From NCBI GenBank assembly GCA_019636625.1, contig JAHBXE010000006.1, forward strand, positions 1 to 64,000: a DNA stretch of 64,000 bases, given 5' to 3'. This document shows positions 1-64,000 of this stretch, one piece after another (the stretch's first letter is position 1; every line of letters starts with the position of its first letter). The notes under the pieces were generated by a model that was given only the letters and a program-made list of their open reading frames with translations, searched no databases and was not told where the DNA came from. This DNA is from Phycisphaeraceae bacterium (lineage in GTDB: Bacteria; Planctomycetota; Phycisphaerae; Phycisphaerales; UBA1924). Made by a program: the position numbers and the translations under genes.

Positions 1-30
1 CACGTACGATGCGTACGGGGAGGCGTCATT

Positions 31-1029
31 TCACGCCGCGGCGCGGTTTTCTTCGTTCTTGGGCTTTGGTACGACCAGGGCGCGGAAGAGGGCGGCGAGG
101 GCGGGGTCGGTGTGGGGGGTGTGCTTGATGAAGACTTCCGTGTTCTCCTTGAGTTCGGTGCCGACGATCCGCGCGGCGGCGCCCTTGCCGTCCTTGAAGA
201 TGCGGATGGGGCCTTTGACGGCGCGGTCGAACCTGGCCTCGAAGCCGGGGAAGCGGAGCAGAACGCCGGGGTGGATGGTGAGCGCGACGGTGACCTCCAG
301 CTTCGCTTTCGCCAGGCTGGCGGCCACCGTATCGCGCAGCTGACGGATGAGCGAGAGCGTCCGCTCTTCGAGCTCCCCCGCCTCGTAGAGCAGCTCGGTC
401 GCGGTCTCCTTCTGCTTGGCGGTCAGGGCCCGCTGCTGGGCGAGCAAGGGTTCGACCTGCGAGCGGACCCGCTTGATGCGGTTCTGGTTGGCCTCGATGG
501 CCGCGGCATGCTGGGCGCTCAGACGCCGGAGCGTCTCATCGATCCCGACCTCGACGATGGTCTCGGACTCCCCGGGGCTGCCCAGGGTCCCGCATCGCAG
601 GCCGCCATTGACGGTCGCGTGCCCGCCGTAGAGGTGCCCGGTCTCGCAGAGGAGCGCCCCGGCGATGATCAGGCGTGAGTTGGCGATCTCGACGCTCGCC
701 GTGACGTCTCCGCCCGCCTCGACGTGGGCCGCGAGGATGCTGCGCGCGGCGAGAGAGCCTCCCGCGGTGTACCTGCCCTTGCCCCGGCCGACAATCCCGC
801 CCTCGGCGATGAGCTCGCCCCCGGCGGCCACGGTCGCGCTCTCGATGGTGCCCCCGATGTGCAGCGAACCCCCGGCCCGGACACTGACGCCGGCGCAGAC
901 GCTGCCCCCGATGCGGACATCGCCGGCGGACTCGAGCGTTGCCGCGAGGTCGCCCTTGACGGTGTGGACCGCGGGCGTTTGGGCCGGCGCCGTGGCGGGA
1001 ACGGGATTGGCGGGCTGACCGCCGTCCAT
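31..1029 (-). CDS. FapA/DUF342-like beta-helix protein
   Basis: 332 aa. Residues about 25-165 are a Gly-rich series of short strands (repeated 'aGGsl.i.g.i....v.AgG.l' pattern) typical of the DUF342/FapA beta-helix. Residues about 175-235 are charged and predicted coiled coil (ALTAKQKETATELLYEAGEL), and a short beta-rich tail follows. Full FapA proteins are longer and have an extra N-terminal domain, which is absent here. FapA-type proteins are linked to flagellar or polar assembly and some membrane-associated scaffolds; the function here is unknown. It is the last gene of the chemosensory operon: its ATG lies one base after the cheY TGA, so coupled translation is likely. A role in placing the chemosensory array is inference. 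Confidence 0.72.
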   Translation of the reverse strand: MDGGQPANPVPATAPAQTPAVHTVKGDLAATLESAGDVRIGGSVCAGVSVRAGGSLHIGGTIESATVAAGGELIAEGGIVGRGKGRYTAGGSLAARSILAAHVEAGGDVTASVEIANSRLIIAGALLCETGHLYGGHATVNGGLRCGTLGSPGESETIVEVGIDETLRRLSAQHAAAIEANQNRIKRVRSQVEPLLAQQRALTAKQKETATELLYEAGELEERTLSLIRQLRDTVAASLAKAKLEVTVALTIHPGVLLRFPGFEARFDRAVKGPIRIFKDGKGAAARIVGTELKENTEVFIKHTPHTDPALAALFRALVVPKPKNEENRAAA

Positions 1030-1030
1030 G

Positions 1031-1408
1031 TCAAGCCGCCTTCGCCTTGGCGAGGGTGGCGTTGATCTTCTCGGTCAGCGCCTCGGGCGTGAAGGGCTTG
1101 ACGACGTAGTTGTTGACGCCGGCGCGGATCGCGTCGAGCACGCGGGCCTTCTCGGCCTCGGTGGTCGCCATGACCAGCAGGGTCTTGGCGTCCTTCTCGC
1201 GGATCTTCTTGACCAGCGTGATCCCGTCCATGTTGGGCATGTTCCAGTCCACCATGATCAGGTCGAAGCCCCCGGGCGTCGCCGCGATCACGGACAGGGC
1301 CTCGATGCCGTCGCCGGCCTCGGCGAACTCGGCTCCCGGGAAGTTGGAGAGGACCTTCTTCTGGATGTTGCGCATCGTCTTGGAGTCGTCCACCAGCAGG
1401 AACTTCAT
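1031..1408 (-). CDS. cheY: CheY-type single-domain response regulator (first copy)
   Basis: 125 aa receiver domain. The acidic pair is D7/D8, the phospho-acceptor is D54 in the motif VDWNMPNMDG, the switch Thr is T82/T83 and the conserved Lys is K104 in VVKPF. The frame is open further upstream, but this start has an AAGGGGG Shine-Dalgarno and gives the normal CheY N terminus (MKFLLVDDSK). There is no output domain, so it should carry the phosphoryl signal from CheA to a motor, pilus or other target. It is one of two CheYs in the operon, which suggests one acts as output and the other as phosphate sink or second output. Two CheX-type phosphatases lie just upstream. Confidence 0.93.
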   Translation of the reverse strand: MKFLLVDDSKTMRNIQKKVLSNFPGAEFAEAGDGIEALSVIAATPGGFDLIMVDWNMPNMDGITLVKKIREKDAKTLLVMATTEAEKARVLDAIRAGVNNYVVKPFTPEALTEKINATLAKAKAA

Positions 1409-1454
1409 GAGCAATCCCCCTTCTCGGGCCTGGCGAGGCCCCCTTGTGTCCTGT

Positions 1455-1946
1455 TCAGGCCGCCTTGTGCCGCTTGATGCAGATCTCGACCGCGAAGTCG
1501 CCGCGCGGGCTCGTGCACGGGATGACGACACATGGGATGTCGCTCATGCCCGCGATGGCGTACCCCTTGCCGATGACCACGCTGGGCGTGGAGATGCTCG
1601 CAACGCCGCCGAGGTGCTGCTTGGCGCCGCCCGCGATCATGTTGGCCAGCTCGCCGATGGCGTCCGCGAAGTCCGGGTCGGAGACCTTGAAGCGCGTCCC
1701 CGAGAAGCTCTCGACGAGGTTGACGGCCGCGGCCTCGGCGAAGCTCACGACCACCGAGCCGGCGACCTGCCCCGAGAGGCCGATGATCCCGCACACGTCG
1801 TAGGTGGACGCGGTCTGGGTCTTGAGGTACGGCTTCTGGACCGTCGCGGGGACGCCGACCATCTTCTGGAACACCTGCGTCACCGCGTTCATGAACGGGA
1901 TGATCAGGTCCGGCGTGATCGCGTTGCTTGTGGCTGTGCTCGACAT
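1455..1946 (-). CDS. cheX: CheX-like CheY-phosphatase (second copy)
   Basis: 163 aa. It matches the CheX/CheC phosphatase fold: a central E-x-x-N motif (GELANMIAGGAK) at about residues 103-106, where CheX family catalytic residues sit, followed by the strand-rich 'PSVVIGKGY' half. The family removes phosphate from CheY-P. The start was set at an ATG preceded by AAGGGTG. It is paralogous to the gene immediately upstream in the operon; the two differ clearly in sequence, so they may serve the two different CheYs. Confidence 0.85.
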   Translation of the reverse strand: MSSTATSNAITPDLIIPFMNAVTQVFQKMVGVPATVQKPYLKTQTASTYDVCGIIGLSGQVAGSVVVSFAEAAAVNLVESFSGTRFKVSDPDFADAIGELANMIAGGAKQHLGGVASISTPSVVIGKGYAIAGMSDIPCVVIPCTSPRGDFAVEICIKRHKAA

Positions 1947-1968
1947 ACTCACCCTTCTGGCCCGTGCT

Positions 1969-2436
1969 TCAGGCCGCACGCTTGTCTTCCCCGAGCCGCT
2001 CGAGGATCGTGATCGTCACCCGGTGGCCGTCGCACGAGAACTCCTCGCGGTTGACCACCCGGCTCCCCGGCACCCGCGCCGAGTAGTCCCCGCCCTCGAC
2101 CACCGAGGGCAGCGACAGGTAACACTTCTCCGGCAGGAGCGACTTGAGGTTGCCCCCCATGATGTTCACCAGCTCCGCCACGGCGTCCTGCATGTCCTGC
2201 ATCGACACCGAGTCGGGCCACGAGGAGAACATCGCCGCGGCGGCCTTGCGGGCCACCTCCGTCGAGCAGTCCAGCAGCACCGCCCCGTTCCAGGCGCCGG
2301 TGATCTGGATGCTCCCCACGGTGGACCGGCCCCGGGCCGAGGACTGGCCCGAAGTGTCCACGGTCAGCGGCACCGCCAGGGTGACCTCCCACACCGTCTC
2401 GGCCAGGGTCCGGATGTCGTCTGGATTGAAGTTCAT
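1969..2436 (-). CDS. cheX: CheX-like CheY-phosphatase (first copy)
   Basis: 155 aa. CheX-type phosphatase with the E-x-x-N motif in AELVNIMGGNLK and the characteristic 'LLPEKCYLSLPSVVEG' segment. It should dephosphorylate CheY-P and reset the signal. The ATG is preceded by AAGGGGA with good spacing. It lies 11 nt after cheR and 22 nt before the second cheX. Two tandem CheX proteins with no CheZ or CheC seen here is a notable arrangement. Confidence 0.85.
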   Translation of the reverse strand: MNFNPDDIRTLAETVWEVTLAVPLTVDTSGQSSARGRSTVGSIQITGAWNGAVLLDCSTEVARKAAAAMFSSWPDSVSMQDMQDAVAELVNIMGGNLKSLLPEKCYLSLPSVVEGGDYSARVPGSRVVNREEFSCDGHRVTITILERLGEDKRAA

Positions 2437-2447
2437 GGTGGTCCCCT

Positions 2448-3287
2448 TCAGGCCGCCTTGGCCATTGCCTGCCGGATGCGGTAGCACCCGCTCTTCTCGA
2501 TCTGCGTCCGCTCGAAGCCGTCGTCCAGGCCCATGGTCGTCTCGGCCGAGCCCAGGAACAGGTACCCATCGGGGCGGAGCAGGCCCCGCACCCGCCGCAG
2601 GATGTCCTTCTTGGTCTCGGCGTCGAAGTAGATCAGCACGTTCCGCATGAACACGATGTCAAAGGGCGGCAGCCCCGGCCACGACTGCGTCAGGTTCATC
2701 TCCCGGAAGTCGATCATCGACCGCAGCTTCGGGCTGATCTCCCACTCCAGGCCCTGCTTGGTGAAGTACTTGACCATCAGGGCCGCCGGCAGGCCGCGGT
2801 TGACCTCGATCTGGTTGTACCGCCCGGCCCGCGACCTGGCGATCATCTCTGAGGAAAGGTCCGTCGCGATGAACGTGAGCTTCCACGAGTCGATGTCCGG
2901 GATCGACTCGCGCAGGGTCATGGCGATCGTGTAGGGCTCCTGGCCCGTCGAGCTGGCCCCGCACCAGATCGACAGCGACTTGCTCGCCGCCCGGCTGACC
3001 GTCAGCGCCGGGATCACGACCCGCTTGAGCGCCTCGAAGGGGTGCAGGTCGCGGAAGAAGCTCGTCTCGTTGGTCGTCATCGCCTCGACCACCAGCTTGT
3101 GCAGCGGGTCCCCGGGGCTTCCCTGCACCCGCGCGATGAGCGCCGAGGCGGAGTCCATCTTCTGCTGCCGCGCCAGCGCCGAGAGCCGCGCCTCGACCAG
3201 GTACTCCTTGCCCGGCTCGAGCACGATCCCGGACTTCTTCCGGACCATCTCGCGCACAAAGTCGAACTCGCCCGTCGTGATCGCCAT
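2448..3287 (-). CDS. cheR: Chemoreceptor glutamate methyltransferase CheR
   Basis: 279 aa, the usual CheR length. The N-terminal helical domain (about residues 1-75) is followed by the SAM-binding methyltransferase domain with TNETSFFRD, the glycine-loop region WCGASSTGQEPYTIAM, and 'FDIVFMRNVLIYFD' near the active site. It methylates receptor glutamates using S-adenosylmethionine, for sensory adaptation. A strong AGGAGGAGG Shine-Dalgarno overlaps the end of cheB, so translation is probably coupled. Its likely substrate is the soluble receptor in the same operon. Confidence 0.95.
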   Translation of the reverse strand: MAITTGEFDFVREMVRKKSGIVLEPGKEYLVEARLSALARQQKMDSASALIARVQGSPGDPLHKLVVEAMTTNETSFFRDLHPFEALKRVVIPALTVSRAASKSLSIWCGASSTGQEPYTIAMTLRESIPDIDSWKLTFIATDLSSEMIARSRAGRYNQIEVNRGLPAALMVKYFTKQGLEWEISPKLRSMIDFREMNLTQSWPGLPPFDIVFMRNVLIYFDAETKKDILRRVRGLLRPDGYLFLGSAETTMGLDDGFERTQIEKSGCYRIRQAMAKAA

Positions 3288-3299
3288 CGCCCCTCCTCC

Positions 3300-4448
3300 T
3301 CAGCCCGCCTTGCGCTGCAACCGGCCTTCCCAGGCCCGGCGCGTCAGTTCCTGCCCGATCTCCGCCAGCGGGAGCACCCGCCCCGCCAGCCCCGCCTTGG
3401 CGACAAAGCCCGGCATCCCCCACACCACGCTCGACGCCTCATCCTGCACGATGACGTCGCCCCCGGCCTCGCGGATGTGCTCGCACCCGCGCAGCCCATC
3501 GCTCCCCATCCCGGTCAGCACCACCGCGAGGGCCGACGCCCCGTACCCACGCGCCACCGACCGGAACAGCTGGTCCACCGCCGGACGGCACGAGTTCTCC
3601 GGCGGGTCCATGTTGCTCGCCGCCTTCACCACGCCCCCGGCGCGCTCGACTGTCATGTGCGATCCGCCCGCCGCGATCACCACTTCACCAGGCCGCAGCA
3701 CCATCCCGGGCTCGCTCTCCCGCACCTTGAGCGCGCACTGCCCCGCCAGACGCTCGGCCAGCAACCGCGTGAACACCGGGGGCATGTGCTGCACGATCGC
3801 AATGGGCACCGGGAAGTCCGCCGCCAGCGTCGGCAGCAGCGCCGAGAGCGCGTTGGGCCCCCCGGTCGAGACCCCGATGGCGACAACCTCGATCCGGCCC
3901 GCCTTGGCTGATGCGATCGAGGGCGGTGTCACCACCGCGGCCCGCGCCAATGGGGCGATGGCCGCGGCGGGCGGAGCGGGGAACCGGACCGGGCACGAAG
4001 CGCCGAGCCGGAGGTCCGTCCGGTCCGACACGGCCGGGGCGAGTCGCCCGCACAGCGACTTGATCTTCGGGATCAACTCCTCGTTGATCCGCGCGATCGC
4101 GGTGCCGACGCTCCCGACGTTGGCCGGCTTGGTCACGTAGTCGTTGGCCCCCGCCGCCAGGGCGTCGAACGTCACCGCGGCGCCCCGCTCGGTGAGGGTG
4201 CTGAACATGATCACCGGGAGCTTGGGGTGCGTCTGTCGGATCGCCTTGAGCGTCGCCAGCCCGTCCATCTCCGGCATCTCGAAGTCCAGCGTCACGACAT
4301 CGGGATTGACCTGCGCCAGCTTCGCCAGCGCGATCCGACCGTTGGCCGCCGTCACGACCTCCAGGTCCGGGTCCGCCGACAGCGAGTCCGTGAGGATCTT
4401 CCTCACGACCACCGCATCGTCCACAATCAGTACGCGTAGCTTGGGCAC
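3300..4448 (-). CDS. cheB: Chemoreceptor methylesterase/deamidase CheB
   Basis: 382 aa from a GTG start with GGGGAGAGGG upstream. A receiver domain at 1-125 (D10/D11, acceptor D55 in TLDFEMPEMDG, Lys in VTKPANVG) is joined by an Ala/Pro-rich linker to the C-terminal esterase domain. The catalytic Ser lies in IGVSTGGPNAL, the His in QHMPPVFT and the Asp in GMGSDG. It removes methyl groups from receptors when phosphorylated by CheA, opposing CheR next to it. All catalytic residues of the family are present. Confidence 0.95.
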   Translation of the reverse strand: MPKLRVLIVDDAVVVRKILTDSLSADPDLEVVTAANGRIALAKLAQVNPDVVTLDFEMPEMDGLATLKAIRQTHPKLPVIMFSTLTERGAAVTFDALAAGANDYVTKPANVGSVGTAIARINEELIPKIKSLCGRLAPAVSDRTDLRLGASCPVRFPAPPAAAIAPLARAAVVTPPSIASAKAGRIEVVAIGVSTGGPNALSALLPTLAADFPVPIAIVQHMPPVFTRLLAERLAGQCALKVRESEPGMVLRPGEVVIAAGGSHMTVERAGGVVKAASNMDPPENSCRPAVDQLFRSVARGYGASALAVVLTGMGSDGLRGCEHIREAGGDVIVQDEASSVVWGMPGFVAKAGLAGRVLPLAEIGQELTRRAWEGRLQRKAG

Positions 4449-4479
4449 GGATCGTTCCCTCTCCCCTTCAGACGCACAG

Positions 4480-4842
4480 TCACGCCGCCAGCAACTCGAG
4501 TTTGTCCCTGAGCGCATCCTTCGTGAACGGCTTCATCACGTACTCGTTGGCCCCGGCCTCGAGCGCCTTGGTCACCTGCGAGGTCTCGATCTCCGTCGTC
4601 ACCATCATGATCTTCATCGAGTCGTTGGCCGGGTCCGAACGCACCGCCTTCACGAAGTCGTACCCGTTCATCACCGGCATGTTCCAGTCCACCAGCGCCA
4701 GCTCGAACGGGCCGTGCTGCTTCACCGCGTCCAGGCCTTCCTGGCCGTTGGTCGCTTCGACCGACTCGTGCCCCAGTTCCGACAGCACGTTGCGGAGGAT
4801 CATCCGCATGGCCCGCGAATCATCGATCACAATCGCACGCAT
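4480..4842 (-). CDS. cheY: CheY-type single-domain response regulator (second copy)
   Basis: 120 aa receiver with acidic pair D7/D8, acceptor D52 in LVDWNMPVMNG, T82/T83 and K104 in VMKPFTKD. The ATG follows a purine-rich leader. It lies between the receptor gene and cheB. A strong hairpin separates it from the receptor gene, so its level may be set separately. It is about as similar to the other CheY as one would expect of an old duplication. Confidence 0.93.
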   Translation of the reverse strand: MRAIVIDDSRAMRMILRNVLSELGHESVEATNGQEGLDAVKQHGPFELALVDWNMPVMNGYDFVKAVRSDPANDSMKIMMVTTEIETSQVTKALEAGANEYVMKPFTKDALRDKLELLAA

Positions 4843-4887
4843 GGTCCCCTCCCGATGTTGATCTCTCCCGCTCCGAATCCGAGAAAC

Positions 4888-4918
4888 CGCCGCGCCGGGC
4901 TCTTCACCCGGCGCGGCG
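4888..4918 (-). terminator. Intercistronic hairpin between receptor gene and cheY
   Basis: A perfect 12-bp GC-only stem (CGCCGCGCCGGG / CCCGGCGCGGCG) with a 7-nt loop lies 9 nt after the receptor stop and 45 nt before the cheY start. There is no strong U run, so it is either a partial terminator or an mRNA-stabilising end that lets receptor and cheY be made at different levels. Confidence 0.5.
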
Positions 4919-4926
4919 TGCGTCAC

Positions 4927-6906
4927 TCACACCTTGAACTGCTGCACCACCTGCTGCAGCCCGCTTGACATCCGCGACAGCTCACCCGCCGCCTTGGAGG
5001 TGTCGTTGGCCCCCTCGGTCGTGCTCTTGGCGGCCGTCGCCACCCCGGTGATGTTCTGCGCGATCTCCGAGGCGCCCTTGGCCGCTTCGGTGATGTTGCG
5101 TGTCATCTCGTTGGTCGTCGCCGTCTGCTCCTCGACGGCCGACGCGATCGTGTTCGAGATGTCGTTGATCTGCGTGATGATCGTCCCGATCTGGCCGATC
5201 GCCTCCACCGAATCGGCCGTGTCGCTCCGGATCGCCTCGATCTTCTGGCTGATGTCCTCGGTCGCCTTGGCCGTCTCCTTGGCCAGCTCCTTGACCTCGT
5301 TGGCCACCACCGCGAAGCCCTTGCCCGCCTCGCCCGCCCGAGCCGCCTCGATCGTGGCGTTCAGGGCCAGCAGGTTGGTCTGCTGCGCGATCGACGTGAT
5401 CACCTTGATCACCTTCCCGATCTCCACGCTGCTCTCCCCGAGCTTGGCGATCGTGCTGTTGGTCTTGTCGGCAACCTTCACCGCGCTGGTCGCCACACGC
5501 GCCGCCTCCGCCGCGTTCTTCGCGATCTCCTTGATCGAGCTGGTCATCTCCTCGGCCGCGGTCGCGACGCTCTGCACGTTCTTGCTGACCTCTTCCGACG
5601 CCGCGGACACCACGTTCGCCTGCGCGCTCGTTTCCTCGGCGTTGGCGCTCATCTGCGTGCTGACGGAGGTCAGCTCTTCCGCGCTGCTCGCGAGCGACTG
5701 CGACAGGGCGCGGACCTCGGCCTCCATGCGCTTGGCCGCCGTGATGTCCGTCGCGTACTTCACGACCTTGTAGGGCCGGCCGCTGGCGTCAAAGATGGGG
5801 TTGTACGAGGCCTGGATCCAGATCTCGCGACCGCCCTTGCCGAACCGCTTGTACTGGCCGGACTGGAACTTGCCCGATCCGAGGTCCGCCCAGAACTGGC
5901 GGTACTCGCTGGTCGAGGCGAAGGCCGGATCGCAGAACAGGCTGTGGTGCTTGCCCTTGATCTCTTCCAAGCGGTACCCGACCGCCCCGAGGAAGTTCTC
6001 GTTGGCTTCGACGATCGTGCCGTCCAGATTGAACGAGATCACCGCGTACGACTTGTTGATCGCCGCGAGTTGACCTTCAAAGTCGGCGGCGCGGGTCTTC
6101 GCCTCCGTAATGTCCGTCGCGTACTTGACGACCTTGAACGGCTTGCCGTCGGTCCCCGCGACCGGGTTGTACGTGGCCTGGATCCAGATCTCCCGACCGC
6201 CCTTGGCCAGACGCTTGTACTGGCCCGCCTGGAACTTGCCGGCGTTCAGGTCCGCCCAGAACTGGCGGTAGTCGTGGCTCGCCGTGTACGCCGGGTCGCA
6301 GAACATGCTGTGGTGCTTGTTCTTGATCTCATCGAGGCGGTATCCCAGCGCGCCAAGGAAGTTGTCGTTGGCGTTGAGGATCGTGCCGTCCATGTTGAAC
6401 TCGATTACCGCCTGCGACCGGCTGATCGCATCGCTCATCGCGGCGTACCCCGCGTTCTGCTGCGCCAGTTTCAACTTCTCGGTGATGACCTCCCATGTGA
6501 CCATCGCACCGACGTACTCCCCGGATGCGTCCTTCACGGGCATCACCAGCAGATCCAGCGTCTCATCCCCCAACTGGATGTTCGCCTGGTGCGGCAGGTT
6601 CTTCTCATCCGCCAGCAGCTTCCGCTGGTGCTCCGGGCGCTTGTGGAAGATGTCGATCGACTGCCCGAGGATCTGGTCCACTTTCACGGGGAGAAGGTGC
6701 TCGATGGTCCGCAGCGTCTTCATCGACGCCGGGTTGATGTAGCGCAGAATCAGGTCGCGGTCCGCGTACATGACGTTGACCGGAACGTTGTGCAGCATGG
6801 TCGCCGCGAGTGCCGGATCAAACCCCTGCACGGCCTCCGCGCTCGGCGCGGCGGATGCCGGCCGGCGAGAAGGGGCGTGCCCGTTGCGAATCATCGTGGT
6901 TCCCAT
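4927..6906 (-). CDS. Soluble triple-PAS methyl-accepting chemotaxis protein
   Basis: 659 aa with no signal peptide, membrane segment or HAMP domain, so cytoplasmic. The first PAS-like domain (about 25-135) is followed by two closely similar PAS/PAC domains (about 150-260 and 270-385) that share '[13 protein letters not shown]' and '[10 protein letters not shown]'. The last 260 residues are a long helical signalling domain with the hairpin tip motif [34 protein letters not shown], split here only by wording. PAS pairs of this sort in aerotaxis receptors bind heme or flavin; the ligand here is not visible. It starts at an ATG after AAAGGAAAGG. It is the only receptor in the operon. Confidence 0.93.
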
Positions 6907-6937
6907 GGTGCCTTTCCTTTGCAATCCAACGCGCCGC

Positions 6938-7294
6938 CTACATGACAAGCGCCGTGACATAGGTCAACCCGCGCAGGGCCACAAACGAAACGCCCAGCAC
7001 GCGGTGCGTGGACCGCGACGCGCGGTCCCCCCTGAGTGCCCTTCTTCCAAGAACGATCATCACCACATACAGGATCATCACCGCCAGCGCAATGGCGGCG
7101 TGGATGTACACCAGCGGGCTCACACCCTTGGCGACCTTCTCCACCGCGCTCCGCGTGAACTCGATGTACAGCAGAAGGGTCAGGTCCACCGCGAACGCGC
7201 CGGACATGATCCCGATGTGCACACGCCTCCGCCGGCGCATCATCACGCCCACCAGGATCAGCACGAGCACCAGACTGGACAGCACGTGGAGCAC
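6938..7294 (-). CDS. Small DUF420-like membrane protein
   Basis: 118 aa with three to four hydrophobic segments (about 3-19, 28-47, 62-82, 97-117). Histidines stand at matching positions to DUF420/YozB proteins: one in VHIGIMSG, one in VYIHAAIA and one in THRVLG. That family is thought to be heme-associated, but its role is not settled. The assignment is by pattern only. It sits between cheW and the PAS receptor, 10 nt after cheW, with no spacing for a separate promoter. A membrane redox or heme partner for the soluble receptor is a plausible inference. Confidence 0.6.
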
Positions 7295-7304
7295 GGTTCA
7301 TTCC

Positions 7305-7742
7305 TCACGCCGCGGCGGCGAGGCCGACGGCCTTCTCGGTATCCATGATCAGGAGCAGGCGGTCCTTGAGCTTGTACACACCCAGGAGGAGATCGCGTGT
7401 CACGCCGGTGAGGGTCTCCGGGGTCCGCTCGAACGACTCCGGCTCCACGGTCACCACATCTCCGATCTCGTCCACCAGCAGGCTCATGGCGCCCTCGCCG
7501 GTCCTGACCACCACGTTCATCGGCAGCGCCCCTTCCGCCCGGTCCTCGAGCCCCAGCCGCCGACGAAGGTCGACGGCCGTCACGATCTGCCCGCGCAGGT
7601 TGATCAGGCCACGGATGACCGCGTGCGCCAGCGGCACCCGCGTCATGTCCTGGTACCGGATCACCTCCTGCACCTTGAGCACATCGACCCCGAAGTACAT
7701 CCCGTCCACCAGGAACGTGCAGAACTGCCGGTCGTCGTTCAT
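7305..7742 (-). CDS. cheW: Chemotaxis coupling protein CheW
   Basis: 145 aa, a single CheW domain (CTFLVDGMYFGVDVLKVQEV, then RGLINLRGQIVTAVDLRRRLGL). It couples the receptor to CheA. The start overlaps the cheA stop in an ATGA, showing translational coupling. It ends close to the small membrane protein gene. Confidence 0.95.
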   Translation of the reverse strand: MNDDRQFCTFLVDGMYFGVDVLKVQEVIRYQDMTRVPLAHAVIRGLINLRGQIVTAVDLRRRLGLEDRAEGALPMNVVVRTGEGAMSLLVDEIGDVVTVEPESFERTPETLTGVTRDLLLGVYKLKDRLLLIMDTEKAVGLAAAA

Positions 7743-10048
7743 CGCGCACCCCCTGCCCCGACCCCCGCCTCATCCTCGCGAAGCACCGAGCCGATCACGC
7801 CGTCCACATCCAGCAGCTCCGTCACCTTCTTCTCGATCACCGCCGAGCCCAGGATCCCCGGACGGATCCCCGTCCGCTGCACGACCAGCCGCTCTTCCAC
7901 GATGTCCGAGATCCGGTCCACCACCAGACCGATGCTCCGCTCGTTCCGCGTGTGCACGATCACCTGCACCGTGTCCGACTCCGCCGCCCCGGACGCCGTT
8001 GCCACGCCCATCCCGTGCTCGCTGAGCACCTTGGACAGCGACACCAGGGGCATGATCTGACCCCGGTACTGCATCACCGGCTGGTCCCCCGACATCTCGA
8101 TCGCCGAGCGCGGGAACTCCTCCAGGCGGGCCACCAGCGTCAGCGGGATCGCCATCCGCCTCGTGTCCGACACCCGGAACAGCAGCAGCGTCTGCTTGGC
8201 CGCCCCGGCCTCGTCCGATCGCGACGCCGATTCCGGCACGCCCCGGTCCCGGTTCTCCGACACCACGTTCGCCTTCTGCGCCAGGCCCATCACATCCAGG
8301 ATCAGCGCCACCCGACCATCCCCCATGATCGTCGCCCCCGCGAACGTCGAGAGGCCCTTGAACAGCTTCCCCAGCGGCTTGACCACGATCTCTTCCGTGT
8401 CGTTGATCTCGTCCACCACCAGCCCGAACTGCCGCTCATCCGCCTGCAGCACCACGATGTTCACCGCCCCATCGGCGGCGCCGGGACCGCTCGACCCCGT
8501 CCCCAGCTCCCGGTTCAGGTACACCAGCGGCAGCAGGTTCCCACGCAGCCGGTACACCGGCGCCCCGTGGATCGTCTCGATCCCCTTCTTCGCCTGCTCC
8601 TCCTCCAGCCGCACAAGCTCCAGCAGGCTCACCTGCGGGATCGCGTACCGGTCCCCCCCACTGGTGATGATCAGCGCCGGGATGATCGCCAGCGTCAGCG
8701 GGATCCGGATCCGCAGCGTCGTTCCCGCTCCCTCGCGGCTCTGCACATCCACCGATCCGCCGATCTTCTCGATGTTCGTCTTCACCACATCCATCCCGAC
8801 GCCGCGCCCCGAGACGTTGGTCACCTTTTCCGCCGTCGAGAACCCCGGCAGGAAGATCAGGTTGCACGCCTCCCGGTCCCCCATCCGTGCCGCGTGCTCC
8901 GCCGTGATCAGCCCCTTCTCGAGCGCCTTCTTCTTCACCCGCTCGATGTTCACCCCGCCGCCGTCATCGATGATCTCGATGTTGACCTGCCCGCCCTCGT
9001 GGAACGCCCGCAGCGACAGCAACCCTTCCTCGGGCTTGCCCGCGGCCTTGCGCTTCTCCGGTGATTCAATCCCATGGTCCACCGAGTTGCGGATGATGTG
9101 CGTGAGCGGGTCCTTGATCGCCTCGATGATCGTCTTGTCCAGCTCCGTGTCCTTCCCCTCCATCTCGACACGGACCTTCTTCCCGCACATCTGAGACAGG
9201 TCCCGCACGATCCGCGGGAACTTGCTCCACACGTTCCCGATCGGCTGCATCCGCGTCTTCATGACGCCTTCCTGCAGCTCCGTCGTGATCAGGTTCAGCC
9301 GCTGCGTCGAGCCCGCCAGCGTCGCGTTCTCCGTCGCCGCCGAGAACTGCAGGATCTGGTTCCGCGCCAGCACCAGCTCCCCCACCAGGTTCATCAGCTT
9401 GTCCAGCAGCCCCACATCCACGCGGATCCCACCCCCGCCCGCGCCCCCGGCCGCCGCGGCTCCGCTCGAAGCAGCCGCCGCGCCCGACGCCACGGGCTCG
9501 CCCGGCCGGCCCGGCTCCGGACGGGCATGGTCCGACCCGGCATGGTCTGAGCCAGTCTGGTCCGACCCGGCCGGATCAACCGGTTCCGACGCCTCATCCG
9601 GGTGCTCGGCTTGCTCCCCCACCGCCGGCGGTTTCGGGCCCGACGCCCCGCCGCCCGACCCCCGACCGTCCTTGAGCCGCGTCAGGGTCGCGATGATGTC
9701 CGTGTAGTCCCCGTTGCCCTCGCCCGTCCCGCCCTCGATATTCCCGAGGATCTCCCGAACCCCGTCCACCATCTTCAGCAGCGCTGTGACGATCTCGCTG
9801 TTCACTTCCAGCTCCGCATCCCGGAGCTTGCTCAGCAGGTTCTCCCCCACGTGCGTCACCGACTCGAGCTTCGAGAAGCCCAGGAACCCGCACGTCCCCT
9901 TGATTGTGTGGATCGTCCGGAAAATGCTCGCGATCCGCTCCCGCGCCCCGGGGTCCTGCTCGAGCGCCACAAAGTCCTGGTCCAGCCGGTCCAGGTTCTC
10001 GTTGCTCTCCACCAAAAACTCGCGCACAAGATCATCGAGCTCAGCCAT
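7739..10048 (-). CDS. cheA: Chemotaxis histidine kinase CheA with two CheW domains
   Basis: 769 aa. An Hpt/P1 domain at 1-105 carries the phosphorylated His H47 in FRTIHTIKG. An unusual linker (about 110-195) is rich in Gly, Ala and short GSD repeats and has no recognisable P2 domain. It is followed by the dimerisation domain, the ATPase (N box NSVDHGIES, G1 IIDDGGGVN, G2 GRGVGMDVVK), a CheW-like regulatory domain (about 455-590) and a second CheW domain (about 615-765). CheA phosphorylates CheY and CheB. It is the first gene of the operon. The ATG was chosen because it begins the conserved P1 sequence MAELDDLVREF. CheA proteins with two CheW domains are known but not the standard form. Confidence 0.95.
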   Translation of the reverse strand: MAELDDLVREFLVESNENLDRLDQDFVALEQDPGARERIASIFRTIHTIKGTCGFLGFSKLESVTHVGENLLSKLRDAELEVNSEIVTALLKMVDGVREILGNIEGGTGEGNGDYTDIIATLTRLKDGRGSGGGASGPKPPAVGEQAEHPDEASEPVDPAGSDQTGSDHAGSDHARPEPGRPGEPVASGAAAASSGAAAAGGAGGGGIRVDVGLLDKLMNLVGELVLARNQILQFSAATENATLAGSTQRLNLITTELQEGVMKTRMQPIGNVWSKFPRIVRDLSQMCGKKVRVEMEGKDTELDKTIIEAIKDPLTHIIRNSVDHGIESPEKRKAAGKPEEGLLSLRAFHEGGQVNIEIIDDGGGVNIERVKKKALEKGLITAEHAARMGDREACNLIFLPGFSTAEKVTNVSGRGVGMDVVKTNIEKIGGSVDVQSREGAGTTLRIRIPLTLAIIPALIITSGGDRYAIPQVSLLELVRLEEEQAKKGIETIHGAPVYRLRGNLLPLVYLNRELGTGSSGPGAADGAVNIVVLQADERQFGLVVDEINDTEEIVVKPLGKLFKGLSTFAGATIMGDGRVALILDVMGLAQKANVVSENRDRGVPESASRSDEAGAAKQTLLLFRVSDTRRMAIPLTLVARLEEFPRSAIEMSGDQPVMQYRGQIMPLVSLSKVLSEHGMGVATASGAAESDTVQVIVHTRNERSIGLVVDRISDIVEERLVVQRTGIRPGILGSAVIEKKVTELLDVDGVIGSVLREDEAGVGAGGAR

Positions 10049-10422
10049 GGAGCGCCTCACTGGCGGAAAGAACAACCGCCGCAAACACCACGGACACGTA
10101 TGTCAGAACGACAAACGAAGAAACCGAACTGCTGAAACCAACCCACCCTGGCGGCCGTCAGAACTGACGGCTTTGAATGCCGTCACGATGTTCGGGTGAT
10201 TCCCCCTCGACCTTGAGTGAAGTCTCCGACCTCGCCGCAAAACCGGGCAGGTCGGTCCGTTATCTCGCACAGCCGCCCCGCGTGATTCTCGGAGCGGGGT
10301 CGCTTGCCGGGGACCAGCTCAAGCCCCCCGCCGCCTGAAGGCCCGCTCACCTGCGATGTTCACCCTCTGGTAATCGCTTCCCCCGGTACGGCCTCACGGC
10401 CTGAACGCAGCAACTCCCGCCG
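10049..10422. other. Intergenic region between cheA and rbsK
   Basis: About 370 bases without a credible gene. It should hold the promoter of the chemosensory operon (minus strand) and the end of rbsK. I see no clear -35/-10 pair for cheA. It contains the triple heptamer listed separately and GC-rich sequence with no other structure I can support. Confidence 0.5.
10154..10185 (-). promoter_or_regulatory. Alternating heptamer that can form two exclusive stems upstream of cheA
   Basis: The order on the plus strand is GCCGTCA, four bases, TGACGGC, seven bases, GCCGTCA. The middle copy can pair with either neighbour: 10154-10160 with 10165-10171 (4-nt loop) or 10165-10171 with 10179-10185 (7-nt loop). 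It lies 106 nt before the cheA start. It could be an attenuator-like leader or a set of operator half-sites. Confidence 0.45.
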
Positions 10423-11406
10423 TCAACCGCCATCCGTTCTTCTCAGCATCCCCACCACCTCACCCCGCCGCGGCATCGCTGGCATCGCCCCCGCCGTTCT
10501 CGTCGCCAACGCTCCCGCCGCCGCTCCCCAGCACACCGCATCCAGAATCCCCATCGCATCCAGCGCTTGCGCGGCCTGGTGCTCCGCCCAGCGCACGGCG
10601 AATGCCGCCACAAACGCATCCCCGGCCCCGGTCGAATCCACCGCCTCAACCGCAAACGCCTCCACCTCGCTCGCCACGCCGCGGTCCACGCTGTACCGCA
10701 CTCCACGCTCGCCCAGCGTCGCGATCACCACCCGGGGCCCATACCCCGCCAGCCTCGCCAATCCTTGGTTCAGATCCTGGACAGGCCCTGCAATCGCCGC
10801 CGCCTCCGACTCGTTCACGATCAGCACATCCGTCATCGCCAGCAGCTCCGCCGGTACACCCCCAACGCCCCCGTTTCCCGCTTCCGGCACCGGTGCCGCA
10901 TTCAGCACCACCGCCGTCCCCGCTTCCCGTGCCAACCGCGCCGCTTCCACCACCGCCCCAAGCGGTACCTCAAGCTGCATGAGCAGAACATCCGCCGCGC
11001 CGATCACGCCCCGGCAGGCCCGCACCCGCTCCGGCGTCAGTCGCAGGTTTGCCGCGGCCGAAGCCAAGATGGAGTTCTCCCCGCCCGGTGCCACCGATAC
11101 CACCGCCGTTCCCGTTGGCTCCGCGTTGTCCACGGCAACGCCGATGACATCCACACCCTCGCCCGCGATCGCCGCCATCATGGCGCGGCCATCCGCATCA
11201 TCCCCAACCGTCCCAATCAGGCTCGCCGCGGCGCCCAGCCTCGCCGCCGCCACGGCTTGGTTCGCCCCCTTTCCCCCGGGATGCCGCCGCGGCGACCCCG
11301 CCAGCACCGTTTCACCCGGCCTCGCAAATCGCGGCACGGGCACCACCATGTCCATGATGATGGAGCCGAGCACGCACAACCGGGCCTGATCAGGGTTCGA
11401 TGCCAT
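10423..11406 (-). CDS. rbsK: Ribokinase (PfkB family sugar kinase)
   Basis: 327 aa. PfkB signature 1 region is HPGGKGANQAVAAARLGA near residue 43, and signature 2 is DSTGAGDAFVAAFAVRWA with the catalytic Asp. The ribose-type 'GSIIMDMVVPVPRFARPGETV' N terminus (split: GSIIMDMVV, then PRFARPGET) fits ribokinase, which phosphorylates D-ribose at O5 with ATP. Other PfkB sugar kinases cannot be excluded. No ribose transporter is nearby. The neighbour lpxB is divergent. A TACCCT -10-like box lies 12 nt before the ATG (complement of 11419-11424). Confidence 0.85.
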   Translation of the reverse strand: MASNPDQARLCVLGSIIMDMVVPVPRFARPGETVLAGSPRRHPGGKGANQAVAAARLGAAASLIGTVGDDADGRAMMAAIAGEGVDVIGVAVDNAEPTGTAVVSVAPGGENSILASAAANLRLTPERVRACRGVIGAADVLLMQLEVPLGAVVEAARLAREAGTAVVLNAAPVPEAGNGGVGGVPAELLAMTDVLIVNESEAAAIAGPVQDLNQGLARLAGYGPRVVIATLGERGVRYSVDRGVASEVEAFAVEAVDSTGAGDAFVAAFAVRWAEHQAAQALDAMGILDAVCWGAAAGALATRTAGAMPAMPRRGEVVGMLRRTDGG

Positions 11407-11486
11407 GGCGCAGGCTTCAGGGTACCGCCGAAGGGCGGTTCACGCCGTGTGGAACGTGCGGTATCCAGGAGCGGCGGGTGTCACGG

Positions 11487-11515
11487 TTGACTCCGCCCGC
11501 GGGCTCCCCTTCACT
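11487..11515 (+). promoter_or_regulatory. Promoter of lpxB (TTGACT-N17-TTCACT)
   Basis: A TTGACT -35 box and a TTCACT -10 box are separated by 17 nt. The -10 box ends 7 nt before the GTG at 11523, so transcription would begin at or next to the start codon. Confidence 0.5.
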
Positions 11516-11522
11516 GGTGGGT

Positions 11523-12701
11523 GTGAGCGTCACGGACCCGTCCCACATCGGTCGATGCCTCCTCTTCACGGCCTTCGAGCCAAGCGGCGATGACCACGCC
11601 TCCGCCGTGATCGCGGAGCTCAAGCACCGCCACCCTGACCTTCCCATCTACGCCTGGGGCGGGCCGAAGATGGAGCGTGCTGGCGCGACCATCGTCGAGC
11701 CCACGGGCCATGATGCCGTCATGGGAATGCCCGGCTGGCGCAAGATCCGCGAACATACCTTCATCAACGAGCGCATCGACGGCTGGATGCGCGAGTACCG
11801 CCCCATCGCCCATATCCCAGTCGACTCACCCGCCGCCAACTTCCCCATCTGCAAGGCCGCCAAGGCCCGCGGCATCAAGGTCATCCACCTCGTCGCCCCG
11901 CAGATCTGGGCCTGGGGCCGCTGGCGCATACGCAAGCTCCGCCGACTTACGGACATGGTTCTCTGCCTCCTCCCGTTCGAAGAGGGGTTTTTCCTGAATC
12001 GCGGCGTCGCCGCCCGCTTCATCGGCCACCCGCTCTTCGACGCCCCCCTCAATACCGCCGAGCTCGACGCCCGCGCCGCTCGCCTCGGCCCCGGCTCCCC
12101 CCGCCTGGCCATGATGCCCGGCTCTCGCCCCAAGGAACTCGAGGGCTCCTGGCCCCTCCTGCTGGACGCCTTCCGCGCCCTGAAGCAGGCGTTCCCCGCG
12201 GCCCGCGCGGTCGTGGCCGCCACCACACCCACTGTCCAGCGCGATCTCGAATCCCGTGCTGTCCAACTCGGCGGCCTTCCCGAAGGCATGTCCATCATCG
12301 CGGGTGACGCCGATGCCGTCATCCGCTGGTGCGACCTTGCCCTCGTCAAGAGCGGAACCATCACCCTTCAGATCGCGCGCCAGACCAAGCCCATGGTCAC
12401 GTTCTACAAGTCCACCTCCAGCCGTGTTGTCTACCGATCCGTCCGACTCGTCGCCGTCTCCACCAAGTACTTCACCCTCCCCAACATCCTCGCCCACCGA
12501 GAGATTGTCCCCGAGCTTGTCCCCCACTTCGGCGGTGCGGAAGAAATCGTCGCCGCCGCCCTCAATTTGCTCCAATCGCCCGAGAAGATGGAGGAGCAGC
12601 GCGAGGAGCTCGCCCGCATCGTCGAAATGTTCCGCGGACGTGACGCCTCCAAGGGTGCCGCCGATGCCATCGAGGAAGTCGCGGGTCTGGTCCCCGTCTG
12701 A
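11523..12701 (+). CDS. lpxB: Lipid-A-disaccharide synthase LpxB
   Basis: 392 aa, close to the family's usual 380. It starts with the nucleotide-sugar transferase pattern (CLLFTAFEPSGDDHASAV), then YAWGGPKMERAG, the HLVAPQIWAWGRWRIRKL block (shown here only in part), and the C-terminal MMPGSRPKEL and 'LVKSGTITLQIA' motifs of the family. It joins UDP-diacylglucosamine to lipid X to make the lipid A disaccharide at the inner membrane. The GTG at 11523 was chosen because it starts the conserved domain and follows a good promoter; a longer frame upstream to 11400 lacks family sequence. It is a lone plus-strand gene ending in a bidirectional terminator. Confidence 0.88.
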   Translation: MSVTDPSHIGRCLLFTAFEPSGDDHASAVIAELKHRHPDLPIYAWGGPKMERAGATIVEPTGHDAVMGMPGWRKIREHTFINERIDGWMREYRPIAHIPVDSPAANFPICKAAKARGIKVIHLVAPQIWAWGRWRIRKLRRLTDMVLCLLPFEEGFFLNRGVAARFIGHPLFDAPLNTAELDARAARLGPGSPRLAMMPGSRPKELEGSWPLLLDAFRALKQAFPAARAVVAATTPTVQRDLESRAVQLGGLPEGMSIIAGDADAVIRWCDLALVKSGTITLQIARQTKPMVTFYKSTSSRVVYRSVRLVAVSTKYFTLPNILAHREIVPELVPHFGGAEEIVAAALNLLQSPEKMEEQREELARIVEMFRGRDASKGAADAIEEVAGLVPV

Positions 12702-12723
12702 CCCTTCGGTCTTACCAACGAGC

Positions 12724-12753
12724 CGCCCCGCGGCACGGTGCCGCGGGGCGTTC
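12724..12753. terminator. Bidirectional hairpin between lpxB and anti-sigma gene
   Basis: A perfect 12-bp stem (CGCCCCGCGGCA / TGCCGCGGGGCG) with a 3-nt loop sits between two convergent genes. There is only a short T run after it, but the position suits a shared terminator. Confidence 0.7.
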
Positions 12754-12787
12754 ACCCATCCTCATATGTCCGTGTGTGGACGCCGTA

Positions 12788-13582
12788 TCAGGAAGAAAGA
12801 TCCGCCTTGCCCAGGATCACGGGCGCCGACCCCGGCGACGCCGGCTGGGCGACGATCGCCACGGAACCCTTCGCGTTCATCGCCAGCGTGACGTCGCGGC
12901 TGAACAACCGTCCGTCCGAGTCCAAAGGTGCCAGCACCTGCACGATCTGGTTGTGCTCATCGATGATCGCCAGCCGGAACGGCTGACTCTCGGGGCTTGC
13001 CATCGACTGGCCGAAGAACTTCGCCGTCTTCCATTCCGGATTGATGAACAGCGATGCTTCTCCGCTGAAGCCCTCCGCCACCGGGCGGAACACCACGCGC
13101 TTTGTATCGCGCGAGAAGAGCACATCCTTCACGTACGTGGCCCCGACCTCTTCCCGCAGCCGCGTCAGCAACGCATCCTGCTGCAGGCTCGAGCGGACAA
13201 CCTGGTACTGCCGCTTCCATTCGAACGTCGCCACGGCCAGCACCACCGCCGCTGCCGCCAGGCCCAGCGCCGCCGCCCGCCACACGGGCGAAACGCCGCG
13301 GCTCTTGTACATGGTCGGGGTGATCGTGCCGGCCACTTGCTTCTGGCCGGCCGCGATTTCGTCGCGGATGACCGCGAGCACCGCCGCACGCAAGCCCGCC
13401 GGGGGCGTGACGTCCGGCAGCAGCGCCTCAATCCGCGACAGGCGCGTCTGCTCACGGCGCACCTGCGCCTGAATCGCGGGGGAGGCCACGCGGAACGCGG
13501 CCTCGAACGCCGACTGCTCTCGCTCGTCGAGCAGCCCCATCGCGTCCAGAATCGCCAACTCGATCAGTTCCTGCAGACTCAT
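12788..13582 (-). CDS. RskA-like membrane anti-sigma factor
   Basis: 264 aa. The N-terminal 85 residues are helical, as in anti-sigma domains (LQELIELAILDAMGLLDERE); no zinc HxxxCxxC motif is present. One membrane segment lies at about 102-120. The C-terminal 140 residues resemble the periplasmic RskA domain and end with the family's 'SVAIVAQPASPGSAPVILG' type tail. It should bind and inhibit the sigma factor encoded just upstream. The two genes overlap by the ATGA at 13579-13582, so they are made together. Confidence 0.8.
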   Translation of the reverse strand: MSLQELIELAILDAMGLLDEREQSAFEAAFRVASPAIQAQVRREQTRLSRIEALLPDVTPPAGLRAAVLAVIRDEIAAGQKQVAGTITPTMYKSRGVSPVWRAAALGLAAAAVVLAVATFEWKRQYQVVRSSLQQDALLTRLREEVGATYVKDVLFSRDTKRVVFRPVAEGFSGEASLFINPEWKTAKFFGQSMASPESQPFRLAIIDEHNQIVQVLAPLDSDGRLFSRDVTLAMNAKGSVAIVAQPASPGSAPVILGKADLSS

Positions 13583-14151
13583 GTGGAAGGTTCCTCGCTC
13601 GCACGCTCTCGCAACCGGACCAGCGCCCGGCTCAACGCCGACTTCACGGTGCCGATCGGCGTGTTCAACTCCTCTCCGATCTGCCGCAGGGTCTGACCAC
13701 CGAGGTAAGCCCTGGTCACCACCATCCTCTGAAGTTCCGGCAGGTCACCCACACGCTTGAGCACTGCCGCAAACCGTTCGTCCACTTCAACCCGTTCCTC
13801 CGACCGTTCCGTCCCCGCCGCTTCCGGTGGCGCCGCTTCCATGCCCGCCGTCTTCACCCGCGCCTGGCTCCGCCGAAGTTTGTCCACCAGGTGACGCCTC
13901 GAAATCAGCATCACCCACGTCACCAGCGCCGCTCGCTTGGGGTCGTATCGGCGCGCCGTCCTCCACAACCGGACAAAGATCTCCTGCACCGCGTCTTCCG
14001 CATCCGACCGGGTGGGCATCGCCTGATACGCCATCCGGTACACCAGCGATCCGAAGCGGTCGTACAACTCCGCGACCGCCTTCTCGTCGTCTCCGGCCAC
14101 CCGGCGCATCAGCGCCAGATCGACATCATCCTTGTCAGGGGAACGCCTCAT
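13579..14151 (-). CDS. ECF-type RNA polymerase sigma factor
   Basis: 190 aa. Region 2 (about 25-95) contains AELYDRFGSLVYRMAY and SDAEDAVQEIFVRLW. Region 4 (about 130-180) has the helix-turn-helix GGQTLRQIGEELNTPIGTVK. The linker between is short, as in group IV sigma factors of the SigK type, which fits the RskA-like partner. The regulon and signal are unknown. Divergent from a prepilin-like gene. Confidence 0.92.
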   Translation of the reverse strand: MRRSPDKDDVDLALMRRVAGDDEKAVAELYDRFGSLVYRMAYQAMPTRSDAEDAVQEIFVRLWRTARRYDPKRAALVTWVMLISRRHLVDKLRRSQARVKTAGMEAAPPEAAGTERSEERVEVDERFAAVLKRVGDLPELQRMVVTRAYLGGQTLRQIGEELNTPIGTVKSALSRALVRLRERASEEPST

Positions 14152-14161
14152 GACACACCGG

Positions 14162-14167
14162 AGTCTA
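14162..14167 (-). promoter_or_regulatory. -10 box of the ECF sigma gene
   Basis: TAGACT on the minus strand, ending 10 nt before the ATG, so the leader would be only a few bases. No convincing -35 was seen; autoregulation by the sigma factor itself would use another box. Confidence 0.3.
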
Positions 14168-14329
14168 TACGCCCGGCCGGCGAACGCGACCGGCCCCTGC
14201 TATCCGCAAGTCACCCCCCCGGGGTTCCCTCCAGACGCCCCTGTGCCTCTATCCATGCCGGCTAAACCTCCCCAATCCCCTTCCCCCACCCCGGCGTTCA
14301 CCCTGTTATGGGAACCCCGGCATTCGGTC

Positions 14330-14358
14330 TTGTATTTAGAAGCATTCTCTTGTAGTAT
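14330..14358 (+). promoter_or_regulatory. Promoter of prepilin-like gene (TTGTAT-N17-TAGTAT)
   Basis: TTGTAT and TAGTAT are separated by 17 nt in a conspicuously AT-rich stretch of an otherwise GC-rich region. It lies 36 nt before the proposed GTG start. Confidence 0.55.
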
Positions 14359-14394
14359 TAAGCCACAGTGTGTCGGTACTCGTGGAGACCGCTC

Positions 14395-15189
14395 GTGCAC
14401 CAGTGGACGGTTCAGGTCCAGGCGTCGTCTCCAAGCCCGCGCCGGGCTTGTCCTTCATCCCTACGCGCCGGCTTCACACTCCTCGACATTCTCGTCACTA
14501 TTTCCGTGGTTGGCGTTCTCATCGCTATCATGCTCCCCTCGCTTACCTCGGTCCGCGAGACCGCGCACCAGGTCGTGTGCCGCTCCAACGTGCGCCAGCT
14601 CGGTTTCGCCTTTGAGATGTACACCGAGAACCACCGCGGCAGCATCCCAAAGACCTTCACGCTGCCGTCCGTTCAGGACTTCACCAACGAGTTCACCTAC
14701 GACACGTTGACCATCCGATTCGCCTCGCAACAGCCAACAACGCCCGGCACATGGGACGGCCTCGGCCGATTCTTTGCCGGCGAATACCTCCCCGCGCCGA
14801 AGGTCTTCTATTGCCCCTCGCACCGGGGCGCCAACCCCTATGTCGCCTATCAGGACAGTTGGCGGAACGATCACGAGGCCATCGTCGCCAACTTTCAGTA
14901 CCGCGGCCGCGGCCCGACCGGCCTGACACTCGGCAACGGCCAGCCCCAGATGTCTGATCGCATCGACCGAATCAAGCCATCTTCGGCGATTGTCGCCGAC
15001 GGCCTGCGGACCCAGTCCGACTTCAACCACCAGGTCGGTGCCAACGTCCTTCGAGCCGACTTGTCTGTCTTCTGGTTCTCCGATGCCAGTCGGTCCGTCG
15101 TGGACTCCCTCCCGAAGGACAACGAGCTGCCCTCGGCCGCTGTGCTCCAGAGCATCTGGACTTCCCTCGACAAGCCCATCACCCGTTGA
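14395..15189 (+). CDS. Prepilin-like protein (type II secretion/type IV pilus-like cleavage site)
   Basis: 264 aa from a GTG that follows GGAG by 7 nt; an in-frame GTG at 14368 is the alternative. A short positive leader precedes the processing site AG^FTLLDILVTISVVGVLIAI, a hydrophobic helix at about 27-48. The usual Glu at position 5 of the mature protein is Asp here (FTLLD). The rest is a globular domain with YCPSHRGANPY and a late DG (VADGL), resembling the large planctomycete family of secreted pseudopilin-like proteins. It should be cut and N-methylated by a prepilin peptidase and displayed at the inner membrane. No pilus genes are adjacent; function unknown. Confidence 0.75.
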   Translation: MHQWTVQVQASSPSPRRACPSSLRAGFTLLDILVTISVVGVLIAIMLPSLTSVRETAHQVVCRSNVRQLGFAFEMYTENHRGSIPKTFTLPSVQDFTNEFTYDTLTIRFASQQPTTPGTWDGLGRFFAGEYLPAPKVFYCPSHRGANPYVAYQDSWRNDHEAIVANFQYRGRGPTGLTLGNGQPQMSDRIDRIKPSSAIVADGLRTQSDFNHQVGANVLRADLSVFWFSDASRSVVDSLPKDNELPSAAVLQSIWTSLDKPITR

Positions 15190-15212
15190 CGGGCCGCTTG
15201 GGCCGATCCTCG

Positions 15213-16142
15213 CTAGAACCGGACAGTCGCTGAAATCGACAGGAACGCCGAGGGGTCCACGTCCACTTCAACGATGCGCCGGCCCGCCGCGTTCTCCAGC
15301 TCGTAGTTCCCGAACAGTTTCATACCCACCCCCACGTCGAACGTGATCTGCTGCGTCGCCCGGTACGTCGCCCCGAACTGGACCGCCATGCTCTGGTCAC
15401 GCGCCACGCCACCGGGAGCCGGCCCCTTGTCATCAAGCCGGAAGTCGCGGCTGTCAAACCAGCTCGACAGGCTCAACGTCCACTGCGGGTCCGGCGTGTA
15501 GTACAGCGCCAGCCCCGGCCTTCCCCCGTTGGTCAGGCGCCACTGGTCGTCGATCTGCCAGTCCACGATCGGCACGATCAACACCCACGGATCGTCCTCG
15601 ATCCGCGTGTACAACCCCAGCACACCGCCGATCTTCAGCTTCGCATTCACCTGGTACGTCGCCCCGCCGTACGCGCTCCCGTAGATGCTGTCGCCCAGAT
15701 CCGCGCCCTCTTCATGCGACAGGCCGATCGACCCACCCACCAACCACGCCACCCGCATGTCGTGCTGCTGCATGAACCGTGCCTTCACGGTCTCCCGGTG
15801 CATGTCCTGCCATGGGCTGTTCACACCCGCGACGAACCCCGTCGCGTTCGAAAACTCGTACCTCGAATACTCGTAGTCAAACCCCAGCTCGAGCTGCGCC
15901 ATCGTCGCGATCGGGATCCCCACGCCAAGCTCGGCCCCGACCCGCGACACGGTCACACTGCCGGCCGAGTTGTCCAGGTCCGCCTTGAAACCCAACTCCG
16001 TGGGAACTCGAACGCTCCACGTCACCGGCCTTCCCCCGCCGCCCCCCGCCCGCGCCGCTTCCCCCGCCTCCCCTGATCCCGCCTCCTGCCCCAGCGCCCT
16101 TCCCGCCATCAACACAGCCATCAGGACCACTGCGCGCTTCAT
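15213..16142 (-). CDS. Outer-membrane beta-barrel protein (DUF6268-like)
   Basis: 309 aa with a signal peptide (about 1-18, ending ALGQ) and a Gly-rich spacer. The remainder is alternating polar/aromatic strands (LELGFDYEYSRYEF, LSLSSWFDSRDFRL) ending in a C-terminal aromatic strand ISATVRF, the usual signal for barrel insertion. The family is not assigned a substrate. A TATAAG -10-like box lies at 16175-16180 (minus), 32 nt before the ATG with GAGGGAG as ribosome site. Confidence 0.72.
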   Translation of the reverse strand: MKRAVVLMAVLMAGRALGQEAGSGEAGEAARAGGGGGRPVTWSVRVPTELGFKADLDNSAGSVTVSRVGAELGVGIPIATMAQLELGFDYEYSRYEFSNATGFVAGVNSPWQDMHRETVKARFMQQHDMRVAWLVGGSIGLSHEEGADLGDSIYGSAYGGATYQVNAKLKIGGVLGLYTRIEDDPWVLIVPIVDWQIDDQWRLTNGGRPGLALYYTPDPQWTLSLSSWFDSRDFRLDDKGPAPGGVARDQSMAVQFGATYRATQQITFDVGVGMKLFGNYELENAAGRRIVEVDVDPSAFLSISATVRF

Positions 16143-16203
16143 GCTTCACTCCCTCTGAAGTTGGTGAGGACTTACTTATAGCACATTCCCCCGCCGCACG
16201 CCG

Positions 16204-16575
16204 TCAATACCGCGGCACCGACCCGTCAATATCCACCGACCACAGGTCGATCCCCCCGGCCATCGACCTCGCTTCGATGCCCCGGCCCTTCAAGTACAGG
16301 ACCGCTCGCAGCGACCGCCCCCCCATGTGGCAATGCACCACCACCTCCCGACCCTCCGCCAAGTCTTGCAGGTCTTCCACCTGCCGCGGCAGGTCATTGA
16401 GCGGGATCAGCACCGCGCCCTCGATCCTCGCTGTTCTCGCCTCGTCGGCCGTTCGGCAATCGACCAGACACACCCGCCCTTCCGTCAGCAGAGCCCGCAC
16501 CTCCCGCGGCGTGACCTCCAACTCCGGCTTGAACGGATACCCGACGGGCAACCCCCGATCATCCAAACCGCTCAC
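16204..16575 (-). CDS. Rhodanese-like single-domain protein
   Basis: 123 aa. One rhodanese domain with CLVDCRTADEARTARIEGA and the active loop VHCHMGGRSLRA, where the Cys is the sulfur carrier. Such proteins move sulfane sulfur from donors to acceptors such as cyanide or thiols; the real acceptor is unknown. The ATG overlaps the stop of the lipoprotein gene (ATGA at 16572-16575), so the two form an operon. Confidence 0.88.
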   Translation of the reverse strand: MSGLDDRGLPVGYPFKPELEVTPREVRALLTEGRVCLVDCRTADEARTARIEGAVLIPLNDLPRQVEDLQDLAEGREVVVHCHMGGRSLRAVLYLKGRGIEARSMAGGIDLWSVDIDGSVPRY

Positions 16576-17138
16576 GGGGTGATGCTCCTGGGACGCGGCG
16601 GGGCGAAGGGATCCCCATCGTCCGGGAGCGGCTGACGCTCCCCCGGGGCGATCCGGGGGTGCCAGTACCGCGCGTACGCCTCATCCGGACTTGCATCCAC
16701 CCGCCACGGCGCCCGCCAGATCATCCGGGGCAGGAGAAACAGCACATCGCTCCACGCGCGAACCACGTTGTACGCCGCCTCCCGCTGCTGCTCCCCCTCG
16801 CTCCCACCGGTCAGCTCGAGTGCCGAGGTCGCCGTCGGGTACAGATTCCGCTGCCGCCTGGTTCTGCCGGACTCGATCACCCGCCTCGCGTAGGTTGGCT
16901 TGTGCGCCGTGCCGTCCACGGGCACGAGCACCTCCGTCGTCTTCCAGTTCTCCCGCTCGATGCTCACCACCGATGGGGCCACCAGCGATGCCGGCAGCCG
17001 CTCCGCGCCTCGCGGCGCTGCGTCGAACACTTCCAAACGAACCGAACTCCCCGCCGTGATCCGATCGTTCTGGGGGCTCATGCACCCGCCCGCCAAGCTC
17101 GCCGCCGCGCACACCGCTGTCCAACCGGTCCACTTCAT
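16572..17138 (-). CDS. Putative lipoprotein, family unknown
   Basis: 188 aa. An N-terminal signal with lipobox LAGGC (Cys19) predicts a lipid-anchored envelope protein. The rest has no domain I recognise; 'SDVLFLLPRMIWRAPWRVDASPDEAYARYW' (given in part) is a hydrophobic, possibly membrane-associated stretch near residues 120-150. The start was placed at the ATG that gives a proper signal peptide. It is translationally coupled to the rhodanese gene. Confidence 0.65.
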   Translation of the reverse strand: MKWTGWTAVCAAASLAGGCMSPQNDRITAGSSVRLEVFDAAPRGAERLPASLVAPSVVSIERENWKTTEVLVPVDGTAHKPTYARRVIESGRTRRQRNLYPTATSALELTGGSEGEQQREAAYNVVRAWSDVLFLLPRMIWRAPWRVDASPDEAYARYWHPRIAPGERQPLPDDGDPFAPPRPRSITP

Positions 17139-17145
17139 AGGCCAG

Positions 17146-17151
17146 AGCCTA
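17146..17151 (-). promoter_or_regulatory. -10 box of the lipoprotein-rhodanese operon
   Basis: TAGGCT on the minus strand, ending 7 nt before the ATG, which would give a leaderless mRNA. No clear -35. Confidence 0.4.
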
Positions 17152-17226
17152 GCCCGATCGCCGGCATGGTTCTTCCGCTCGCTCCCCACCTCGAATGCAA
17201 CCTGTTGGACCCGCGTTCCCGAATGC

Positions 17227-17721
17227 TCAGGGCCTTCCCAGGTACTCCTCCGCCGCCGTTTCCACCGCCTGCCGCGCGGTTTCCTCGTCGAAACCCCGGC
17301 GCGCCAGGTACGCGAAGGCCCGCCGCTTGATCGCCTCGGGCGAGAGCTTTGCCGGGCTGGTCCGAACCCGAATCCGGGCCAGTTCCAGCGCCTCCATGTC
17401 CTCCTCCCGGCCCTGCATCTGCTCGTGCAACACCGACGCCACCAAGCCCGGTTCCACTCCCCGCTCGATCAGCGCCGCCTCGATCATCACACGCGACACA
17501 GGCCCGCCCGTCGCCTGCGACCGGACATACGCCTCCGCCACCCGCCGATCATCCACAATCCCGAGCTCCTCCAGCTCCGCCACCGCCGCATCCACCACGT
17601 CTGTTCCCAGCCGCTTCGACGCCAGCAGTTCCACCACCTCGGTCCGCGTCAGGTCACGCGATGCCACCGCCTTGATCGCCGTTTCCTTCGCCGCCGACAC
17701 ACGCTCTTCGAACGTGCTCAT
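17227..17721 (-). CDS. recX: RecA regulator RecX
   Basis: 164 aa. Three-helix repeat architecture of RecX: ASRDLTRTEVVELLASKR, ELEELGIVDDRRVAEAYVRS and KRRAFAYLARRGFDEETA. RecX binds RecA filaments and limits recombinase activity. The ATG with AAGGGGG upstream was chosen over an in-frame ATG five codons earlier. recA is not adjacent in this window; the neighbours are a TPR protein and a lipoprotein operon. Confidence 0.85.
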   Translation of the reverse strand: MSTFEERVSAAKETAIKAVASRDLTRTEVVELLASKRLGTDVVDAAVAELEELGIVDDRRVAEAYVRSQATGGPVSRVMIEAALIERGVEPGLVASVLHEQMQGREEDMEALELARIRVRTSPAKLSPEAIKRRAFAYLARRGFDEETARQAVETAAEEYLGRP

Positions 17722-17739
17722 CGCTGCCCCCTTCAACCT

Positions 17740-18048
17740 TCACTCCAGTTCATCCAGCAAACCCGAAAGCTCCGCCGCGGCGTGCGAATCCCCCAGCACC
17801 TGCGCCTTGGCCATCCCCACCTTCACTGTTGCGATCGCTCCCGCCACGTTCCCCTGCGACTGCTGCGCTCGCGCCTTGTGGAAGTAGGCGTAGCAGTAGG
17901 CGGGATCGACCGACAGGCACCGGTCGTAGAACTCGATGGCCCGGACCAGGTCCCCCCGCTTGGCGTGCTCCTGCGCCAGGCCGTAGAGGACAAACGCATC
18001 ATCCGGATCCGCCGCCAGCAGACGTTCGAGTTGTTCCAGCGAGGGCAT
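17740..18048 (-). CDS. Small TPR-repeat protein
   Basis: 102 aa made of about two and a half tetratricopeptide repeats (DDAFVLYGLAQEHAKRGDLVRAIEFYDRCLSVDP, described here in part; then AYCYAYFHKARAQQSQG). Such proteins mediate protein contacts; the partner is unknown. It precedes recX by 18 nt and may be cotranscribed with it. Confidence 0.78.
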   Translation of the reverse strand: MPSLEQLERLLAADPDDAFVLYGLAQEHAKRGDLVRAIEFYDRCLSVDPAYCYAYFHKARAQQSQGNVAGAIATVKVGMAKAQVLGDSHAAAELSGLLDELE

Positions 18049-18054
18049 GCCATC

Positions 18055-18083
18055 AGCCTAACCCGCCCGCCCGAGTTCGACAA
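18055..18083 (-). promoter_or_regulatory. Promoter of TPR-recX unit (TTGTCG-N17-TAGGCT)
   Basis: Read on the minus strand: TTGTCG, 17 nt, TAGGCT. The -10 box ends 6 nt before the ATG at 18048, predicting a leaderless transcript. Confidence 0.5.
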
Positions 18084-18116
18084 GATGGAACCCGCTCGCG
18101 CCCGGGCTTTCCGCTC

Positions 18117-19556
18117 TCACCCCCACCGCGTCACATGCCAACTCTTCTTGCCCCGGCGCAGCGCGATCACCTTTCCGTGCAGCAGGTCCCCTTCCTTCAG
18201 CCGCTCTTCGGCGGAGGCCTTCCGCGAGTTCACCATCACCGACCCCGACGCCAGGAACTCCCGCGCCTCGCGCTTGCTCTTGCACAGTGTCGTCTCTGGC
18301 AGCAGGTCCACCAGCGCCACGCCTTCCCCCGACAGCAACTTCCGATCGTGGGAACTCGACGGCGCCGAGGCGAACACCTCGTTCAGTTCCGGCTCACTCA
18401 GCCCCGAGATCTCACCGGAGAAGAGCGCCTTGGCCGCGGCCTCCGCCCGGTGCATCTCCGCCTCGCCATGCAGCAGCGCCGTCGCGGCGCGGGCCAGTTC
18501 CCGCTGCGCGTGCCGCGCCCCGGGGTCCCTGGCGTGCTCCGCCTCGATCGCCTCGATGGCTTCCTTGGAGTGAAGCGTGAAGATCCGCAGGAACCGCCCC
18601 ACATCGGCGTCCGTCGCGTTCAACCAGAACTGGTAATACGCGTACGGACTGGTCCGGTGCGGCGAGAGCCAGATCGCGCCCGACTCGGTCTTGCCGAACT
18701 TCCCGCCGTCGGCTTTGGTCACGAGCGGCGCGGTCAAGCCGAACGCCTTGTTTGGATAGGACACCCTTCCTGGACCTACCGCTTGGTACCCCCTCAACTC
18801 TTCGTCGCGCCGAATCAAGTCCACCCCACCCACAATATTCCCCCACTGATCACTTCCCCCCATCTGCAGCGTCACCCGCCCATCAAGCCCGTACTTCGCG
18901 TAATCCCGGAACAGCACGAGGTAGTCGTAACTCTGCAGGATCATGTAGCTGAACTCGGTGTAGCTGATCCCCTGGTCCCGGTTGTGCAGCCGCTCCCGCA
19001 CCGAGTCCTTCTGGATCATCATGTTCACCGAGAAGTGCTTCCCGATGTCGCGCAGCGCCTCCAGATACCCGAGCTTCCCGAGCCAATCCAGGTTGTTCAG
19101 GATCGTGGGTGGCCTGCCGCTCCGCGGCGGGCGCATTCCCGATCTCTCTTCACCCGCTTCCCGCTCTGCCGAGTGGGCGTCATGCCCGCCGCGGAGCGGC
19201 AGGCCACCCACAGCCTCGGCATTCCCGAACACCCTCTCAAAGATTCCCCGCTGCGCCTCGACGTTCGCCCGCACCATCGCCTCGGTCTGAAGCTGCCGCT
19301 CCGCGCTCTTCCCCGATGGGTCCCCGATCAGCCCCGTCCCCCCGCCCATCACCACCACCGGCTCATGCCCGGCGCGGCGGAAGTGCACCAGCATCATGAT
19401 CGTCACCAGGTTCCCGATCGTCAGCGAGTCCGCCGTCGGGTCGTACCCCACGTACGCCCGGCGCACGCCCGTCCCCAGGTGATGGCGCAGCAACTCCTCA
19501 TCCGTGCACTGGTGAAACAACCCGCGCCACTTGAGTTCATCGATGAAGTCGATCAT
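18117..19556 (-). CDS. tyrS: Tyrosyl-tRNA synthetase with in-frame palindromic insertion
   Basis: 479 aa, longer than the usual 400-430. Class I features: YDPTADSLTIGNL (the HIGH position, here TIGN), GGGTGLIGDPSGKS, the tyrosine/tRNA region LRDIGKHFSVNMM, QMGGSDQWGNIVGGVDL, KFGKTESGAIWL (KMSKS equivalent) and a C-terminal S4 RNA-binding domain (CKSKREAREFLASGSVMVNS). It charges tRNA-Tyr. Residues about 116-151 (VGGLPLRGG...RPPRSGRPPT) have no counterpart in the family and are encoded by a perfect 28-bp inverted repeat with a 51-nt centre. They fall just before the conserved NNLDWLGKLGYLEALRD block, a connection where a loop could be tolerated. The ATG at 19556 starts the family sequence; a longer frame would translate a terminator hairpin. 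Confidence 0.93.
   Translation of the reverse strand: MIDFIDELKWRGLFHQCTDEELLRHHLGTGVRRAYVGYDPTADSLTIGNLVTIMMLVHFRRAGHEPVVVMGGGTGLIGDPSGKSAERQLQTEAMVRANVEAQRGIFERVFGNAEAVGGLPLRGGHDAHSAEREAGEERSGMRPPRSGRPPTILNNLDWLGKLGYLEALRDIGKHFSVNMMIQKDSVRERLHNRDQGISYTEFSYMILQSYDYLVLFRDYAKYGLDGRVTLQMGGSDQWGNIVGGVDLIRRDEELRGYQAVGPGRVSYPNKAFGLTAPLVTKADGGKFGKTESGAIWLSPHRTSPYAYYQFWLNATDADVGRFLRIFTLHSKEAIEAIEAEHARDPGARHAQRELARAATALLHGEAEMHRAEAAAKALFSGEISGLSEPELNEVFASAPSSSHDRKLLSGEGVALVDLLPETTLCKSKREAREFLASGSVMVNSRKASAEERLKEGDLLHGKVIALRRGKKSWHVTRWG
19105..19211. repeat. 107-bp palindromic element inserted in frame in tyrS
   Basis: Two 28-bp arms (19105-19132 and 19184-19211) are perfect reverse complements, with a 51-nt centre. 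The ends are GTGGGTGGCCTGCCGC and its complement. The element is 107 nt long, so one extra base, perhaps part of a target duplication, keeps the frame as 36 codons. No second copy was found by eye in this window. Confidence 0.85.
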
Positions 19557-19563
19557 CGCGCCA

Positions 19564-19569
19564 AGGGTA
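19564..19569 (-). promoter_or_regulatory. -10 box of tyrS
   Basis: TACCCT on the minus strand, ending 7 nt before the tyrS ATG and just downstream of the terminator of the preceding gene. It explains how tyrS is expressed with so little room behind a terminator. No -35 match. Confidence 0.45.
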
Positions 19570-19570
19570 G

Positions 19571-19604
19571 CAAAGAAAAACCCCCGCACAGGCGGGGGCT
19601 TTGA
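19571..19604 (-). terminator. Rho-independent terminator of the prepilin-like gene
   Basis: On the minus strand, a 7-bp GC stem (CCCCCGC / GCGGGGG, 4-nt loop) is followed by TTTTT. It lies 25 nt after the stop of the upstream gene and 15 nt before tyrS. Confidence 0.85.
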
Positions 19605-19628
19605 TTCACTCAACAGCTTCCGTCCCGA

Positions 19629-20666
19629 TCATGGTCCGGGTTCAAAGTTCCACTGCGAGGCCGGCGTGTTGCCGACCTGCCGGGCGTAGTTCGCCCAGCG
19701 GGTCATGTCGCGAAGGCCCGCGATGTCCTTGACTTCCACGTGCCCGTCAGCCATGCCGACGACCGCCTTCTTCTGGTGCCGGAATTCGAGGTTGCCCCAA
19801 GCAAAGCTCGGCTGCCGCGGGTCCCACGAATCGCTCGCGTTCCAAGCTGGTGGCGGCGAGCCACCGATGCCACGAATGGGGAAGCCAACCCTGGGCGGCG
19901 AGATGTGCGCCGCACCCGGAACAGTCTCTTGCCCAACCGACATGGGCACGTAGTTGCCGGTGTACCCGCACGTCGAGCGACCCGTGGTGATGACGTCCCG
20001 CTCGCGGCCCGTTCCGAAGATGATCAACTTCTGGCCCCAGCGGATCTGGTCCATCCGCTGAACGTAGAACCGGCCGCCCTGCGACCGCGGGTGCCCACCG
20101 TCGCTGTTGGCGTTCGCGTTCGGGAAAGCGCCCCAGCCATAATGCCCGCCCACGTACGCGCTGTTGTAGCCGAATGAGGGATGCTTGGTAATCGCGTACT
20201 GGAACTTGGTCACATCGTCGTAAATGTTCGTCAAACCGCTGCTTGTTGGTGTCGAGGAGCGCGAACGGAACATGCTCAACGTCGCCTTGTCGCCTTGCAG
20301 CGAGTCAACCGGGAAGTCCGTCAGTGACGCGAAGCGCCACGACCAACTCTTGATCACATCGCCTTCAAGCCGCTTGGTGTTATCCGCCGGGTCCGCCGGC
20401 ATCATGTTCACCCGCCCGTTGTGCGGGTGCGCCCACGTCCACGCGATGTAGCCGGGGATGATCGTGTCCTTGTAGATGTTCGTGTAGACATTCCAGCCCA
20501 GCAACATCTGGTTGCACAGCGCCATTTCCTTCTTCGCACGAGCCGTTGCACGGGCACTGGCCAGCGCCGGCAGCAGGATGCCGATCAAGAGCGCGATGAC
20601 CGCAATCACCACGAGAAGTTCGATCAGCGTGAAGGCACGCGCACGACCGCAGGCACGGGTCGCCAT
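19629..20666 (-). CDS. Prepilin-like protein with H-X9-DG motif
   Basis: 345 aa. A type IV prepilin signal (GRARAFTLIELLVVIAVIAL) with the normal Glu at +5 and a hydrophobic helix at about 12-35. The C-terminal FRHQKKAVVGMADGHVEV is an exact His-X9-Asp-Gly, the mark of the planctomycete 'prepilin-type processing-associated' family. It is thought to be exported and processed like a pseudopilin; its function is unknown. The ATG follows AGGAG. Genes of this family occur in many copies in planctomycetes. Confidence 0.9.
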   Translation of the reverse strand: MATRACGRARAFTLIELLVVIAVIALLIGILLPALASARATARAKKEMALCNQMLLGWNVYTNIYKDTIIPGYIAWTWAHPHNGRVNMMPADPADNTKRLEGDVIKSWSWRFASLTDFPVDSLQGDKATLSMFRSRSSTPTSSGLTNIYDDVTKFQYAITKHPSFGYNSAYVGGHYGWGAFPNANANSDGGHPRSQGGRFYVQRMDQIRWGQKLIIFGTGRERDVITTGRSTCGYTGNYVPMSVGQETVPGAAHISPPRVGFPIRGIGGSPPPAWNASDSWDPRQPSFAWGNLEFRHQKKAVVGMADGHVEVKDIAGLRDMTRWANYARQVGNTPASQWNFEPGP

Positions 20667-20822
20667 ATCCAAACTCCTGTCTACCGCTGTGAAAAAGAAT
20701 GCCCGAACAAAGACGTGATCAGAGCTTAACAGATCCCCTCGCATCGGGCAACGCCCAATTTCATCTTGAATACCCCTAATTTGACCTAACACAACCCGAT
20801 TGTGTCGCTCTGGGTCAATCGT

Positions 20823-22391
20823 TCAAACTTTCACCCGGGTCCACCCCCCCTGCCAGAACCGCCAAGCAAACATCCCGGCTCTCAGGACGATCTCCGCGCA
20901 CAGACCCACCCACAGCCCGGTCAGGCTCGCCCCTCCCACCCACTCCTTGAACGGATTCTCCAGCCGCCCCCCACCCGGAAGCGGCACATCCACCCCAGAT
21001 AGCGCGTAGGCCAGCGGCAGACGGAACGCGTACGTCGTGATCCACGTGATCCACATCACCACCTTCACATCCCCCGCGCCGCGCATCGCCTGCCGGAACA
21101 CGATCGCCACCGCGAACGGCACCTGCACCAGGCCCGTGATCTCCAGCAAGCGCGGCGTCACCGCCAGGTGCACCCCCTGCGCCGAGAGCATCCCGACGAT
21201 CGGCTTCGCAAACAGAATAAAGCACACCCCCATCACGCCCATGATCCCGGCGGAGAGCCCCGTGCAGATCAGCACCGCCCGTCTCGCCAGGCGCGGGCTC
21301 CCCGCGCCCAGGTATTGCCCCGCCAGCGCCGCCGCGGCGATCCCGATCGCAAACCCGGGCTGAAAGCTGAACGCCTCGATCCGCACCGCGAGGATGTGCG
21401 CCCCCACCAGATCGGCGCCGATCCATCCCGCCATCAGGATGATCGGGAAGTTCCCGATCCACATCCCCAGCGTCTCCAGAAAGTTGGGGAACCCGACGCG
21501 CACGATCCGCCGCATCGTGTGCCAATGCGGCTTGAGCCGGCTCCGCCGGAGCCTCAGCCCCGTCTTCCCGCGCACCAGTGTCAACAGGATGAGCACGGCC
21601 CCCGCCGCGTGCCCGAGGATCGTCCCCAATCCGATCCCCAGCACCCCCAGGTCAAACGGGAACGGGTTCTCGACCACCACCTTCCGCACCAGGCCGCCAT
21701 CAGCCCCCTTGACCATCACGGCGTAGTCCGCGCCGGAGAGCATCCACGACAATCCGAGGTTGATGATGTTCACGAGGATCATCGCCCGCATCGGGCGGAA
21801 CGAATCCCCCGCGCCGCGCATGCAGGCGATCCCCGCGTACAGCACACCCATCAGCGGCACATCGATCGAGCACACCCGCAGGTACTGCCGGAACAGGATC
21901 TCTCCCTCCGGCGACATGCCCATCACCGACGCGATCGGCCCCGCCAGCGCCAGCAGCAGCGCCCCCACCGCGACGCCCGTGGTCACCGCCAGGATCATCG
22001 TCTGCCCCACCGCCGCGTGCGCCACCGCCCACCGCCCCGCGCCGACCGACCGGCTGATCAGCGCCGTCGCCCCCACATCCAGCGCGATCATGAACAGCCC
22101 GCAGAACCACAGGATGTACGCCGCGTTCCCGATCGCATCCGTCGCCGCGGGGCTGATGGCCGCGGCGACCATCGTGTCCGTCAATCCCACCAGCGAGTTG
22201 AGCACGGAGTCCACCAGCACCGGCCAGCCGACGGTCCATATCGCGGCGTACATCGAGAGGCCGGCCAACTTGCCCGACTTGAGCCGACCATCGGCCGTCA
22301 GCCCGTGCTCGCCTCGCTGCTTAAGCGGCTTGGGCGGCATCGGCTCGGATGTCGGATCGAGTGATTCAGGTTCAAGAGGCTGGTTGGACAC
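20823..22391 (-). CDS. MATE family multidrug/cation exporter
   Basis: 522 aa with about 12 membrane segments in two homologous halves. MatE domain one begins WPVLVDSVLNSLVGLTDTMV and domain two VGFPNFLETLGMWIGNFPII. MATE proteins export organic cations or drugs in exchange for Na+ or H+ at the inner membrane. The GTG start is supported by a TACCAT -10 box ending 7 nt before it; an ATG 17 codons later is the alternative. Substrate cannot be told from sequence. Confidence 0.9.
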   Translation of the reverse strand: MSNQPLEPESLDPTSEPMPPKPLKQRGEHGLTADGRLKSGKLAGLSMYAAIWTVGWPVLVDSVLNSLVGLTDTMVAAAISPAATDAIGNAAYILWFCGLFMIALDVGATALISRSVGAGRWAVAHAAVGQTMILAVTTGVAVGALLLALAGPIASVMGMSPEGEILFRQYLRVCSIDVPLMGVLYAGIACMRGAGDSFRPMRAMILVNIINLGLSWMLSGADYAVMVKGADGGLVRKVVVENPFPFDLGVLGIGLGTILGHAAGAVLILLTLVRGKTGLRLRRSRLKPHWHTMRRIVRVGFPNFLETLGMWIGNFPIILMAGWIGADLVGAHILAVRIEAFSFQPGFAIGIAAAALAGQYLGAGSPRLARRAVLICTGLSAGIMGVMGVCFILFAKPIVGMLSAQGVHLAVTPRLLEITGLVQVPFAVAIVFRQAMRGAGDVKVVMWITWITTYAFRLPLAYALSGVDVPLPGGGRLENPFKEWVGGASLTGLWVGLCAEIVLRAGMFAWRFWQGGWTRVKV

Positions 22392-22398
22392 GGGGCGG

Positions 22399-22404
22399 AT
22401 GGTA
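22399..22404 (-). promoter_or_regulatory. -10 box of the MATE gene
   Basis: TACCAT on the minus strand, 7 nt before the GTG start. Suggests a leaderless mRNA beginning at GTG. No -35 match. Confidence 0.35.
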
Positions 22405-22431
22405 GGAAGAGGCAGGAATCACCACGGGGAA

Positions 22432-22487
22432 CAGAGACGCAGAGACGCAGAGACGCAGAGACGGAGTGACGGAGTGACGGAGTGACG
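22432..22487. repeat. Octamer tandem array A
   Basis: Seven 8-bp units in a row: CAGAGACG four times, then GAGTGACG three times. Intergenic, between the MATE and PP2C genes. Confidence 0.9.
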
Positions 22488-22560
22488 AAGAAAGGACAAG
22501 CTCACACGGGATTCGACGTACGCGAGACGCACCTCCGGCACTTCGCCCACCTCCGTCCCC

Positions 22561-22616
22561 GTGTCGCTGTTTCGCTGTGTCACTGTCTCGCTGTCTCGCT
22601 GTGTCGCTGTCTCGCT
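22561..22616. repeat. Octamer tandem array B, opposite orientation to A
   Basis: Seven 8-bp units of form GT(C/G/T)TC(G/A)CT. The reverse complement resembles array A, so the two arrays could pair imperfectly across a 73-nt centre. Confidence 0.85.
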
Positions 22617-22627
22617 CCCTCGCCCAC

Positions 22628-23557
22628 TCAATCCCGATTCAACCGCCCCACAAACGCTCCCCCAAAGTTCCGCATCGTCGTTTCGGGTAACCCCACGGGC
22701 TCCTTGCGGAACAGCGACCGCACGGCCGACCTGGCGATTCGATAACCCGCCATCAACCCCATGCCCAAACCGGCCCGAGGCTTGAGCGTATTGGGACGAA
22801 GCAGCAGCGCTGTCACATCATCGCCGAACTCCATCCCCGTGCGCGCTCGAATCGCCGATAGCAACGAGGCAATGAACGACTCCGGTGCGTTCACATCGAT
22901 CGACCGCACGATTTCCAGCAATCCGGCTTCGCCCAGCAAGCGCCGGTCCGATGCCGCGGCCTCCACCAGCGCATCCGTGTAGATCAGCACCAGGTCCCCC
23001 GCGCCGAGCTTGACGGACATCTGGTCGTACGTCGTCGGCTCCGCGATGCCGAGTGGAATATTGGAGAGCCCGGCGTCGGGCGCGGCCTTGGTGTCCAGCA
23101 CGTGCCACGACTGCGTCCTGGCGCGGTACCACAGCGGGCGAGGGTGGCCAGCATTCGAGATATGAAGCTCATCCGTCGGGGACCAGTACGTGGCGACGAC
23201 GGCGGTGGCGAAGCGACTCATCTCCGAGAGCCGCGTGAACTCGGTGTTCAGACCGCGGATGAGCTTCGACTGGTCGAGGTAGTTGATGTAGCGGCGCATG
23301 AGGGACCGGAGGGCCCGGGCGGTATCGGCCACCTCATCCCCATGCCCGCTGACGTCGGCAACGAGGAGGCGGACGATGCGCCCCGTGGCGCAGCTGGAGA
23401 CGTAATGAATGTCCCCGCCCGCGGCCTGCTCCTTGTACGGCTTGGCATAGACCCAGGCATCGAGCCCAGGCATGACGACGCCGTTGTCGATGGCGGCGTT
23501 GCCGCCCCAGACTTCCATGCATTGCATGGTGGGCGGGTTGCTGGCGACGGTGCTCAC
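22628..23557 (-). CDS. SpoIIE-type PP2C serine/threonine phosphatase
   Basis: 309 aa with no membrane segment. Phosphatase motifs in order: AAGGDIHYVSSC, VADVSGHGDEVA (metal Asp), LHISNAGHPRPLWY, DLVLIYTDALVEA and FGDDVTALLL. These proteins dephosphorylate Ser/Thr partners such as anti-sigma-factor antagonists. A C-terminal positively charged tail (about 255-309) is unusual for the family. GTG start with AAGGGGG upstream. No kinase or STAS partner is adjacent. Confidence 0.88.
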   Translation of the reverse strand: MSTVASNPPTMQCMEVWGGNAAIDNGVVMPGLDAWVYAKPYKEQAAGGDIHYVSSCATGRIVRLLVADVSGHGDEVADTARALRSLMRRYINYLDQSKLIRGLNTEFTRLSEMSRFATAVVATYWSPTDELHISNAGHPRPLWYRARTQSWHVLDTKAAPDAGLSNIPLGIAEPTTYDQMSVKLGAGDLVLIYTDALVEAAASDRRLLGEAGLLEIVRSIDVNAPESFIASLLSAIRARTGMEFGDDVTALLLRPNTLKPRAGLGMGLMAGYRIARSAVRSLFRKEPVGLPETTMRNFGGAFVGRLNRD

Positions 23558-23583
23558 AGATCCCCCTTTGGATGCCGCAACGC

Positions 23584-24750
23584 TCAGGCCAGCAACGCGT
23601 CGAGCAGTTCGGCGGTCCCCTGCGCCCGCGTCGCGATCGTCTCCACGATCGGCCTCTTGCCGGCGATGTCACGCAGGTCTCGGACCAGTTCGTTCTCGCC
23701 CGGATGGTCGGCCTTGTTGCAGACGAAGACGTCGGCGATTTCCAGGATGCCAGCCTTGTCCATCTGCACGGCATCGCCCATGCCGGGGGTCAGAACCACC
23801 GCCGTGCGGTCCACATGCTTGCGGATCTTGGTCTCGTTCTGGCCGGCGCCGACGGTCTCGACGAAGACGGTCTGGTACGGCAAGCCTGTCCCGCCGCCCG
23901 CGTGGGCCCCGCCGATGAGCTGCACGATCTCGTCCAGCGACGAATAGTCCTCGCCGCTGATGGCCAGGCTGCGGTAGAACACCGCTTCATCGAGGTTGTT
24001 GAAATCGACGCGCAGGCGATCGCCGAGGAGCGCACCGCTGGTGATCGGAGACATCGGGTCGAACGCGACGACCGCGCACCGACCGAGCGAAGGGTCCGCC
24101 TTGGCCCGCCGCGTGTACTCGCCCACGAGCTGCGCCACGAGCGTGGACTTCCCCGCGCCGGGGGAGCCGGTGATGCCGATCACGCGCCTGGGGCGCTGCT
24201 TCTTCGCGTCAGCGCGAAGCGCCCTGCCCGCGTGCACGAGCGAGATGTCCCGGGCGAGCTGAGCCGTTACACCGCCGGAGGGGACGCGCTCGGTCCGAGC
24301 GACCGTCGACTCGCGTACCGCGTTGACAATGTCGATCAGGCCGACGCCCGTGGTGAAGCAGCGCGTGATGCCGCCCTCGAGAAGCTTGGGGATGTCTTCC
24401 TGCGGAAGGATGCCGCCCATGTACACACGCATGTCCGGACGCCCGAGATCGCGGATCGCCTTGACCAGCTTCGGCCCCAGAACCAGGTGCGAGTTGCTCA
24501 TCATGCTCGCCGCGATGCAATCGCAATCCTCATCGCGGGCGGAAACCGCGAGGGACCTGGGCGTCTGCCAGAGTCCGGAATAGATGACGTGCACGCCGGA
24601 ATCACGCAGGGCCCTGGCGATGACCTTCACGCCGCGATCGTGCCCGTCGAGGCCCATCTTGCCGAGCAGGACGCGCGGCCGGTGCGGGAGGTCGGCGCAG
24701 CGGTCCTTCTTCTCGAACTCGGAGGTCGGGGCGTTGAGTGCGGTGGCCAT
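23584..24750 (-). CDS. Fusion of B12-binding domain and MeaB-type GTPase
   Basis: 388 aa. Residues about 25-155 are a cobalamin-binding domain like the C-terminal part of methylmalonyl-CoA mutase: D-x-H-x-x-G in LDGHDRGVKVIA, ASMMSNSHL and YMGGILP. Residues about 185-388 are a G3E GTPase of the MeaB/ArgK class: Walker A GSPGAGKST, FDPMSPITSGALLGDRLR, ETVGAGQNE and NKAD. This is the domain order of the first two thirds of IcmF (isobutyryl-CoA mutase fused), but no mutase catalytic domain follows and none is encoded in the window. The GTPase also appears shorter at its C terminus than stand-alone MeaB, lacking the dimer arm. It probably loads or protects the cofactor of an acyl-CoA mutase encoded elsewhere. 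Confidence 0.85.
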   Translation of the reverse strand: MATALNAPTSEFEKKDRCADLPHRPRVLLGKMGLDGHDRGVKVIARALRDSGVHVIYSGLWQTPRSLAVSARDEDCDCIAASMMSNSHLVLGPKLVKAIRDLGRPDMRVYMGGILPQEDIPKLLEGGITRCFTTGVGLIDIVNAVRESTVARTERVPSGGVTAQLARDISLVHAGRALRADAKKQRPRRVIGITGSPGAGKSTLVAQLVGEYTRRAKADPSLGRCAVVAFDPMSPITSGALLGDRLRVDFNNLDEAVFYRSLAISGEDYSSLDEIVQLIGGAHAGGGTGLPYQTVFVETVGAGQNETKIRKHVDRTAVVLTPGMGDAVQMDKAGILEIADVFVCNKADHPGENELVRDLRDIAGKRPIVETIATRAQGTAELLDALLA

Positions 24751-24760
24751 GGTGATAGGA

Positions 24761-24766
24761 AGGATA
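24761..24766 (-). promoter_or_regulatory. -10 box of the B12/MeaB fusion gene
   Basis: TATCCT on the minus strand, 10 nt before the ATG. No -35 match and no cobalamin riboswitch seen upstream. Confidence 0.3.
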
Positions 24767-24833
24767 CCCCGCGCCAGGCCGCAGGTTCTCCGCTTCGCAA
24801 CACCATCACCGGGTGCCTTGAATCACGCGGAAC

Positions 24834-25640
24834 TCATGCCCGTTCGATGATCGACTCGAGGTACGAACCCACGATCGCCGCCGGCCCGTTCCCGCGGTTG
24901 CGGTCGTACTTCCGTGCCAGCTCGGTCCACTCCCCGGTCAGCTCTTTCTGCTGCGAGTCGGAGAGCGCGGCGTACGTCTTCACCGTCGGGCCGAAGTACG
25001 TCCGAAAGGTGGTAATCATCTCGTCGATGGATCGGAACCGGAACACGGCTTCGCGAACCTCGCTGCGTATCGAACCGATGGCCTGACCGAAGATTTCGCG
25101 GACGTGCCGCTCCACGCCCCACTGAATGGGCGGCGTCACGCCCGGTGGAGGCGGAAGGTACCTCGCGAAGAGCTTGAACATCTCGCCCGTGTAACCCTCG
25201 GGACACCAGCTCGCCAGGGCAATGCGCCCGCCGCGCCGGCACACGCGTGCCAGTTCTCCCGCCGCGGCGACGTGGTTCGGGGCAAACATGGACCCGAACA
25301 CGGTGGTGACGGCATCGAACGAACCATCGGCGAAGGGAAGCGACTCGGCATCCGCTTCGACCGTGGTGATGTCAACCTGCTCGGCGCGAGCCCTCAAGCG
25401 AGCACGTTCGAGGAGCGCCGGCACATAGTCCGCTCCCGTGACGATGCACCCGCGTCGTGCCGCGGCGAGGGCGGCGTTGCCGCTGCCCGTGGCGACATCC
25501 AGGACGGTCCACCCGGCCTGAAGGTCCGCGTTTTCGCACAGGCATTCCGAGACGAACACAACTCTCGAAGCGATGATCGAGAAATCGCCCGTGGCCCAGG
25601 TGGCCTGCTGCTTCTGCTTGATGGCGGCAAAGTCCGGCAT
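24834..25640 (-). CDS. Class I SAM-dependent methyltransferase
   Basis: 268 aa. Rossmann methyltransferase motifs: VLDVATGSGNAALAAARRG (motif I), VTGADYVPALLERA, ADAESLPFADGSFDAVTTVF and the post-motif RRGGRIALASWCPEGYTGEM. This is the UbiE/Methyltransf_11 type. The substrate is not known. The ATG with AAGGGAG upstream was chosen. It is followed by the B12/MeaB fusion after 83 nt, so the two may or may not be cotranscribed. Confidence 0.87.
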   Translation of the reverse strand: MPDFAAIKQKQQATWATGDFSIIASRVVFVSECLCENADLQAGWTVLDVATGSGNAALAAARRGCIVTGADYVPALLERARLRARAEQVDITTVEADAESLPFADGSFDAVTTVFGSMFAPNHVAAAGELARVCRRGGRIALASWCPEGYTGEMFKLFARYLPPPPGVTPPIQWGVERHVREIFGQAIGSIRSEVREAVFRFRSIDEMITTFRTYFGPTVKTYAALSDSQQKELTGEWTELARKYDRNRGNGPAAIVGSYLESIIERA

Positions 25641-25749
25641 GGCTGCTCCCTTTCGCAAAGACCAACGTCTGCTGCTTGGTCCTCTCCCTCAGGCGCGGTT
25701 TGGAGCGAGTGAGTGCCAAAGTTCTTTGCTGAAATCGGGTCGGCGCCCT

Positions 25750-25781
25750 GAAAAAGACAAACCGGGGCAAAAGGCCCCGGT
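25750..25781 (-). terminator. Terminator of rpmA
   Basis: On the minus strand an 8-bp stem (ACCGGGGC / GCCCCGGT, 5-nt loop) is followed by TTGTCTTTTT. It lies 46 nt after the rpmA stop. Confidence 0.75.
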
Positions 25782-25826
25782 ACGGTGGTCGAGATGATTT
25801 GGGGAAGTCCCTGGGCGTGGAAGCGA

Positions 25827-26105
25827 TCAGTTCGCCGACAGGTAGGCCGGGCGAGGAGTCTTGGGATCGCTGGGAACAACATGAACCTTCCGGCCGCGGT
25901 ACAGCACCGTGCCCTCCGTCACGGAGAACAAGGTGTCATCCTTGCCGCGCCGGACCATGAAGCCGGGCTGGAACGGCGTTCCGACCTGGCGCACGATGAT
26001 GGAGCCGGCCTTGGCGGTTTCGCCGCCGTAGAGCTTGATTCCGCGGTACTGCGGGTTGGAGTCGCGGCCGTTCTTGGTGGAGCCTTGGCCCTTCTTGTGT
26101 GCCAT
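25827..26105 (-). CDS. rpmA: 50S ribosomal protein bL27
   Basis: 92 aa, usual size. N terminus [17 protein letters not shown] and the '[22 protein letters not shown]' core of bL27. Its N-terminal tail reaches the peptidyl transferase centre. The normal partner rplU (bL21) is not next to it; the gene upstream encodes a secreted protein instead. No cleavable N-terminal extension of the Firmicutes type is present. Confidence 0.97.
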
Positions 26106-26195
26106 AGCAAAAGTCCTGCTGGAATGGGGCGAGAAAGACCGGCAAAGCCGGGCGAGGAGGGTAGGCGAGGAAAGGCCGGAGGGCCAGTCGAGGCG

Positions 26196-26840
26196 TTACC
26201 GCATGATCCAGCGGGATTCCACGGGAAGGAACGCCTCGCCGGTGCCCGGCTTGAGCTGGCCGGGCAGGCTGTAGCGCATCATCCACGTCTTCCGCAGGAG
26301 CTTCTTCTCCGACTTGCCAGAGGCGCTGGGAACCTCCACGACCGCGGTCTCGCCGCTGAAGCCCGCGGCGAAGATGGAAATCTGGGCATTGAACTGCTGG
26401 GGCATCGGCCAGACAACAACGCCGGTCTTGGCGTTCTCCGGGCCGCGAAGGAGATTGCCGACGATGGAAATCTGGTCCTCGATCATGGGATCGGCCAGCC
26501 GGGTGATGATCTCCCTGGTCACCTCGACGGGCACATCCCGCCCGGAGCGAACAAGGTCGCCCTCGTCTGTCGCGAGCTCGAAGGCCGGGGCAAAAAGCTG
26601 GTCCTGCGGCGAGTTATTCGTCACCCGGTAGGTCATGAAGAAGTACGACCGGCCGCCGACCACAGCCATCATCAGCGGGGAAGTGGATATCTCCAGCTGC
26701 CAGCGCTTCGGAATCGGGGAAGGCTCGGGGGCCGCGTGGGCCGCGGGGACCAAGGCCAGTCCTCCGGCAACCAGCGCGCCCACCATGGCGATCGCGACGA
26801 CAACCTTGCAGGCCGCGGCCCGCAGCATACGTGAAACCAT
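26196..26840 (-). CDS. Secreted protein of unknown function
   Basis: 214 aa. A signal peptide ([19 protein letters not shown] ... AHAA, cleaved near residue 37) is followed by a beta-rich domain with no family I recognise ([20 protein letters not shown] looks like an immunoglobulin-like or DUF4352-type strand pattern). The ATG follows GGGAGG. It lies 90 nt before rpmA. Confidence 0.65.
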
Positions 26841-26863
26841 TCGGAGCCTCCCGGAAGGGAACC

Positions 26864-26874
26864 AGTCTAGTCTA
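26864..26874 (-). promoter_or_regulatory. Overlapping -10 boxes for the secreted-protein gene
   Basis: TAGACTAGACT on the minus strand gives two overlapping TAGACT hexamers, 23-33 nt before the ATG, with a GGGAGG ribosome site between. Confidence 0.4.
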
Positions 26875-26957
26875 CAGGCTGGGGAGCCAGCGTCAATCCG
26901 GCCGTCCATGGCTCATAATTCCTGCGATCCTCCGTCGATTGTCTGAAAGCAGACACC

Positions 26958-28043
26958 GTGCCCGACCCATCCGCTGAGATCCCGTCCGCCGCCCCGCCCG
27001 GGTTTGTTCCCATCCGCGTGCCGGAATCTCTCGCCGTTCTTGGCGCCGCCAGGCTCTTGGGCGCTGGGACACGCTCCGGGGCGGCCAAACGGATGATGAG
27101 TGCCGCCGCGGTGCACGGGATCGACCTTTCGATGATGTGGGGAACCGTGGACCGGGCACCGGATGGTCGGCCGCGGCGGGTGCGGGAGGTCTGTCTGGCG
27201 GTCCCGGGTTCGGGCAAGACGGTCGTGCTCTTGGTGGGCGAACCGGGCGAAGGAGATGGGGGAGAGGGGGGGCAGGGAGGGGAAAGGCGGGACCGTGGGC
27301 ACCGCGAGAGGGTCCAGTGTGTTCAAGCGGCCTGCCGACACCTGGAGGGCGCGGGTGAGTGGGTGCTGGCCCAAACGCTTCCGGAACCTTCGCAGCGGTG
27401 GGCGGTTTCGACGTTTGAAGAGGCGGGGTTCCGACGGGTTGGCGAGTTGGCCACGATGCGTCGGGGAGTTGAGCCGGTGACGCCGCCGCGGGAGTCGGAC
27501 TGGCCCGAGGGAGTCGTTGTTCGAACGGTGCGGGGTTGGAACGGCCGACCGATGCCGGATGAGTCGGCCCTTCTCGTCCAGGCCTTGGACCGCAGCTACA
27601 TCGACACGCTGGACTGTCCGGAGCTGTGCGGGCTGCGCGCCACGCCGGACGTCCTCGAGTCGCACCGGAGCACGGGAGAGTGGGATGCCCGGCTGTGGTG
27701 GCTTGTGTTCTGGCGCGGCGAGCCTCACGGGTGCATGCTGTTCAACCGGTTGCCGGAGCAAGGCTCGGCGGAGTTGGTGTACCTCGGGCTTTCGCCGGAG
27801 CTGCGCGGGCGAGGACTCGGGAAGATGTTGCTGCCGCTGGGGTTGAGCGCCGCCGTGCGGACGGCATCCACGCACATCGCGTGCGCGGTCGATGTCCGCA
27901 ACGATCCCGCGCGGAAGCTCTACGGGCGCTTCGGGTTCCGCGAGTCCGGTCGGCGTTTGGCCATGGTGCGGCCGCTGCAGCCGCCGGCCCAAGGAGTTGT
28001 CCACAACGCGGGATCGACGCCTCCACCGCCGCAATCCCCTTGA
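26958..28043 (+). CDS. GNAT-family N-acetyltransferase-like protein
   Basis: 361 aa from a GTG. The C-terminal half (about 170-345) is a GNAT fold: VYLGLSPELRGRGLGKMLLPLGL is the acetyl-CoA loop and VDVRNDPARKLYGRFGFRESG is the last motif. The N-terminal half has a Gly/Glu/Arg low-complexity tract (about 94-118) and no clear domain; it may be a second, degenerate GNAT. The substrate is unknown. It is the first plus-strand gene at the strand switch and its last codons contain a DnaA-box-like site; dnaA follows. Confidence 0.72.
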   Translation: MPDPSAEIPSAAPPGFVPIRVPESLAVLGAARLLGAGTRSGAAKRMMSAAAVHGIDLSMMWGTVDRAPDGRPRRVREVCLAVPGSGKTVVLLVGEPGEGDGGEGGQGGERRDRGHRERVQCVQAACRHLEGAGEWVLAQTLPEPSQRWAVSTFEEAGFRRVGELATMRRGVEPVTPPRESDWPEGVVVRTVRGWNGRPMPDESALLVQALDRSYIDTLDCPELCGLRATPDVLESHRSTGEWDARLWWLVFWRGEPHGCMLFNRLPEQGSAELVYLGLSPELRGRGLGKMLLPLGLSAAVRTASTHIACAVDVRNDPARKLYGRFGFRESGRRLAMVRPLQPPAQGVVHNAGSTPPPPQSP

Positions 28044-28126
28044 AACCGGGGGAGTTGCGCAAGGGCGGTGAGTTTTCCACGAGTTGTTCCGAAGCGCCGG
28101 CGACAGATGTGCACAATGTTTTTTTA
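27997..28126. promoter_or_regulatory. Cluster of DnaA-box-like sites; possible origin region
   Basis: TTGTCCACA at 27997-28005, TTTTCCACG at 28073-28081 and, on the other strand, TTGTGCACA at 28108-28116, followed by a T7 run at 28119-28125. They differ from TTATCCACA by one to two bases. The cluster lies between the GNAT gene and dnaA, at the place where gene orientation switches. Confidence 0.5.
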
Positions 28127-28428
28127 GGTTGCGCAAATGCCGGGGAACGCAGCAGGTTTCATGGTGGCGGCGCGATGTGGATACCGCGCGGAACTTGCGG
28201 GTGATTGGAGTGCCGAATACTCTTGGCCCCTCCCGATCACGGAAGCGATCGGGCGAACTCGGTTTCTTTTCCGCCGCAAAGCGGCGCTCGCAGACAACGT
28301 GAGGCGGCCCCGATGGTGGGGCTTCATGCAGGGTGTCGGTGCGCGCGGGCCGGGTAGGAGGCGAACGGATTCTTCGGTTGGTCTTCCGGGCGACATGCTC
28401 GCCCGGGCATTGCCGTATGGGAGCGCCA
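28044..28428. other. Intergenic region upstream of dnaA
   Basis: About 385 bases without a credible gene. It holds part of the DnaA-box-like cluster, the T-rich stretch near 28119, and presumably the dnaA promoter. I see no long AT-rich unwinding element beyond the short T run. Confidence 0.5.
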
Positions 28429-29982
28429 ATGCAGGGACACGGACGCGAGGACCGGGCAACTTCAGAATCAAACGGACACCCGGGAGGAGAGGCGGGCCGC
28501 AAGATTCTCGAGCGGGTATCACGGCAGGTCGGACCGGACGCGTACCGCCGTTACTTCGAGCATCAGACGTTGGTGCGCTGCGCGGGCTCGCGAGTCGAGA
28601 TCACCGTGCCGACGGGCTTTGTCGCGGACCTGATCGCGAAACGGTACGGGGAATCGCTCAAGTCGGCGGCGAGAGAAGAACTCGGCCAACCGGGCGTCGA
28701 GGTCGCCTTCCGGATCGACCGTGGACCGTTCGTGGACTCGCAGCGGATTCCCGGGCGCGATGAGCGCGGGGCCAGGCCCGCCCCATCCCTTCCACCGGGC
28801 ACATTGGCTCGCCGCCTGACACCCCCCACGCCCGTATCACCGGCCACGGACCGCTACCGGCTGGAAGACTTTGAAGTGGGTGAGTCCAATCAGTTGGCGC
28901 ACGCCGCGGCGATGACGCTGCTGTCGGCGGAGTGTCCGAAGTCGGCGCGGATGCTGTTCATCCACGGGCCGTGCGGCGTGGGCAAGACGCACCTGCTCAA
29001 CGCGGTCGCGGGCGCGGCGCGGCACCGGGGCGAAACGGTGGTGAACCTCACGGCGGAAACGTTCACGAACGAGTACATCTCCGCGGTGCAGGCGGACAAG
29101 CTGTCCTCGTTCCGGGAGCGGTACCGCGGCGTCTCGATGCTGTGCATCGACGATGTGCAGTTCCTGCAGAACAAGAAGGCCACGCAGATCGAGCTGCTTC
29201 ACACGTTTGATGCGATCGATCTGTCCGGGGCGAAGGTGATGCTCGCCTCCGACGAGCACCCGCGCCGGGTGGAGAAACTCAGCCAGGCGCTCGTGTCGCG
29301 GTTCTTGGCGGGGATGGTCGTGCGGATCGACCCGCCGGAGCCGGCCCTGCGCGCCAGGATCGTGTCCCGCCTGGCGGCCAAGCGGGGGCTGAGGATCGAC
29401 CAGGCCGGGGCATCGCTGATCGCCGCCCGGTGCGGCGGCGCGGCACCGACGGCGCGGGATGTCGAGGGTGTGCTCACGCGGATCGAGGCGCTGCGCGGCC
29501 TGCCGAACCGGGGCGGGGGCGATGGGGCCGTGGGGCTTGTGCTCATCCGCAAGGCGCTGGGCCTTGGCGAGCAGGAACCGCCGGTGGACGCCAAGCCGGT
29601 CCGCCCCGTGCGGATGACGCTGATCATCGAGGAAGTGTGCCGCACGCTGCGGGTAGAGCCCTCGGAACTGTTCGGCAAGGGCCGGCACAAGCGCGTGGTG
29701 CTGGCGCGGTCGATGTGCGCCCTGCTGGGGCGGTGGCTGACGACGATGAGTTACCCGGAGATGGCCCGGGCGATGGGCCGGCCCAACCACTCGACGATCG
29801 TTACGGCGGTGCAACGCCTCCAAGCACAGATCGCGGCGGGCGAAATGACCGGCCCGTACCTGGGTACAGACCTGGACGGAGCCGGGGGCGGCGGGCTGGC
29901 CGCGGAACTGGCGGGGTTGTCCCTCCAAGCGCTGTCGCAACAGTTGCGGGATGATGTGCTCCGGGCGACGCCGGGGGTGTAG
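28429..29982 (+). CDS. dnaA: Chromosomal replication initiator DnaA
   Basis: 517 aa. Domain I (about 15-90, RKILERVSRQVGPDAYRRYF), a Pro/Arg-rich domain II, the AAA+ domain III with Walker A HGPCGVGKTHLLNAV, Walker B MLCIDDVQFLQNKK and 'LSQALVSRFLAGMVV', and the DNA-binding domain IV with KRVVLARSMCALL and the signature MGRPNHSTIVTAVQRL. A C-terminal extension of about 55 residues follows domain IV, which is uncommon. The ATG at 28429 has GGGAG upstream; an ATG 12 bases earlier is possible. It starts replication at oriC by binding DnaA boxes. Confidence 0.93.
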   Translation: MQGHGREDRATSESNGHPGGEAGRKILERVSRQVGPDAYRRYFEHQTLVRCAGSRVEITVPTGFVADLIAKRYGESLKSAAREELGQPGVEVAFRIDRGPFVDSQRIPGRDERGARPAPSLPPGTLARRLTPPTPVSPATDRYRLEDFEVGESNQLAHAAAMTLLSAECPKSARMLFIHGPCGVGKTHLLNAVAGAARHRGETVVNLTAETFTNEYISAVQADKLSSFRERYRGVSMLCIDDVQFLQNKKATQIELLHTFDAIDLSGAKVMLASDEHPRRVEKLSQALVSRFLAGMVVRIDPPEPALRARIVSRLAAKRGLRIDQAGASLIAARCGGAAPTARDVEGVLTRIEALRGLPNRGGGDGAVGLVLIRKALGLGEQEPPVDAKPVRPVRMTLIIEEVCRTLRVEPSELFGKGRHKRVVLARSMCALLGRWLTTMSYPEMARAMGRPNHSTIVTAVQRLQAQIAAGEMTGPYLGTDLDGAGGGGLAAELAGLSLQALSQQLRDDVLRATPGV

Positions 29983-30247
29983 GGCGAGGACCAGGCCGGG
30001 TTGGTGGCACGGGTCTCGGGCGGCGCAGGAAATGGGCGGAGGGAAGCCCCCACGCCACCTCTTCCCCCTCGCAGAAGGTCCGAAATCAGCCCGTTTCACT
30101 CAACCTCGTGGATTCCGGCACGTTTTTGCAGTTTTCTTGTTGCCGGGCGGAAACCCCCAAGTAGACTGGGTGGTATACCCCTGTTGGAGCCGCGTTCGTT
30201 CTCCGGCGGCTCCGAACGCTTGGGGGTCGGGAGAAAGCGGGCGGTGT

Positions 30248-31043
30248 ATGAAGCGAAGACTTGTTGTCATGGCCGTGGCCGCATGGATGTGTGCGGGGGT
30301 GGGCGTATTTCAGAGGGTGATGGGGCAACCGCAGCCACTTGCAAACCCCCGATGTGAAGCGCTTTCCCACTGCGCCGGTTGAGGGCTATGACGATGACGC
30401 CGCGGCCGTCGGGCTTTGGGAAGAACACGGAGATGGTGTCACGCCGAACTCCAACCGCTTGCTCCCCAAGAGGGTTTTTGTGGCGGGTACAGTGCGAAGC
30501 ACGCGGGGCAACTACATTGCCGTGAGCCGGTACGACGGCAAGACGGGCGTCGCGACCATGGTGTATCGGGTCTTCCGCGAGCTCAACACGCCACTGCCAC
30601 CTCAGAATGCGGTCGATCTACGGCATTGGGCCAAAGGAGCGCTCTGGAATCGTGACCAAGGGCTCTTTGATGATCGGGCGGTGGCAGCGCGGACGATTCG
30701 AGCCGTGGATGATTTCATGCCGACGGGAACATCGTTCTTGATCTACGTTGCAGCCAAGACGAAGAGCGCCACGGGATTCGGGTACGCCACTCTCAAGTAC
30801 GATGGCGCGGCTCAAGGCAACCCGGACTTCTACAAGCCCTTGTCTTGGCTGCCGAACTCACTTCCGATCTACTTCGGCCCGGGACCCGGTAACCATGAAC
30901 CGGCTGGACTCGCGGTCGAGTACAGCCCAGGTGTCCCCAATGTCACAGCCGCGCGACGTATTTGGACGACGGGAACTTCGCTTGGAGGTTTGAGCGGAAC
31001 CGACTGGGCGACACAGTTCATTAACGAAACCATGCCTGAATGA
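30248..31043 (+). pseudogene. Secreted protein gene with an apparent frameshift
   Basis: A signal peptide (MKRRLVVMAVAAWMCAGVGV ... VMGQ) begins at 30248 in one frame. The rest of the protein (TPDVKRFPTAPVEGYDDDAA ... NETMPE, about 230 aa) lies in the +1 frame from about 30340 to 31043. The two meet at a CCCCC run (30346-30350). One extra C there would explain it. Joined, the product would be about 265 aa, secreted, with no family I recognise and no dockerin tail. It is either a recent pseudogene, a sequencing error or a slippery-site shift. Confidence 0.6.
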
Positions 31044-31052
31044 AGTGCGCTG

Positions 31053-31075
31053 GACCCTCGGAAAAGCCGAGGGTC
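31053..31075 (+). promoter_or_regulatory. Hairpin just before a dockerin-protein start codon
   Basis: A perfect 9-bp stem (GACCCTCGG / CCGAGGGTC, loop AAAAG) lies between the frameshifted gene and the next ATG at 31083. The only ribosome-site-like bases (GAGGG) are inside its right arm, so it may be a weak terminator or a translation-controlling structure. Confidence 0.45.
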
Positions 31076-31082
31076 GGCGATT

Positions 31083-32417
31083 ATGATGCACGTACACCTG
31101 AGCCAACTCGTGCGGCGAACATTCGCGGTTGTGTTCGGACTGGCGACGACGACCGTTGCCCAGCCTTGTGACCGCTTCTTTCTTGCGCCAGATCCATTCG
31201 CTCGTTTTGAGATCGGCAATCCGGAAGTCGTGTTCGACGATGGCTCTGGACCGGCTGTATACGCAGGCGCGTACCTGTTCGATGGCCCGTTCAATCAGCG
31301 CGCCCGCTTGGTTCGTTGGAAGGGGCATGGGTGGGAGTTTCTCACGTCCGGCTTGCCCGACCTCCAGGCCACAGGCAGCCTCATGGTGCTGCCGATCGAC
31401 GGCACGATGCGAGTATGCGCTTTGGTAAGGTACCCGAGTCCTCTCTCGCTCACGGACTTCGTCTACTGGGATGGGCAAAGGTGGTCACCCACGCCCGCCG
31501 GGCTCATGACTCTGGATCCCGTAAACGTGCCCATTTGTTACTTCGACGATGGAAGCGGCCCCGTGATCTACGGATCGGGGGACGGCGGGTTCAAGAAGTG
31601 GGATGGATCGCAATGGCAAATCATCGGCCTTGCGCTGGGCTTAAACAACTACATCATGGAGGTCTTCGACCTGGGCGATGGGCCGTCGCTGTACGTCATC
31701 GGCATGTTCGACGGGATCGAGGGCGTGCCCAACACCCGCGGCATCGCGCGTTGGGATGGCCAGCGGTGGCACTCGTTGGGAACGGGGATTACCGGAACGC
31801 AACTGACCGCGGCCGTCTTCGACAGCGGCCAGGGCAAGGAGCTTTGGGTTGTCGGCGGCCTCAGTTCGGCCGGCGGCGTCCCGGCGCAGGTAGCTAAATG
31901 GAATGGCCACCAATGGACCGTTGTGCCGTTCCCGAGTAACGCTGTGATCACGCAAGCGGTTGAGTTTGATGACGGCCATGGACCTGCCTTGTTCTGCATG
32001 GGACCGATCCCCAGCATCAACGGGCAACCAGCACGCGGGTTCATCAAGTTCGACGGTCAACAGTGGCATGTTCTTCCAGGCTTTGCACCTCCAGCCGCCA
32101 CGGCCCGCATGTTGCCATTCAACCAAGACCCCCGAGGCCCGTCTCTCTTTGTTTATGGGGGCGGGTCAGTACCCAGGGGACCGGGGCAGTTCGTCGGCTG
32201 CCTCGGTGGTCGCGCCTGCTACGCCGATTGCGACAACACCGCAGGCTCGCACCGCCTGACCGCCAACGACTTCCAGTGCTTCCTGAATCGATTTGTCGCA
32301 CGCCTCGGACCGACCCTCACCGGGCGAGACCCCTACGCCGACTGCAACCAGGACCGCCTCTTCAACGCGGCCGACTTCCAGTGTTTCCTCGCCAAGTTCG
32401 TCGCCGGGTGCCCGTAG
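31083..32417 (+). CDS. Secreted beta-propeller-like protein with GC-type dockerin tail
   Basis: 444 aa. A signal peptide (about 1-26, ending TVAQ) precedes repeats of about 45-55 residues built around 'KWDGSQWQ', 'RWDGQRWHSLG', 'KWNGHQWTVV', 'KFDGQQWHVLP', with 'FDDG.GP.LY' between them, as in propeller-like secreted planctomycete proteins. The tail has two dockerin-like segments, CYADCDN...LTANDFQCFLNRF and DPYADCNQ...NAADFQCFLAKF, ending AGCP. Such tails are thought to anchor or sort proteins; the receptor is unknown. Confidence 0.82.
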   Translation: MMHVHLSQLVRRTFAVVFGLATTTVAQPCDRFFLAPDPFARFEIGNPEVVFDDGSGPAVYAGAYLFDGPFNQRARLVRWKGHGWEFLTSGLPDLQATGSLMVLPIDGTMRVCALVRYPSPLSLTDFVYWDGQRWSPTPAGLMTLDPVNVPICYFDDGSGPVIYGSGDGGFKKWDGSQWQIIGLALGLNNYIMEVFDLGDGPSLYVIGMFDGIEGVPNTRGIARWDGQRWHSLGTGITGTQLTAAVFDSGQGKELWVVGGLSSAGGVPAQVAKWNGHQWTVVPFPSNAVITQAVEFDDGHGPALFCMGPIPSINGQPARGFIKFDGQQWHVLPGFAPPAATARMLPFNQDPRGPSLFVYGGGSVPRGPGQFVGCLGGRACYADCDNTAGSHRLTANDFQCFLNRFVARLGPTLTGRDPYADCNQDRLFNAADFQCFLAKFVAGCP

Positions 32418-32446
32418 TGCACGCGGCCGATGTCTTCCGCAGACCC

Positions 32447-33820
32447 ATGACTCCCGCCGTCCAGCCATCTCGAAGACTCCTGCACCCCTCCTCGCTCTGT
32501 GCGGCGGCGGCTCTGGCCTTCACCTGTGAGGCGGCGGCCCAATCGTGCGCCCCGTTCTGGGTCAAACCCGATCCGTTTGACGTGAGAGGATTCAGCCTCA
32601 CTTATGCAGTCTCAGGACCCTCGCGAACGGTAGTTGATTCTGGACCCGATGCGGGCCTGTATGTGCATGGCACAGACCACACGCGCCCCTGGCACGAACG
32701 AGGGTTCGTCGCCCGATGGAGAGGGCACGGATGGGAGGCACTCACCAAGGGGATCCGCCACGTCGAGAGTTTCGCCTACATTGTCGTATTGGACAATGGC
32801 GGAGGTCCCAAGCCATATGCCGCAGGACGGTACTTCAATCCACTGACCGGATTCACGTACAAGGGCTGGCAATGGGACCATGATCACTGGTCCGAGACCC
32901 CGGCCGGCCTCATCGTGCAGTTGGGGCCAGGAAAGGCAAGGCCCTACCTCTCCTTCGATGACGGGACCGGCATGGCGATCTACGGCTCGGGTGCCGGAGG
33001 GATCGCCAAGTGGGATGGAACGGCCTGGCAGGTCCTGGGCGGTCCGCTGGCCAATGTGACCCGGGCCGCCATCGTGCCCGCTGACCTTGGAAGCGGGACC
33101 CGGCTGGTTCTCGTGGGGAACTTCACCGCCATCGGCTCGGTTCCCCTTCCGCAGGGGGCCGTCGTCTGGGACGGCCAGCGCTGGTCCCCGCTCGGGCAGA
33201 CCTTCCTCGTCGGCGACATCCGCGGGCTGGACGTCTTCGACAGCGGCTCGGGTCCGCACCTCTTCGTGGGCGGGCTCTTCACACTCGACGGCGTCAACGT
33301 CCACCTGATCCGGTACGATGGGCACGCCTGGTCCGCCGTGCCCAACGCTCCGGCGGGCATCCGCAACATCAAGGCTTTCAACGATGGATCCGGCATCCCC
33401 GGCCTGTTCATCACCGGCGACTTCGCCAGCGCTGGCGGTGTGCCCGCCGCGCGGATCGTCAAGTTCGATGGGACCCACTGGTACCCCCTCGGCGCCGGCT
33501 CGGGGTACTACAGCGAGGGGATGCAGGTCTACCGCGATGTCCGCGGCCCCTCGCTGTTCGTGTCCATGGGCGGCGGCAACAGTTCGCCCGTCGGAGGCGG
33601 GATCGTCGGCGCGGGCATCGCCCAGTGGGTCGGCTGCCCCAACTGCTACGCCAACTGCGACAACAGCACCGCCCAGCCCCTGCTCACCGCCAACGACTTC
33701 ATCTGCTTCCTCAACCGCTACATCGTCCGCGACCCCTACGCCAACTGCACCGTCGACGAGGTCATCAACATCGCCGACTTCCAGTGTTTCCTCGCCAAGT
33801 TCGCTTACGGATGCCCGTAG
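32447..33820 (+). CDS. Secreted beta-propeller-like protein with GC-type dockerin tail (paralogue)
   Basis: 457 aa. It is a paralogue of the gene before it: signal peptide (ending EAAAQ near residue 32), then the same repeats (KWDGTAWQVLG, VWDGQRWSPLG, RYDGHAWSAVP, KFDGTHWYPLG). The tail is CYANCDN...LTANDFICFLNRY and DPYANCTV...NIADFQCFLAKF, ending GCP. The ATG at 32447 gives a normal signal peptide; a GTG ten codons earlier is in frame. A tandem duplication is likely. Confidence 0.82.
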   Translation: MTPAVQPSRRLLHPSSLCAAAALAFTCEAAAQSCAPFWVKPDPFDVRGFSLTYAVSGPSRTVVDSGPDAGLYVHGTDHTRPWHERGFVARWRGHGWEALTKGIRHVESFAYIVVLDNGGGPKPYAAGRYFNPLTGFTYKGWQWDHDHWSETPAGLIVQLGPGKARPYLSFDDGTGMAIYGSGAGGIAKWDGTAWQVLGGPLANVTRAAIVPADLGSGTRLVLVGNFTAIGSVPLPQGAVVWDGQRWSPLGQTFLVGDIRGLDVFDSGSGPHLFVGGLFTLDGVNVHLIRYDGHAWSAVPNAPAGIRNIKAFNDGSGIPGLFITGDFASAGGVPAARIVKFDGTHWYPLGAGSGYYSEGMQVYRDVRGPSLFVSMGGGNSSPVGGGIVGAGIAQWVGCPNCYANCDNSTAQPLLTANDFICFLNRYIVRDPYANCTVDEVINIADFQCFLAKFAYGCP

Positions 33821-34249
33821 GCTGTTCTACGCTGGGCCCTTCGGGCTCACCGTTCAGAAAGACACCCGCGTCGGATCATGCTCGGTCGCCCCGGGCGACG
33901 TGAACGCGGATATCGATTCGATCTCGCTGCTTCTCACTTCCGAACTTGCCGCGGCCGGACGCGCATGTTGGCCCTCCCCCGGGTCTGAGTATGGAATGGG
34001 GAGCGGCCCCGCGCCACCCGAATCGCCTTGGTGTGCGCGACCAAATGGCCTTGACTTCACGCAGCGCAAATGTCAAACTGGATCTTCGTATCTGTTATTG
34101 ACGAGCCATTGGAGGACTGCACGAACCGCACGTTCTTCGGGCGGTATGCCCCAGATGAATCGAGCCCACGCCCGATGGGCGGGTGCTGGCAAATAGCGGT
34201 CATGGCAGAGTGGCCGCGGTTCGTTGAGCCAACCTCGAAGGGACCGATC
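33821..34249. other. Intergenic region between dockerin-protein genes
   Basis: About 430 bases with no supported gene; open frames here lack family resemblance or a start signal. Slightly lower GC than its surroundings. I see no clear terminator or promoter other than AAGGGA before the next ATG. Confidence 0.4.
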
Positions 34250-35449
34250 ATGACACGACTTGGACTGATCTCGGTGCTTTCCGGTCTCGCCGCCGCGCCG
34301 GTTTCGAAGGCCTTGGCCCAGTGGACAGTGATCAACCTGCACCCCGCCGGTGCGACCGCATCGGCTGTGAACGGGGTGGGTGCTGGCACTCAGACGGGCT
34401 TTGCCAACATCGGCGGGGTCCGGCACGCGAGCCTGTGGAACGGCACGGCGGCTTCGTGGGTTGACCTCAACCCCGCGGGCGCGGCACTATCCGAAGGCTT
34501 GGGGGCCAGCGACACACACCAGGCGGGCTACGCACGCATTGGGAGCGACGATCATGCGAGCCTCTGGACGGGCACGTCCGGGTCGTACATCGATCTGCAT
34601 CCGGCGGTTGCCTTGGCGTCGTACGCGTATGGCGTGAGCGGCTCGCAGCAAGCGGGCGTGGCCTCCATCGGCGGCGGGTCCGCCCGCGCCAGCCTGTGGA
34701 CCGGCTCCGCGGCGTCATGGATCAACCTCCATCCCACCGGCGCGACGTGGTCGGAGGCTCGCGGCGTGGGCGATGGGCAACAGGTCGGGCACGCCACGGT
34801 GAGCGGATCGGACCATGCCGGCCTGTGGAGTGGGAGCGCGGCCTCGTGGGTGGACCTGCACCCCGCCGGTGCATCATCGTCGAAGGCGATGGGCGTCGGT
34901 GGCGGGCAGCAGGTCGGCTGGGCCATCGTCGGCGGGCAACGTCACGCCGCGCTGTGGGCGGGTTCGGCCGCCTCATTTGTGGACCTGAACCCGTCCGGGT
35001 CAACCTTTTCATCCGCTCTGGGCGTGGGCGGCGGAACACAGGTGGGGTACGCTCGATTCGGAGGAACCGATCGCGCCGGATTGTGGACCGGTTCGGCCGC
35101 ATCGTGGATCGACCTGCACGCGCAACTGCCGATCGGCTACTCGTCCTCGATCGCGTGGTGTATCCGCCGCACGGGCTCCACCATGTACATCGGAGGCCAA
35201 GGCCACAACACCCTCACCGGACGCGATGAAGCGGTGTTGTGGATACACCCGATCGCCACGACCTGCTACCCCAACTGCGACTCCTCCACCGGCAGCCCCT
35301 TGCTCACCGCGAACGACTTCCAGTGTTTCTTGAACAAGTATGCTTCCAACGACACCTACGCCAACTGCGATGGATCAACCGGCTCCCCCACCCTGACCGC
35401 CAACGACTTCCAGTGCTTCCTCAACAAGTTCGCTTCGGGATGCCCGTAA
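34250..35449 (+). CDS. Secreted repeat protein with GC-type dockerin tail
   Basis: 399 aa. A signal peptide (ending KALAQ near residue 25) is followed by seven or so copies of a 43-residue repeat, of form ASLW.GSAASWVDLHPAG (split from '.....G.G.G.QQVG.A..GG..'). The copies are highly similar, suggesting recent expansion of a propeller or beta-solenoid. The tail has two dockerin-like segments with CYPNCDSSTGSP...LTANDFQCFLNKY and TYANCDGSTGSP...LTANDFQCFLNKF, ending SGCP. AAGGGA precedes the ATG. Confidence 0.82.
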   Translation: MTRLGLISVLSGLAAAPVSKALAQWTVINLHPAGATASAVNGVGAGTQTGFANIGGVRHASLWNGTAASWVDLNPAGAALSEGLGASDTHQAGYARIGSDDHASLWTGTSGSYIDLHPAVALASYAYGVSGSQQAGVASIGGGSARASLWTGSAASWINLHPTGATWSEARGVGDGQQVGHATVSGSDHAGLWSGSAASWVDLHPAGASSSKAMGVGGGQQVGWAIVGGQRHAALWAGSAASFVDLNPSGSTFSSALGVGGGTQVGYARFGGTDRAGLWTGSAASWIDLHAQLPIGYSSSIAWCIRRTGSTMYIGGQGHNTLTGRDEAVLWIHPIATTCYPNCDSSTGSPLLTANDFQCFLNKYASNDTYANCDGSTGSPTLTANDFQCFLNKFASGCP

Positions 35450-35498
35450 CGGGCAAGGTTCGTGGCCAAACCTGCCGATGTTGACCCCAGCGGCCTGC

Positions 35499-35504
35499 TA
35501 GGGT
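35499..35504 (+). promoter_or_regulatory. -10 box upstream of the aminotransferase gene
   Basis: TAGGGT ending 7 nt before an in-frame GTG (35512) and 31 nt before the ATG at 35536, which has AAAGGG. Either a leaderless GTG start or a short-leader ATG start is possible. Confidence 0.35.
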
Positions 35505-35535
35505 TATCGGAGTGGCCGTGCCAAAGGGTTTCCCC

Positions 35536-36756
35536 ATGTCACAGGCCGCGCCGCTTCCGGGACCGACCATGCCGCACCATGAGATCCCGCTCTCGAGACC
35601 GGACATCTCCGAGGTGGAGATTGACATGGTGGTCGAGACGATGCGTTCCGGGCGGTTGGCGCTGGGGCCGATGGCGGAGCGGTTCGAGAAACTGGTCGCG
35701 GCGAGGGCGGGGTGCCGGTTCGGGGTCTCGGTCTCATCCGGGACCAGCGGGCTGCACCTGGTCATGCGGGCGCTGGGGATCGGGCCGGGGGATGAGGTCA
35801 TCACCACGCCGTTCTCGTTCATCGCGTCGAGCAACTGCATTCTCTATGTCGGGGCCAAGCCGGTCTTCGTGGACATCTGCCCCAAGACCCTGAACATGGA
35901 CCCGGGCCTGTTGGAGAAGGCGATCACGCGCCGGACCAAGGCGATCCTCGCGGTCGAGACGTTCGGCAACCCGGCGCACATGGATGCGTACGCCTCCATC
36001 GCGGCTCGCCACGAGATCCCGCTCATCGAGGATTCGTGCGAGGCGCTGGCGACGAGCCTGGGCGGGCGGCCGTGCGGGAGTTTCGGGCGCGTCGGGGTCT
36101 TCGGGTTCTACCCGAACAAGCAGATCACGACGGGCGAGGGCGGGATGATCGTGACCGACGACGAGCGGCTGGCCGACCTGTGCCGGTCGATGCGGAACCA
36201 GGGGCGCGCGATCGGGCCCGACCAGGCCGTGATCGACGGCCGGCACAACCCGAGAAATGTGGGCGCGTGGCTTCGGCACGAACGTCTGGGGTACAACTAC
36301 CGCATGCCGGAGATCAACGCCGCGCTGGGCGTGGCGCAGATGCGGCGGCTGGACGAGATCGTGCTCAAGCGCCAGCAGGTGGCGGACGCGTACATGAAGC
36401 GCCTGATGGCGAACCCGAACCTGGTGCTGCCGACGATCTGCCCGGACACGTTGATGAGTTGGTTCGTGTTCGTGGTGCGGCTGGCGACCGGCTACACCGC
36501 CGCGGAGCGGGACAGCATCATCGCCGGCATGCGGAACCACGATGTGGGCGCGGCGGACTACTTCCCCTGCATCCACCTCCAGCCGTTCTACCGCGAGGAG
36601 TTCGGGTACGAGCCGGGGATGTTCCCGATCGCGGAAAGCGTGAGCCAGCGAACCATCGCCCTGCCCTTCTACAACAGCCTCAGCCAGCGGGAGGTGGACA
36701 TCGTCTGCGCTACGCTGGAGGTGATGATCGGGCGGGAGAATCTGCGGCGGGGGTGA
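35536..36756 (+). CDS. DegT/DnrJ/EryC1/StrS family aminotransferase
   Basis: 406 aa. PLP fold type I with SSGTSGLHLVMRALGIGPGD, DEVITTPFSFIASSNCILY, IEDSCEALATSLGGR, the cofactor Lys in FYPNKQITTGEGG and the C-terminal RTIALPFYNSLSQ. Enzymes of this family aminate keto-sugars for cell-surface glycans or antibiotics; the exact sugar is unknown. The ATG has a good ribosome site; GTG 35512 would add eight residues. It lies alone between dockerin genes and a phosphatase gene, not in a sugar cluster. Confidence 0.92.
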   Translation: MSQAAPLPGPTMPHHEIPLSRPDISEVEIDMVVETMRSGRLALGPMAERFEKLVAARAGCRFGVSVSSGTSGLHLVMRALGIGPGDEVITTPFSFIASSNCILYVGAKPVFVDICPKTLNMDPGLLEKAITRRTKAILAVETFGNPAHMDAYASIAARHEIPLIEDSCEALATSLGGRPCGSFGRVGVFGFYPNKQITTGEGGMIVTDDERLADLCRSMRNQGRAIGPDQAVIDGRHNPRNVGAWLRHERLGYNYRMPEINAALGVAQMRRLDEIVLKRQQVADAYMKRLMANPNLVLPTICPDTLMSWFVFVVRLATGYTAAERDSIIAGMRNHDVGAADYFPCIHLQPFYREEFGYEPGMFPIAESVSQRTIALPFYNSLSQREVDIVCATLEVMIGRENLRRG

Positions 36757-36774
36757 GGCCGCTTCCGGGCACGC

Positions 36775-36780
36775 TACCCT
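36775..36780 (+). promoter_or_regulatory. -10 box of the membrane PP2C gene
   Basis: TACCCT, 15 nt before the ATG at 36796. No -35 match. Confidence 0.3.
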
Positions 36781-36795
36781 GACCGGGACGGCCCA

Positions 36796-38220
36796 ATGCG
36801 ACGCGAGACTCCCAACCCGGACGCCGGCTTTCACGCCCGCTTTGATCGCGAGCGGGCCAAGGTGCTGCGGCGGCGCATCGTCGTGTACTGCGTGCTGGCC
36901 GTCGCGGCCTTCGCGCTGAGCATCCGTGGCAACTTCAACGACTGGGCCGCCGCGCGTGGGCAGGGAAAGCCCGTGACACCCCTCATGGTGCTGAACTTCT
37001 CGTGGGACGGCGCGATCTTCGCTCTGTACGCCGCCTCCATCGCGTTTCTCTTCGCGACCCGACCAGATCGGCGTCGCCTGGTCGGCCTCGTCACGGTCTT
37101 GACGGTTATCGCTGTGGGCGCCTCGGCTCCGCTCGAGGGTCTGACCAACCTCCTGGAGCGGCCGGACGCCTCGATGGAACGGGCCGCGCGGATCGGCGCG
37201 GGGTGGATGTCGGTGCTCTCCGGCTCGTTCCTGGCCGTGCTCGCGCTGGTGCTGGTCCCGATGCGATGGGTCGAGGCACTCCGCATTGCGGTGCCGTGCT
37301 GGGCGATCACGACCCTGGCCATTCTGGCCGTAGCGCAATCGCCCGTGCTGATGGGCGTCGGACAAGCCTTGGCCGCGGGCGCGGCGGTCGCTGCGGGCGT
37401 GGCCTGGAGCACGTGGCGCCACCGTGAGTTCGATGAACGCTTCCGGTCGCGCGAAGTCGCGGCCCAACTGGGCGACCTCTCGGCGGAACTCGCGTACGCC
37501 CGCCGGATTCATGAAGCCCTGTTCCCTCCCCCATTGACCGAAGGACCGGTGCGCATCACGTACTGGTACGAACCGATGCGGGCCATCGGTGGCGACTTCC
37601 TCTTCGTCTGGCCGCTGGCATTCCCGCCCAGCCATACGGCCGGGCCCGTCCACGCGGTGATCCTCGATGTTTCGGGTCACGGCGTGTCCGCCGCGCTCAC
37701 GGTGAACCGGCTGCACGATGAACTGAGGCGATTTTTCGCGGCACACCCCGAAGGCGGAGCGGGAGCGTTGATCGAGCATCTCAACGGATTCGTTTCCGAG
37801 CAACTGGCCGTGCATGGCGTGTTCGCGACGGCGCTGGCCATGGCGCTGGATCCGGAGTCCGGTCGACTCGAGTGGGCCAGTGCGGGGCATCCCCCGGCTT
37901 TCATTCGGAAGGGGGGCCCGGGGGGAACCATGGAGCGACTCGGCGCCACTGCCCCGATGCTGGGCGTGCTGGAACCCGGACTGTTCGCGGCCGCCGCAGG
38001 CCAAGCGACCCTGGGAAGCGAGGATGTGGTGTTCGCCTTCACCGACGGCGCCTTTGAGGGGTTGGATCCAACCGGGCGCAGCTCGGGGCTGGAGCAGCTT
38101 CTGAGGGTGCTGGAGGGGGCGACCGACGCCCGGGAAGCGGCGGCCAGGGTGGCCTCCGCCCGGGGGGGGGCCGCGACCGACGATGTGCTGATCGTCGAGC
38201 TGCGGCGGAGGGGGCGGTAA
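36796..38220 (+). CDS. Membrane-bound SpoIIE-type PP2C phosphatase
   Basis: 474 aa. About six membrane segments in residues 28-205, then a linker and a PP2C/SpoIIE domain (about 235-470): ARRIHEALFPPPLTEGPV, RAIGGDFLFVWPLA, VILDVSGHGVSAALTVNRL, WASAGHPPAFIRKGG, VVFAFTDGAFEGLD and TDDVLIVEL. It probably removes phosphate from a Ser/Thr-phosphorylated regulator in response to a membrane signal. It is related to the soluble copy at 22628-23557 only in the phosphatase domain. Confidence 0.9.
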   Translation: MRRETPNPDAGFHARFDRERAKVLRRRIVVYCVLAVAAFALSIRGNFNDWAAARGQGKPVTPLMVLNFSWDGAIFALYAASIAFLFATRPDRRRLVGLVTVLTVIAVGASAPLEGLTNLLERPDASMERAARIGAGWMSVLSGSFLAVLALVLVPMRWVEALRIAVPCWAITTLAILAVAQSPVLMGVGQALAAGAAVAAGVAWSTWRHREFDERFRSREVAAQLGDLSAELAYARRIHEALFPPPLTEGPVRITYWYEPMRAIGGDFLFVWPLAFPPSHTAGPVHAVILDVSGHGVSAALTVNRLHDELRRFFAAHPEGGAGALIEHLNGFVSEQLAVHGVFATALAMALDPESGRLEWASAGHPPAFIRKGGPGGTMERLGATAPMLGVLEPGLFAAAAGQATLGSEDVVFAFTDGAFEGLDPTGRSSGLEQLLRVLEGATDAREAAARVASARGGAATDDVLIVELRRRGR

Positions 38221-38226
38221 GCGGGA

Positions 38227-38255
38227 TTGGCTCTCGGGGCGATGCGGCCTAAACT
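38227..38255 (+). promoter_or_regulatory. Promoter of rpmB (TTGGCT-N17-TAAACT)
   Basis: TTGGCT and TAAACT with a 17-nt spacer; the -10 ends 36 nt before the ATG, which has AGAGGTGA upstream. Confidence 0.5.
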
Positions 38256-38291
38256 CCCCGCCCCCCACGCACCCCGCCTTAGAGGTGACTT

Positions 38292-38567
38292 ATGCCGTAC
38301 GAGTGCTATTACACCGGAAAGAAGACCTCCTTCGGGAAGAAGCGCGCCTGGAGCGGCCAGGCGATCACCAAGGGCGGCTTCGGCCTCAAGCCCACGGGGA
38401 TCAGCCCCCGCACGTTCAAGCCGAATCTGCAGGAAGTCGTCGCCGTGGTCGATGGCGGACGGAAGCGGATCAAGGTTTCCACTCGGGCCATCCGGGCCGG
38501 TTTGGTTACCAAGGCCCTCAAGCGGAAGTACGGCTACACCCGCAAGGCCAAGGGCGCGGCTCACTGA
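38292..38567 (+). CDS. rpmB: 50S ribosomal protein bL28
   Basis: 91 aa. N terminus MPYECYYTGKKTSFGKKRAW is the bL28 start with the usual 'GNxVSHAxxxTxRxFxPNLQ' core seen here as SPRTFKPNLQEVVAVV; the C-terminal 'KRIKVSTRAIRAGLVTKAL' fits too. It is monocistronic, with its own promoter and a strong terminator. The Cys pair found in some bL28 proteins is absent. Confidence 0.95.
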   Translation: MPYECYYTGKKTSFGKKRAWSGQAITKGGFGLKPTGISPRTFKPNLQEVVAVVDGGRKRIKVSTRAIRAGLVTKALKRKYGYTRKAKGAAH

Positions 38568-38606
38568 GAGTCCACTCTCCTGATCGAACCCAATCAACCA
38601 TGCTTC

Positions 38607-38643
38607 GGCCCGGGCGCAAGACGCCCGGGCCGTTGTGTTTTTT
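38607..38643 (+). terminator. Rho-independent terminator of rpmB
   Basis: A perfect 10-bp stem (GGCCCGGGCG / CGCCCGGGCC, 5-nt loop) followed by GTTGTGTTTTTT. Confidence 0.9.
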
Positions 38644-38666
38644 GGACCCTCGAGCCGAAGTTCCGC

Positions 38667-38672
38667 TAAACT
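38667..38672 (+). promoter_or_regulatory. -10 box of mcsA-mcsB
   Basis: TAAACT, 23 nt before the mcsA ATG; GAGGA lies between as ribosome site. Confidence 0.4.
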
Positions 38673-38695
38673 CCTCTGGCGAGGAACCCCGGCCC

Positions 38696-39277
38696 ATGAA
38701 GTGCGAGCTGTGCGATTCGGAAGCGACGGTTCACGAGCTGCGCATGGTCGGCGGCAAACGGGCCGAGCGTCACTTGTGCGAGAACTGCGCCCGACGGGAG
38801 GGCCTTGCCCCGCAGGTCGGCGTGTCCGTGCCGGAGTTGATCGAGAAGATCGTGGACCAGGCCGTGCAAGGCGCCAAACCCAAGGGCGAGCCGGCACGGG
38901 CAGGCACGTGCCCCGCGTGCGGCACAACCTACGCCGAGTTTCGCCAGTCGGGTCTGATGGGGTGCACGGAGTGCTACCGCGCGTTTGAACAGGCTCTCGG
39001 GCCGCTGCTGGAAAGGGCCCACGAGGGTGCTTCGCATCATGTCGGCAAAGTGCCCAAGCGGGCCTTGGCAGGGGGCCAGGGTTCGGGCTCGCCGGATGTG
39101 CTGGGAGGACCGGAGCAGCGTGCCGGAAAGATCGCCTCGCTCCGGAAGCAACTGGAGGAAGCGGTCCGCGCCGAGCAGTACGAAAGGGCCGCGACGTTGC
39201 GGGATGAACTGCGTCGGGTGACCGAGCTTGAAGGCACGCATCCCGGCGGCAAGGCAGGGCCGGAGCGAGCTTCGTAA
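38696..39277 (+). CDS. mcsA: McsA-like zinc and UVR-motif protein
   Basis: 193 aa. N-terminal CELCDSEATVHE and HLCENCARREG give two C-x2-C pairs; a second zinc-ribbon follows with CPACGTTYAEF and CTECYRAF. The C-terminal helical UVR motif (ASLRKQLEEAVRAEQYERAATLRDELR) matches McsA. In Firmicutes McsA activates the arginine kinase McsB and helps feed proteins to ClpCP. Its partner gene follows after 13 nt. Confidence 0.88.
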   Translation: MKCELCDSEATVHELRMVGGKRAERHLCENCARREGLAPQVGVSVPELIEKIVDQAVQGAKPKGEPARAGTCPACGTTYAEFRQSGLMGCTECYRAFEQALGPLLERAHEGASHHVGKVPKRALAGGQGSGSPDVLGGPEQRAGKIASLRKQLEEAVRAEQYERAATLRDELRRVTELEGTHPGGKAGPERAS

Positions 39278-39290
39278 GAGCGGCCTCTCT

Positions 39291-40397
39291 ATGAGCGAGC
39301 AGCCCCGACACCCCGGCCGACCCGACCCCGCGATGACCACAGAATGGCTGCGCGGGGCGGGACACGAATCGGATGTGGTGATGTCGTCTCGCGTGCGGCT
39401 GGCGCGGAATCTCGCGGGGGCGGCGTTTGTCAATCGGGCGTCACGCCCGGAGCGGATGAAGGTGCTGGAGTCGTGCCGGTCCCAGCTTGAACGCGCGCCG
39501 ATCGGCCCGACGGTTTCCTGGCACGACCTCCACAGGACACCATCCAACGAGAGAACTCTGCTGGTGGAGCGTCACCTGATCAGCCAGCAGCACGCGAGGG
39601 GGAAGCAGGCCAACCAGACCGGCGGGCCCGATGAGCCCCGGGGTGTCGCGATCACGTTTCCGGATGAACGCATCTCCGTCATGGTCAACGAGGAAGACCA
39701 TCTGCGCATTCAGTCCATCAGCTCGGGTCTCGATCTGGCGAGAACACTGGCCGCGGCGGAGGCGGTCGACGATGCGCTGGAATCCGGGTTGAACTTCGCG
39801 TTCTCGCCCCGTTTCGGGTACCTGACGGCGTGCCCGACCAACGTGGGGACGGGCCTTCGATTGTCGGTCATGCTGCACCTGCCGGGGCTCCGCCTGATCG
39901 GGAACATCGACAAGGTGAAACTCGCGGCCAAGGACATGTCCCTGGCGGTGCGCGGGTTCTACGGCGAAGGGTCGGAGGCCATCGGCGACTTCTACCAGAT
40001 CTCCAACCAGACCACGCTGGGGAAGCCCGAAAGAGTGCTCCTGCACGAGCTGGAGAGCGAGATCCTTCCCCGCGTGATCGAGTACGAACGCGCGGCGAGG
40101 CAAATGCTGCTCACCAAGCGCCGCTACCACTTCGAGGATGCTGTACACCGGGCAATGGGCGTGCTGTGCCACGCCAGGCTGATGACCACCGAAGAGTCGA
40201 TGCAGCACCTGAGCCTGGTTCGTGTCGGCGTGGTGACGGGCATGATCGGCCACCTCAAGCACGAGGAAGTGAACCACCTGATGCTGCTCACGCAGCCGGG
40301 GCACCTGCAGCTTCTGGCCGGGCGCGAGCTCAACCAGGACGAGCGCCGGCTCGCCCGTGCGGAGCTGCTCCGGACCAGGCTCACGCCACGGAAGTAG
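39291..40397 (+). CDS. mcsB: Protein-arginine kinase McsB
   Basis: 368 aa. A phosphagen-kinase fold with SSRVRLARNLAGAAF, VMVNEEDHLRIQ, LNFAFSPRFGYLTACPTNVGTG (given in part) and 'RLSVMLHLPGL'. In Firmicutes McsB phosphorylates protein arginines to tag them for ClpCP. The start at 39291 follows a weak ribosome site; an ATG at 39333 is in frame and begins nearer the conserved region. No ctsR or clpC is adjacent, unlike in Bacillus. Confidence 0.92.
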   Translation: MSEQPRHPGRPDPAMTTEWLRGAGHESDVVMSSRVRLARNLAGAAFVNRASRPERMKVLESCRSQLERAPIGPTVSWHDLHRTPSNERTLLVERHLISQQHARGKQANQTGGPDEPRGVAITFPDERISVMVNEEDHLRIQSISSGLDLARTLAAAEAVDDALESGLNFAFSPRFGYLTACPTNVGTGLRLSVMLHLPGLRLIGNIDKVKLAAKDMSLAVRGFYGEGSEAIGDFYQISNQTTLGKPERVLLHELESEILPRVIEYERAARQMLLTKRRYHFEDAVHRAMGVLCHARLMTTEESMQHLSLVRVGVVTGMIGHLKHEEVNHLMLLTQPGHLQLLAGRELNQDERRLARAELLRTRLTPRK

Positions 40398-40405
40398 GGA
40401 GTCGC

Positions 40406-41278
40406 ATGACCGATCCCGCCGACAAGTTCGTGTGGCCGCCGGGCCAGGCGACTCTGCCGGCACCCCGCGGCTCGATCGCGTCGACACGCCAAGCGATCCG
40501 CCCGCGCCGCCCAGCAGGATGGCTTCGATCGGCGCTGCTGGACATCGAGCGAACGTGGCTGGGGTTGGAGACGCCTCCTTTGGCCGATCGCCTGCGCGAA
40601 TCGGGGTGGAGGCCGGATGATGTGGCCGCGTACTGCCGCCGGTGCGGCGAAACGGTCGGACCCAATGAAGCGGATGACACAGGGTGCTCCTTGTGCCGTG
40701 GGCGGGAACTCCCGTGGTCGCGGTTCATTCGCCTTGGCGAGTTTCGGGACCTGCTGCGTGAGATGGTCTTGGAGGTGAAGTTCACCCGGTGGCGGCGGCT
40801 CGGAAGCGATCTGGGACGGCTGCTGGGTTCGCGCCTGATGGAGGTGATGGACGCGGAAGGAGCCTCGGTGCACCGGTCGGTGCTGGTCCCGATCCCGATG
40901 TCGGCACGGCGGCGGATCGCCCGGGGCATCGACCACGCGGCGGTATTGGCACGGGGCATGAGCACGGAAACCGGCATCCCCGTGGTCAGGGCGCTTCGGA
41001 GAAAGCACGGCCCCTCCCAGACCAGGATTCCGGGCAGCCAACGGAGGGTCAATGTGGAGGGCCGGGTCCTGTGGAAAGAGGGGGTCGACATCTCGGGATT
41101 TCATGTGATTCTGGTGGACGATGTGGCGACGACCCGGGCGACGCTGGGGGCGGCGTGTCGGGCGGTGGTGTCCGCGCGTAAAGCATTGGGGGACAGTGGG
41201 AAGGGAGTGATTTGGGGGGCGGTGGCAGGGGTGACGCCGGGGAAGAGATTGGGGGGCGGGGACGTGAAGAGGCGATAA
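40406..41278 (+). CDS. ComF-like phosphoribosyltransferase-domain protein
   Basis: 290 aa. An N-terminal zinc-finger-like CRRCGE...CSLCRG precedes a PRTase fold with SVLVPIPMSARRRIARGIDHA and the PRPP loop VILVDDVATTRATLG. ComF family proteins take part in DNA uptake in competent bacteria, but many members have unknown roles. It follows mcsB by 8 nt and is likely in the same operon. The Arg/Gly-rich C-terminal tail is variable. Confidence 0.8.
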   Translation: MTDPADKFVWPPGQATLPAPRGSIASTRQAIRPRRPAGWLRSALLDIERTWLGLETPPLADRLRESGWRPDDVAAYCRRCGETVGPNEADDTGCSLCRGRELPWSRFIRLGEFRDLLREMVLEVKFTRWRRLGSDLGRLLGSRLMEVMDAEGASVHRSVLVPIPMSARRRIARGIDHAAVLARGMSTETGIPVVRALRRKHGPSQTRIPGSQRRVNVEGRVLWKEGVDISGFHVILVDDVATTRATLGAACRAVVSARKALGDSGKGVIWGAVAGVTPGKRLGGGDVKRR

Positions 41279-41788
41279 AATCGGATTGGGTCAGTTGCCT
41301 TGACCATCGGAGGGAGGGTGCTACACTTCTCTCTGCCACTTGGGAAACCGGTGGATGACTGGAGTTCGGACGCGGGCAGGTCCCGTGAACCGGACGGCAT
41401 CATTGACAAGTGAACAGTTGGGATTCTGCGAGAATGTGCGGTCTTGCCGCCGTCGGTACGACGGGCTTCCGGTTGGAAGCGGGCAATGACCGATCCAGGT
41501 CCATACCGGACCACAACTCGTCCTTGATTCACAGCTTGGACGGTTGGCATTCTCGTACCCGGCGTTGTTGCCCACACGCGACAGCGCCGGTGAATGTCAG
41601 CGAAAATCGCGGGATTTGCCGTCCCGCGGATCTGAGCATCGGCCCAGAAGGCCGGTGCGATGATTGACCGGCCTTGGATGCCTCGTCGCAAGACGGGCCG
41701 TCCGAGGTTTCAGACAGGCAAACACTTCTTTGAAGACCAACCCACAGCCGGGACCCCCGTCCGGGTCGTGGGGTAATCAACAAAATTC
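41279..41788 (+). other. 16S rRNA leader and promoter region
   Basis: About 510 bases with no supported gene. It contains the promoter listed at 41300-41327, a second exact TTGACA at 41403-41408 without a good -10, and several short stems, for example GCATCGGCC/GGCCGGTGC near 41636-41660. No tRNA and no clear boxA were recognised. Confidence 0.5.
41300..41327 (+). promoter_or_regulatory. Likely rRNA promoter (TTGACC-N16-TACACT)
   Basis: TTGACC and TACACT with a 16-nt spacer, about 460 nt before the 16S start. The -10 fits the TANNCT pattern seen at other starts here. Confidence 0.5.
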
Positions 41789-43273
<1,485 letters not shown>

Positions 43274-43410
43274 GATTTCCTTAGACCCGCCTCCCGGAGC
43301 GATCCGGATCGGGTTTAGTCAGTGCATTCTCGTCCTGCGTCCGCGAGGGCAAGGGACTCTGGCCGGCAACGGCCTCTCGTCTGAATCCCAACTGTTTTCT
43401 CGATACACCG

Positions 43411-43448
43411 CAACGCCCGGTCCCACTGGACCGGGCGTTGTGTTTTTT
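43411..43448 (+). terminator. Terminator of the 16S rRNA unit
   Basis: A perfect 13-bp stem (CAACGCCCGGTCC / GGACCGGGCGTTG, 4-nt loop) followed by TGTTTTTT, 145 nt after the 16S end. Confidence 0.92.
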
Positions 43449-43462
43449 CACCCCCGAGCGGC

Positions 43463-44809
43463 CTATCGGCCTGACGGGGCCGCCCCCGTTGGCAGGTTCA
43501 CATCCACGCCGCGCACACGTATCTCCCCTCCCCAGATCCGAAAGATGTCGGTCGTTGCCGCCGCGGCCTTCACGCTCGGCCGCAACACGACATCCACCGT
43601 CTTCAAGTCAAAGTCCTTGGGCAGATCAGCCCCGAAGCCGAAGCCCGAGCCCCCGACGCCCGCAAAGGACACCTGGCCCATCCGCCACTCCCTGGTCCCC
43701 TCCGGATCCGCCCAGAATACCTCGAACGCAAGTGGAACAGGCGAGCCGGTCAGATGAACCGTGCCGCTCCCATGGAGATGCGTTCTGAAGTCGTACACCA
43801 CGCACCGCTGAATCTTCAGGCTCCTCTCGATCGGCTCGCGAAGGGAGTCATCCTCGACAACCTCGACCAGCGGCGTGCCCTCGGGAAGAACCGTCACATC
43901 CAGCGTGAACGTCTCTTCCCACGCGGCCAGCGGCTTCTCACTCTCGCCGTCGCTTACTTCGACGGCCCACCTCGCCGAGACCTGGTGCTCGCCGGGCGGC
44001 CCGGGCAGCGTGATCAAGTGCCCCGATCGCGACCAGCTGTTCACCGAAAGGCCCATGGAGCTCATCCCGCCTCCACCCCGCATGAGCAAATGGTCCCCCA
44101 CCCTCGCTTCCAGCTGGCGGAGCGACACACGGAACGTTGATGGATCCCCCAGTCGGTTGGGAGAAAGCTGGAGGTAGAGGTTCGTCGGCTCGCCCACGGC
44201 GACCTTGGGACGGATCATCGCCTGCAGCGACGGCGCGTGCCGGGCGTAGCTCTCGATCTGTTCCGGTGTCAACAGCCCCGCGTTTCTCGCCGCGTTCAGA
44301 AAGTTCCCCCATGCCACCGTCCATCGTGCGGTCGGGGTCTTCTGTCGCGCGATGGCCAGCACCACGAGGGACTTGGCCCGCTCGGCGCTGAGCTTGCCCG
44401 AGCCGAAGCGGGACTGCAGCTCGGCCAAGGCCGCGTCAGAGGTTTGCGCGCTGGGGCTGCCCAGTTCGCGCAGGAGCAGGCCCGCGGGCTTGATGGTGTT
44501 CCAGTTGAACCCCCGCATGCCGGCGACCAGCACGGTCCCCGTCGCTCCCATTGAGAGCAACAGGAGGACCGCCCCAACGACGAGCCGCCTCCGCCGCGGC
44601 TCGCGAAGCCCCTCGCGAACAGCGCGTCGTCCAGCCAGATCCGCGCCGCACTCGGGACACCGACCGGTCACACCCGTGAGATCAAACCGACACGCGCGGC
44701 AATGCGGGGCGAGACTGATGAGCCGGCCACGGAGACCTGTGGCAACCAGGATGACCCCCACAAGGGACACAACTGCAACGAGAACGAGGATCCCATTGCT
44801 CGTGGCCAT
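43463..44809 (-). CDS. Membrane protein with zinc ribbon, function unknown
   Basis: 448 aa. A first membrane segment (about 5-25) is followed by a zinc-ribbon with Cys37, Cys40, Cys51 and Cys54 (HCRACRFDL, GRCPECGADL), a second membrane segment (about 78-98) and a large beta-rich domain, probably outside the membrane. The small ribbon next to a membrane helix is common in planctomycete membrane proteins. No known family in the large domain. It lies convergent with the 16S unit. Confidence 0.68.
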   Translation of the reverse strand: MATSNGILVLVAVVSLVGVILVATGLRGRLISLAPHCRACRFDLTGVTGRCPECGADLAGRRAVREGLREPRRRRLVVGAVLLLLSMGATGTVLVAGMRGFNWNTIKPAGLLLRELGSPSAQTSDAALAELQSRFGSGKLSAERAKSLVVLAIARQKTPTARWTVAWGNFLNAARNAGLLTPEQIESYARHAPSLQAMIRPKVAVGEPTNLYLQLSPNRLGDPSTFRVSLRQLEARVGDHLLMRGGGGMSSMGLSVNSWSRSGHLITLPGPPGEHQVSARWAVEVSDGESEKPLAAWEETFTLDVTVLPEGTPLVEVVEDDSLREPIERSLKIQRCVVYDFRTHLHGSGTVHLTGSPVPLAFEVFWADPEGTREWRMGQVSFAGVGGSGFGFGADLPKDFDLKTVDVVLRPSVKAAAATTDIFRIWGGEIRVRGVDVNLPTGAAPSGR

Positions 44810-44843
44810 GCCCCATTATGGCAGCAACGCTCGCCGGATGCGA

Positions 44844-46337
44844 TCAGCGGCAGCCCGCGGCGTAGTGGTTCAGGTAACACAAGAAGTCATTGGCGGTCAA
44901 GGACTGCACCGGCTCGGACCCATCGCAGTTGGCGTAGGGGTCCTGGGCGGCGAACTTGCTCATGAAGCACTGGAAGTCATTGGCCGACAGCGCGGGGACA
45001 CCCGTGGAGCCGTCGCAGTTGGCGTACGGGTCCTGGGCCGCGAACTTGTTGAGAAAGCACTGGTAGTCGTTAGATGTGAGGGTCGGGATCGGGGGGCTGA
45101 GATCGCAGTTGGCGTACTCGCTCCCCGCGGCGAACGCGTTGATGAAGCAGGCCATGTCGTTGGGCGTCAGAATGGGGGACGATGTCGAACCGTCGCAGTT
45201 GGCGTAACACGGTGCGGGCGGCGCGAGGTTGTTGATGTGCACGCGGACGGGGGGGGTGCCGACCCAGTCGCATGCAAGGATGTCGAGCATTCCATTGCCG
45301 GTAAGGTCGCCGAACCGTGCGTTGTGTCCACCGGACGTTGCGACGAGGACCTTCTCGAACGCCGGCGGGGACCCGCCGAGATTGACGTACACCGCCAGGT
45401 CCGAAAGCTCCAGCCCCATGAGAATGTCGATGCGGCCGTCGAGGTTGAAGTCCGCGGCCTCGGGGTGGTGAGCGCCCATGGATGGGTCGATCACGCGCTT
45501 GGTCCAGGCGGAACTCGTGGCGACGGCGGGTTGCTCGAACCAGACAAAGGGACCACGCTGATGCGCATCGCAGGTGATCAGGTCCAGACGCCCATCGCCG
45601 TTGAGGTCGGCGAGGAGGCACTCATCGCCCGTCGTGGCGCCGCTGATGACAAAGCGGGTCCAGGTGCCGTTGATGACATCCCCGGGGTTTCGCAGCCACG
45701 CGCGAGGCGTGGCTATATCGAGAAGGCCATCTCGATCGATATCGCCCAGGAAAACGCCGTCCCCCGCCATCGAGCTGAGGTCCTTCATCAACCACGAGCC
45801 GTTGGCGGCCCGCTTCCAGACCTTGGTAATGACATGACCACTGGTCACGATCTCGACCTGTTCATCCCCGTCCAGGTCGGCGACCTCGATATCGTGCACG
45901 TAGTTGCCCTGCGTGCCGATGATGCGGTACGTCCAGTTCGACGCCTCGCGCGGATCGGCCTCGCCGCCGGGCGGCATCGTGCGAACGGGGTTGACGAACC
46001 ACAGGATGTTCCCGGTCCCGTTCCCGTCGGCGATGACGATGTCCAGGTCGCCGTCACCGTCCACGTCGGCGAGCTTCATGTCCGTCGTGAACTCCTGATA
46101 CACCACGTTGGGGCGGATCGTCCGCTTGGCAAACGAAGCCCCCGACTCGTACCAGACGAGCGAGTACCCCCCCACCACCGCGTCCGCCTTCCCGTCGAGG
46201 TCAATGTCCCCAACCGCTTTGCAGTCGCCCGAGTTGTGCTGGTCGATCGTGAGCGATGTGAACGTCAGTGGCTGCGCGGCGGCGGTGCCGGCACACGCCG
46301 CAAGCAGCCACGGAGAGCGGGCGATCCATCGGTTCAT
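44844..46337 (-). CDS. Secreted FG-GAP/VCBS propeller protein with four dockerin repeats
   Basis: 497 aa. A signal peptide (ending GTAAAQ near residue 22) is followed by repeated calcium-binding loops of FG-GAP/VCBS type: VGDIDLDGKADAVVG, LADVDGDGDLDIVIAD, VADLDGDEQVEIVTSG, LGDIDRDGLLDIATP, LADLNGDGRLDLIT, AADFNLDGRIDILMG. The tail has four consecutive dockerin-like segments (each with YANCD and a C-F-x-x-K/N-F/Y core), where the plus-strand relatives have two. It ends GCR. Predicted extracellular; ligand unknown. Confidence 0.85.
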   Translation of the reverse strand: MNRWIARSPWLLAACAGTAAAQPLTFTSLTIDQHNSGDCKAVGDIDLDGKADAVVGGYSLVWYESGASFAKRTIRPNVVYQEFTTDMKLADVDGDGDLDIVIADGNGTGNILWFVNPVRTMPPGGEADPREASNWTYRIIGTQGNYVHDIEVADLDGDEQVEIVTSGHVITKVWKRAANGSWLMKDLSSMAGDGVFLGDIDRDGLLDIATPRAWLRNPGDVINGTWTRFVISGATTGDECLLADLNGDGRLDLITCDAHQRGPFVWFEQPAVATSSAWTKRVIDPSMGAHHPEAADFNLDGRIDILMGLELSDLAVYVNLGGSPPAFEKVLVATSGGHNARFGDLTGNGMLDILACDWVGTPPVRVHINNLAPPAPCYANCDGSTSSPILTPNDMACFINAFAAGSEYANCDLSPPIPTLTSNDYQCFLNKFAAQDPYANCDGSTGVPALSANDFQCFMSKFAAQDPYANCDGSEPVQSLTANDFLCYLNHYAAGCR

Positions 46338-46512
46338 GGCACGATCCTCGTGCCCCCTTGGAACAGACGTCCTGACCGAACCGGGGGGCGGGTTTCAACC
46401 ACTCTTCGTGAGCTTGTGGAATACCGAGTATTCCCACGTTCCGGCGCGAAGGATGCGTTTTCCCGCACAATTTATGCAATCTTCCCCAGTTTCACGCGCG
46501 GCCCGATAAGTG

Positions 46513-48009
46513 TCACTCGGCCGGGACGCACCGCCCCGCCGCCCATGAACGCAGCGCCTCGATGCGCTCCCTCATCATGACCGAAAGGGGAGGCGAGGCC
46601 AGCAGGCACCGCTCAATCATCGCCGTGTTGATCTCGCTCTTGCCGGCAAAGGCCGTGTGCAGCGCCGCCGCCACGGCTTGCTCGATCTCCGCCCCGCTGT
46701 ACCCGGCGGAAACGGCCGCCAGCCTGGCCAGATCGAAACGGGCCGCGTCACGCCGGCGCTTGCGGATGTGAATCTCGACGATCGATCGACGCGCGGCCTC
46801 GCCGGGAAGATCGACAAAGAAAATCTCGTCAAACCGGCCCTTCCGCAGCAGCTCCGGCGGGAGGGCCTCGATGTCGTTGGCCGTGGCCGCGAGGAACACC
46901 GGGTGCCTGTGCTCCTGCATCCACGACAGCAGGGTCCCGAACATCCGCTGCGACAGGCCGCCGTCGATGCTCCGGCTCGCGGCGGACGCGAAGCCCTTTT
47001 CGATCTCGTCCATCCACAGCACAACCGGCGACATCACTTCCGCCTGGCGGAGCGCATCGCGCAGCCGTCGCTCGCTCTCGCCGATGTAGCGGTCGTAGAG
47101 CACGCTGGGGTCCAGGCGCATGAGCGGCCGCTTCCAGGCCGTGGCGATGGCCTTGGCGCACAGGCTCTTCCCGGCGCCCTGCACGCCCAGCAGGAGCACG
47201 CCGCGGGGCGCTTCAATCCCGAACTCCACCGCCTCGTTGCTGAGGGCGTTCTGCCGCTGGGCGAGCCATGTCTTGAGCCGGTCCAGCCCGCCGATCTCGT
47301 CCATGCTTGTGGGCGCCTGCACGAACTCCAGCAACCCGTCCGTTTGAACGAAGTCCCGCTTGCGGGCGAGGATCCGGGGCAGGTCCTTGGCATTGAACCG
47401 CTGGTCGTCGTTGGCGACTTCGGCGATGATCTGCTGGATCTGTCGGCGCGACAATCCCCGCAGGTTCCGGACAACGTCGCTCAACTCCCGCGCCGACATC
47501 GACGCTTCGATGGGGCGCAGGCGATGGATCCGCCGGATCGTGCTCTTGATCAGCCGTTCCACCTCCTCGTCATCCGGAGGCGTCACCTCGAAGTGATGCC
47601 CCGCGTTCCGGATCACCTGCGGCAGGTCGGGCTTGTGATCGATGAGCACCAACCGCAGGCCCAGGTCGTGGCGCAGCGCCGCGAACTCCACCGCCTCGCG
47701 CAGCGCGCGCAGCGTTCGCTCATCGCCAAGATGCCCTGCCACATCCAGAAGAACGAGGATCGAGTTGTCGGCGTACTGGGTAAATCGAACCAGCGCGGCG
47801 GCGGGGTGGTCCGTTCCCGATTCGGGTGCGGCGCCGTCCACCAGGCCGTCCCTCGTGCCCGTGATGACATCCCACTGCCGGAGCGGGCAGCCCAGGCGGA
47901 CCGCCGCGACTCGAAGCAGTTCCAGCGCGTGGTGCTCCTCATCCGTCTGGATGTACACCAACACCCCAGGGTTTTCGAGCAAGGCTTGGACTCGTTCGAG
48001 GTCCGTCAT
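46513..48009 (-). CDS. AAA+ ATPase (Ycf46-like)
   Basis: 498 aa. An N-terminal domain of about 230 residues with 'LVYIQTDEEHHALELLR' and 'LVLIDHKPDLP' is followed by an AAA+ module: Walker A GVQGAGKS, Walker B VLWMDEIEKG, sensor 'AATANDIEALPPELLRKGRFDE' (given in part), and the C-terminal lid. This order is that of Ycf46-like ATPases of cyanobacteria and other bacteria, whose role is not clear. The frame is open further upstream but this ATG begins the family sequence. A TACTGT -10-like box ends 10 nt before it. Confidence 0.85.
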   Translation of the reverse strand: MTDLERVQALLENPGVLVYIQTDEEHHALELLRVAAVRLGCPLRQWDVITGTRDGLVDGAAPESGTDHPAAALVRFTQYADNSILVLLDVAGHLGDERTLRALREAVEFAALRHDLGLRLVLIDHKPDLPQVIRNAGHHFEVTPPDDEEVERLIKSTIRRIHRLRPIEASMSARELSDVVRNLRGLSRRQIQQIIAEVANDDQRFNAKDLPRILARKRDFVQTDGLLEFVQAPTSMDEIGGLDRLKTWLAQRQNALSNEAVEFGIEAPRGVLLLGVQGAGKSLCAKAIATAWKRPLMRLDPSVLYDRYIGESERRLRDALRQAEVMSPVVLWMDEIEKGFASAASRSIDGGLSQRMFGTLLSWMQEHRHPVFLAATANDIEALPPELLRKGRFDEIFFVDLPGEAARRSIVEIHIRKRRRDAARFDLARLAAVSAGYSGAEIEQAVAAALHTAFAGKSEINTAMIERCLLASPPLSVMMRERIEALRSWAAGRCVPAE

Positions 48010-48019
48010 GGGCAGGTAC

Positions 48020-48025
48020 ACAGTA
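48020..48025 (-). promoter_or_regulatory. -10 box of the AAA+ ATPase gene
   Basis: TACTGT on the minus strand, 10 nt before the ATG. The divergent protease gene has TACTCT at 48049-48054. Confidence 0.3.
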
Positions 48026-48048
48026 CCATGGCCGGCGTCCGGCCGACG

Positions 48049-48054
48049 TACTCT
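48049..48054 (+). promoter_or_regulatory. -10 box of the reprolysin-like protease gene
   Basis: TACTCT, 65 nt before the ATG; GGAGG serves as ribosome site. Confidence 0.3.
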
Positions 48055-48119
48055 GGAGAGGTTCAAGGAAGCGGGTGCGGGTGCCCGATGGACCGCTCGG
48101 AAACACTCGGAGGCAACCG

Positions 48120-49886
48120 ATGAGGACGGCAATCGCGGCGTGGATCGTTCTCGGCCTCGTGCCGGCGCTCGTCGGTGCCCAGCCAGCGGGGGGGCAGAGC
48201 GTGCCCCTGCCCAAGATGGACATTCAGTCCCTGTCGCTGCCTCAATCCCAGCCAGCAGAGCCGTTTGAAGTCTCAATCCATCTGGAGGGTGCACCCAGGA
48301 CAATCCGGCTTGAGCCCTTTTCCATCCGAGGCCCCCACTTCCGCCTCTTGGTTCAGCGCGAGGACGGCTCGCTTCATCCACAGCCCGCCGGACCGGAGGT
48401 GACGTACCGCGGCCGCGTGGTCGGGGACGAGTCCTCCATCGTGGCGGCAACCCTGACGGATCGCGGCCTGACCGGGATCGTCCGGCGAGGCCGGGACCAG
48501 CCGACCTGGTCGGTCCAGCCCCTCGCGGATGTTGTCCCAGGGGCCGATCGCCGGATGCACGTTGTCCTGAGTGAACGCGACGTGGTCGGCGGCCCGTGGC
48601 GCTGCGGCGTGCCTGATGGTCCGAAGGCGCCGTCGGGGCGCCCCGTCACCGGCGGACCAGACGCGTTCCTCGTGTGCCAGCTCTCGGTGGATGCGGACTA
48701 CGAGTACTACCTGGCCAACGGCTCGAGCGTGCCGAATACGACGGCCGACATCAGCGCCGTCGTCAACGGGATGGGCGCGATCTACCAGGCCGATGCGAAC
48801 GTGACCTTCGAACTTGGCACGGTCGTGGTTCGGCAGTCCGCCTCCCAGCCGTACACCTCGACCAGCGCCAACACCCTCCTGACCCAGTTCGTCAACGAAT
48901 GGGTTGCCAACCAGTCCGGCACGGTCCGCGACCTGGCCCACCTGTTCACGGGCAAGGACCTCGACGGCTCCACCATCGGCCTCGCCTACGTCGGCGTCGT
49001 ATGCAACTCATCCTTCGGCTACGGCCTCTCGCAATCCCGTTTCACGACCAACTTCGCCAACCGCGTCGGCGTCACGGCGCACGAGGTGGGCCACAACTTC
49101 GCCGAGAACCACTGCGACAGTACGTGCAGCCCCTGCCGAATCATGTGCGCGACCATCGGCGGGTGCAGCGGCGTCTCCTCCCTCGGCTGCTCGGCTTCAA
49201 CCCTCGCCACGTACGCCGCGGGCCGGCCCTGCCTTTCTCCGCTCAACAACGGCCTGACGCTCCCGTTCAGCGAGACGTTCCCCTCGCTCACGCTCGACTA
49301 CAACCGCTGGCCCACGCCCGCGAACAACGGGGGGGCCGTCTCCGCCGCGGCCGTCAACGAGCGCAGCGCCCCGTACTCGCTCAACCTCTCCAACGCCGCC
49401 TCGATCACCTGCGCCGGCATCGACCTGACCGGCGTCGGCGGGCGGCGGGTCTTCGTGAACTTCTGGACGCAGCACCAGAACGTGGAAGCGGGCGAAACGC
49501 TCCTCGTGTCCTACCGCCGTCCGGTGCAGGGCGACTTCGTCACGCTGACGACCATTACCTCCAACGGCTCAAACCAGACGCAGTTCTGGCCCACCGAGGT
49601 CGTCCTCCCTGTCGATGGCCACGGCGCCAACGCCGCCATCCGCTTCACGGCGCAGGGGAATCAATCCGACGATGCGTGGTACATCGACGACGTCAAGGTC
49701 AGCCTGTATTGCCGCGCCGATCTCAACCAGGATTGGGCGCTGAACATCTTTGACTTCCAGGCATTCCAGGCCAGCCTCGCCACGCTCAGCACGTCAATCT
49801 GCGACTGGAACGGTGATGGGTTCATCACGGTGCTGGATTACAGTGCGTTCTTCAACGCCGTCAACGCCGGTTGCACCGGCTACTGA
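48120..49886 (+). CDS. Secreted reprolysin-like zinc metalloprotease with dockerin tail
   Basis: 588 aa. Signal peptide 1-20. A propeptide-like region is followed by a metzincin-type domain with the zinc-binding motif HEVGHNFAENH at 321-331 (HExxHxxxxxH; the Glu is catalytic), and Cys-rich sequence after it (CDSTCSPCRIMCATIGGC). A beta-sandwich, likely carbohydrate or protein binding, lies at about 385-520. The tail (DLNQDWALNIFDFQAF ... DWNGDGFITVLDYSAFF) has two classical dockerin-type loops rather than the Cys-rich form. GGAGG precedes the ATG. Predicted to cut extracellular proteins. Confidence 0.88.
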   Translation: MRTAIAAWIVLGLVPALVGAQPAGGQSVPLPKMDIQSLSLPQSQPAEPFEVSIHLEGAPRTIRLEPFSIRGPHFRLLVQREDGSLHPQPAGPEVTYRGRVVGDESSIVAATLTDRGLTGIVRRGRDQPTWSVQPLADVVPGADRRMHVVLSERDVVGGPWRCGVPDGPKAPSGRPVTGGPDAFLVCQLSVDADYEYYLANGSSVPNTTADISAVVNGMGAIYQADANVTFELGTVVVRQSASQPYTSTSANTLLTQFVNEWVANQSGTVRDLAHLFTGKDLDGSTIGLAYVGVVCNSSFGYGLSQSRFTTNFANRVGVTAHEVGHNFAENHCDSTCSPCRIMCATIGGCSGVSSLGCSASTLATYAAGRPCLSPLNNGLTLPFSETFPSLTLDYNRWPTPANNGGAVSAAAVNERSAPYSLNLSNAASITCAGIDLTGVGGRRVFVNFWTQHQNVEAGETLLVSYRRPVQGDFVTLTTITSNGSNQTQFWPTEVVLPVDGHGANAAIRFTAQGNQSDDAWYIDDVKVSLYCRADLNQDWALNIFDFQAFQASLATLSTSICDWNGDGFITVLDYSAFFNAVNAGCTGY

Positions 49887-49898
49887 AACGAGCCCGCC

Positions 49899-50558
49899 AT
49901 GTGGCCATTCTCCCGAACAGCCAAGGGTGAGATGCCGCTCAAGTCGCAGGACGTCATCTGGCTCAACTCGGAAGCCAGGATCGCGGGCATCGTGAAGGAA
50001 CTCGACCGCCAGTTGGCTGCGGGCGTGCACGTGCTGGCCGCGGCATTCACCGGCCGAAGCATCGACGCCTTGGCCGCGGCCCTTGCCGGTGGATCGCGCG
50101 AGGTTGACGCCCTGACCGATCCGATCACTCCCGCGCGCCTGATCGAACGGTTCAACGCGTACGACCGTCCCACGTGCATCCTGACCTCCGCCGATTCTCT
50201 CGTGCTCCCCTCCGGCACCCCTGTCGTCCCGGTCGCCCTCAACCGCGAACTCTGCCTGCTCGTCGCGGAGCGCTTCCCGCTTCGGGAGAAGGACGATTCG
50301 TTGCTCGCCTTCGCCGCCGGGCTTTCCTCGCGGACTTCCGTGCAGTTCAACGTGTCGCTGGATGACCCGCTGATGCGGTTGTTCGCGGGCGATCGACAGG
50401 CCGAGATGCTGCGCCAACTGGGGGCCGGGCCCGATGAACCCCTGACCCACCCCTTCCTCGCTCGCGCGATCGAGAAGGCCCAGGCCCACATCGCCGCCAA
50501 GTGCCCGGATCCGACGCGGGTCGAGTCCTGGATCGAAACGCAGCATCGCCCGTCCTGA
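49899..50558 (+). CDS. Small stand-alone SecA NBD2-like protein
   Basis: 219 aa. The last 70 residues match the end of SecA NBD2 and the start of its scaffold: VSLDDPLMRLFAGDR, LRQLGAGPDEPLTHPFLARAIEKAQ (given in part). Upstream, 'EARIAGIVKELDRQLAAGVHVL' resembles SecA's 'EAKF.AVVE.....G.PVL'. In between, the arginine-finger motif of SecA (RGRSGRQGDPGSS) is replaced by AFAAGLSSRTS, and no Walker motifs are present. So it looks like a degenerate, non-ATPase relative of half the SecA motor. Function unknown; possibly binds SecA, SecYEG or unfolded proteins. It follows the protease gene by 12 nt and may be cotranscribed with it. Confidence 0.65.
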   Translation: MWPFSRTAKGEMPLKSQDVIWLNSEARIAGIVKELDRQLAAGVHVLAAAFTGRSIDALAAALAGGSREVDALTDPITPARLIERFNAYDRPTCILTSADSLVLPSGTPVVPVALNRELCLLVAERFPLREKDDSLLAFAAGLSSRTSVQFNVSLDDPLMRLFAGDRQAEMLRQLGAGPDEPLTHPFLARAIEKAQAHIAAKCPDPTRVESWIETQHRPS

Positions 50559-50582
50559 TGCGGCACGCACGCCCTCGACTCC

Positions 50583-50588
50583 TACGCT
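50583..50588 (+). promoter_or_regulatory. -10 box of the UbiA-like gene
   Basis: TACGCT, ending 7 nt before the ATG at 50596; leaderless mRNA predicted. No -35 match. Confidence 0.4.
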
Positions 50589-50595
50589 CTTACCG

Positions 50596-51540
50596 ATGAG
50601 CACGTCCACCGCCCTGCCCCGGCCCGGCGTCCTGAAGCTCGCCGGCCTGATCGCCAGGGATATCAAACTCGCGCACTCGATCTTCGCGCTGCCCTTTGCC
50701 ATCCTCGGCGCTTTCCTGGCGCGTCCGGAGGGATCTTCCTGGGCACGTTTCGCCGGGCAGCTCGGCCTCATCGTGGTGTGCATGGTCTGTGCCCGCACAT
50801 GGGCCATGCTCTTCAACCGCCTCGCCGACCGGAGGATTGACGCCGCCAACCCGCGAACCGCGCGTCGCGTGTTCGCCGCCGGCGTGCTGTCGCACCGCCA
50901 GGGCTGGTCCGCGGCCGCGCTCGCCGCCGGTGCGTTCATCGGGTCTACCGCCCTCTTCCGGGTGCTCTTCCAGAACCCGTGGCCCGTGGCCCTCTCCATC
51001 CCCGTTCTGGCGTGGATCGCCTTCTACTCCCTGACCAAGCGATTCACGTTTTTGTGCCATGTCTTCCTCGGGGGTGCGCTCGCCGCCTCTCCGATCGCCG
51101 CGGCCATCGCCGTCCACCCCGCCTCCGTCCTGGCCTGGCCCGCCGCGGTCCCGGCCGTGTTCTGGATCGCCGGGATGGTCCTGGTCTGGGTCGCGGGCTT
51201 TGACGTCATCTACGCCCTGCAGGATCTCGACTTCGACCGGCGCATCGGCCTGTCGAGCATCCCCGCCCGCTTTGGTGCATCGGGAGCGCTCTGGATCAGC
51301 CGTGCCCTTCATGCCGTGGCGATCGGGTGCCTGGTCGCCGCGGGGCTTGCCGATGCCCGGCTGGGCTGGCTGTACTGGCTGGGTGTGGCCGCCGTCATCG
51401 GTCTGCTCACCGCCGAGCACGCCGTGCTTATCCGCCGCGGCCGGGCAGGGCTGGATATGGCGTTTTTCACGCTCAACGGGATCGTCAGTTGCGTCCTGGG
51501 CGTCGCGGGCTCGATCGACACGGTCATCGGCCCGGGCTGA
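50596..51540 (+). CDS. UbiA-type prenyltransferase (4-hydroxybenzoate or MqnP type)
   Basis: 314 aa with about eight to nine membrane segments. The first Asp motif is NRLADRRIDAANPRTA and the second is DVIYALQDLDFDRRIGLSSIPARFG; both bind the prenyl diphosphate through Mg2+. The sequence is close to the UbiA/MqnP group that prenylates an aromatic acid for ubiquinone or menaquinone. In planctomycetes, which use menaquinone, MqnP of the futalosine pathway is the likelier role, but no other mqn gene is in the window. Confidence 0.87.
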   Translation: MSTSTALPRPGVLKLAGLIARDIKLAHSIFALPFAILGAFLARPEGSSWARFAGQLGLIVVCMVCARTWAMLFNRLADRRIDAANPRTARRVFAAGVLSHRQGWSAAALAAGAFIGSTALFRVLFQNPWPVALSIPVLAWIAFYSLTKRFTFLCHVFLGGALAASPIAAAIAVHPASVLAWPAAVPAVFWIAGMVLVWVAGFDVIYALQDLDFDRRIGLSSIPARFGASGALWISRALHAVAIGCLVAAGLADARLGWLYWLGVAAVIGLLTAEHAVLIRRGRAGLDMAFFTLNGIVSCVLGVAGSIDTVIGPG

Positions 51541-51550
51541 CCCCCATTGT

Positions 51551-51586
51551 TTTCAATCATTTCTGAAATTCCGGTTGATTCCGGAA
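51551..51586 (+). promoter_or_regulatory. Possible operator upstream of the GbsR/MarR gene
   Basis: Two inverted or direct patterns lie in the 68-nt gap: TTTCA...TGAAA (51551-51568) and TTCCGG repeated at 51569-51574 and 51579-51584. They could bind the regulator encoded next. Confidence 0.3.
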
Positions 51587-51608
51587 CCCGGGCCGGCGAT
51601 ACTCAGGT

Positions 51609-52193
51609 ATGGCCAGCGAGTCCCGCAAGAACGCCCCCACCACCCCCGCCGTGCTCCGGCAGGCCCAGGACCGCTACATCGCGGCCTGGGGGCAGATGGG
51701 CGCCGCCTGGGGCATCAGCCGCACCATGGCGGAGGTCCATGCGCTTCTCTACATCACCGGCCAGCCCATGAACACGGACGAGATCATGGACCGCCTGCAG
51801 ATCTCGCGGGGCAACGCCTCCATGTCCGTCCGCGCCCTGCTGGACTGGGGGATTGTGAGCCGCACGCACAAACGCGGGGACCGCAAGGAGTACTACACGG
51901 CCGAGAAGGACGTGTGGAGCCTCTTCCGCGCGATCGTCCGGGAGCGCATGAAGCGCGAAGTGGACCCCCTCATCGCCTCGCTCTTCGAGATCCGCGACCT
52001 CACCAGCCTGGAGAGCGCTTCCCGCGGAGCCGCCCCCTCGCCGGAGGACAAGCAGGCGCTCCTCGAACACAACAAGCGGCTCGATGCCATGCTGAGCTTC
52101 TTCCAGACGCTCGATCGCCTCGGCCAGCGCTTCGCCAGCCCGCAGGGGCGCGGACTCGAGGTGGCGGCAACACTTCTGGGGAAAGTGAGCTGA
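51609..52193 (+). CDS. GbsR/MarR-family transcription regulator
   Basis: 194 aa. A winged helix-turn-helix at about 30-100 (AEVHALLYITGQPMNTDEIMDRLQISRGNASMSVRALLDWG, given here as the landmark) and the wing ISRTHKRGDRKEYYTA-like 'VSRTHKRGDRKEYYTAE'. GbsR-type proteins repress osmoprotectant or transport genes on sensing a ligand. The C-terminal half is helical and probably makes the dimer. GATACT ends 5 nt before the ATG. Confidence 0.87.
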   Translation: MASESRKNAPTTPAVLRQAQDRYIAAWGQMGAAWGISRTMAEVHALLYITGQPMNTDEIMDRLQISRGNASMSVRALLDWGIVSRTHKRGDRKEYYTAEKDVWSLFRAIVRERMKREVDPLIASLFEIRDLTSLESASRGAAPSPEDKQALLEHNKRLDAMLSFFQTLDRLGQRFASPQGRGLEVAATLLGKVS

Positions 52194-52194
52194 C

Positions 52195-52641
52195 ATGGCA
52201 CGCCTGACGTCTCAACATCGGCCCATGGAAGTCTTGGCCCCCGCCCCGGCCACCACGCTCATACTCGGGTGGACCATCTCCCGCGCCGCCGCCAGCGCCT
52301 GCGGGCTTGTCCGGGACGAGGCCGGCACTCCTGTTCGGCTCGAGGTCTTGGTCTCTGCGCCGCGCGCCGGCTCGACAAACATCGAGGCCCGCCTGGTGGA
52401 CGGCGATCGGCGGATCCCGCTCGAATCCTCGCCCCGATGCGGAACCTGGATCGAGGACTCCATCCGAGGCGTCTGGCACCTGGACATCGACACGCTGCTC
52501 AAGCTGACCGTGCGGAGCTCCGGTGCAGGGTTCGAGGCCCTCTACGCCCGGACTTCCCTGCTCGCCAACGCCGGTCTGGCCGGCGGCCGCTACGAGTTCG
52601 ACGGCGCCTCCATCGCCGGCGACGGCGGCCCCTCCGCCTGA
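52195..52641 (+). CDS. Hypothetical protein, possibly cotranscribed with the regulator
   Basis: 148 aa. The ATG starts two bases after the regulator's stop codon and overlaps a GGGAAAGTGAG ribosome site, so it is probably translated. No family recognised; an even beta-strand pattern (VRLEVLVSAPRAGSTNIEARLVDG) and a Gly-rich end. A role in the regulator's pathway is inference only. Confidence 0.5.
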   Translation: MARLTSQHRPMEVLAPAPATTLILGWTISRAAASACGLVRDEAGTPVRLEVLVSAPRAGSTNIEARLVDGDRRIPLESSPRCGTWIEDSIRGVWHLDIDTLLKLTVRSSGAGFEALYARTSLLANAGLAGGRYEFDGASIAGDGGPSA

Positions 52642-52681
52642 ACTCGCCCGGCAGACCGCCCCGACGCACCCCCAAATGACA

Positions 52682-52712
52682 GGCACGGGTCCATCGACCC
52701 GTGCCCGATTCT
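52682..52712. terminator. Bidirectional terminator between convergent genes
   Basis: A perfect 10-bp stem (GGCACGGGTC / GACCCGTGCC, 4-nt loop) between the hypothetical gene and the HTH-membrane gene. Confidence 0.7.
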
Positions 52713-52730
52713 GCTCGTGTTGTGTGCTGC

Positions 52731-53555
52731 TCAGCCCCGGCGGCCCATGACAAGGCCCAGCAGGCCCGGCAGGATCACCACGCCCGCCGCGATCCCCAGC
52801 CACATCATGAAGTTGTCCCCGATCATCTTGATCAGGCCAAAGTCCGCCGCGCCCGTCATGCCGAAGATCACGACCGACATGGTGAGGGCGAGCAGCGCCA
52901 CCATGCCGAGCGCAAAGCCGCCGGCCAAGCCGGACCACTTGCCGTCCACCTGCTCCGCCAGGACCATCAGGCCGCCGCCACTCGCCGCCGCGGCGACCGC
53001 AACGTCGCTCTCCGCCGCGGACGGCTCGAACAGTTCGCCGGCGGCGCTGTCGCCCTCGCTCACGGTCTCGCTCGCGGTCGATCCTTCCTGTGCACTGACT
53101 TCCTCAAGCAGGTCCCGCCCGAGCGAGGTATCGTCGGCTTCGCGCGTCAGATCGAGCAAGCCGGAGCCGGAACCGACGGTTTCGAGCGAGAGCTCGGTCG
53201 GGGCCGACTCGGTGACCTGCGTCACGGCGGAGGGATCGGCCTCATCGGTCTGGTCCGCATCGAAGATGCTGATGCCCGTCTGTTCCTTCGGGCTCTCGAG
53301 GTTCATCCCCGAGCCCGAGTCCGAGGCGAGACTGATGGCGCCAAGTTCCGCGCTTTCCGCCAGCGGAATCACGCCCGACTCGTCCGAGCCCGAATCACCC
53401 TGCGCAAGCAGGTTCACCTGGTCCACCTTGAACATCAGGCGATCCCGGTCGCGGAACTCCTGAAGCTGCCCGCTGGACACCAGCTCCTTCACCTGCGTTT
53501 CGCTCATCTTGAGCTTCAGCGCGGCCTCTTCGAGCGTGTAGAAAATCTTGGCCAT
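52731..53555 (-). CDS. Helix-turn-helix protein with C-terminal membrane segments
   Basis: 274 aa. An excisionase/MerR-type helix-turn-helix at 1-50 (YTLEEAALKLKMSETQVKELVSSG) is followed by a long acidic, Ser-rich disordered stretch (about 55-205) and two membrane helices (about 213-235 and 247-268). A DNA-binding domain tethered to the membrane suggests a membrane-linked regulator, or a sequence-similar protein-binding domain. Such proteins recur in planctomycetes but have no known function. GGAG precedes the ATG. Confidence 0.72.
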   Translation of the reverse strand: MAKIFYTLEEAALKLKMSETQVKELVSSGQLQEFRDRDRLMFKVDQVNLLAQGDSGSDESGVIPLAESAELGAISLASDSGSGMNLESPKEQTGISIFDADQTDEADPSAVTQVTESAPTELSLETVGSGSGLLDLTREADDTSLGRDLLEEVSAQEGSTASETVSEGDSAAGELFEPSAAESDVAVAAAASGGGLMVLAEQVDGKWSGLAGGFALGMVALLALTMSVVIFGMTGAADFGLIKMIGDNFMMWLGIAAGVVILPGLLGLVMGRRG

Positions 53556-53739
53556 GACAAACTCCGGAACGGTCCTGCGGACCGATGCTTTGGTGCGAGC
53601 CGAGCAAGGTACCTTGAAGTCCCACCACGGGCAAGGCCCCCAACCATACGCCTCCCAACCCGCGATGGTTGCCCTCGAACGGCAGCGCCGGGGAAACCTC
53701 GACAGCCCGGGCACGTAATCCCGATCAAGGAGGGTGCCC

Positions 53740-54429
53740 ATGGCCCGATGGTCCGGCAAATCCCTGGCCTTTCCTGCGCTCCTGGCCGCCCTCGCGGCCG
53801 GGGTGTACTTCGCCCTCGCGGCGTTCATGGGGAAGCTGGAACAGCGGGCGGTAACCAATCCGGCTGTTCGTGAGCACCTGATCGGCCGGCACGCCCGTCC
53901 TCTGGCTGACGTCGCTCGGACGATCGCCTCATTGAACCTGGTCACGGCCGAGGTTCAGACCCGGGTTGTGACGAGCATCACCCACGAGAACTGGCGGGGC
54001 CCCGCCTCGGCCACGGTCGAAGCCCCCGTTCGCCTGCTCTACGGCGTTGACGTGTCACAGGTCCGGTCCGAGAGCATCGCCTTCAGCCCTGCTTCGCGGG
54101 CGTACTTCGTCCGGATCCCCCCTCCACAGAGGATCGCGACGGAGGTGCTGGGCGGAGATGAAACGATCGATGTGCAGGTTGGCTGGGCGCGCCTGCGTTC
54201 CCGCGCGGGCGAGTATTACCTGGGCCTGGCCCGAAAGTCTCTGCATGACCGGGCGCAGGAGCTGGTCCTTGGGGCCGAGGACGCCGCGAACGTCCGGCAG
54301 ATGACCATCGCGCAGGTGCAGTCGGCGGTTCAGAAACTTGTTGGAGATGCGGCGTCCGTGACCGTCGTCATCGACGATCGCCTCGACTCCCCACGCTCCA
54401 TCACAACCGCCACGGGGGGCGCACCATGA
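53740..54429 (+). CDS. DUF4230-like membrane-anchored protein
   Basis: 229 aa. One N-terminal membrane helix (about 9-28) and an outer domain with 'LLYGVDVSQVRSESIAFSPA' and 'VRIPPPQRIATEVLGGDE', as in DUF4230 proteins. The function of DUF4230 is unknown. AAGGAGG lies 7 nt before the ATG. The end overlaps the next gene by ATGA (54426-54429), so the pair is an operon. Confidence 0.7.
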   Translation: MARWSGKSLAFPALLAALAAGVYFALAAFMGKLEQRAVTNPAVREHLIGRHARPLADVARTIASLNLVTAEVQTRVVTSITHENWRGPASATVEAPVRLLYGVDVSQVRSESIAFSPASRAYFVRIPPPQRIATEVLGGDETIDVQVGWARLRSRAGEYYLGLARKSLHDRAQELVLGAEDAANVRQMTIAQVQSAVQKLVGDAASVTVVIDDRLDSPRSITTATGGAP

Positions 54430-55550
54430 GACTCTGGCGATTGAAGTGGAACATCCTGCGGCTTCTTGCCGCAGCGACCCTCCTGTGGGTGATCGCTGTG
54501 GACACCGATGCACGCCTGGCCCGCCTCGCGTACGCCAGCCTGCCGGACTTCGACTTTGTCTCGGAAGTGTCGTTCCTCCGACAATCCGGACGCCTCGGCG
54601 AGGCGGTCATGATCGCCGAGGAGGGCCTGCGGACGCTTCCCGAAACCTCCGCCGAGCGTTCATCCCTGGAACGCGAACTCGCCAAGACCAGGGCCGAGCA
54701 GGAGAGTGTGCTTCGCCGCGTGCGGGAAGTCGGCTTTGGCGCGATCTCGGGGAAGGGCGACTCGATCGAGTCCCTGATCGGGGCGATCGGCGCGGACTTC
54801 TTCATCGTCGGCGACCTTCGCGACATCGTGATCCAATCGGGCCGGTACGTGCTCGACGGCGAAACCGATGAGGTCGTCCTCATCCTCTCCGGCGTCGGCC
54901 TTGCCACGACTGTCGTGCCGGAAGTCGACTGGGTTCCCGCCGTGCTCAAGTCCGCCAAGAAGGCCGGGGCGTTGACCAAGGGACTCTCGAAGGAAATCAC
55001 CCAACTCGCCAAGCGCGGCGGGGGCGAGGCCTTGACCGCCTTGTTCAAAGATGTCCGAACGATCGCCCGCAAAGCCTCCCCGGGCGGCGCCACGCGGATC
55101 CTCCGTCACGCGGACAACGCCGACGAACTTGCAACTCTCGCCCGTTTTGTGGACAAGACCCCGGCCGGCGCGTTCGCCCTTCATGTCACAGGCAAGGAAG
55201 GCGCCGCGATGGTCAAGTCGGGCGCGAGGGCTCAGTCGCGTGCCGCGAAGGCCGCTGCCTCGGCCGGGGAAGAGGCGGTCGTCCTCGCCGCAAAGAAGGG
55301 CCAACCCGGCCTCGCCTGGCTCCGCACCGGTGGCGCCAAGGCCCTGACCCGCCCCCACTTCCTCGTCGGCATCGGCAAGGCGATCTGGAAGGGCAACGCG
55401 GAGGCCGCGGCGGCACGCCTGGCCGCGATTCTCGATCCTCGGGCACGGTGGCTTGTCCCCGCGCTGGGCACGTGGGTGTTCCTGGAACTGGCGCTCCTGG
55501 CCCGCGCCCTGTGGCCCGCGCGCCCCGCGCGTGCGCTCGCTCCCGCTTAG
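54426..55550 (+). CDS. Membrane protein of unknown function
   Basis: 374 aa. Membrane helices near the N terminus (about 10-25) and C terminus (about 340-362) flank a large Ala/Lys-rich helical region. A hydrophobic stretch near 125-160 (ILSGVGLATTVVPEVDWVPA) may sit in the membrane. No family recognised. Translationally coupled to the DUF4230-like gene. Its stop codon overlaps the -10 box of cca. Confidence 0.6.
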   Translation: MRLWRLKWNILRLLAAATLLWVIAVDTDARLARLAYASLPDFDFVSEVSFLRQSGRLGEAVMIAEEGLRTLPETSAERSSLERELAKTRAEQESVLRRVREVGFGAISGKGDSIESLIGAIGADFFIVGDLRDIVIQSGRYVLDGETDEVVLILSGVGLATTVVPEVDWVPAVLKSAKKAGALTKGLSKEITQLAKRGGGEALTALFKDVRTIARKASPGGATRILRHADNADELATLARFVDKTPAGAFALHVTGKEGAAMVKSGARAQSRAAKAAASAGEEAVVLAAKKGQPGLAWLRTGGAKALTRPHFLVGIGKAIWKGNAEAAAARLAAILDPRARWLVPALGTWVFLELALLARALWPARPARALAPA

Positions 55551-55553
55551 ACT
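55548..55553 (+). promoter_or_regulatory. -10 box of cca
   Basis: TAGACT, ending 6 nt before the cca ATG. Leaderless mRNA predicted. No -35 match; it overlaps the TAG stop of the upstream gene, so it may be coincidence. Confidence 0.35.
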
Positions 55554-55559
55554 CGACGC

Positions 55560-56843
55560 ATGGGACGCCAGTCCACACCCGTCACAGCGCGTGCCGCGGC
55601 ACTGGAGATCGTGCGGACGCTCCGCGGCGCGGGGCACATCGCGTACTTCGCCGGCGGTTGCGTTCGCGATGAGTTGCTCGGGTTGTCGCCGACCGATTAC
55701 GACGTGGCGACCGATGCCACGCCGGAGCGAATCCGCTCGCTGTTCAAGCGCACCAACGAAGTGGGCGAGGCGTTCGGCGTGGTCCTGGTGACGCTCGCCG
55801 TTCCCGAGGGCGGTCCGCAGGTCGAAACCGTCGAAGTCGCGACATTCCGCACCGACGGCCCCTACACGGACAAGCGGCGGCCCGACTCCGTCACCTTCGG
55901 AAGCGCCGAGCAGGACGCCAGACGCCGCGACTTCACCGTCAACGCCCTCTTCCTCGACCCCCTCCAGCCGAGCGAACCCGGCTCACAGGTTGCAGGCCGC
56001 GTCATCGATCTTGTCAACGGCCGACCGGACCTGGGCTCGCGGATCATCCGTGCCGTCGGTGATCCTGACGCCCGACTGTCCGAGGACCACCTCCGCGCCC
56101 TGCGGGCGGTGCGGCTGGCCGCCCGCCTGGCATTCACGATCGAACCCGCCACCGCCGCGGCGATTACCCGCCACACCTCCGACCTTCGAGGCGTCAGCCG
56201 AGAGCGCATCGGTGAGGAGATGCGCCGCATGTTCGCCCATCCCTCGAGGGCGGCCGCGGCAACCCTGCTGGAACAACTTCGGCTGGATGCGCCGGTTCTG
56301 GAAGAGCCTCCCATGCGCCGCTCGGGCTCGGCGCTCAGCAACCTTCCGACGTCCAGCCCGAGTTATCCGACCTGCTTGGCGGCCTGGGCCTTGGACCGTG
56401 GGCTCGCGCTCCAGGACTCCGCCATCGACGCCCTGGTTCGCCGGTACCGGTCCGCTCTGTGCCTCAGCAATGATGAGCGGGACGAGCTGGCGGCGACGCT
56501 CAGGGCGCTGGAGATCCTCGAGACCCAGTGGACATCCCTCCGCATATCCGGCCAGAAGCGCCTGGCGGGCCGGCACCCCGGTTTTCCCGGTGGATTGGCC
56601 CTTTTCACGGCCCGGAACCCTACCGCGGCGGCTGCTGTAACGACTTGCATCGAAGCGTTGAAGGCAACCCCGTCCGGCCTTTGTCCGGAACCGCTCCTGA
56701 CCGGTGATGACTTGGTCGCAGCGGGCTGGAAACCGGGCCCGGCGTTCAAGCAACTGCTGGAGGATGTGTACGACGCCCAGTTGGAGGATCGGGTGCGAAC
56801 CCCTGCCGAGGCCATGGAACTTGCCGGGCGGTTTCGCGTCTAA
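55560..56843 (+). CDS. cca: CCA tRNA nucleotidyltransferase / poly(A) polymerase family protein
   Basis: 427 aa. Nucleotidyltransferase head: YFAGGCVRDELLGLSPTDYDVATDATPE (given as landmark), with the catalytic Asp pair in DYD, then ARRRDFTVNALFLDPL, and the neck 'GDPDARLSEDHLRALRAVRLAARL'. It adds CCA to tRNA 3' ends from CTP and ATP. The family also includes poly(A) polymerase PcnB; the length and motifs fit either, and CCA-adding is more likely in a genome that also needs the enzyme for tRNA maturation. The C-terminal half is helical. Confidence 0.9.
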   Translation: MGRQSTPVTARAAALEIVRTLRGAGHIAYFAGGCVRDELLGLSPTDYDVATDATPERIRSLFKRTNEVGEAFGVVLVTLAVPEGGPQVETVEVATFRTDGPYTDKRRPDSVTFGSAEQDARRRDFTVNALFLDPLQPSEPGSQVAGRVIDLVNGRPDLGSRIIRAVGDPDARLSEDHLRALRAVRLAARLAFTIEPATAAAITRHTSDLRGVSRERIGEEMRRMFAHPSRAAAATLLEQLRLDAPVLEEPPMRRSGSALSNLPTSSPSYPTCLAAWALDRGLALQDSAIDALVRRYRSALCLSNDERDELAATLRALEILETQWTSLRISGQKRLAGRHPGFPGGLALFTARNPTAAAAVTTCIEALKATPSGLCPEPLLTGDDLVAAGWKPGPAFKQLLEDVYDAQLEDRVRTPAEAMELAGRFRV

Positions 56844-56979
56844 ATCGGATCAGGTCGGTCTGTGAGTCTCACGCTCACGGTGTAAAATGGTGGGTCAGGG
56901 TTCCATGGGCGACCGCTCTGGGCCGCCAGCGGATACGTCGGCACGGTCGGTTGGCACATCTCACTTCGAGGATCACGCG
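56844..56979 (+). promoter_or_regulatory. Promoter region of the ClpP-fold pair
   Basis: A TAAAAT -10-like box at 56883-56888 lies 91 nt before the first ATG. No supported gene in this 136-base stretch. Confidence 0.4.
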
Positions 56980-58446
56980 ATGACCACGAAACTCTCGAAT
57001 CGTCTTCGCCGCGCTCTTGGCGGTTTTGTCGGCTTGGTGGCGCTGGCGGGCATGGGGCCCGCGTTGCCCATCGCCGCCGGCGTGCTCACAACCCCGACGC
57101 CCGTGGTCGCGCAGGAAGGGTCCGGTCAAGACGCCCTCGTGTTCAAGAACGGCCGGCGCATCGAGGGCAAGATCCTCGATGAAACACCGACCACGATCAC
57201 CATCCAGTTCATGACCGCGGGCATCTCGGGCACCTCGACGTTCCAGAAGTCGGAGATCATTTCCATCACACGCGGCACCGGCGCGGCCGCCGCGCCCGAG
57301 ACGCCCGCCGCGGTCAAGGATCCGGTCAAGCCCGCGCCGCGGACGGCCGCCCCCAGCTCAAATGACCCATCGAAGAAGAAGGTGTACATCATCGAGCTCT
57401 CCGGCGAGTTTGGGAAGGACATCTCACAGACCCCGATCCGCAACGCCGTCCGCGACGCGAAGAAGTTCGAGCCGGATTACCTGATTTTCGTCATGGACAA
57501 CGACTGGTCCCGCTCCGGTGGCCTTGAGGAAATCAAGGACGACGAGGGCGCGTTCGACCAGCTCTTCCGCGCGGAGGACATCGCCCCGATCCTCAACGAT
57601 GAAATCCCCCGCGAGTGGGAGCGCCAGCCCACGGTGGTCTTCTGGGTCAAGAAGGCCATGGGCGGCGCCGCGTTCCTGCCTTTCAACTGCCGCAACATCT
57701 ACTTCCACAGCGAGGGCAAGATGGGCGGGATCGGCGGCCTCACCCGAATCTTCGGCAACATGGGCGACCTGGTGGTCCGCGAGAAGCAGTTCTCCCTCCG
57801 GCTCGGGCATGCCGAAGGCATGGCCATCCAGGGCGGGTACGACCCCCGTCTCATCCTGGCCATGGCCCGCGATGAATACGTCCTTTCATACCGGCTCGAA
57901 GGCGGCAAGCCCGTCTACCTCGAGCGCATGCCTCAGAGCCCTGACGAGTTCCTGCTGACCGACGATGGCGACGAGCAGGGCGGGCGCCGGGACGACATCG
58001 TGGCGCTGGCCCGCGGCGAGGGCAACGACTGCCTGACACTCACCTCCAAGGTCGCCTTCGAGCTCGGTGTCTCCAAGGGCACCGTTGATTCGATGGACGA
58101 CCTGATCTTCAAGCTCGGCATCGCCCGCAACCACGAGATCATCCCCGGCAACTCCAAGCGGATCATGAAGGGCTGGTCCGACGGCCTGGTGGATGCCCGC
58201 CGCAAGCTCGCCAAGCTCTGGCGCGACTTCAACGAGGTTCAGGTCGCCGCCCCGGGCGGCTACCAGCAGCGGACGCAGGCCCGTGGCCGTCAGCGCGCCA
58301 TCTGCGACGAGATGCAGACGCTCCTGAAGCGGTACGAAGAAGCGCTCGACGCCCGCGAGGTCCCCTGCCCGGACTGGGCCACCCTCAACATCATCAAGGA
58401 ACGCCTCAAGACCGAGCAGATGGCCGATCGCCCCGACCGTCGCTGA
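56980..58446 (+). CDS. Secreted ClpP-fold protein, probably inactive
   Basis: 488 aa. A signal peptide (about 1-33, ending VVAQ) precedes a small beta-domain (ALVFKNGRRIEGKILDETPTTITI) and a Pro/Ala linker. A ClpP/NfeD-like domain follows (VYIIELSGEFGKDI, FVMDNDWSRSGGLE, FWVKKAMGGAAF). The position of the catalytic Ser in NfeD-type proteases (motif S-A-G/A) is Gly-Gly here, and the oxyanion motif is degenerate, so it should not be a protease. The next gene encodes a paralogue with the Ser. TAAAAT at 56883 is a possible promoter. Confidence 0.7.
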   Translation: MTTKLSNRLRRALGGFVGLVALAGMGPALPIAAGVLTTPTPVVAQEGSGQDALVFKNGRRIEGKILDETPTTITIQFMTAGISGTSTFQKSEIISITRGTGAAAAPETPAAVKDPVKPAPRTAAPSSNDPSKKKVYIIELSGEFGKDISQTPIRNAVRDAKKFEPDYLIFVMDNDWSRSGGLEEIKDDEGAFDQLFRAEDIAPILNDEIPREWERQPTVVFWVKKAMGGAAFLPFNCRNIYFHSEGKMGGIGGLTRIFGNMGDLVVREKQFSLRLGHAEGMAIQGGYDPRLILAMARDEYVLSYRLEGGKPVYLERMPQSPDEFLLTDDGDEQGGRRDDIVALARGEGNDCLTLTSKVAFELGVSKGTVDSMDDLIFKLGIARNHEIIPGNSKRIMKGWSDGLVDARRKLAKLWRDFNEVQVAAPGGYQQRTQARGRQRAICDEMQTLLKRYEEALDAREVPCPDWATLNIIKERLKTEQMADRPDRR

Positions 58447-58494
58447 CCATCACCCCGTTTCCCCACGATTCCACCGTCACCGGAGACCCGATCC

Positions 58495-59817
58495 ATGTCA
58501 CGAATCACTTCAACCCTTCGGTCGCTGATGGTCGCCGCGGCGATCGCCACCTCGATCGTGTTCGGGGCCCTGACCGCCCGCGCCGACACCCTGACGCTCA
58601 AGGATGGCCGCACGCTCGAGGGCGAAGTGGCCCGCGAGCTCAACGGCTACATCTGGTTCAAGTACAAGGTCGGCGGGCTCGAGACCACCCAGATGTTCTC
58701 GCCCGCGGAGATCACCAAGCTCGAGCGGACGACCGGGACGCCGGCCAAGACCGACACGCCCGCCGCCAAGCCCTCCGATCAGACCAGGCCATCCGACCCG
58801 GCCAAGCCCTCCACCCGTCCGGCCCCCGGCACCTCGGCCAAGCTCAGCAGCGCTCCCCGCGCCGCCGTCATCACGCTCGGCGAGGGCGGCGACAAGGACA
58901 TGGTGGGGCTCTACATGACCGCCGACGCCATCGAGCGGGCCATCCCGCTCCTGGAGAAGGAGAAGGTCGAGATCGTCGTCTTCCGCATCAACTCCGGTGG
59001 CGGCGCGCTGCTCGAAATCCAGAAACTCTCCGACGTCATCGAACTCAAGTACAAGCCCAAGTTCCGCGTCGTGGCGTGGATCGAGTCGGCCATCTCCGCC
59101 GCCGCCATGACCGCCCACTGCATCGAGGAAATCTACTTCATGCCCAAGGGCAACTACGGCGCCTGCACGGGCTGGAGCGGCCAGCTCGTCGCCGTCAAGG
59201 GCCGCCAACTCGAAGAAGTCCTCTACATGATGGAGCGCATCTCCGCCCGCGGCAAGCACGACCCCAAGATCATGCGGTCCATGCAGATCATGGATCCGCT
59301 GTCCTGCAACATCGACGAGAACGGTGATGTCCAGTGGTTCCAGAACGACAGCGGCACGTTCCTCGTCAACCCCAAGGACCGGATCCTCACCTTCAACTCC
59401 GAAACCGCTTCCAAGTACAAGTTCTCCCGCGGCACCGCCTCCACCATCGAGGAACTCGGCAAGCTCATGGGCTACACCGAGCTCGTCTGGGTCGGCAAGG
59501 AAGTCCCCGGCGTTCCCTACCCCATCTGCGAAGCCGAGGAGCTGCAGCGTCAGTTCCGCGCCAAGACCTACATGGACACCCTCCGCCTCCGCGAGTACTG
59601 GGACACCTACCAGACCAACGTCGGCGTCGCCCGCAGCGTGCCCTTCGAGGAGCGGGGCAAGTTCGTCGCCCGTGCCCGCGGCGCCCTCGACAACATCAAG
59701 CGCATGGTCAAGAACAACCCCAACCTGGCCCTCTTCCAGTTCAACATGCTCGAAGAGCAGTTCAAGGAGTGGGTTGAGGAACGCGAGGAAGAACTCCGCC
59801 GCCTGACCCGTCGCTGA
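58495..59817 (+). CDS. Secreted ClpP-fold serine protease-like protein
   Basis: 440 aa. Signal peptide about 1-30. The same small beta-domain (TLTLKDGRTLEGEVARELNG) and a Pro/Thr linker, then the ClpP/NfeD-like domain: VVFRINSGGGALLE (oxyanion motif) and WIESAISAAAMTAHCIEEIYF with a Ser in the catalytic position. In NfeD-type proteases a Ser-Lys dyad is used. Paralogous to the preceding gene, 48 nt away, so the pair is an operon. It could be an active partner of an inactive one. Confidence 0.75.
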   Translation: MSRITSTLRSLMVAAAIATSIVFGALTARADTLTLKDGRTLEGEVARELNGYIWFKYKVGGLETTQMFSPAEITKLERTTGTPAKTDTPAAKPSDQTRPSDPAKPSTRPAPGTSAKLSSAPRAAVITLGEGGDKDMVGLYMTADAIERAIPLLEKEKVEIVVFRINSGGGALLEIQKLSDVIELKYKPKFRVVAWIESAISAAAMTAHCIEEIYFMPKGNYGACTGWSGQLVAVKGRQLEEVLYMMERISARGKHDPKIMRSMQIMDPLSCNIDENGDVQWFQNDSGTFLVNPKDRILTFNSETASKYKFSRGTASTIEELGKLMGYTELVWVGKEVPGVPYPICEAEELQRQFRAKTYMDTLRLREYWDTYQTNVGVARSVPFEERGKFVARARGALDNIKRMVKNNPNLALFQFNMLEEQFKEWVEEREEELRRLTRR

Positions 59818-59845
59818 ACCCGGCGGTCACCCCCGATCGACCAAG

Positions 59846-59873
59846 CCGCCCCGCCCTCCGCGGGGCGGTTTTT
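59846..59873 (+). terminator. Terminator of the ClpP-fold pair
   Basis: A perfect 9-bp stem (CCGCCCCGC / GCGGGGCGG, 5-nt loop) followed by TTTTT. Confidence 0.9.
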
Positions 59874-59927
59874 GTTTCCGTGCCCTCTATCATCGCCCGG
59901 CGGTCCTTTCCCCTCCCGGAGGTTCCC

Positions 59928-61670
59928 GTGCCGACGATTCCCACCGACTTTGTTCCTGCCCGCTTCGACGCCACCGACTGGTCCCGCATCGAGCCCCTGC
60001 TCAAGGCGCTGCTCGATCGTCCGGTCTCGTCCGCACGCGATCTCGAGAAGTGGCTCCTTGACCGGTCCGAGCTGATGGCCGCGTGTGCCGAGTCCGAGAG
60101 CGACCTCTACATCGACATGACCTGCAACACCGAGAACAAGGCCGCCCAGGAGGCCTACAGCCGCTACATCGAGACCATCCCGCCGCTGCTCAAGCCGATG
60201 TACTTCGCCCTGGACCAGCGCCAGCGCGAGCTCGAGAGGCAGTTCCCCCTCCCGGCCGATCGCTACCGCGTCCTGTCACGCGACACCGCCGCGGAGGTGG
60301 AGATCTTCCGCGACGTCAACGTGCCGATCCAGACCGACCTCGAGAAGCTCAGCCAGCAGTACCAGCAGATCATCGGCGCGATGATGGTGACCTACAAGGG
60401 TCAGGAACGGACGCTGCCGATGATGGCCGGGTTCCAGGAGTCCACCGACCGCGCCGTCCGTGAGGAGACCTGGCGCCTCGTCGTCAACCGCCGTCTCAAG
60501 GACGCCGACGCCATCGATGACCTCTACAACCGCCAGATCGCCCTCCGCCACCAGATGTCGCGCAACGCCGGGTTCGACACTTTCGTCGGGTACGCCTTCA
60601 AGAGCAAGAAAAGGTTCGACTACACCCCCGCCGACTGCGTCAAGTTCCACGACGCCTGCGCCGCGGCGGTGGTGCCCTTCATGCGCCGTCAGGATGAGAA
60701 ACGCCGGCGCCAACTGGGCCTCGACGCCCTGCGCCCCTGGGACCTAGCCGTGGACCCCAAGGGGCGCGGCCCGCTCAAGCCGTTTACCAACGGCGCCGAC
60801 CTGGTCCGCAAGTCCCTCGACACGTTCCGCCGCATGGACTCCGGGCTGGAGCGCATGCTCGCCACGCTGGGCGACGGTTCGAACACCAACGGCGCCGCCA
60901 ACGGCGCCTGCCTCGATCTCGACAGCCGAAAGGGCAAGGCCCCCGGCGGGTACCAGGCCATGCGCGACCGCCGGCGCGAGCCGTTCATCTTCATGAACGC
61001 CGCCGGGCTGCACCGCGACGTGGAGACCATGGTCCACGAGGCGGGGCACGCCTTCCACTCCATGCTCTGCATCGATGAGCCCCTCGTGCAGTACCGCAGC
61101 CCGCCGCTCGAGTTCGCCGAGGTCGCGAGCATGTCGATGGAGATGCTCACGATGCCGCACTGGGGCGGCGCTTCCGGCTTCTACCCGGACGAGACCGACC
61201 TCGCCCGCGCCCGCCGACAGCAGATCGAGGGCAGCGTCGGCCTGCTCCCCTGGATCGCCACCATCGACGCCTTCCAGCACTGGGTCTACACCAACCCGAC
61301 CCACTCCCGATCGCAGCGCGAGCAGCACTGGCTGCATCTCGACGACCGCTTCGGCCACGCGGTCTCCTGGCAGGGCCTCGAAACCGCCCGGGCCCGCGTG
61401 TGGCACCGCCAGTCGCACCTCTTCCTCCACCCGTTCTACTACATCGAGTACGGCATCGCCCAGCTCGGCGCCCTGCAACTCTGGCTCCGCTCGCTGGAAG
61501 AAGGCGAGAAGGTCGCCATCGAGGCGTACAAGAGGGCCATGTCCCTCGGCGGATCCAAGCCCCTGCCCGAGCTCTTCGCCGCCGCGGGCCTGAAGTTCGA
61601 CTTCGGCGAGTCCATGGTCAAGCGCCTCGTTGATCGTGTGGAGCGCGAGCTCGAGAAGCTGCCCGAGTAG
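59928..61670 (+). CDS. M3-family oligoendopeptidase
   Basis: 580 aa. The zinc site is TMVHEAGHAFHSM (HExxH) with the distal Glu in EFAEVASMSMEM. N-terminal helical repeats and C-terminal 'IEYGIAQLGALQLWLR' match the PepF/M3 peptidase fold. It cuts short peptides in the cytoplasm. GTG at 59928 has GGAGG 6 nt upstream and gives the expected N terminus; an in-frame GTG at 59880 would add 16 residues. Confidence 0.92.
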   Translation: MPTIPTDFVPARFDATDWSRIEPLLKALLDRPVSSARDLEKWLLDRSELMAACAESESDLYIDMTCNTENKAAQEAYSRYIETIPPLLKPMYFALDQRQRELERQFPLPADRYRVLSRDTAAEVEIFRDVNVPIQTDLEKLSQQYQQIIGAMMVTYKGQERTLPMMAGFQESTDRAVREETWRLVVNRRLKDADAIDDLYNRQIALRHQMSRNAGFDTFVGYAFKSKKRFDYTPADCVKFHDACAAAVVPFMRRQDEKRRRQLGLDALRPWDLAVDPKGRGPLKPFTNGADLVRKSLDTFRRMDSGLERMLATLGDGSNTNGAANGACLDLDSRKGKAPGGYQAMRDRRREPFIFMNAAGLHRDVETMVHEAGHAFHSMLCIDEPLVQYRSPPLEFAEVASMSMEMLTMPHWGGASGFYPDETDLARARRQQIEGSVGLLPWIATIDAFQHWVYTNPTHSRSQREQHWLHLDDRFGHAVSWQGLETARARVWHRQSHLFLHPFYYIEYGIAQLGALQLWLRSLEEGEKVAIEAYKRAMSLGGSKPLPELFAAAGLKFDFGESMVKRLVDRVERELEKLPE

Positions 61671-61775
61671 CCACGAGCCCGTTCCACGCGAACACCCCAG
61701 AACGGGCGAGGGGCCCCGCGGCACAATCAGGTCGGCCGCAGCGCCCCTTCACACCCGTGTTGGGAAAGCGGAGCC

Positions 61776-62708
61776 CTACGGGCACCCGGCGGCGTAGGCG
61801 TTCATGAACGCCATGAAGTCATTGGATGTCAGAAAGGTGCTGCCGTCCATCTCGGCGTGCGGGCTTCCCGAGGCCCACAAGTTCATGTACGCCTGGAAGT
61901 CATTGGGCGTCAGCCCGCCCGACCGATCGACGTCCGCCTTGCACGCCCTAACAACCGCCATGCCCCGAGCCTGCGCGGCGACCGTCGTCGAGTGAAACAG
62001 AGCCCCAGTCTGCGGGTTGAGCCACCTGAGCAGCCCGTCCGAACCCGCCGCGACCAGGAACGCCCCATCCATGGCGATCTGCGTCGAGCCCATTCCCGCG
62101 GGGAGGTTCCACTGCGTGATGTACTGCCCGGTGGCCTTGTTGATCCGGTAGACGCGGTTGTCGAGTGACGACGCCAGCAGCTCGTTCCCGTTGATCGCGA
62201 CGGAATGCACCTGTCCGCCGCAGGCGCCGATGATCTGGAACGTGCCCGTCAAGGCGTTCCCCCGACGGATGAGCGTGTCGTGCCCGCCCATGAACACGGT
62301 GTCCCCATCCACCGTCATCGCATGGACCACGCCCCCGATGGCCCTCGTGGACAGCACGGCCCCGTCGCTCGTCCGCAGGCGGCGCAACTGGCCGTCCGAA
62401 CCCGCCGCGAGCAGGTCGCCGTTGTGAACCGCCAGCGCGTTGGTCAAGAACGCCTGAGGAAAGACCTGGAAGGTCATGTCCTTGGTCCCGACGCTCCAGA
62501 TGGTGCCAAAGGCATCGGCCAGGTACAGCCGCTCGCCCATCGCCACCATGCTCCGCACTTCTGTGCACAGCGCCGGAAAGATCGTGGCCGTGCCGCCGGG
62601 GCCGTTCCGGTCGATCCGCCCGATGTCATTGCCGATCCACACATCGCCCGCCATGGCCGAGGCCCCAGCGAGCGCAACCACACCGCACATTGCTTTCCAC
62701 CTGCGCAT
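61776..62708 (-). CDS. Secreted PQQ-like propeller with dockerin tail
   Basis: 310 aa. A signal peptide (ending SAMAG near residue 21) is followed by repeats of about 40 residues (VRSMVAMGERLYLADAFG, ALAVHNGDLLAAGSDG, AMTVDGDTVFMGGHD, SVAINGNELLASSLDN), as in PQQ-like propellers. The tail has two dockerin-type segments, KADVDRSGGLTPNDFQAYMNLWA and AEMDGSTFLTSNDFMAFMNAYA, ending GCP. Predicted extracellular; ligand unknown. Confidence 0.82.
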   Translation of the reverse strand: MRRWKAMCGVVALAGASAMAGDVWIGNDIGRIDRNGPGGTATIFPALCTEVRSMVAMGERLYLADAFGTIWSVGTKDMTFQVFPQAFLTNALAVHNGDLLAAGSDGQLRRLRTSDGAVLSTRAIGGVVHAMTVDGDTVFMGGHDTLIRRGNALTGTFQIIGACGGQVHSVAINGNELLASSLDNRVYRINKATGQYITQWNLPAGMGSTQIAMDGAFLVAAGSDGLLRWLNPQTGALFHSTTVAAQARGMAVVRACKADVDRSGGLTPNDFQAYMNLWASGSPHAEMDGSTFLTSNDFMAFMNAYAAGCP

Positions 62709-62826
62709 ATCCAGCTCCTTGGGTTATGAGCCGCCAGCCCCGCGGGCCGCGGTTCACCCGTCCAGATGTCGCGGCCCGAGCCACCCATTGCACAACGCCC
62801 CTGCCCGCTTCGTGAATCCGAGCGAT

Positions 62827-62832
62827 TACCAT
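62827..62832 (+). promoter_or_regulatory. -10 box of the PLP decarboxylase gene
   Basis: TACCAT, ending 5 nt before the ATG at 62838. No -35 match. Confidence 0.35.
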
Positions 62833-62837
62833 CCCCC

Positions 62838-64000
62838 ATGTCCAGCCAGACTCCTCCCACCCCCCCCACCACCCCCACCACCCCTCCCGCCGCCCCCCGC
62901 ATACCGCACATGTCCCCCGAAGAGTTCCGCGCCTGGGGCAAGCAGGCCGTGGACTTCATCGCCGACTACATGCAGCGCCTCGACTCCCTGCCCGTTCTCT
63001 CCGGTGTAAAGCCCGGCGATATCGCCGCGGCCCTTCCCGAACACCCGCCCGCCGACCCGGGCGTCTCCTCGCACGACTTCTTCGCCGACCTCGAACGCAT
63101 CATCCTCCCGGGATTGACGCACTGGCAGTCGCCCAACTTCTTCGCCTACTTCCCGTGCAACAGCTCCGCTCCGGGCATCATCGGTGAACTCCTCTCCGCC
63201 GGCCTGAACGTCAACGGCATGCTCTGGGCCACCAGCCCCGCGGCCACCGAACTCGAAACCCGCATGTTGGACTGGATGGCGGAGATGCTCGACCTGCCCG
63301 CACACTTCCGTTCAACCTCGGCGACCGGTGGCGGCTGCATCCAGGGGACCGCCAGCGAGAGCACGCTTGTCGCGCTGCTCGCCGCGCGGCACCGCGCCCG
63401 CCTCGCCTCCCCCACCGCTCACCTCACGCTGTACACCTCCACGCAGGCCCACTCCTCCATCATCAAGGCCGCCATGATCGCCGGGCTCGCCACCAACCCC
63501 GACGATCGAACCCACATCCGCCTCATCGGCACCGACGCCAACCACGCCATGCGACCGGACCTGCTCCGCACGGCGATCACCGAGGACCTCCACGCCGGCC
63601 GCTTCCCCTTCTACACCTGCGCCACCGTCGGCACCACTTCCAGCACCGCCATCGACCCCATCCCCGAAATCGCCGACATCCTCCACGCCGCCGCCCCCGG
63701 CTGCTGGCTCCACATCGACGCCGCCTTTGCTGGGGCCGCGTGCATCTGCCCCGAGCACCGCTGGATGCTCCGCGGCGTCGAGCACGCCGATTCCGTCATG
63801 TTCAACCCACACAAGTGGCTCCTCACCAACTTCGACTGCAACTGCTTCTGGACCCGCGACCGCAGCGCCGTCACCGCCGCCCTCTCCATCACGCCCGAGT
63901 ACCTCCGCAACCAGGCGACCCAGACCGGCCAGGTCATCGACTACCGCGACTGGCAGATCCCTCTCGGCCGCCGATTCCGCGCGTTGAAACTCTGGCTCGT
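62838..64000 (+). CDS. Group II PLP-dependent (aromatic amino acid) decarboxylase, cut by window end
   Basis: At least 387 aa and still open at the window edge. A Pro/Thr-rich N terminus (about 4-24) is followed by the decarboxylase fold: SPNFFAYFPCNSS, ATGGGCIQGTASES, HIDAAFAGAACICPEHR and the cofactor Lys in FNPHKWLLTNFDC. The family decarboxylates tryptophan, tyrosine, DOPA or glutamate; aromatic amino acids are the best guess from the motifs. The C-terminal part that sets substrate choice is missing. Confidence 0.9.
   Translation, partial: MSSQTPPTPPTTPTTPPAAPRIPHMSPEEFRAWGKQAVDFIADYMQRLDSLPVLSGVKPGDIAAALPEHPPADPGVSSHDFFADLERIILPGLTHWQSPNFFAYFPCNSSAPGIIGELLSAGLNVNGMLWATSPAATELETRMLDWMAEMLDLPAHFRSTSATGGGCIQGTASESTLVALLAARHRARLASPTAHLTLYTSTQAHSSIIKAAMIAGLATNPDDRTHIRLIGTDANHAMRPDLLRTAITEDLHAGRFPFYTCATVGTTSSTAIDPIPEIADILHAAAPGCWLHIDAAFAGAACICPEHRWMLRGVEHADSVMFNPHKWLLTNFDCNCFWTRDRSAVTAALSITPEYLRNQATQTGQVIDYRDWQIPLGRRFRALKLWL

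Follow-up and report, generated by a model that had tools for sequence, protein, structure and literature searches.

RAYTs are HUH single-strand endonucleases with one catalytic tyrosine, and transposition of the IS200 type is not expected to leave a target-site duplication. In the described REP/REPIN and RAYT systems, tagged hairpin units of 25 nt occur in many copies and in inverted doublets, a RAYT with HUH and Tyr motifs has the same unit on either side, and the copies are nearly all extragenic, as in P. fluorescens SBW25, where 14 of 1067 sixteen-mers overlap genes (PMC3116915, PMC2817692, PMC8266576). GTGG-tagged REPs with RAYTs have already been published (PMC2817692), and a change from GTAG to GTGG moves the cutting of one TnpA-REP to CC (PMC8266576). 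REPs lying in frame are known in several bacteria (Di Nocera et al. 2013, PMC3733652): that paper describes GTAG- and CGTC-type monomers and dimers translated in frame within genes, including tRNA synthetase, pseudouridine synthase and uvrA genes, with the most GTAG-type intragenic REPs in the verrucomicrobium O. terrae of the PVC group. For the CGTC-type Rickettsia repeats it gives no linked transposase, and by what means these enter protein-coding genes without being lethal to the host is unclear.

The element described here lies in the tyrS gene of the window, by which we mean the whole 64-kb stretch of DNA that was analysed. The features of the locus are the following:

18117..19613, minus strand: tyrS, the tyrosyl-tRNA synthetase frame holding the element, 498 aa (Pfam tRNA-synt_1b; NCBIfam tyrS equivalog; single match in the genome)
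about 19556, minus strand: likely tyrS start, the methionine of MIDF (sequence reading)
19105..19211, no strand assigned: whole 107-bp element, two REP-like units arranged as an inverted doublet (repeat listing, RNA and DNA folding, no counterpart in the TyrRS of 42 relatives)
19108..19132, plus strand: REP-like unit 1, family A, GGTGGCCTGCCGCTCCGCGGCGGGC (GTGG tag, then the imperfect hairpin GCCTGCCGC-TCC-GCGGCGGGC)
19133..19183, no strand assigned: spacer, 51 nt, no stop in the tyrS frame (sequence reading)
19184..19208, minus strand: REP-like unit 2, family A, inverted copy of unit 1 (unit pattern matches)

A sequence-only reading of this DNA had reported two perfect 28-bp arms with a 51-nt centre inside the tyrS frame, and the repeat and ORF listings confirmed this exactly: the arms at 19105-19132 and 19184-19211 are 28 nt each, 100% complementary and 51 nt apart. 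This was the sole perfect inverted repeat of at least 18 nt (gap of at most 300 nt) listed for the 64 kb, the remaining listed repeats of at least 18 nt being 71-89% complementary, and the arm core had two matches in the window, both within the element, relative to a chance expectation of 0.02. The very stable RNA hairpin that the same reading had expected from the arms was also predicted by folding of the element strand (-88.2 kcal/mol, z -7.5 versus shuffles), and DNA folding of this strand gave z -7.1; such a hairpin is to be expected from the way the element is built. The inverted REP units in tyrS are predicted to fold into one hairpin, as a doublet does, and many other family A copies are single units.

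The tyrS ORF, the only match in the source genome, scored 341 bits with the NCBIfam tyrS equivalog (cut-off 113.8). The earlier view that the element is an in-frame insertion and apparently tolerated is supported. It was found by alignment that the TyrRS of 42 of 42 relatives, most of them different genera of the same family and the others of the same order, had no counterpart of the insert, either with or without an inverted repeat, which rules out that the insert is an ancestral TyrRS segment. The insertion site is a variable-length loop between IFERVF and ILNN. Of the earlier statement that about 36 extra residues occupy positions 116-151, the numbering is right if translation starts at the MIDF methionine, but the gain is not fixed and comes to about 26-36 residues net over relatives with a variable loop. 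The structure prediction for TyrRS was confident (pLDDT 85, pTM 0.85), with the insert as the main low-confidence stretch, and the insert is accordingly modelled as a disordered additional loop. A second variable site was seen in the TyrRS of relatives (loci L145, L148, L149 and others) at core position 238-244, with up to about 90 extra residues.

A search of the arm against the source genome yielded many further copies. The joint unit pattern had 69 matches, versus 0 for the reversed pattern used as a control, and the copy number together with the reversed-pattern and expectation controls rules out a chance palindrome. The family A unit is present in about 14 elements dispersed in the genome, and about 36 more carry GGTGGCACGCCTCTCCGAGGCGTGC, the unit of a sister family (family B). 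We examined about 48 elements with their surroundings; these copies come from a pattern search, and very diverged ones may be missed. About 27 elements of the two families are in frame within genes, as judged from a stop-free frame, high third-position GC and a Pfam or NCBIfam match, with the choice between "in gene" and "near start" made by judgement in a few cases. They comprise about 12 of the 14 family A elements and about 15 of the 36 family B elements, the others of family B being intergenic or near gene starts. The family A hosts are TyrRS, ThrRS, ValRS, MetRS, LeuRS, MnmG, TruA, AsnB, an FtsX-type permease, an inositol-phosphatase family protein, a glycoside hydrolase and, by eye only, a reductase-like ORF with a diverged doublet. 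Family B is found in UvrA, DnaE (two), CarB (two), RimO (two), RlmN, PurL, PrpB, IspH and a secretin-domain ORF, as a second insert in ValRS, and in the FtsX-type permease already hosting family A. The dinucleotide CC stands at -4/-3 in 39% of family B units, and family A, to which the tyrS element belongs, shows a weak preference for it. In known systems nearly all copies are extragenic, whereas here about half lie in frame in genes; therefore, we call the element "REPIN-like", meaning that it departs from the standard form of the REP/REPIN class.

These copies bear on the possibility that the hairpin came to regulate tyrS, through mRNA stability or translational pausing, or that the extra loop is of use to the protein, and that the element was kept for that function. 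Such a role would fit the very stable predicted hairpin and the presence of several elements in translation-related genes, which make up 7 of the 12 in-frame family A hosts, a share that seems high, was noticed post hoc and may reflect survivorship in conserved genes. However, the same units are found in numerous unrelated genes as well as in intergenic DNA, all 42 relatives do without the insert at what is a variable-length loop, the insert is predicted to be disordered, and Rfam contained no family that matched the element; we therefore regard this explanation as unlikely.

The unit of the tyrS element also flanks a RAYT in the same genome. As in the described systems, one unit is found on both sides of the transposase: two inverted family A copies, 29 bp and perfect, surround a Y1 transposase domain in leuS. 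Unlike in those systems, the RAYT lies within leuS and lacks its own stop codon, so that LeuRS and RAYT form a stop-free ORF of 1297 codons, which scored 948 bits with NCBIfam leuS_bact (cut-off 548) and 84 bits with the NCBIfam REP-associated tyrosine transposase (cut-off 80) and is the only LeuRS match in the source genome. The RAYT retains the HUH (SNHVHW) and Tyr (YIVFNPVEAG) motifs. The structure model of a LeuRS-RAYT fragment had low confidence as a whole (pLDDT 63) and was good in the RAYT part (about 84-94). The LeuRS editing domain was recognised across the insertion (E. coli 2ajg_A, Z 14.7, rmsd 2.8, 137 aligned residues), the structure-match lists for the fragment were filled by LeuRS entries, and the sequence match of the RAYT to the solved TnpA-REP (4er8) was weak (E 0.07). 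A clean empty site is present in the LeuRS of another genome of the same family (G151). The source genome yielded no RAYT with family B units at its flanks.

Other Y1 transposase genes of the source genome (L056, L057, L059 and L062) are flanked by inverted repeats of differing sequence, which suggests that several REP/RAYT families exist there side by side. A further Y1-domain ORF (L058, contig C5, about 1-1300) contains six near-identical tandem peptides of the LATQSLWPVPP type, apparently another translated palindromic repeat family.

We consider it probable that the tyrS element is a REPIN-like REP doublet. It would be a non-autonomous passenger in a REPtron-type system with the leuS-borne RAYT as transposase, and this RAYT would be its most likely mobiliser. 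The sequence-only reading had instead noted a resemblance to the Rickettsia palindromic elements (RPEs), and in layout this holds: like RPEs, the palindrome in tyrS measures about 100 bp and is dispersed, stop-free, in frame in conserved genes and apparently tolerated as an extra peptide. The closer kin would be REP/RAYT systems, because the GTGG-tagged units with REP anatomy also flank the leuS RAYT, whereas RPE-4/6 (CGTC) repeats are reported to have no association with a transposase gene (PMC3733652). A true RPE unrelated to RAYT transposition is therefore a very unlikely identity for the element.

We infer the mobilisation by this RAYT, the route of insertion, the translation and the activity of the products as follows. 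The doublet, when single-stranded, for instance at replication, would fold into a hairpin; the RAYT would recognise the GTGG-tagged REP hairpin, cut it and join it at another place. Insertions that break a needed gene would be lost, leaving intergenic copies and copies set in frame in permissive loops. The tyrS copy may have landed in a variable-length loop, where its translation would add residues predicted to be disordered; its tolerance would be explained by the open frame, the absence of stops and the permissive site.

Removal of the insert after transcription or translation, as with an intron or intein, is conceivable in that the host gene is essential, as hosts of inteins often are, and the leuS RAYT (not the tyrS element) shares with inteins the presence of a mobile-element protein in frame in an essential gene. 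However, the insert is in frame and stop-free, which would not be necessary if it were spliced out of the RNA, Rfam gave no intron match in the tyrS region, and Pfam detected no HINT protein-splicing domain in tyrS, in the LeuRS-RAYT ORF or in ten ORFs with embedded RAYTs. The Pfam and Rfam scans thus lend no support to an intein or intron, the insert apparently remains in the protein, and we judge removal to be highly improbable.

When the leuS RAYT was used as a query against 151 genomes of the order, 28 matches were obtained in 23 genomes. Six stand alone, and 22 are within another gene and in the frame of the host (ValRS 9, RdgB 7, LeuRS 5 and MiaA 1), the hosts being identified by Pfam/NCBIfam for a sample and otherwise by sequence motifs. 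In a ValRS search of ten genomes, one ValRS was found in each, and two-piece matches adjoin on one contig. The catalytic motifs were retained in those RAYTs checked, and at 24 of the 26 loci examined the RAYT is flanked by inverted REP-like units, mostly differing between genomes. Further LeuRS cases were found in named Phycisphaerae MAGs (L213, L214 and L216; L215 is apparently the G012 case again). Beyond the order, RAYT-like domains occur in long ORFs, and two genomes have FabZ interrupted in frame by such a domain at roughly one position (L248 in G214 and L253 in G396). The arrangement of a RAYT within a host gene thus recurs across related planctomycetes. A related REP is present in 65 copies in G127 and 14 in G033, both with a RAYT in LeuRS, and in 0 copies in G151, a congener of G033 with a RAYT-less LeuRS, a comparison of three genomes only; the copies in G127 and G033 are a mixture of in-gene and intergenic ones among the loci examined. 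In G071, a RAYT (L188) lies in frame at a second LeuRS site, after EAYWM, unlike the editing-domain site elsewhere.

These genomes also speak to the possibility of an artefact of metagenome-type assembly. The source genome is in 41 contigs and 94% complete, a state in which such errors can be suspected, but the units recur far above chance. In-frame RAYTs are also present in the single-contig genomes G099 and G093, and therefore assembly error is extremely improbable.

We lean slightly towards a broader proposal, in which RAYTs without their own stop are in-frame domains in permissive loops of planctomycete LeuRS, ValRS, RdgB, MiaA and FabZ, expressed with the host, kept by selection and feeding in-frame REPs, including that of tyrS. 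If this is true, the transposase would be protected against deletion by the essential gene that hosts it, in the manner of an intein though with no splicing.

For four pairs of LeuRS-borne RAYTs, pN/pS was 0.27-0.48, versus 0.32-0.44 for the flanking LeuRS, ratios that are rough because synonymous sites are near saturation. As far as these four pairs go, the LeuRS-borne RAYTs appear to diverge under roughly the same constraint as LeuRS. The RAYT tree clusters by host gene (5 changes versus a shuffled mean of 12.2, as low in 0 of 200), and the clade with the LeuRS-borne RAYTs also includes MiaA-, ValRS- and other-site members. At L213, the LeuRS pairs with that of L214 (99/98), whereas the RAYT pairs with that of the source genome (94/96); therefore, there is a hint of some reinsertion or transfer. 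Judged from the sequences, this history would fit descent with some relocation, and repeated insertion at one permissive loop is possible.

The sequence-only reading knew of no description of such elements for this group. In-frame REPs were already published in 2013, including those of O. terrae (PMC3733652), and therefore the tyrS case alone is not new; the unit family, with its GTGG tag and phycisphaeral host, is new relative to the GTAG and CGTC families given there. The consulted sections of that paper describe no RAYT in frame in a host enzyme, and we found no description in the open-licence PMC literature of a RAYT embedded in frame in an essential gene or a tRNA synthetase; protein databases may list such fusions uncommented. 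With in-gene palindromes and their likely transposase both in frame in one genome, the question of what moves these palindromes becomes testable. If the embedded RAYTs are active within LeuRS or ValRS, this would be a way for transposons to persist that we did not find described, and a source of new loops for core enzymes.

A 2018 survey put aside unexpectedly long Y1 proteins as gene fusions or annotation errors (PMC6006769), and the embedded RAYTs are a warning for surveys that discard such proteins. RAYT-like domains were also seen in ORFs that, judged by eye, resemble DNA methyltransferases or restriction-type proteins (L231, L240, L247 and L251, in G228, G522, G332 and G201, respectively), and one was seen in an FAD-dependent oxidoreductase-like ORF (L242).
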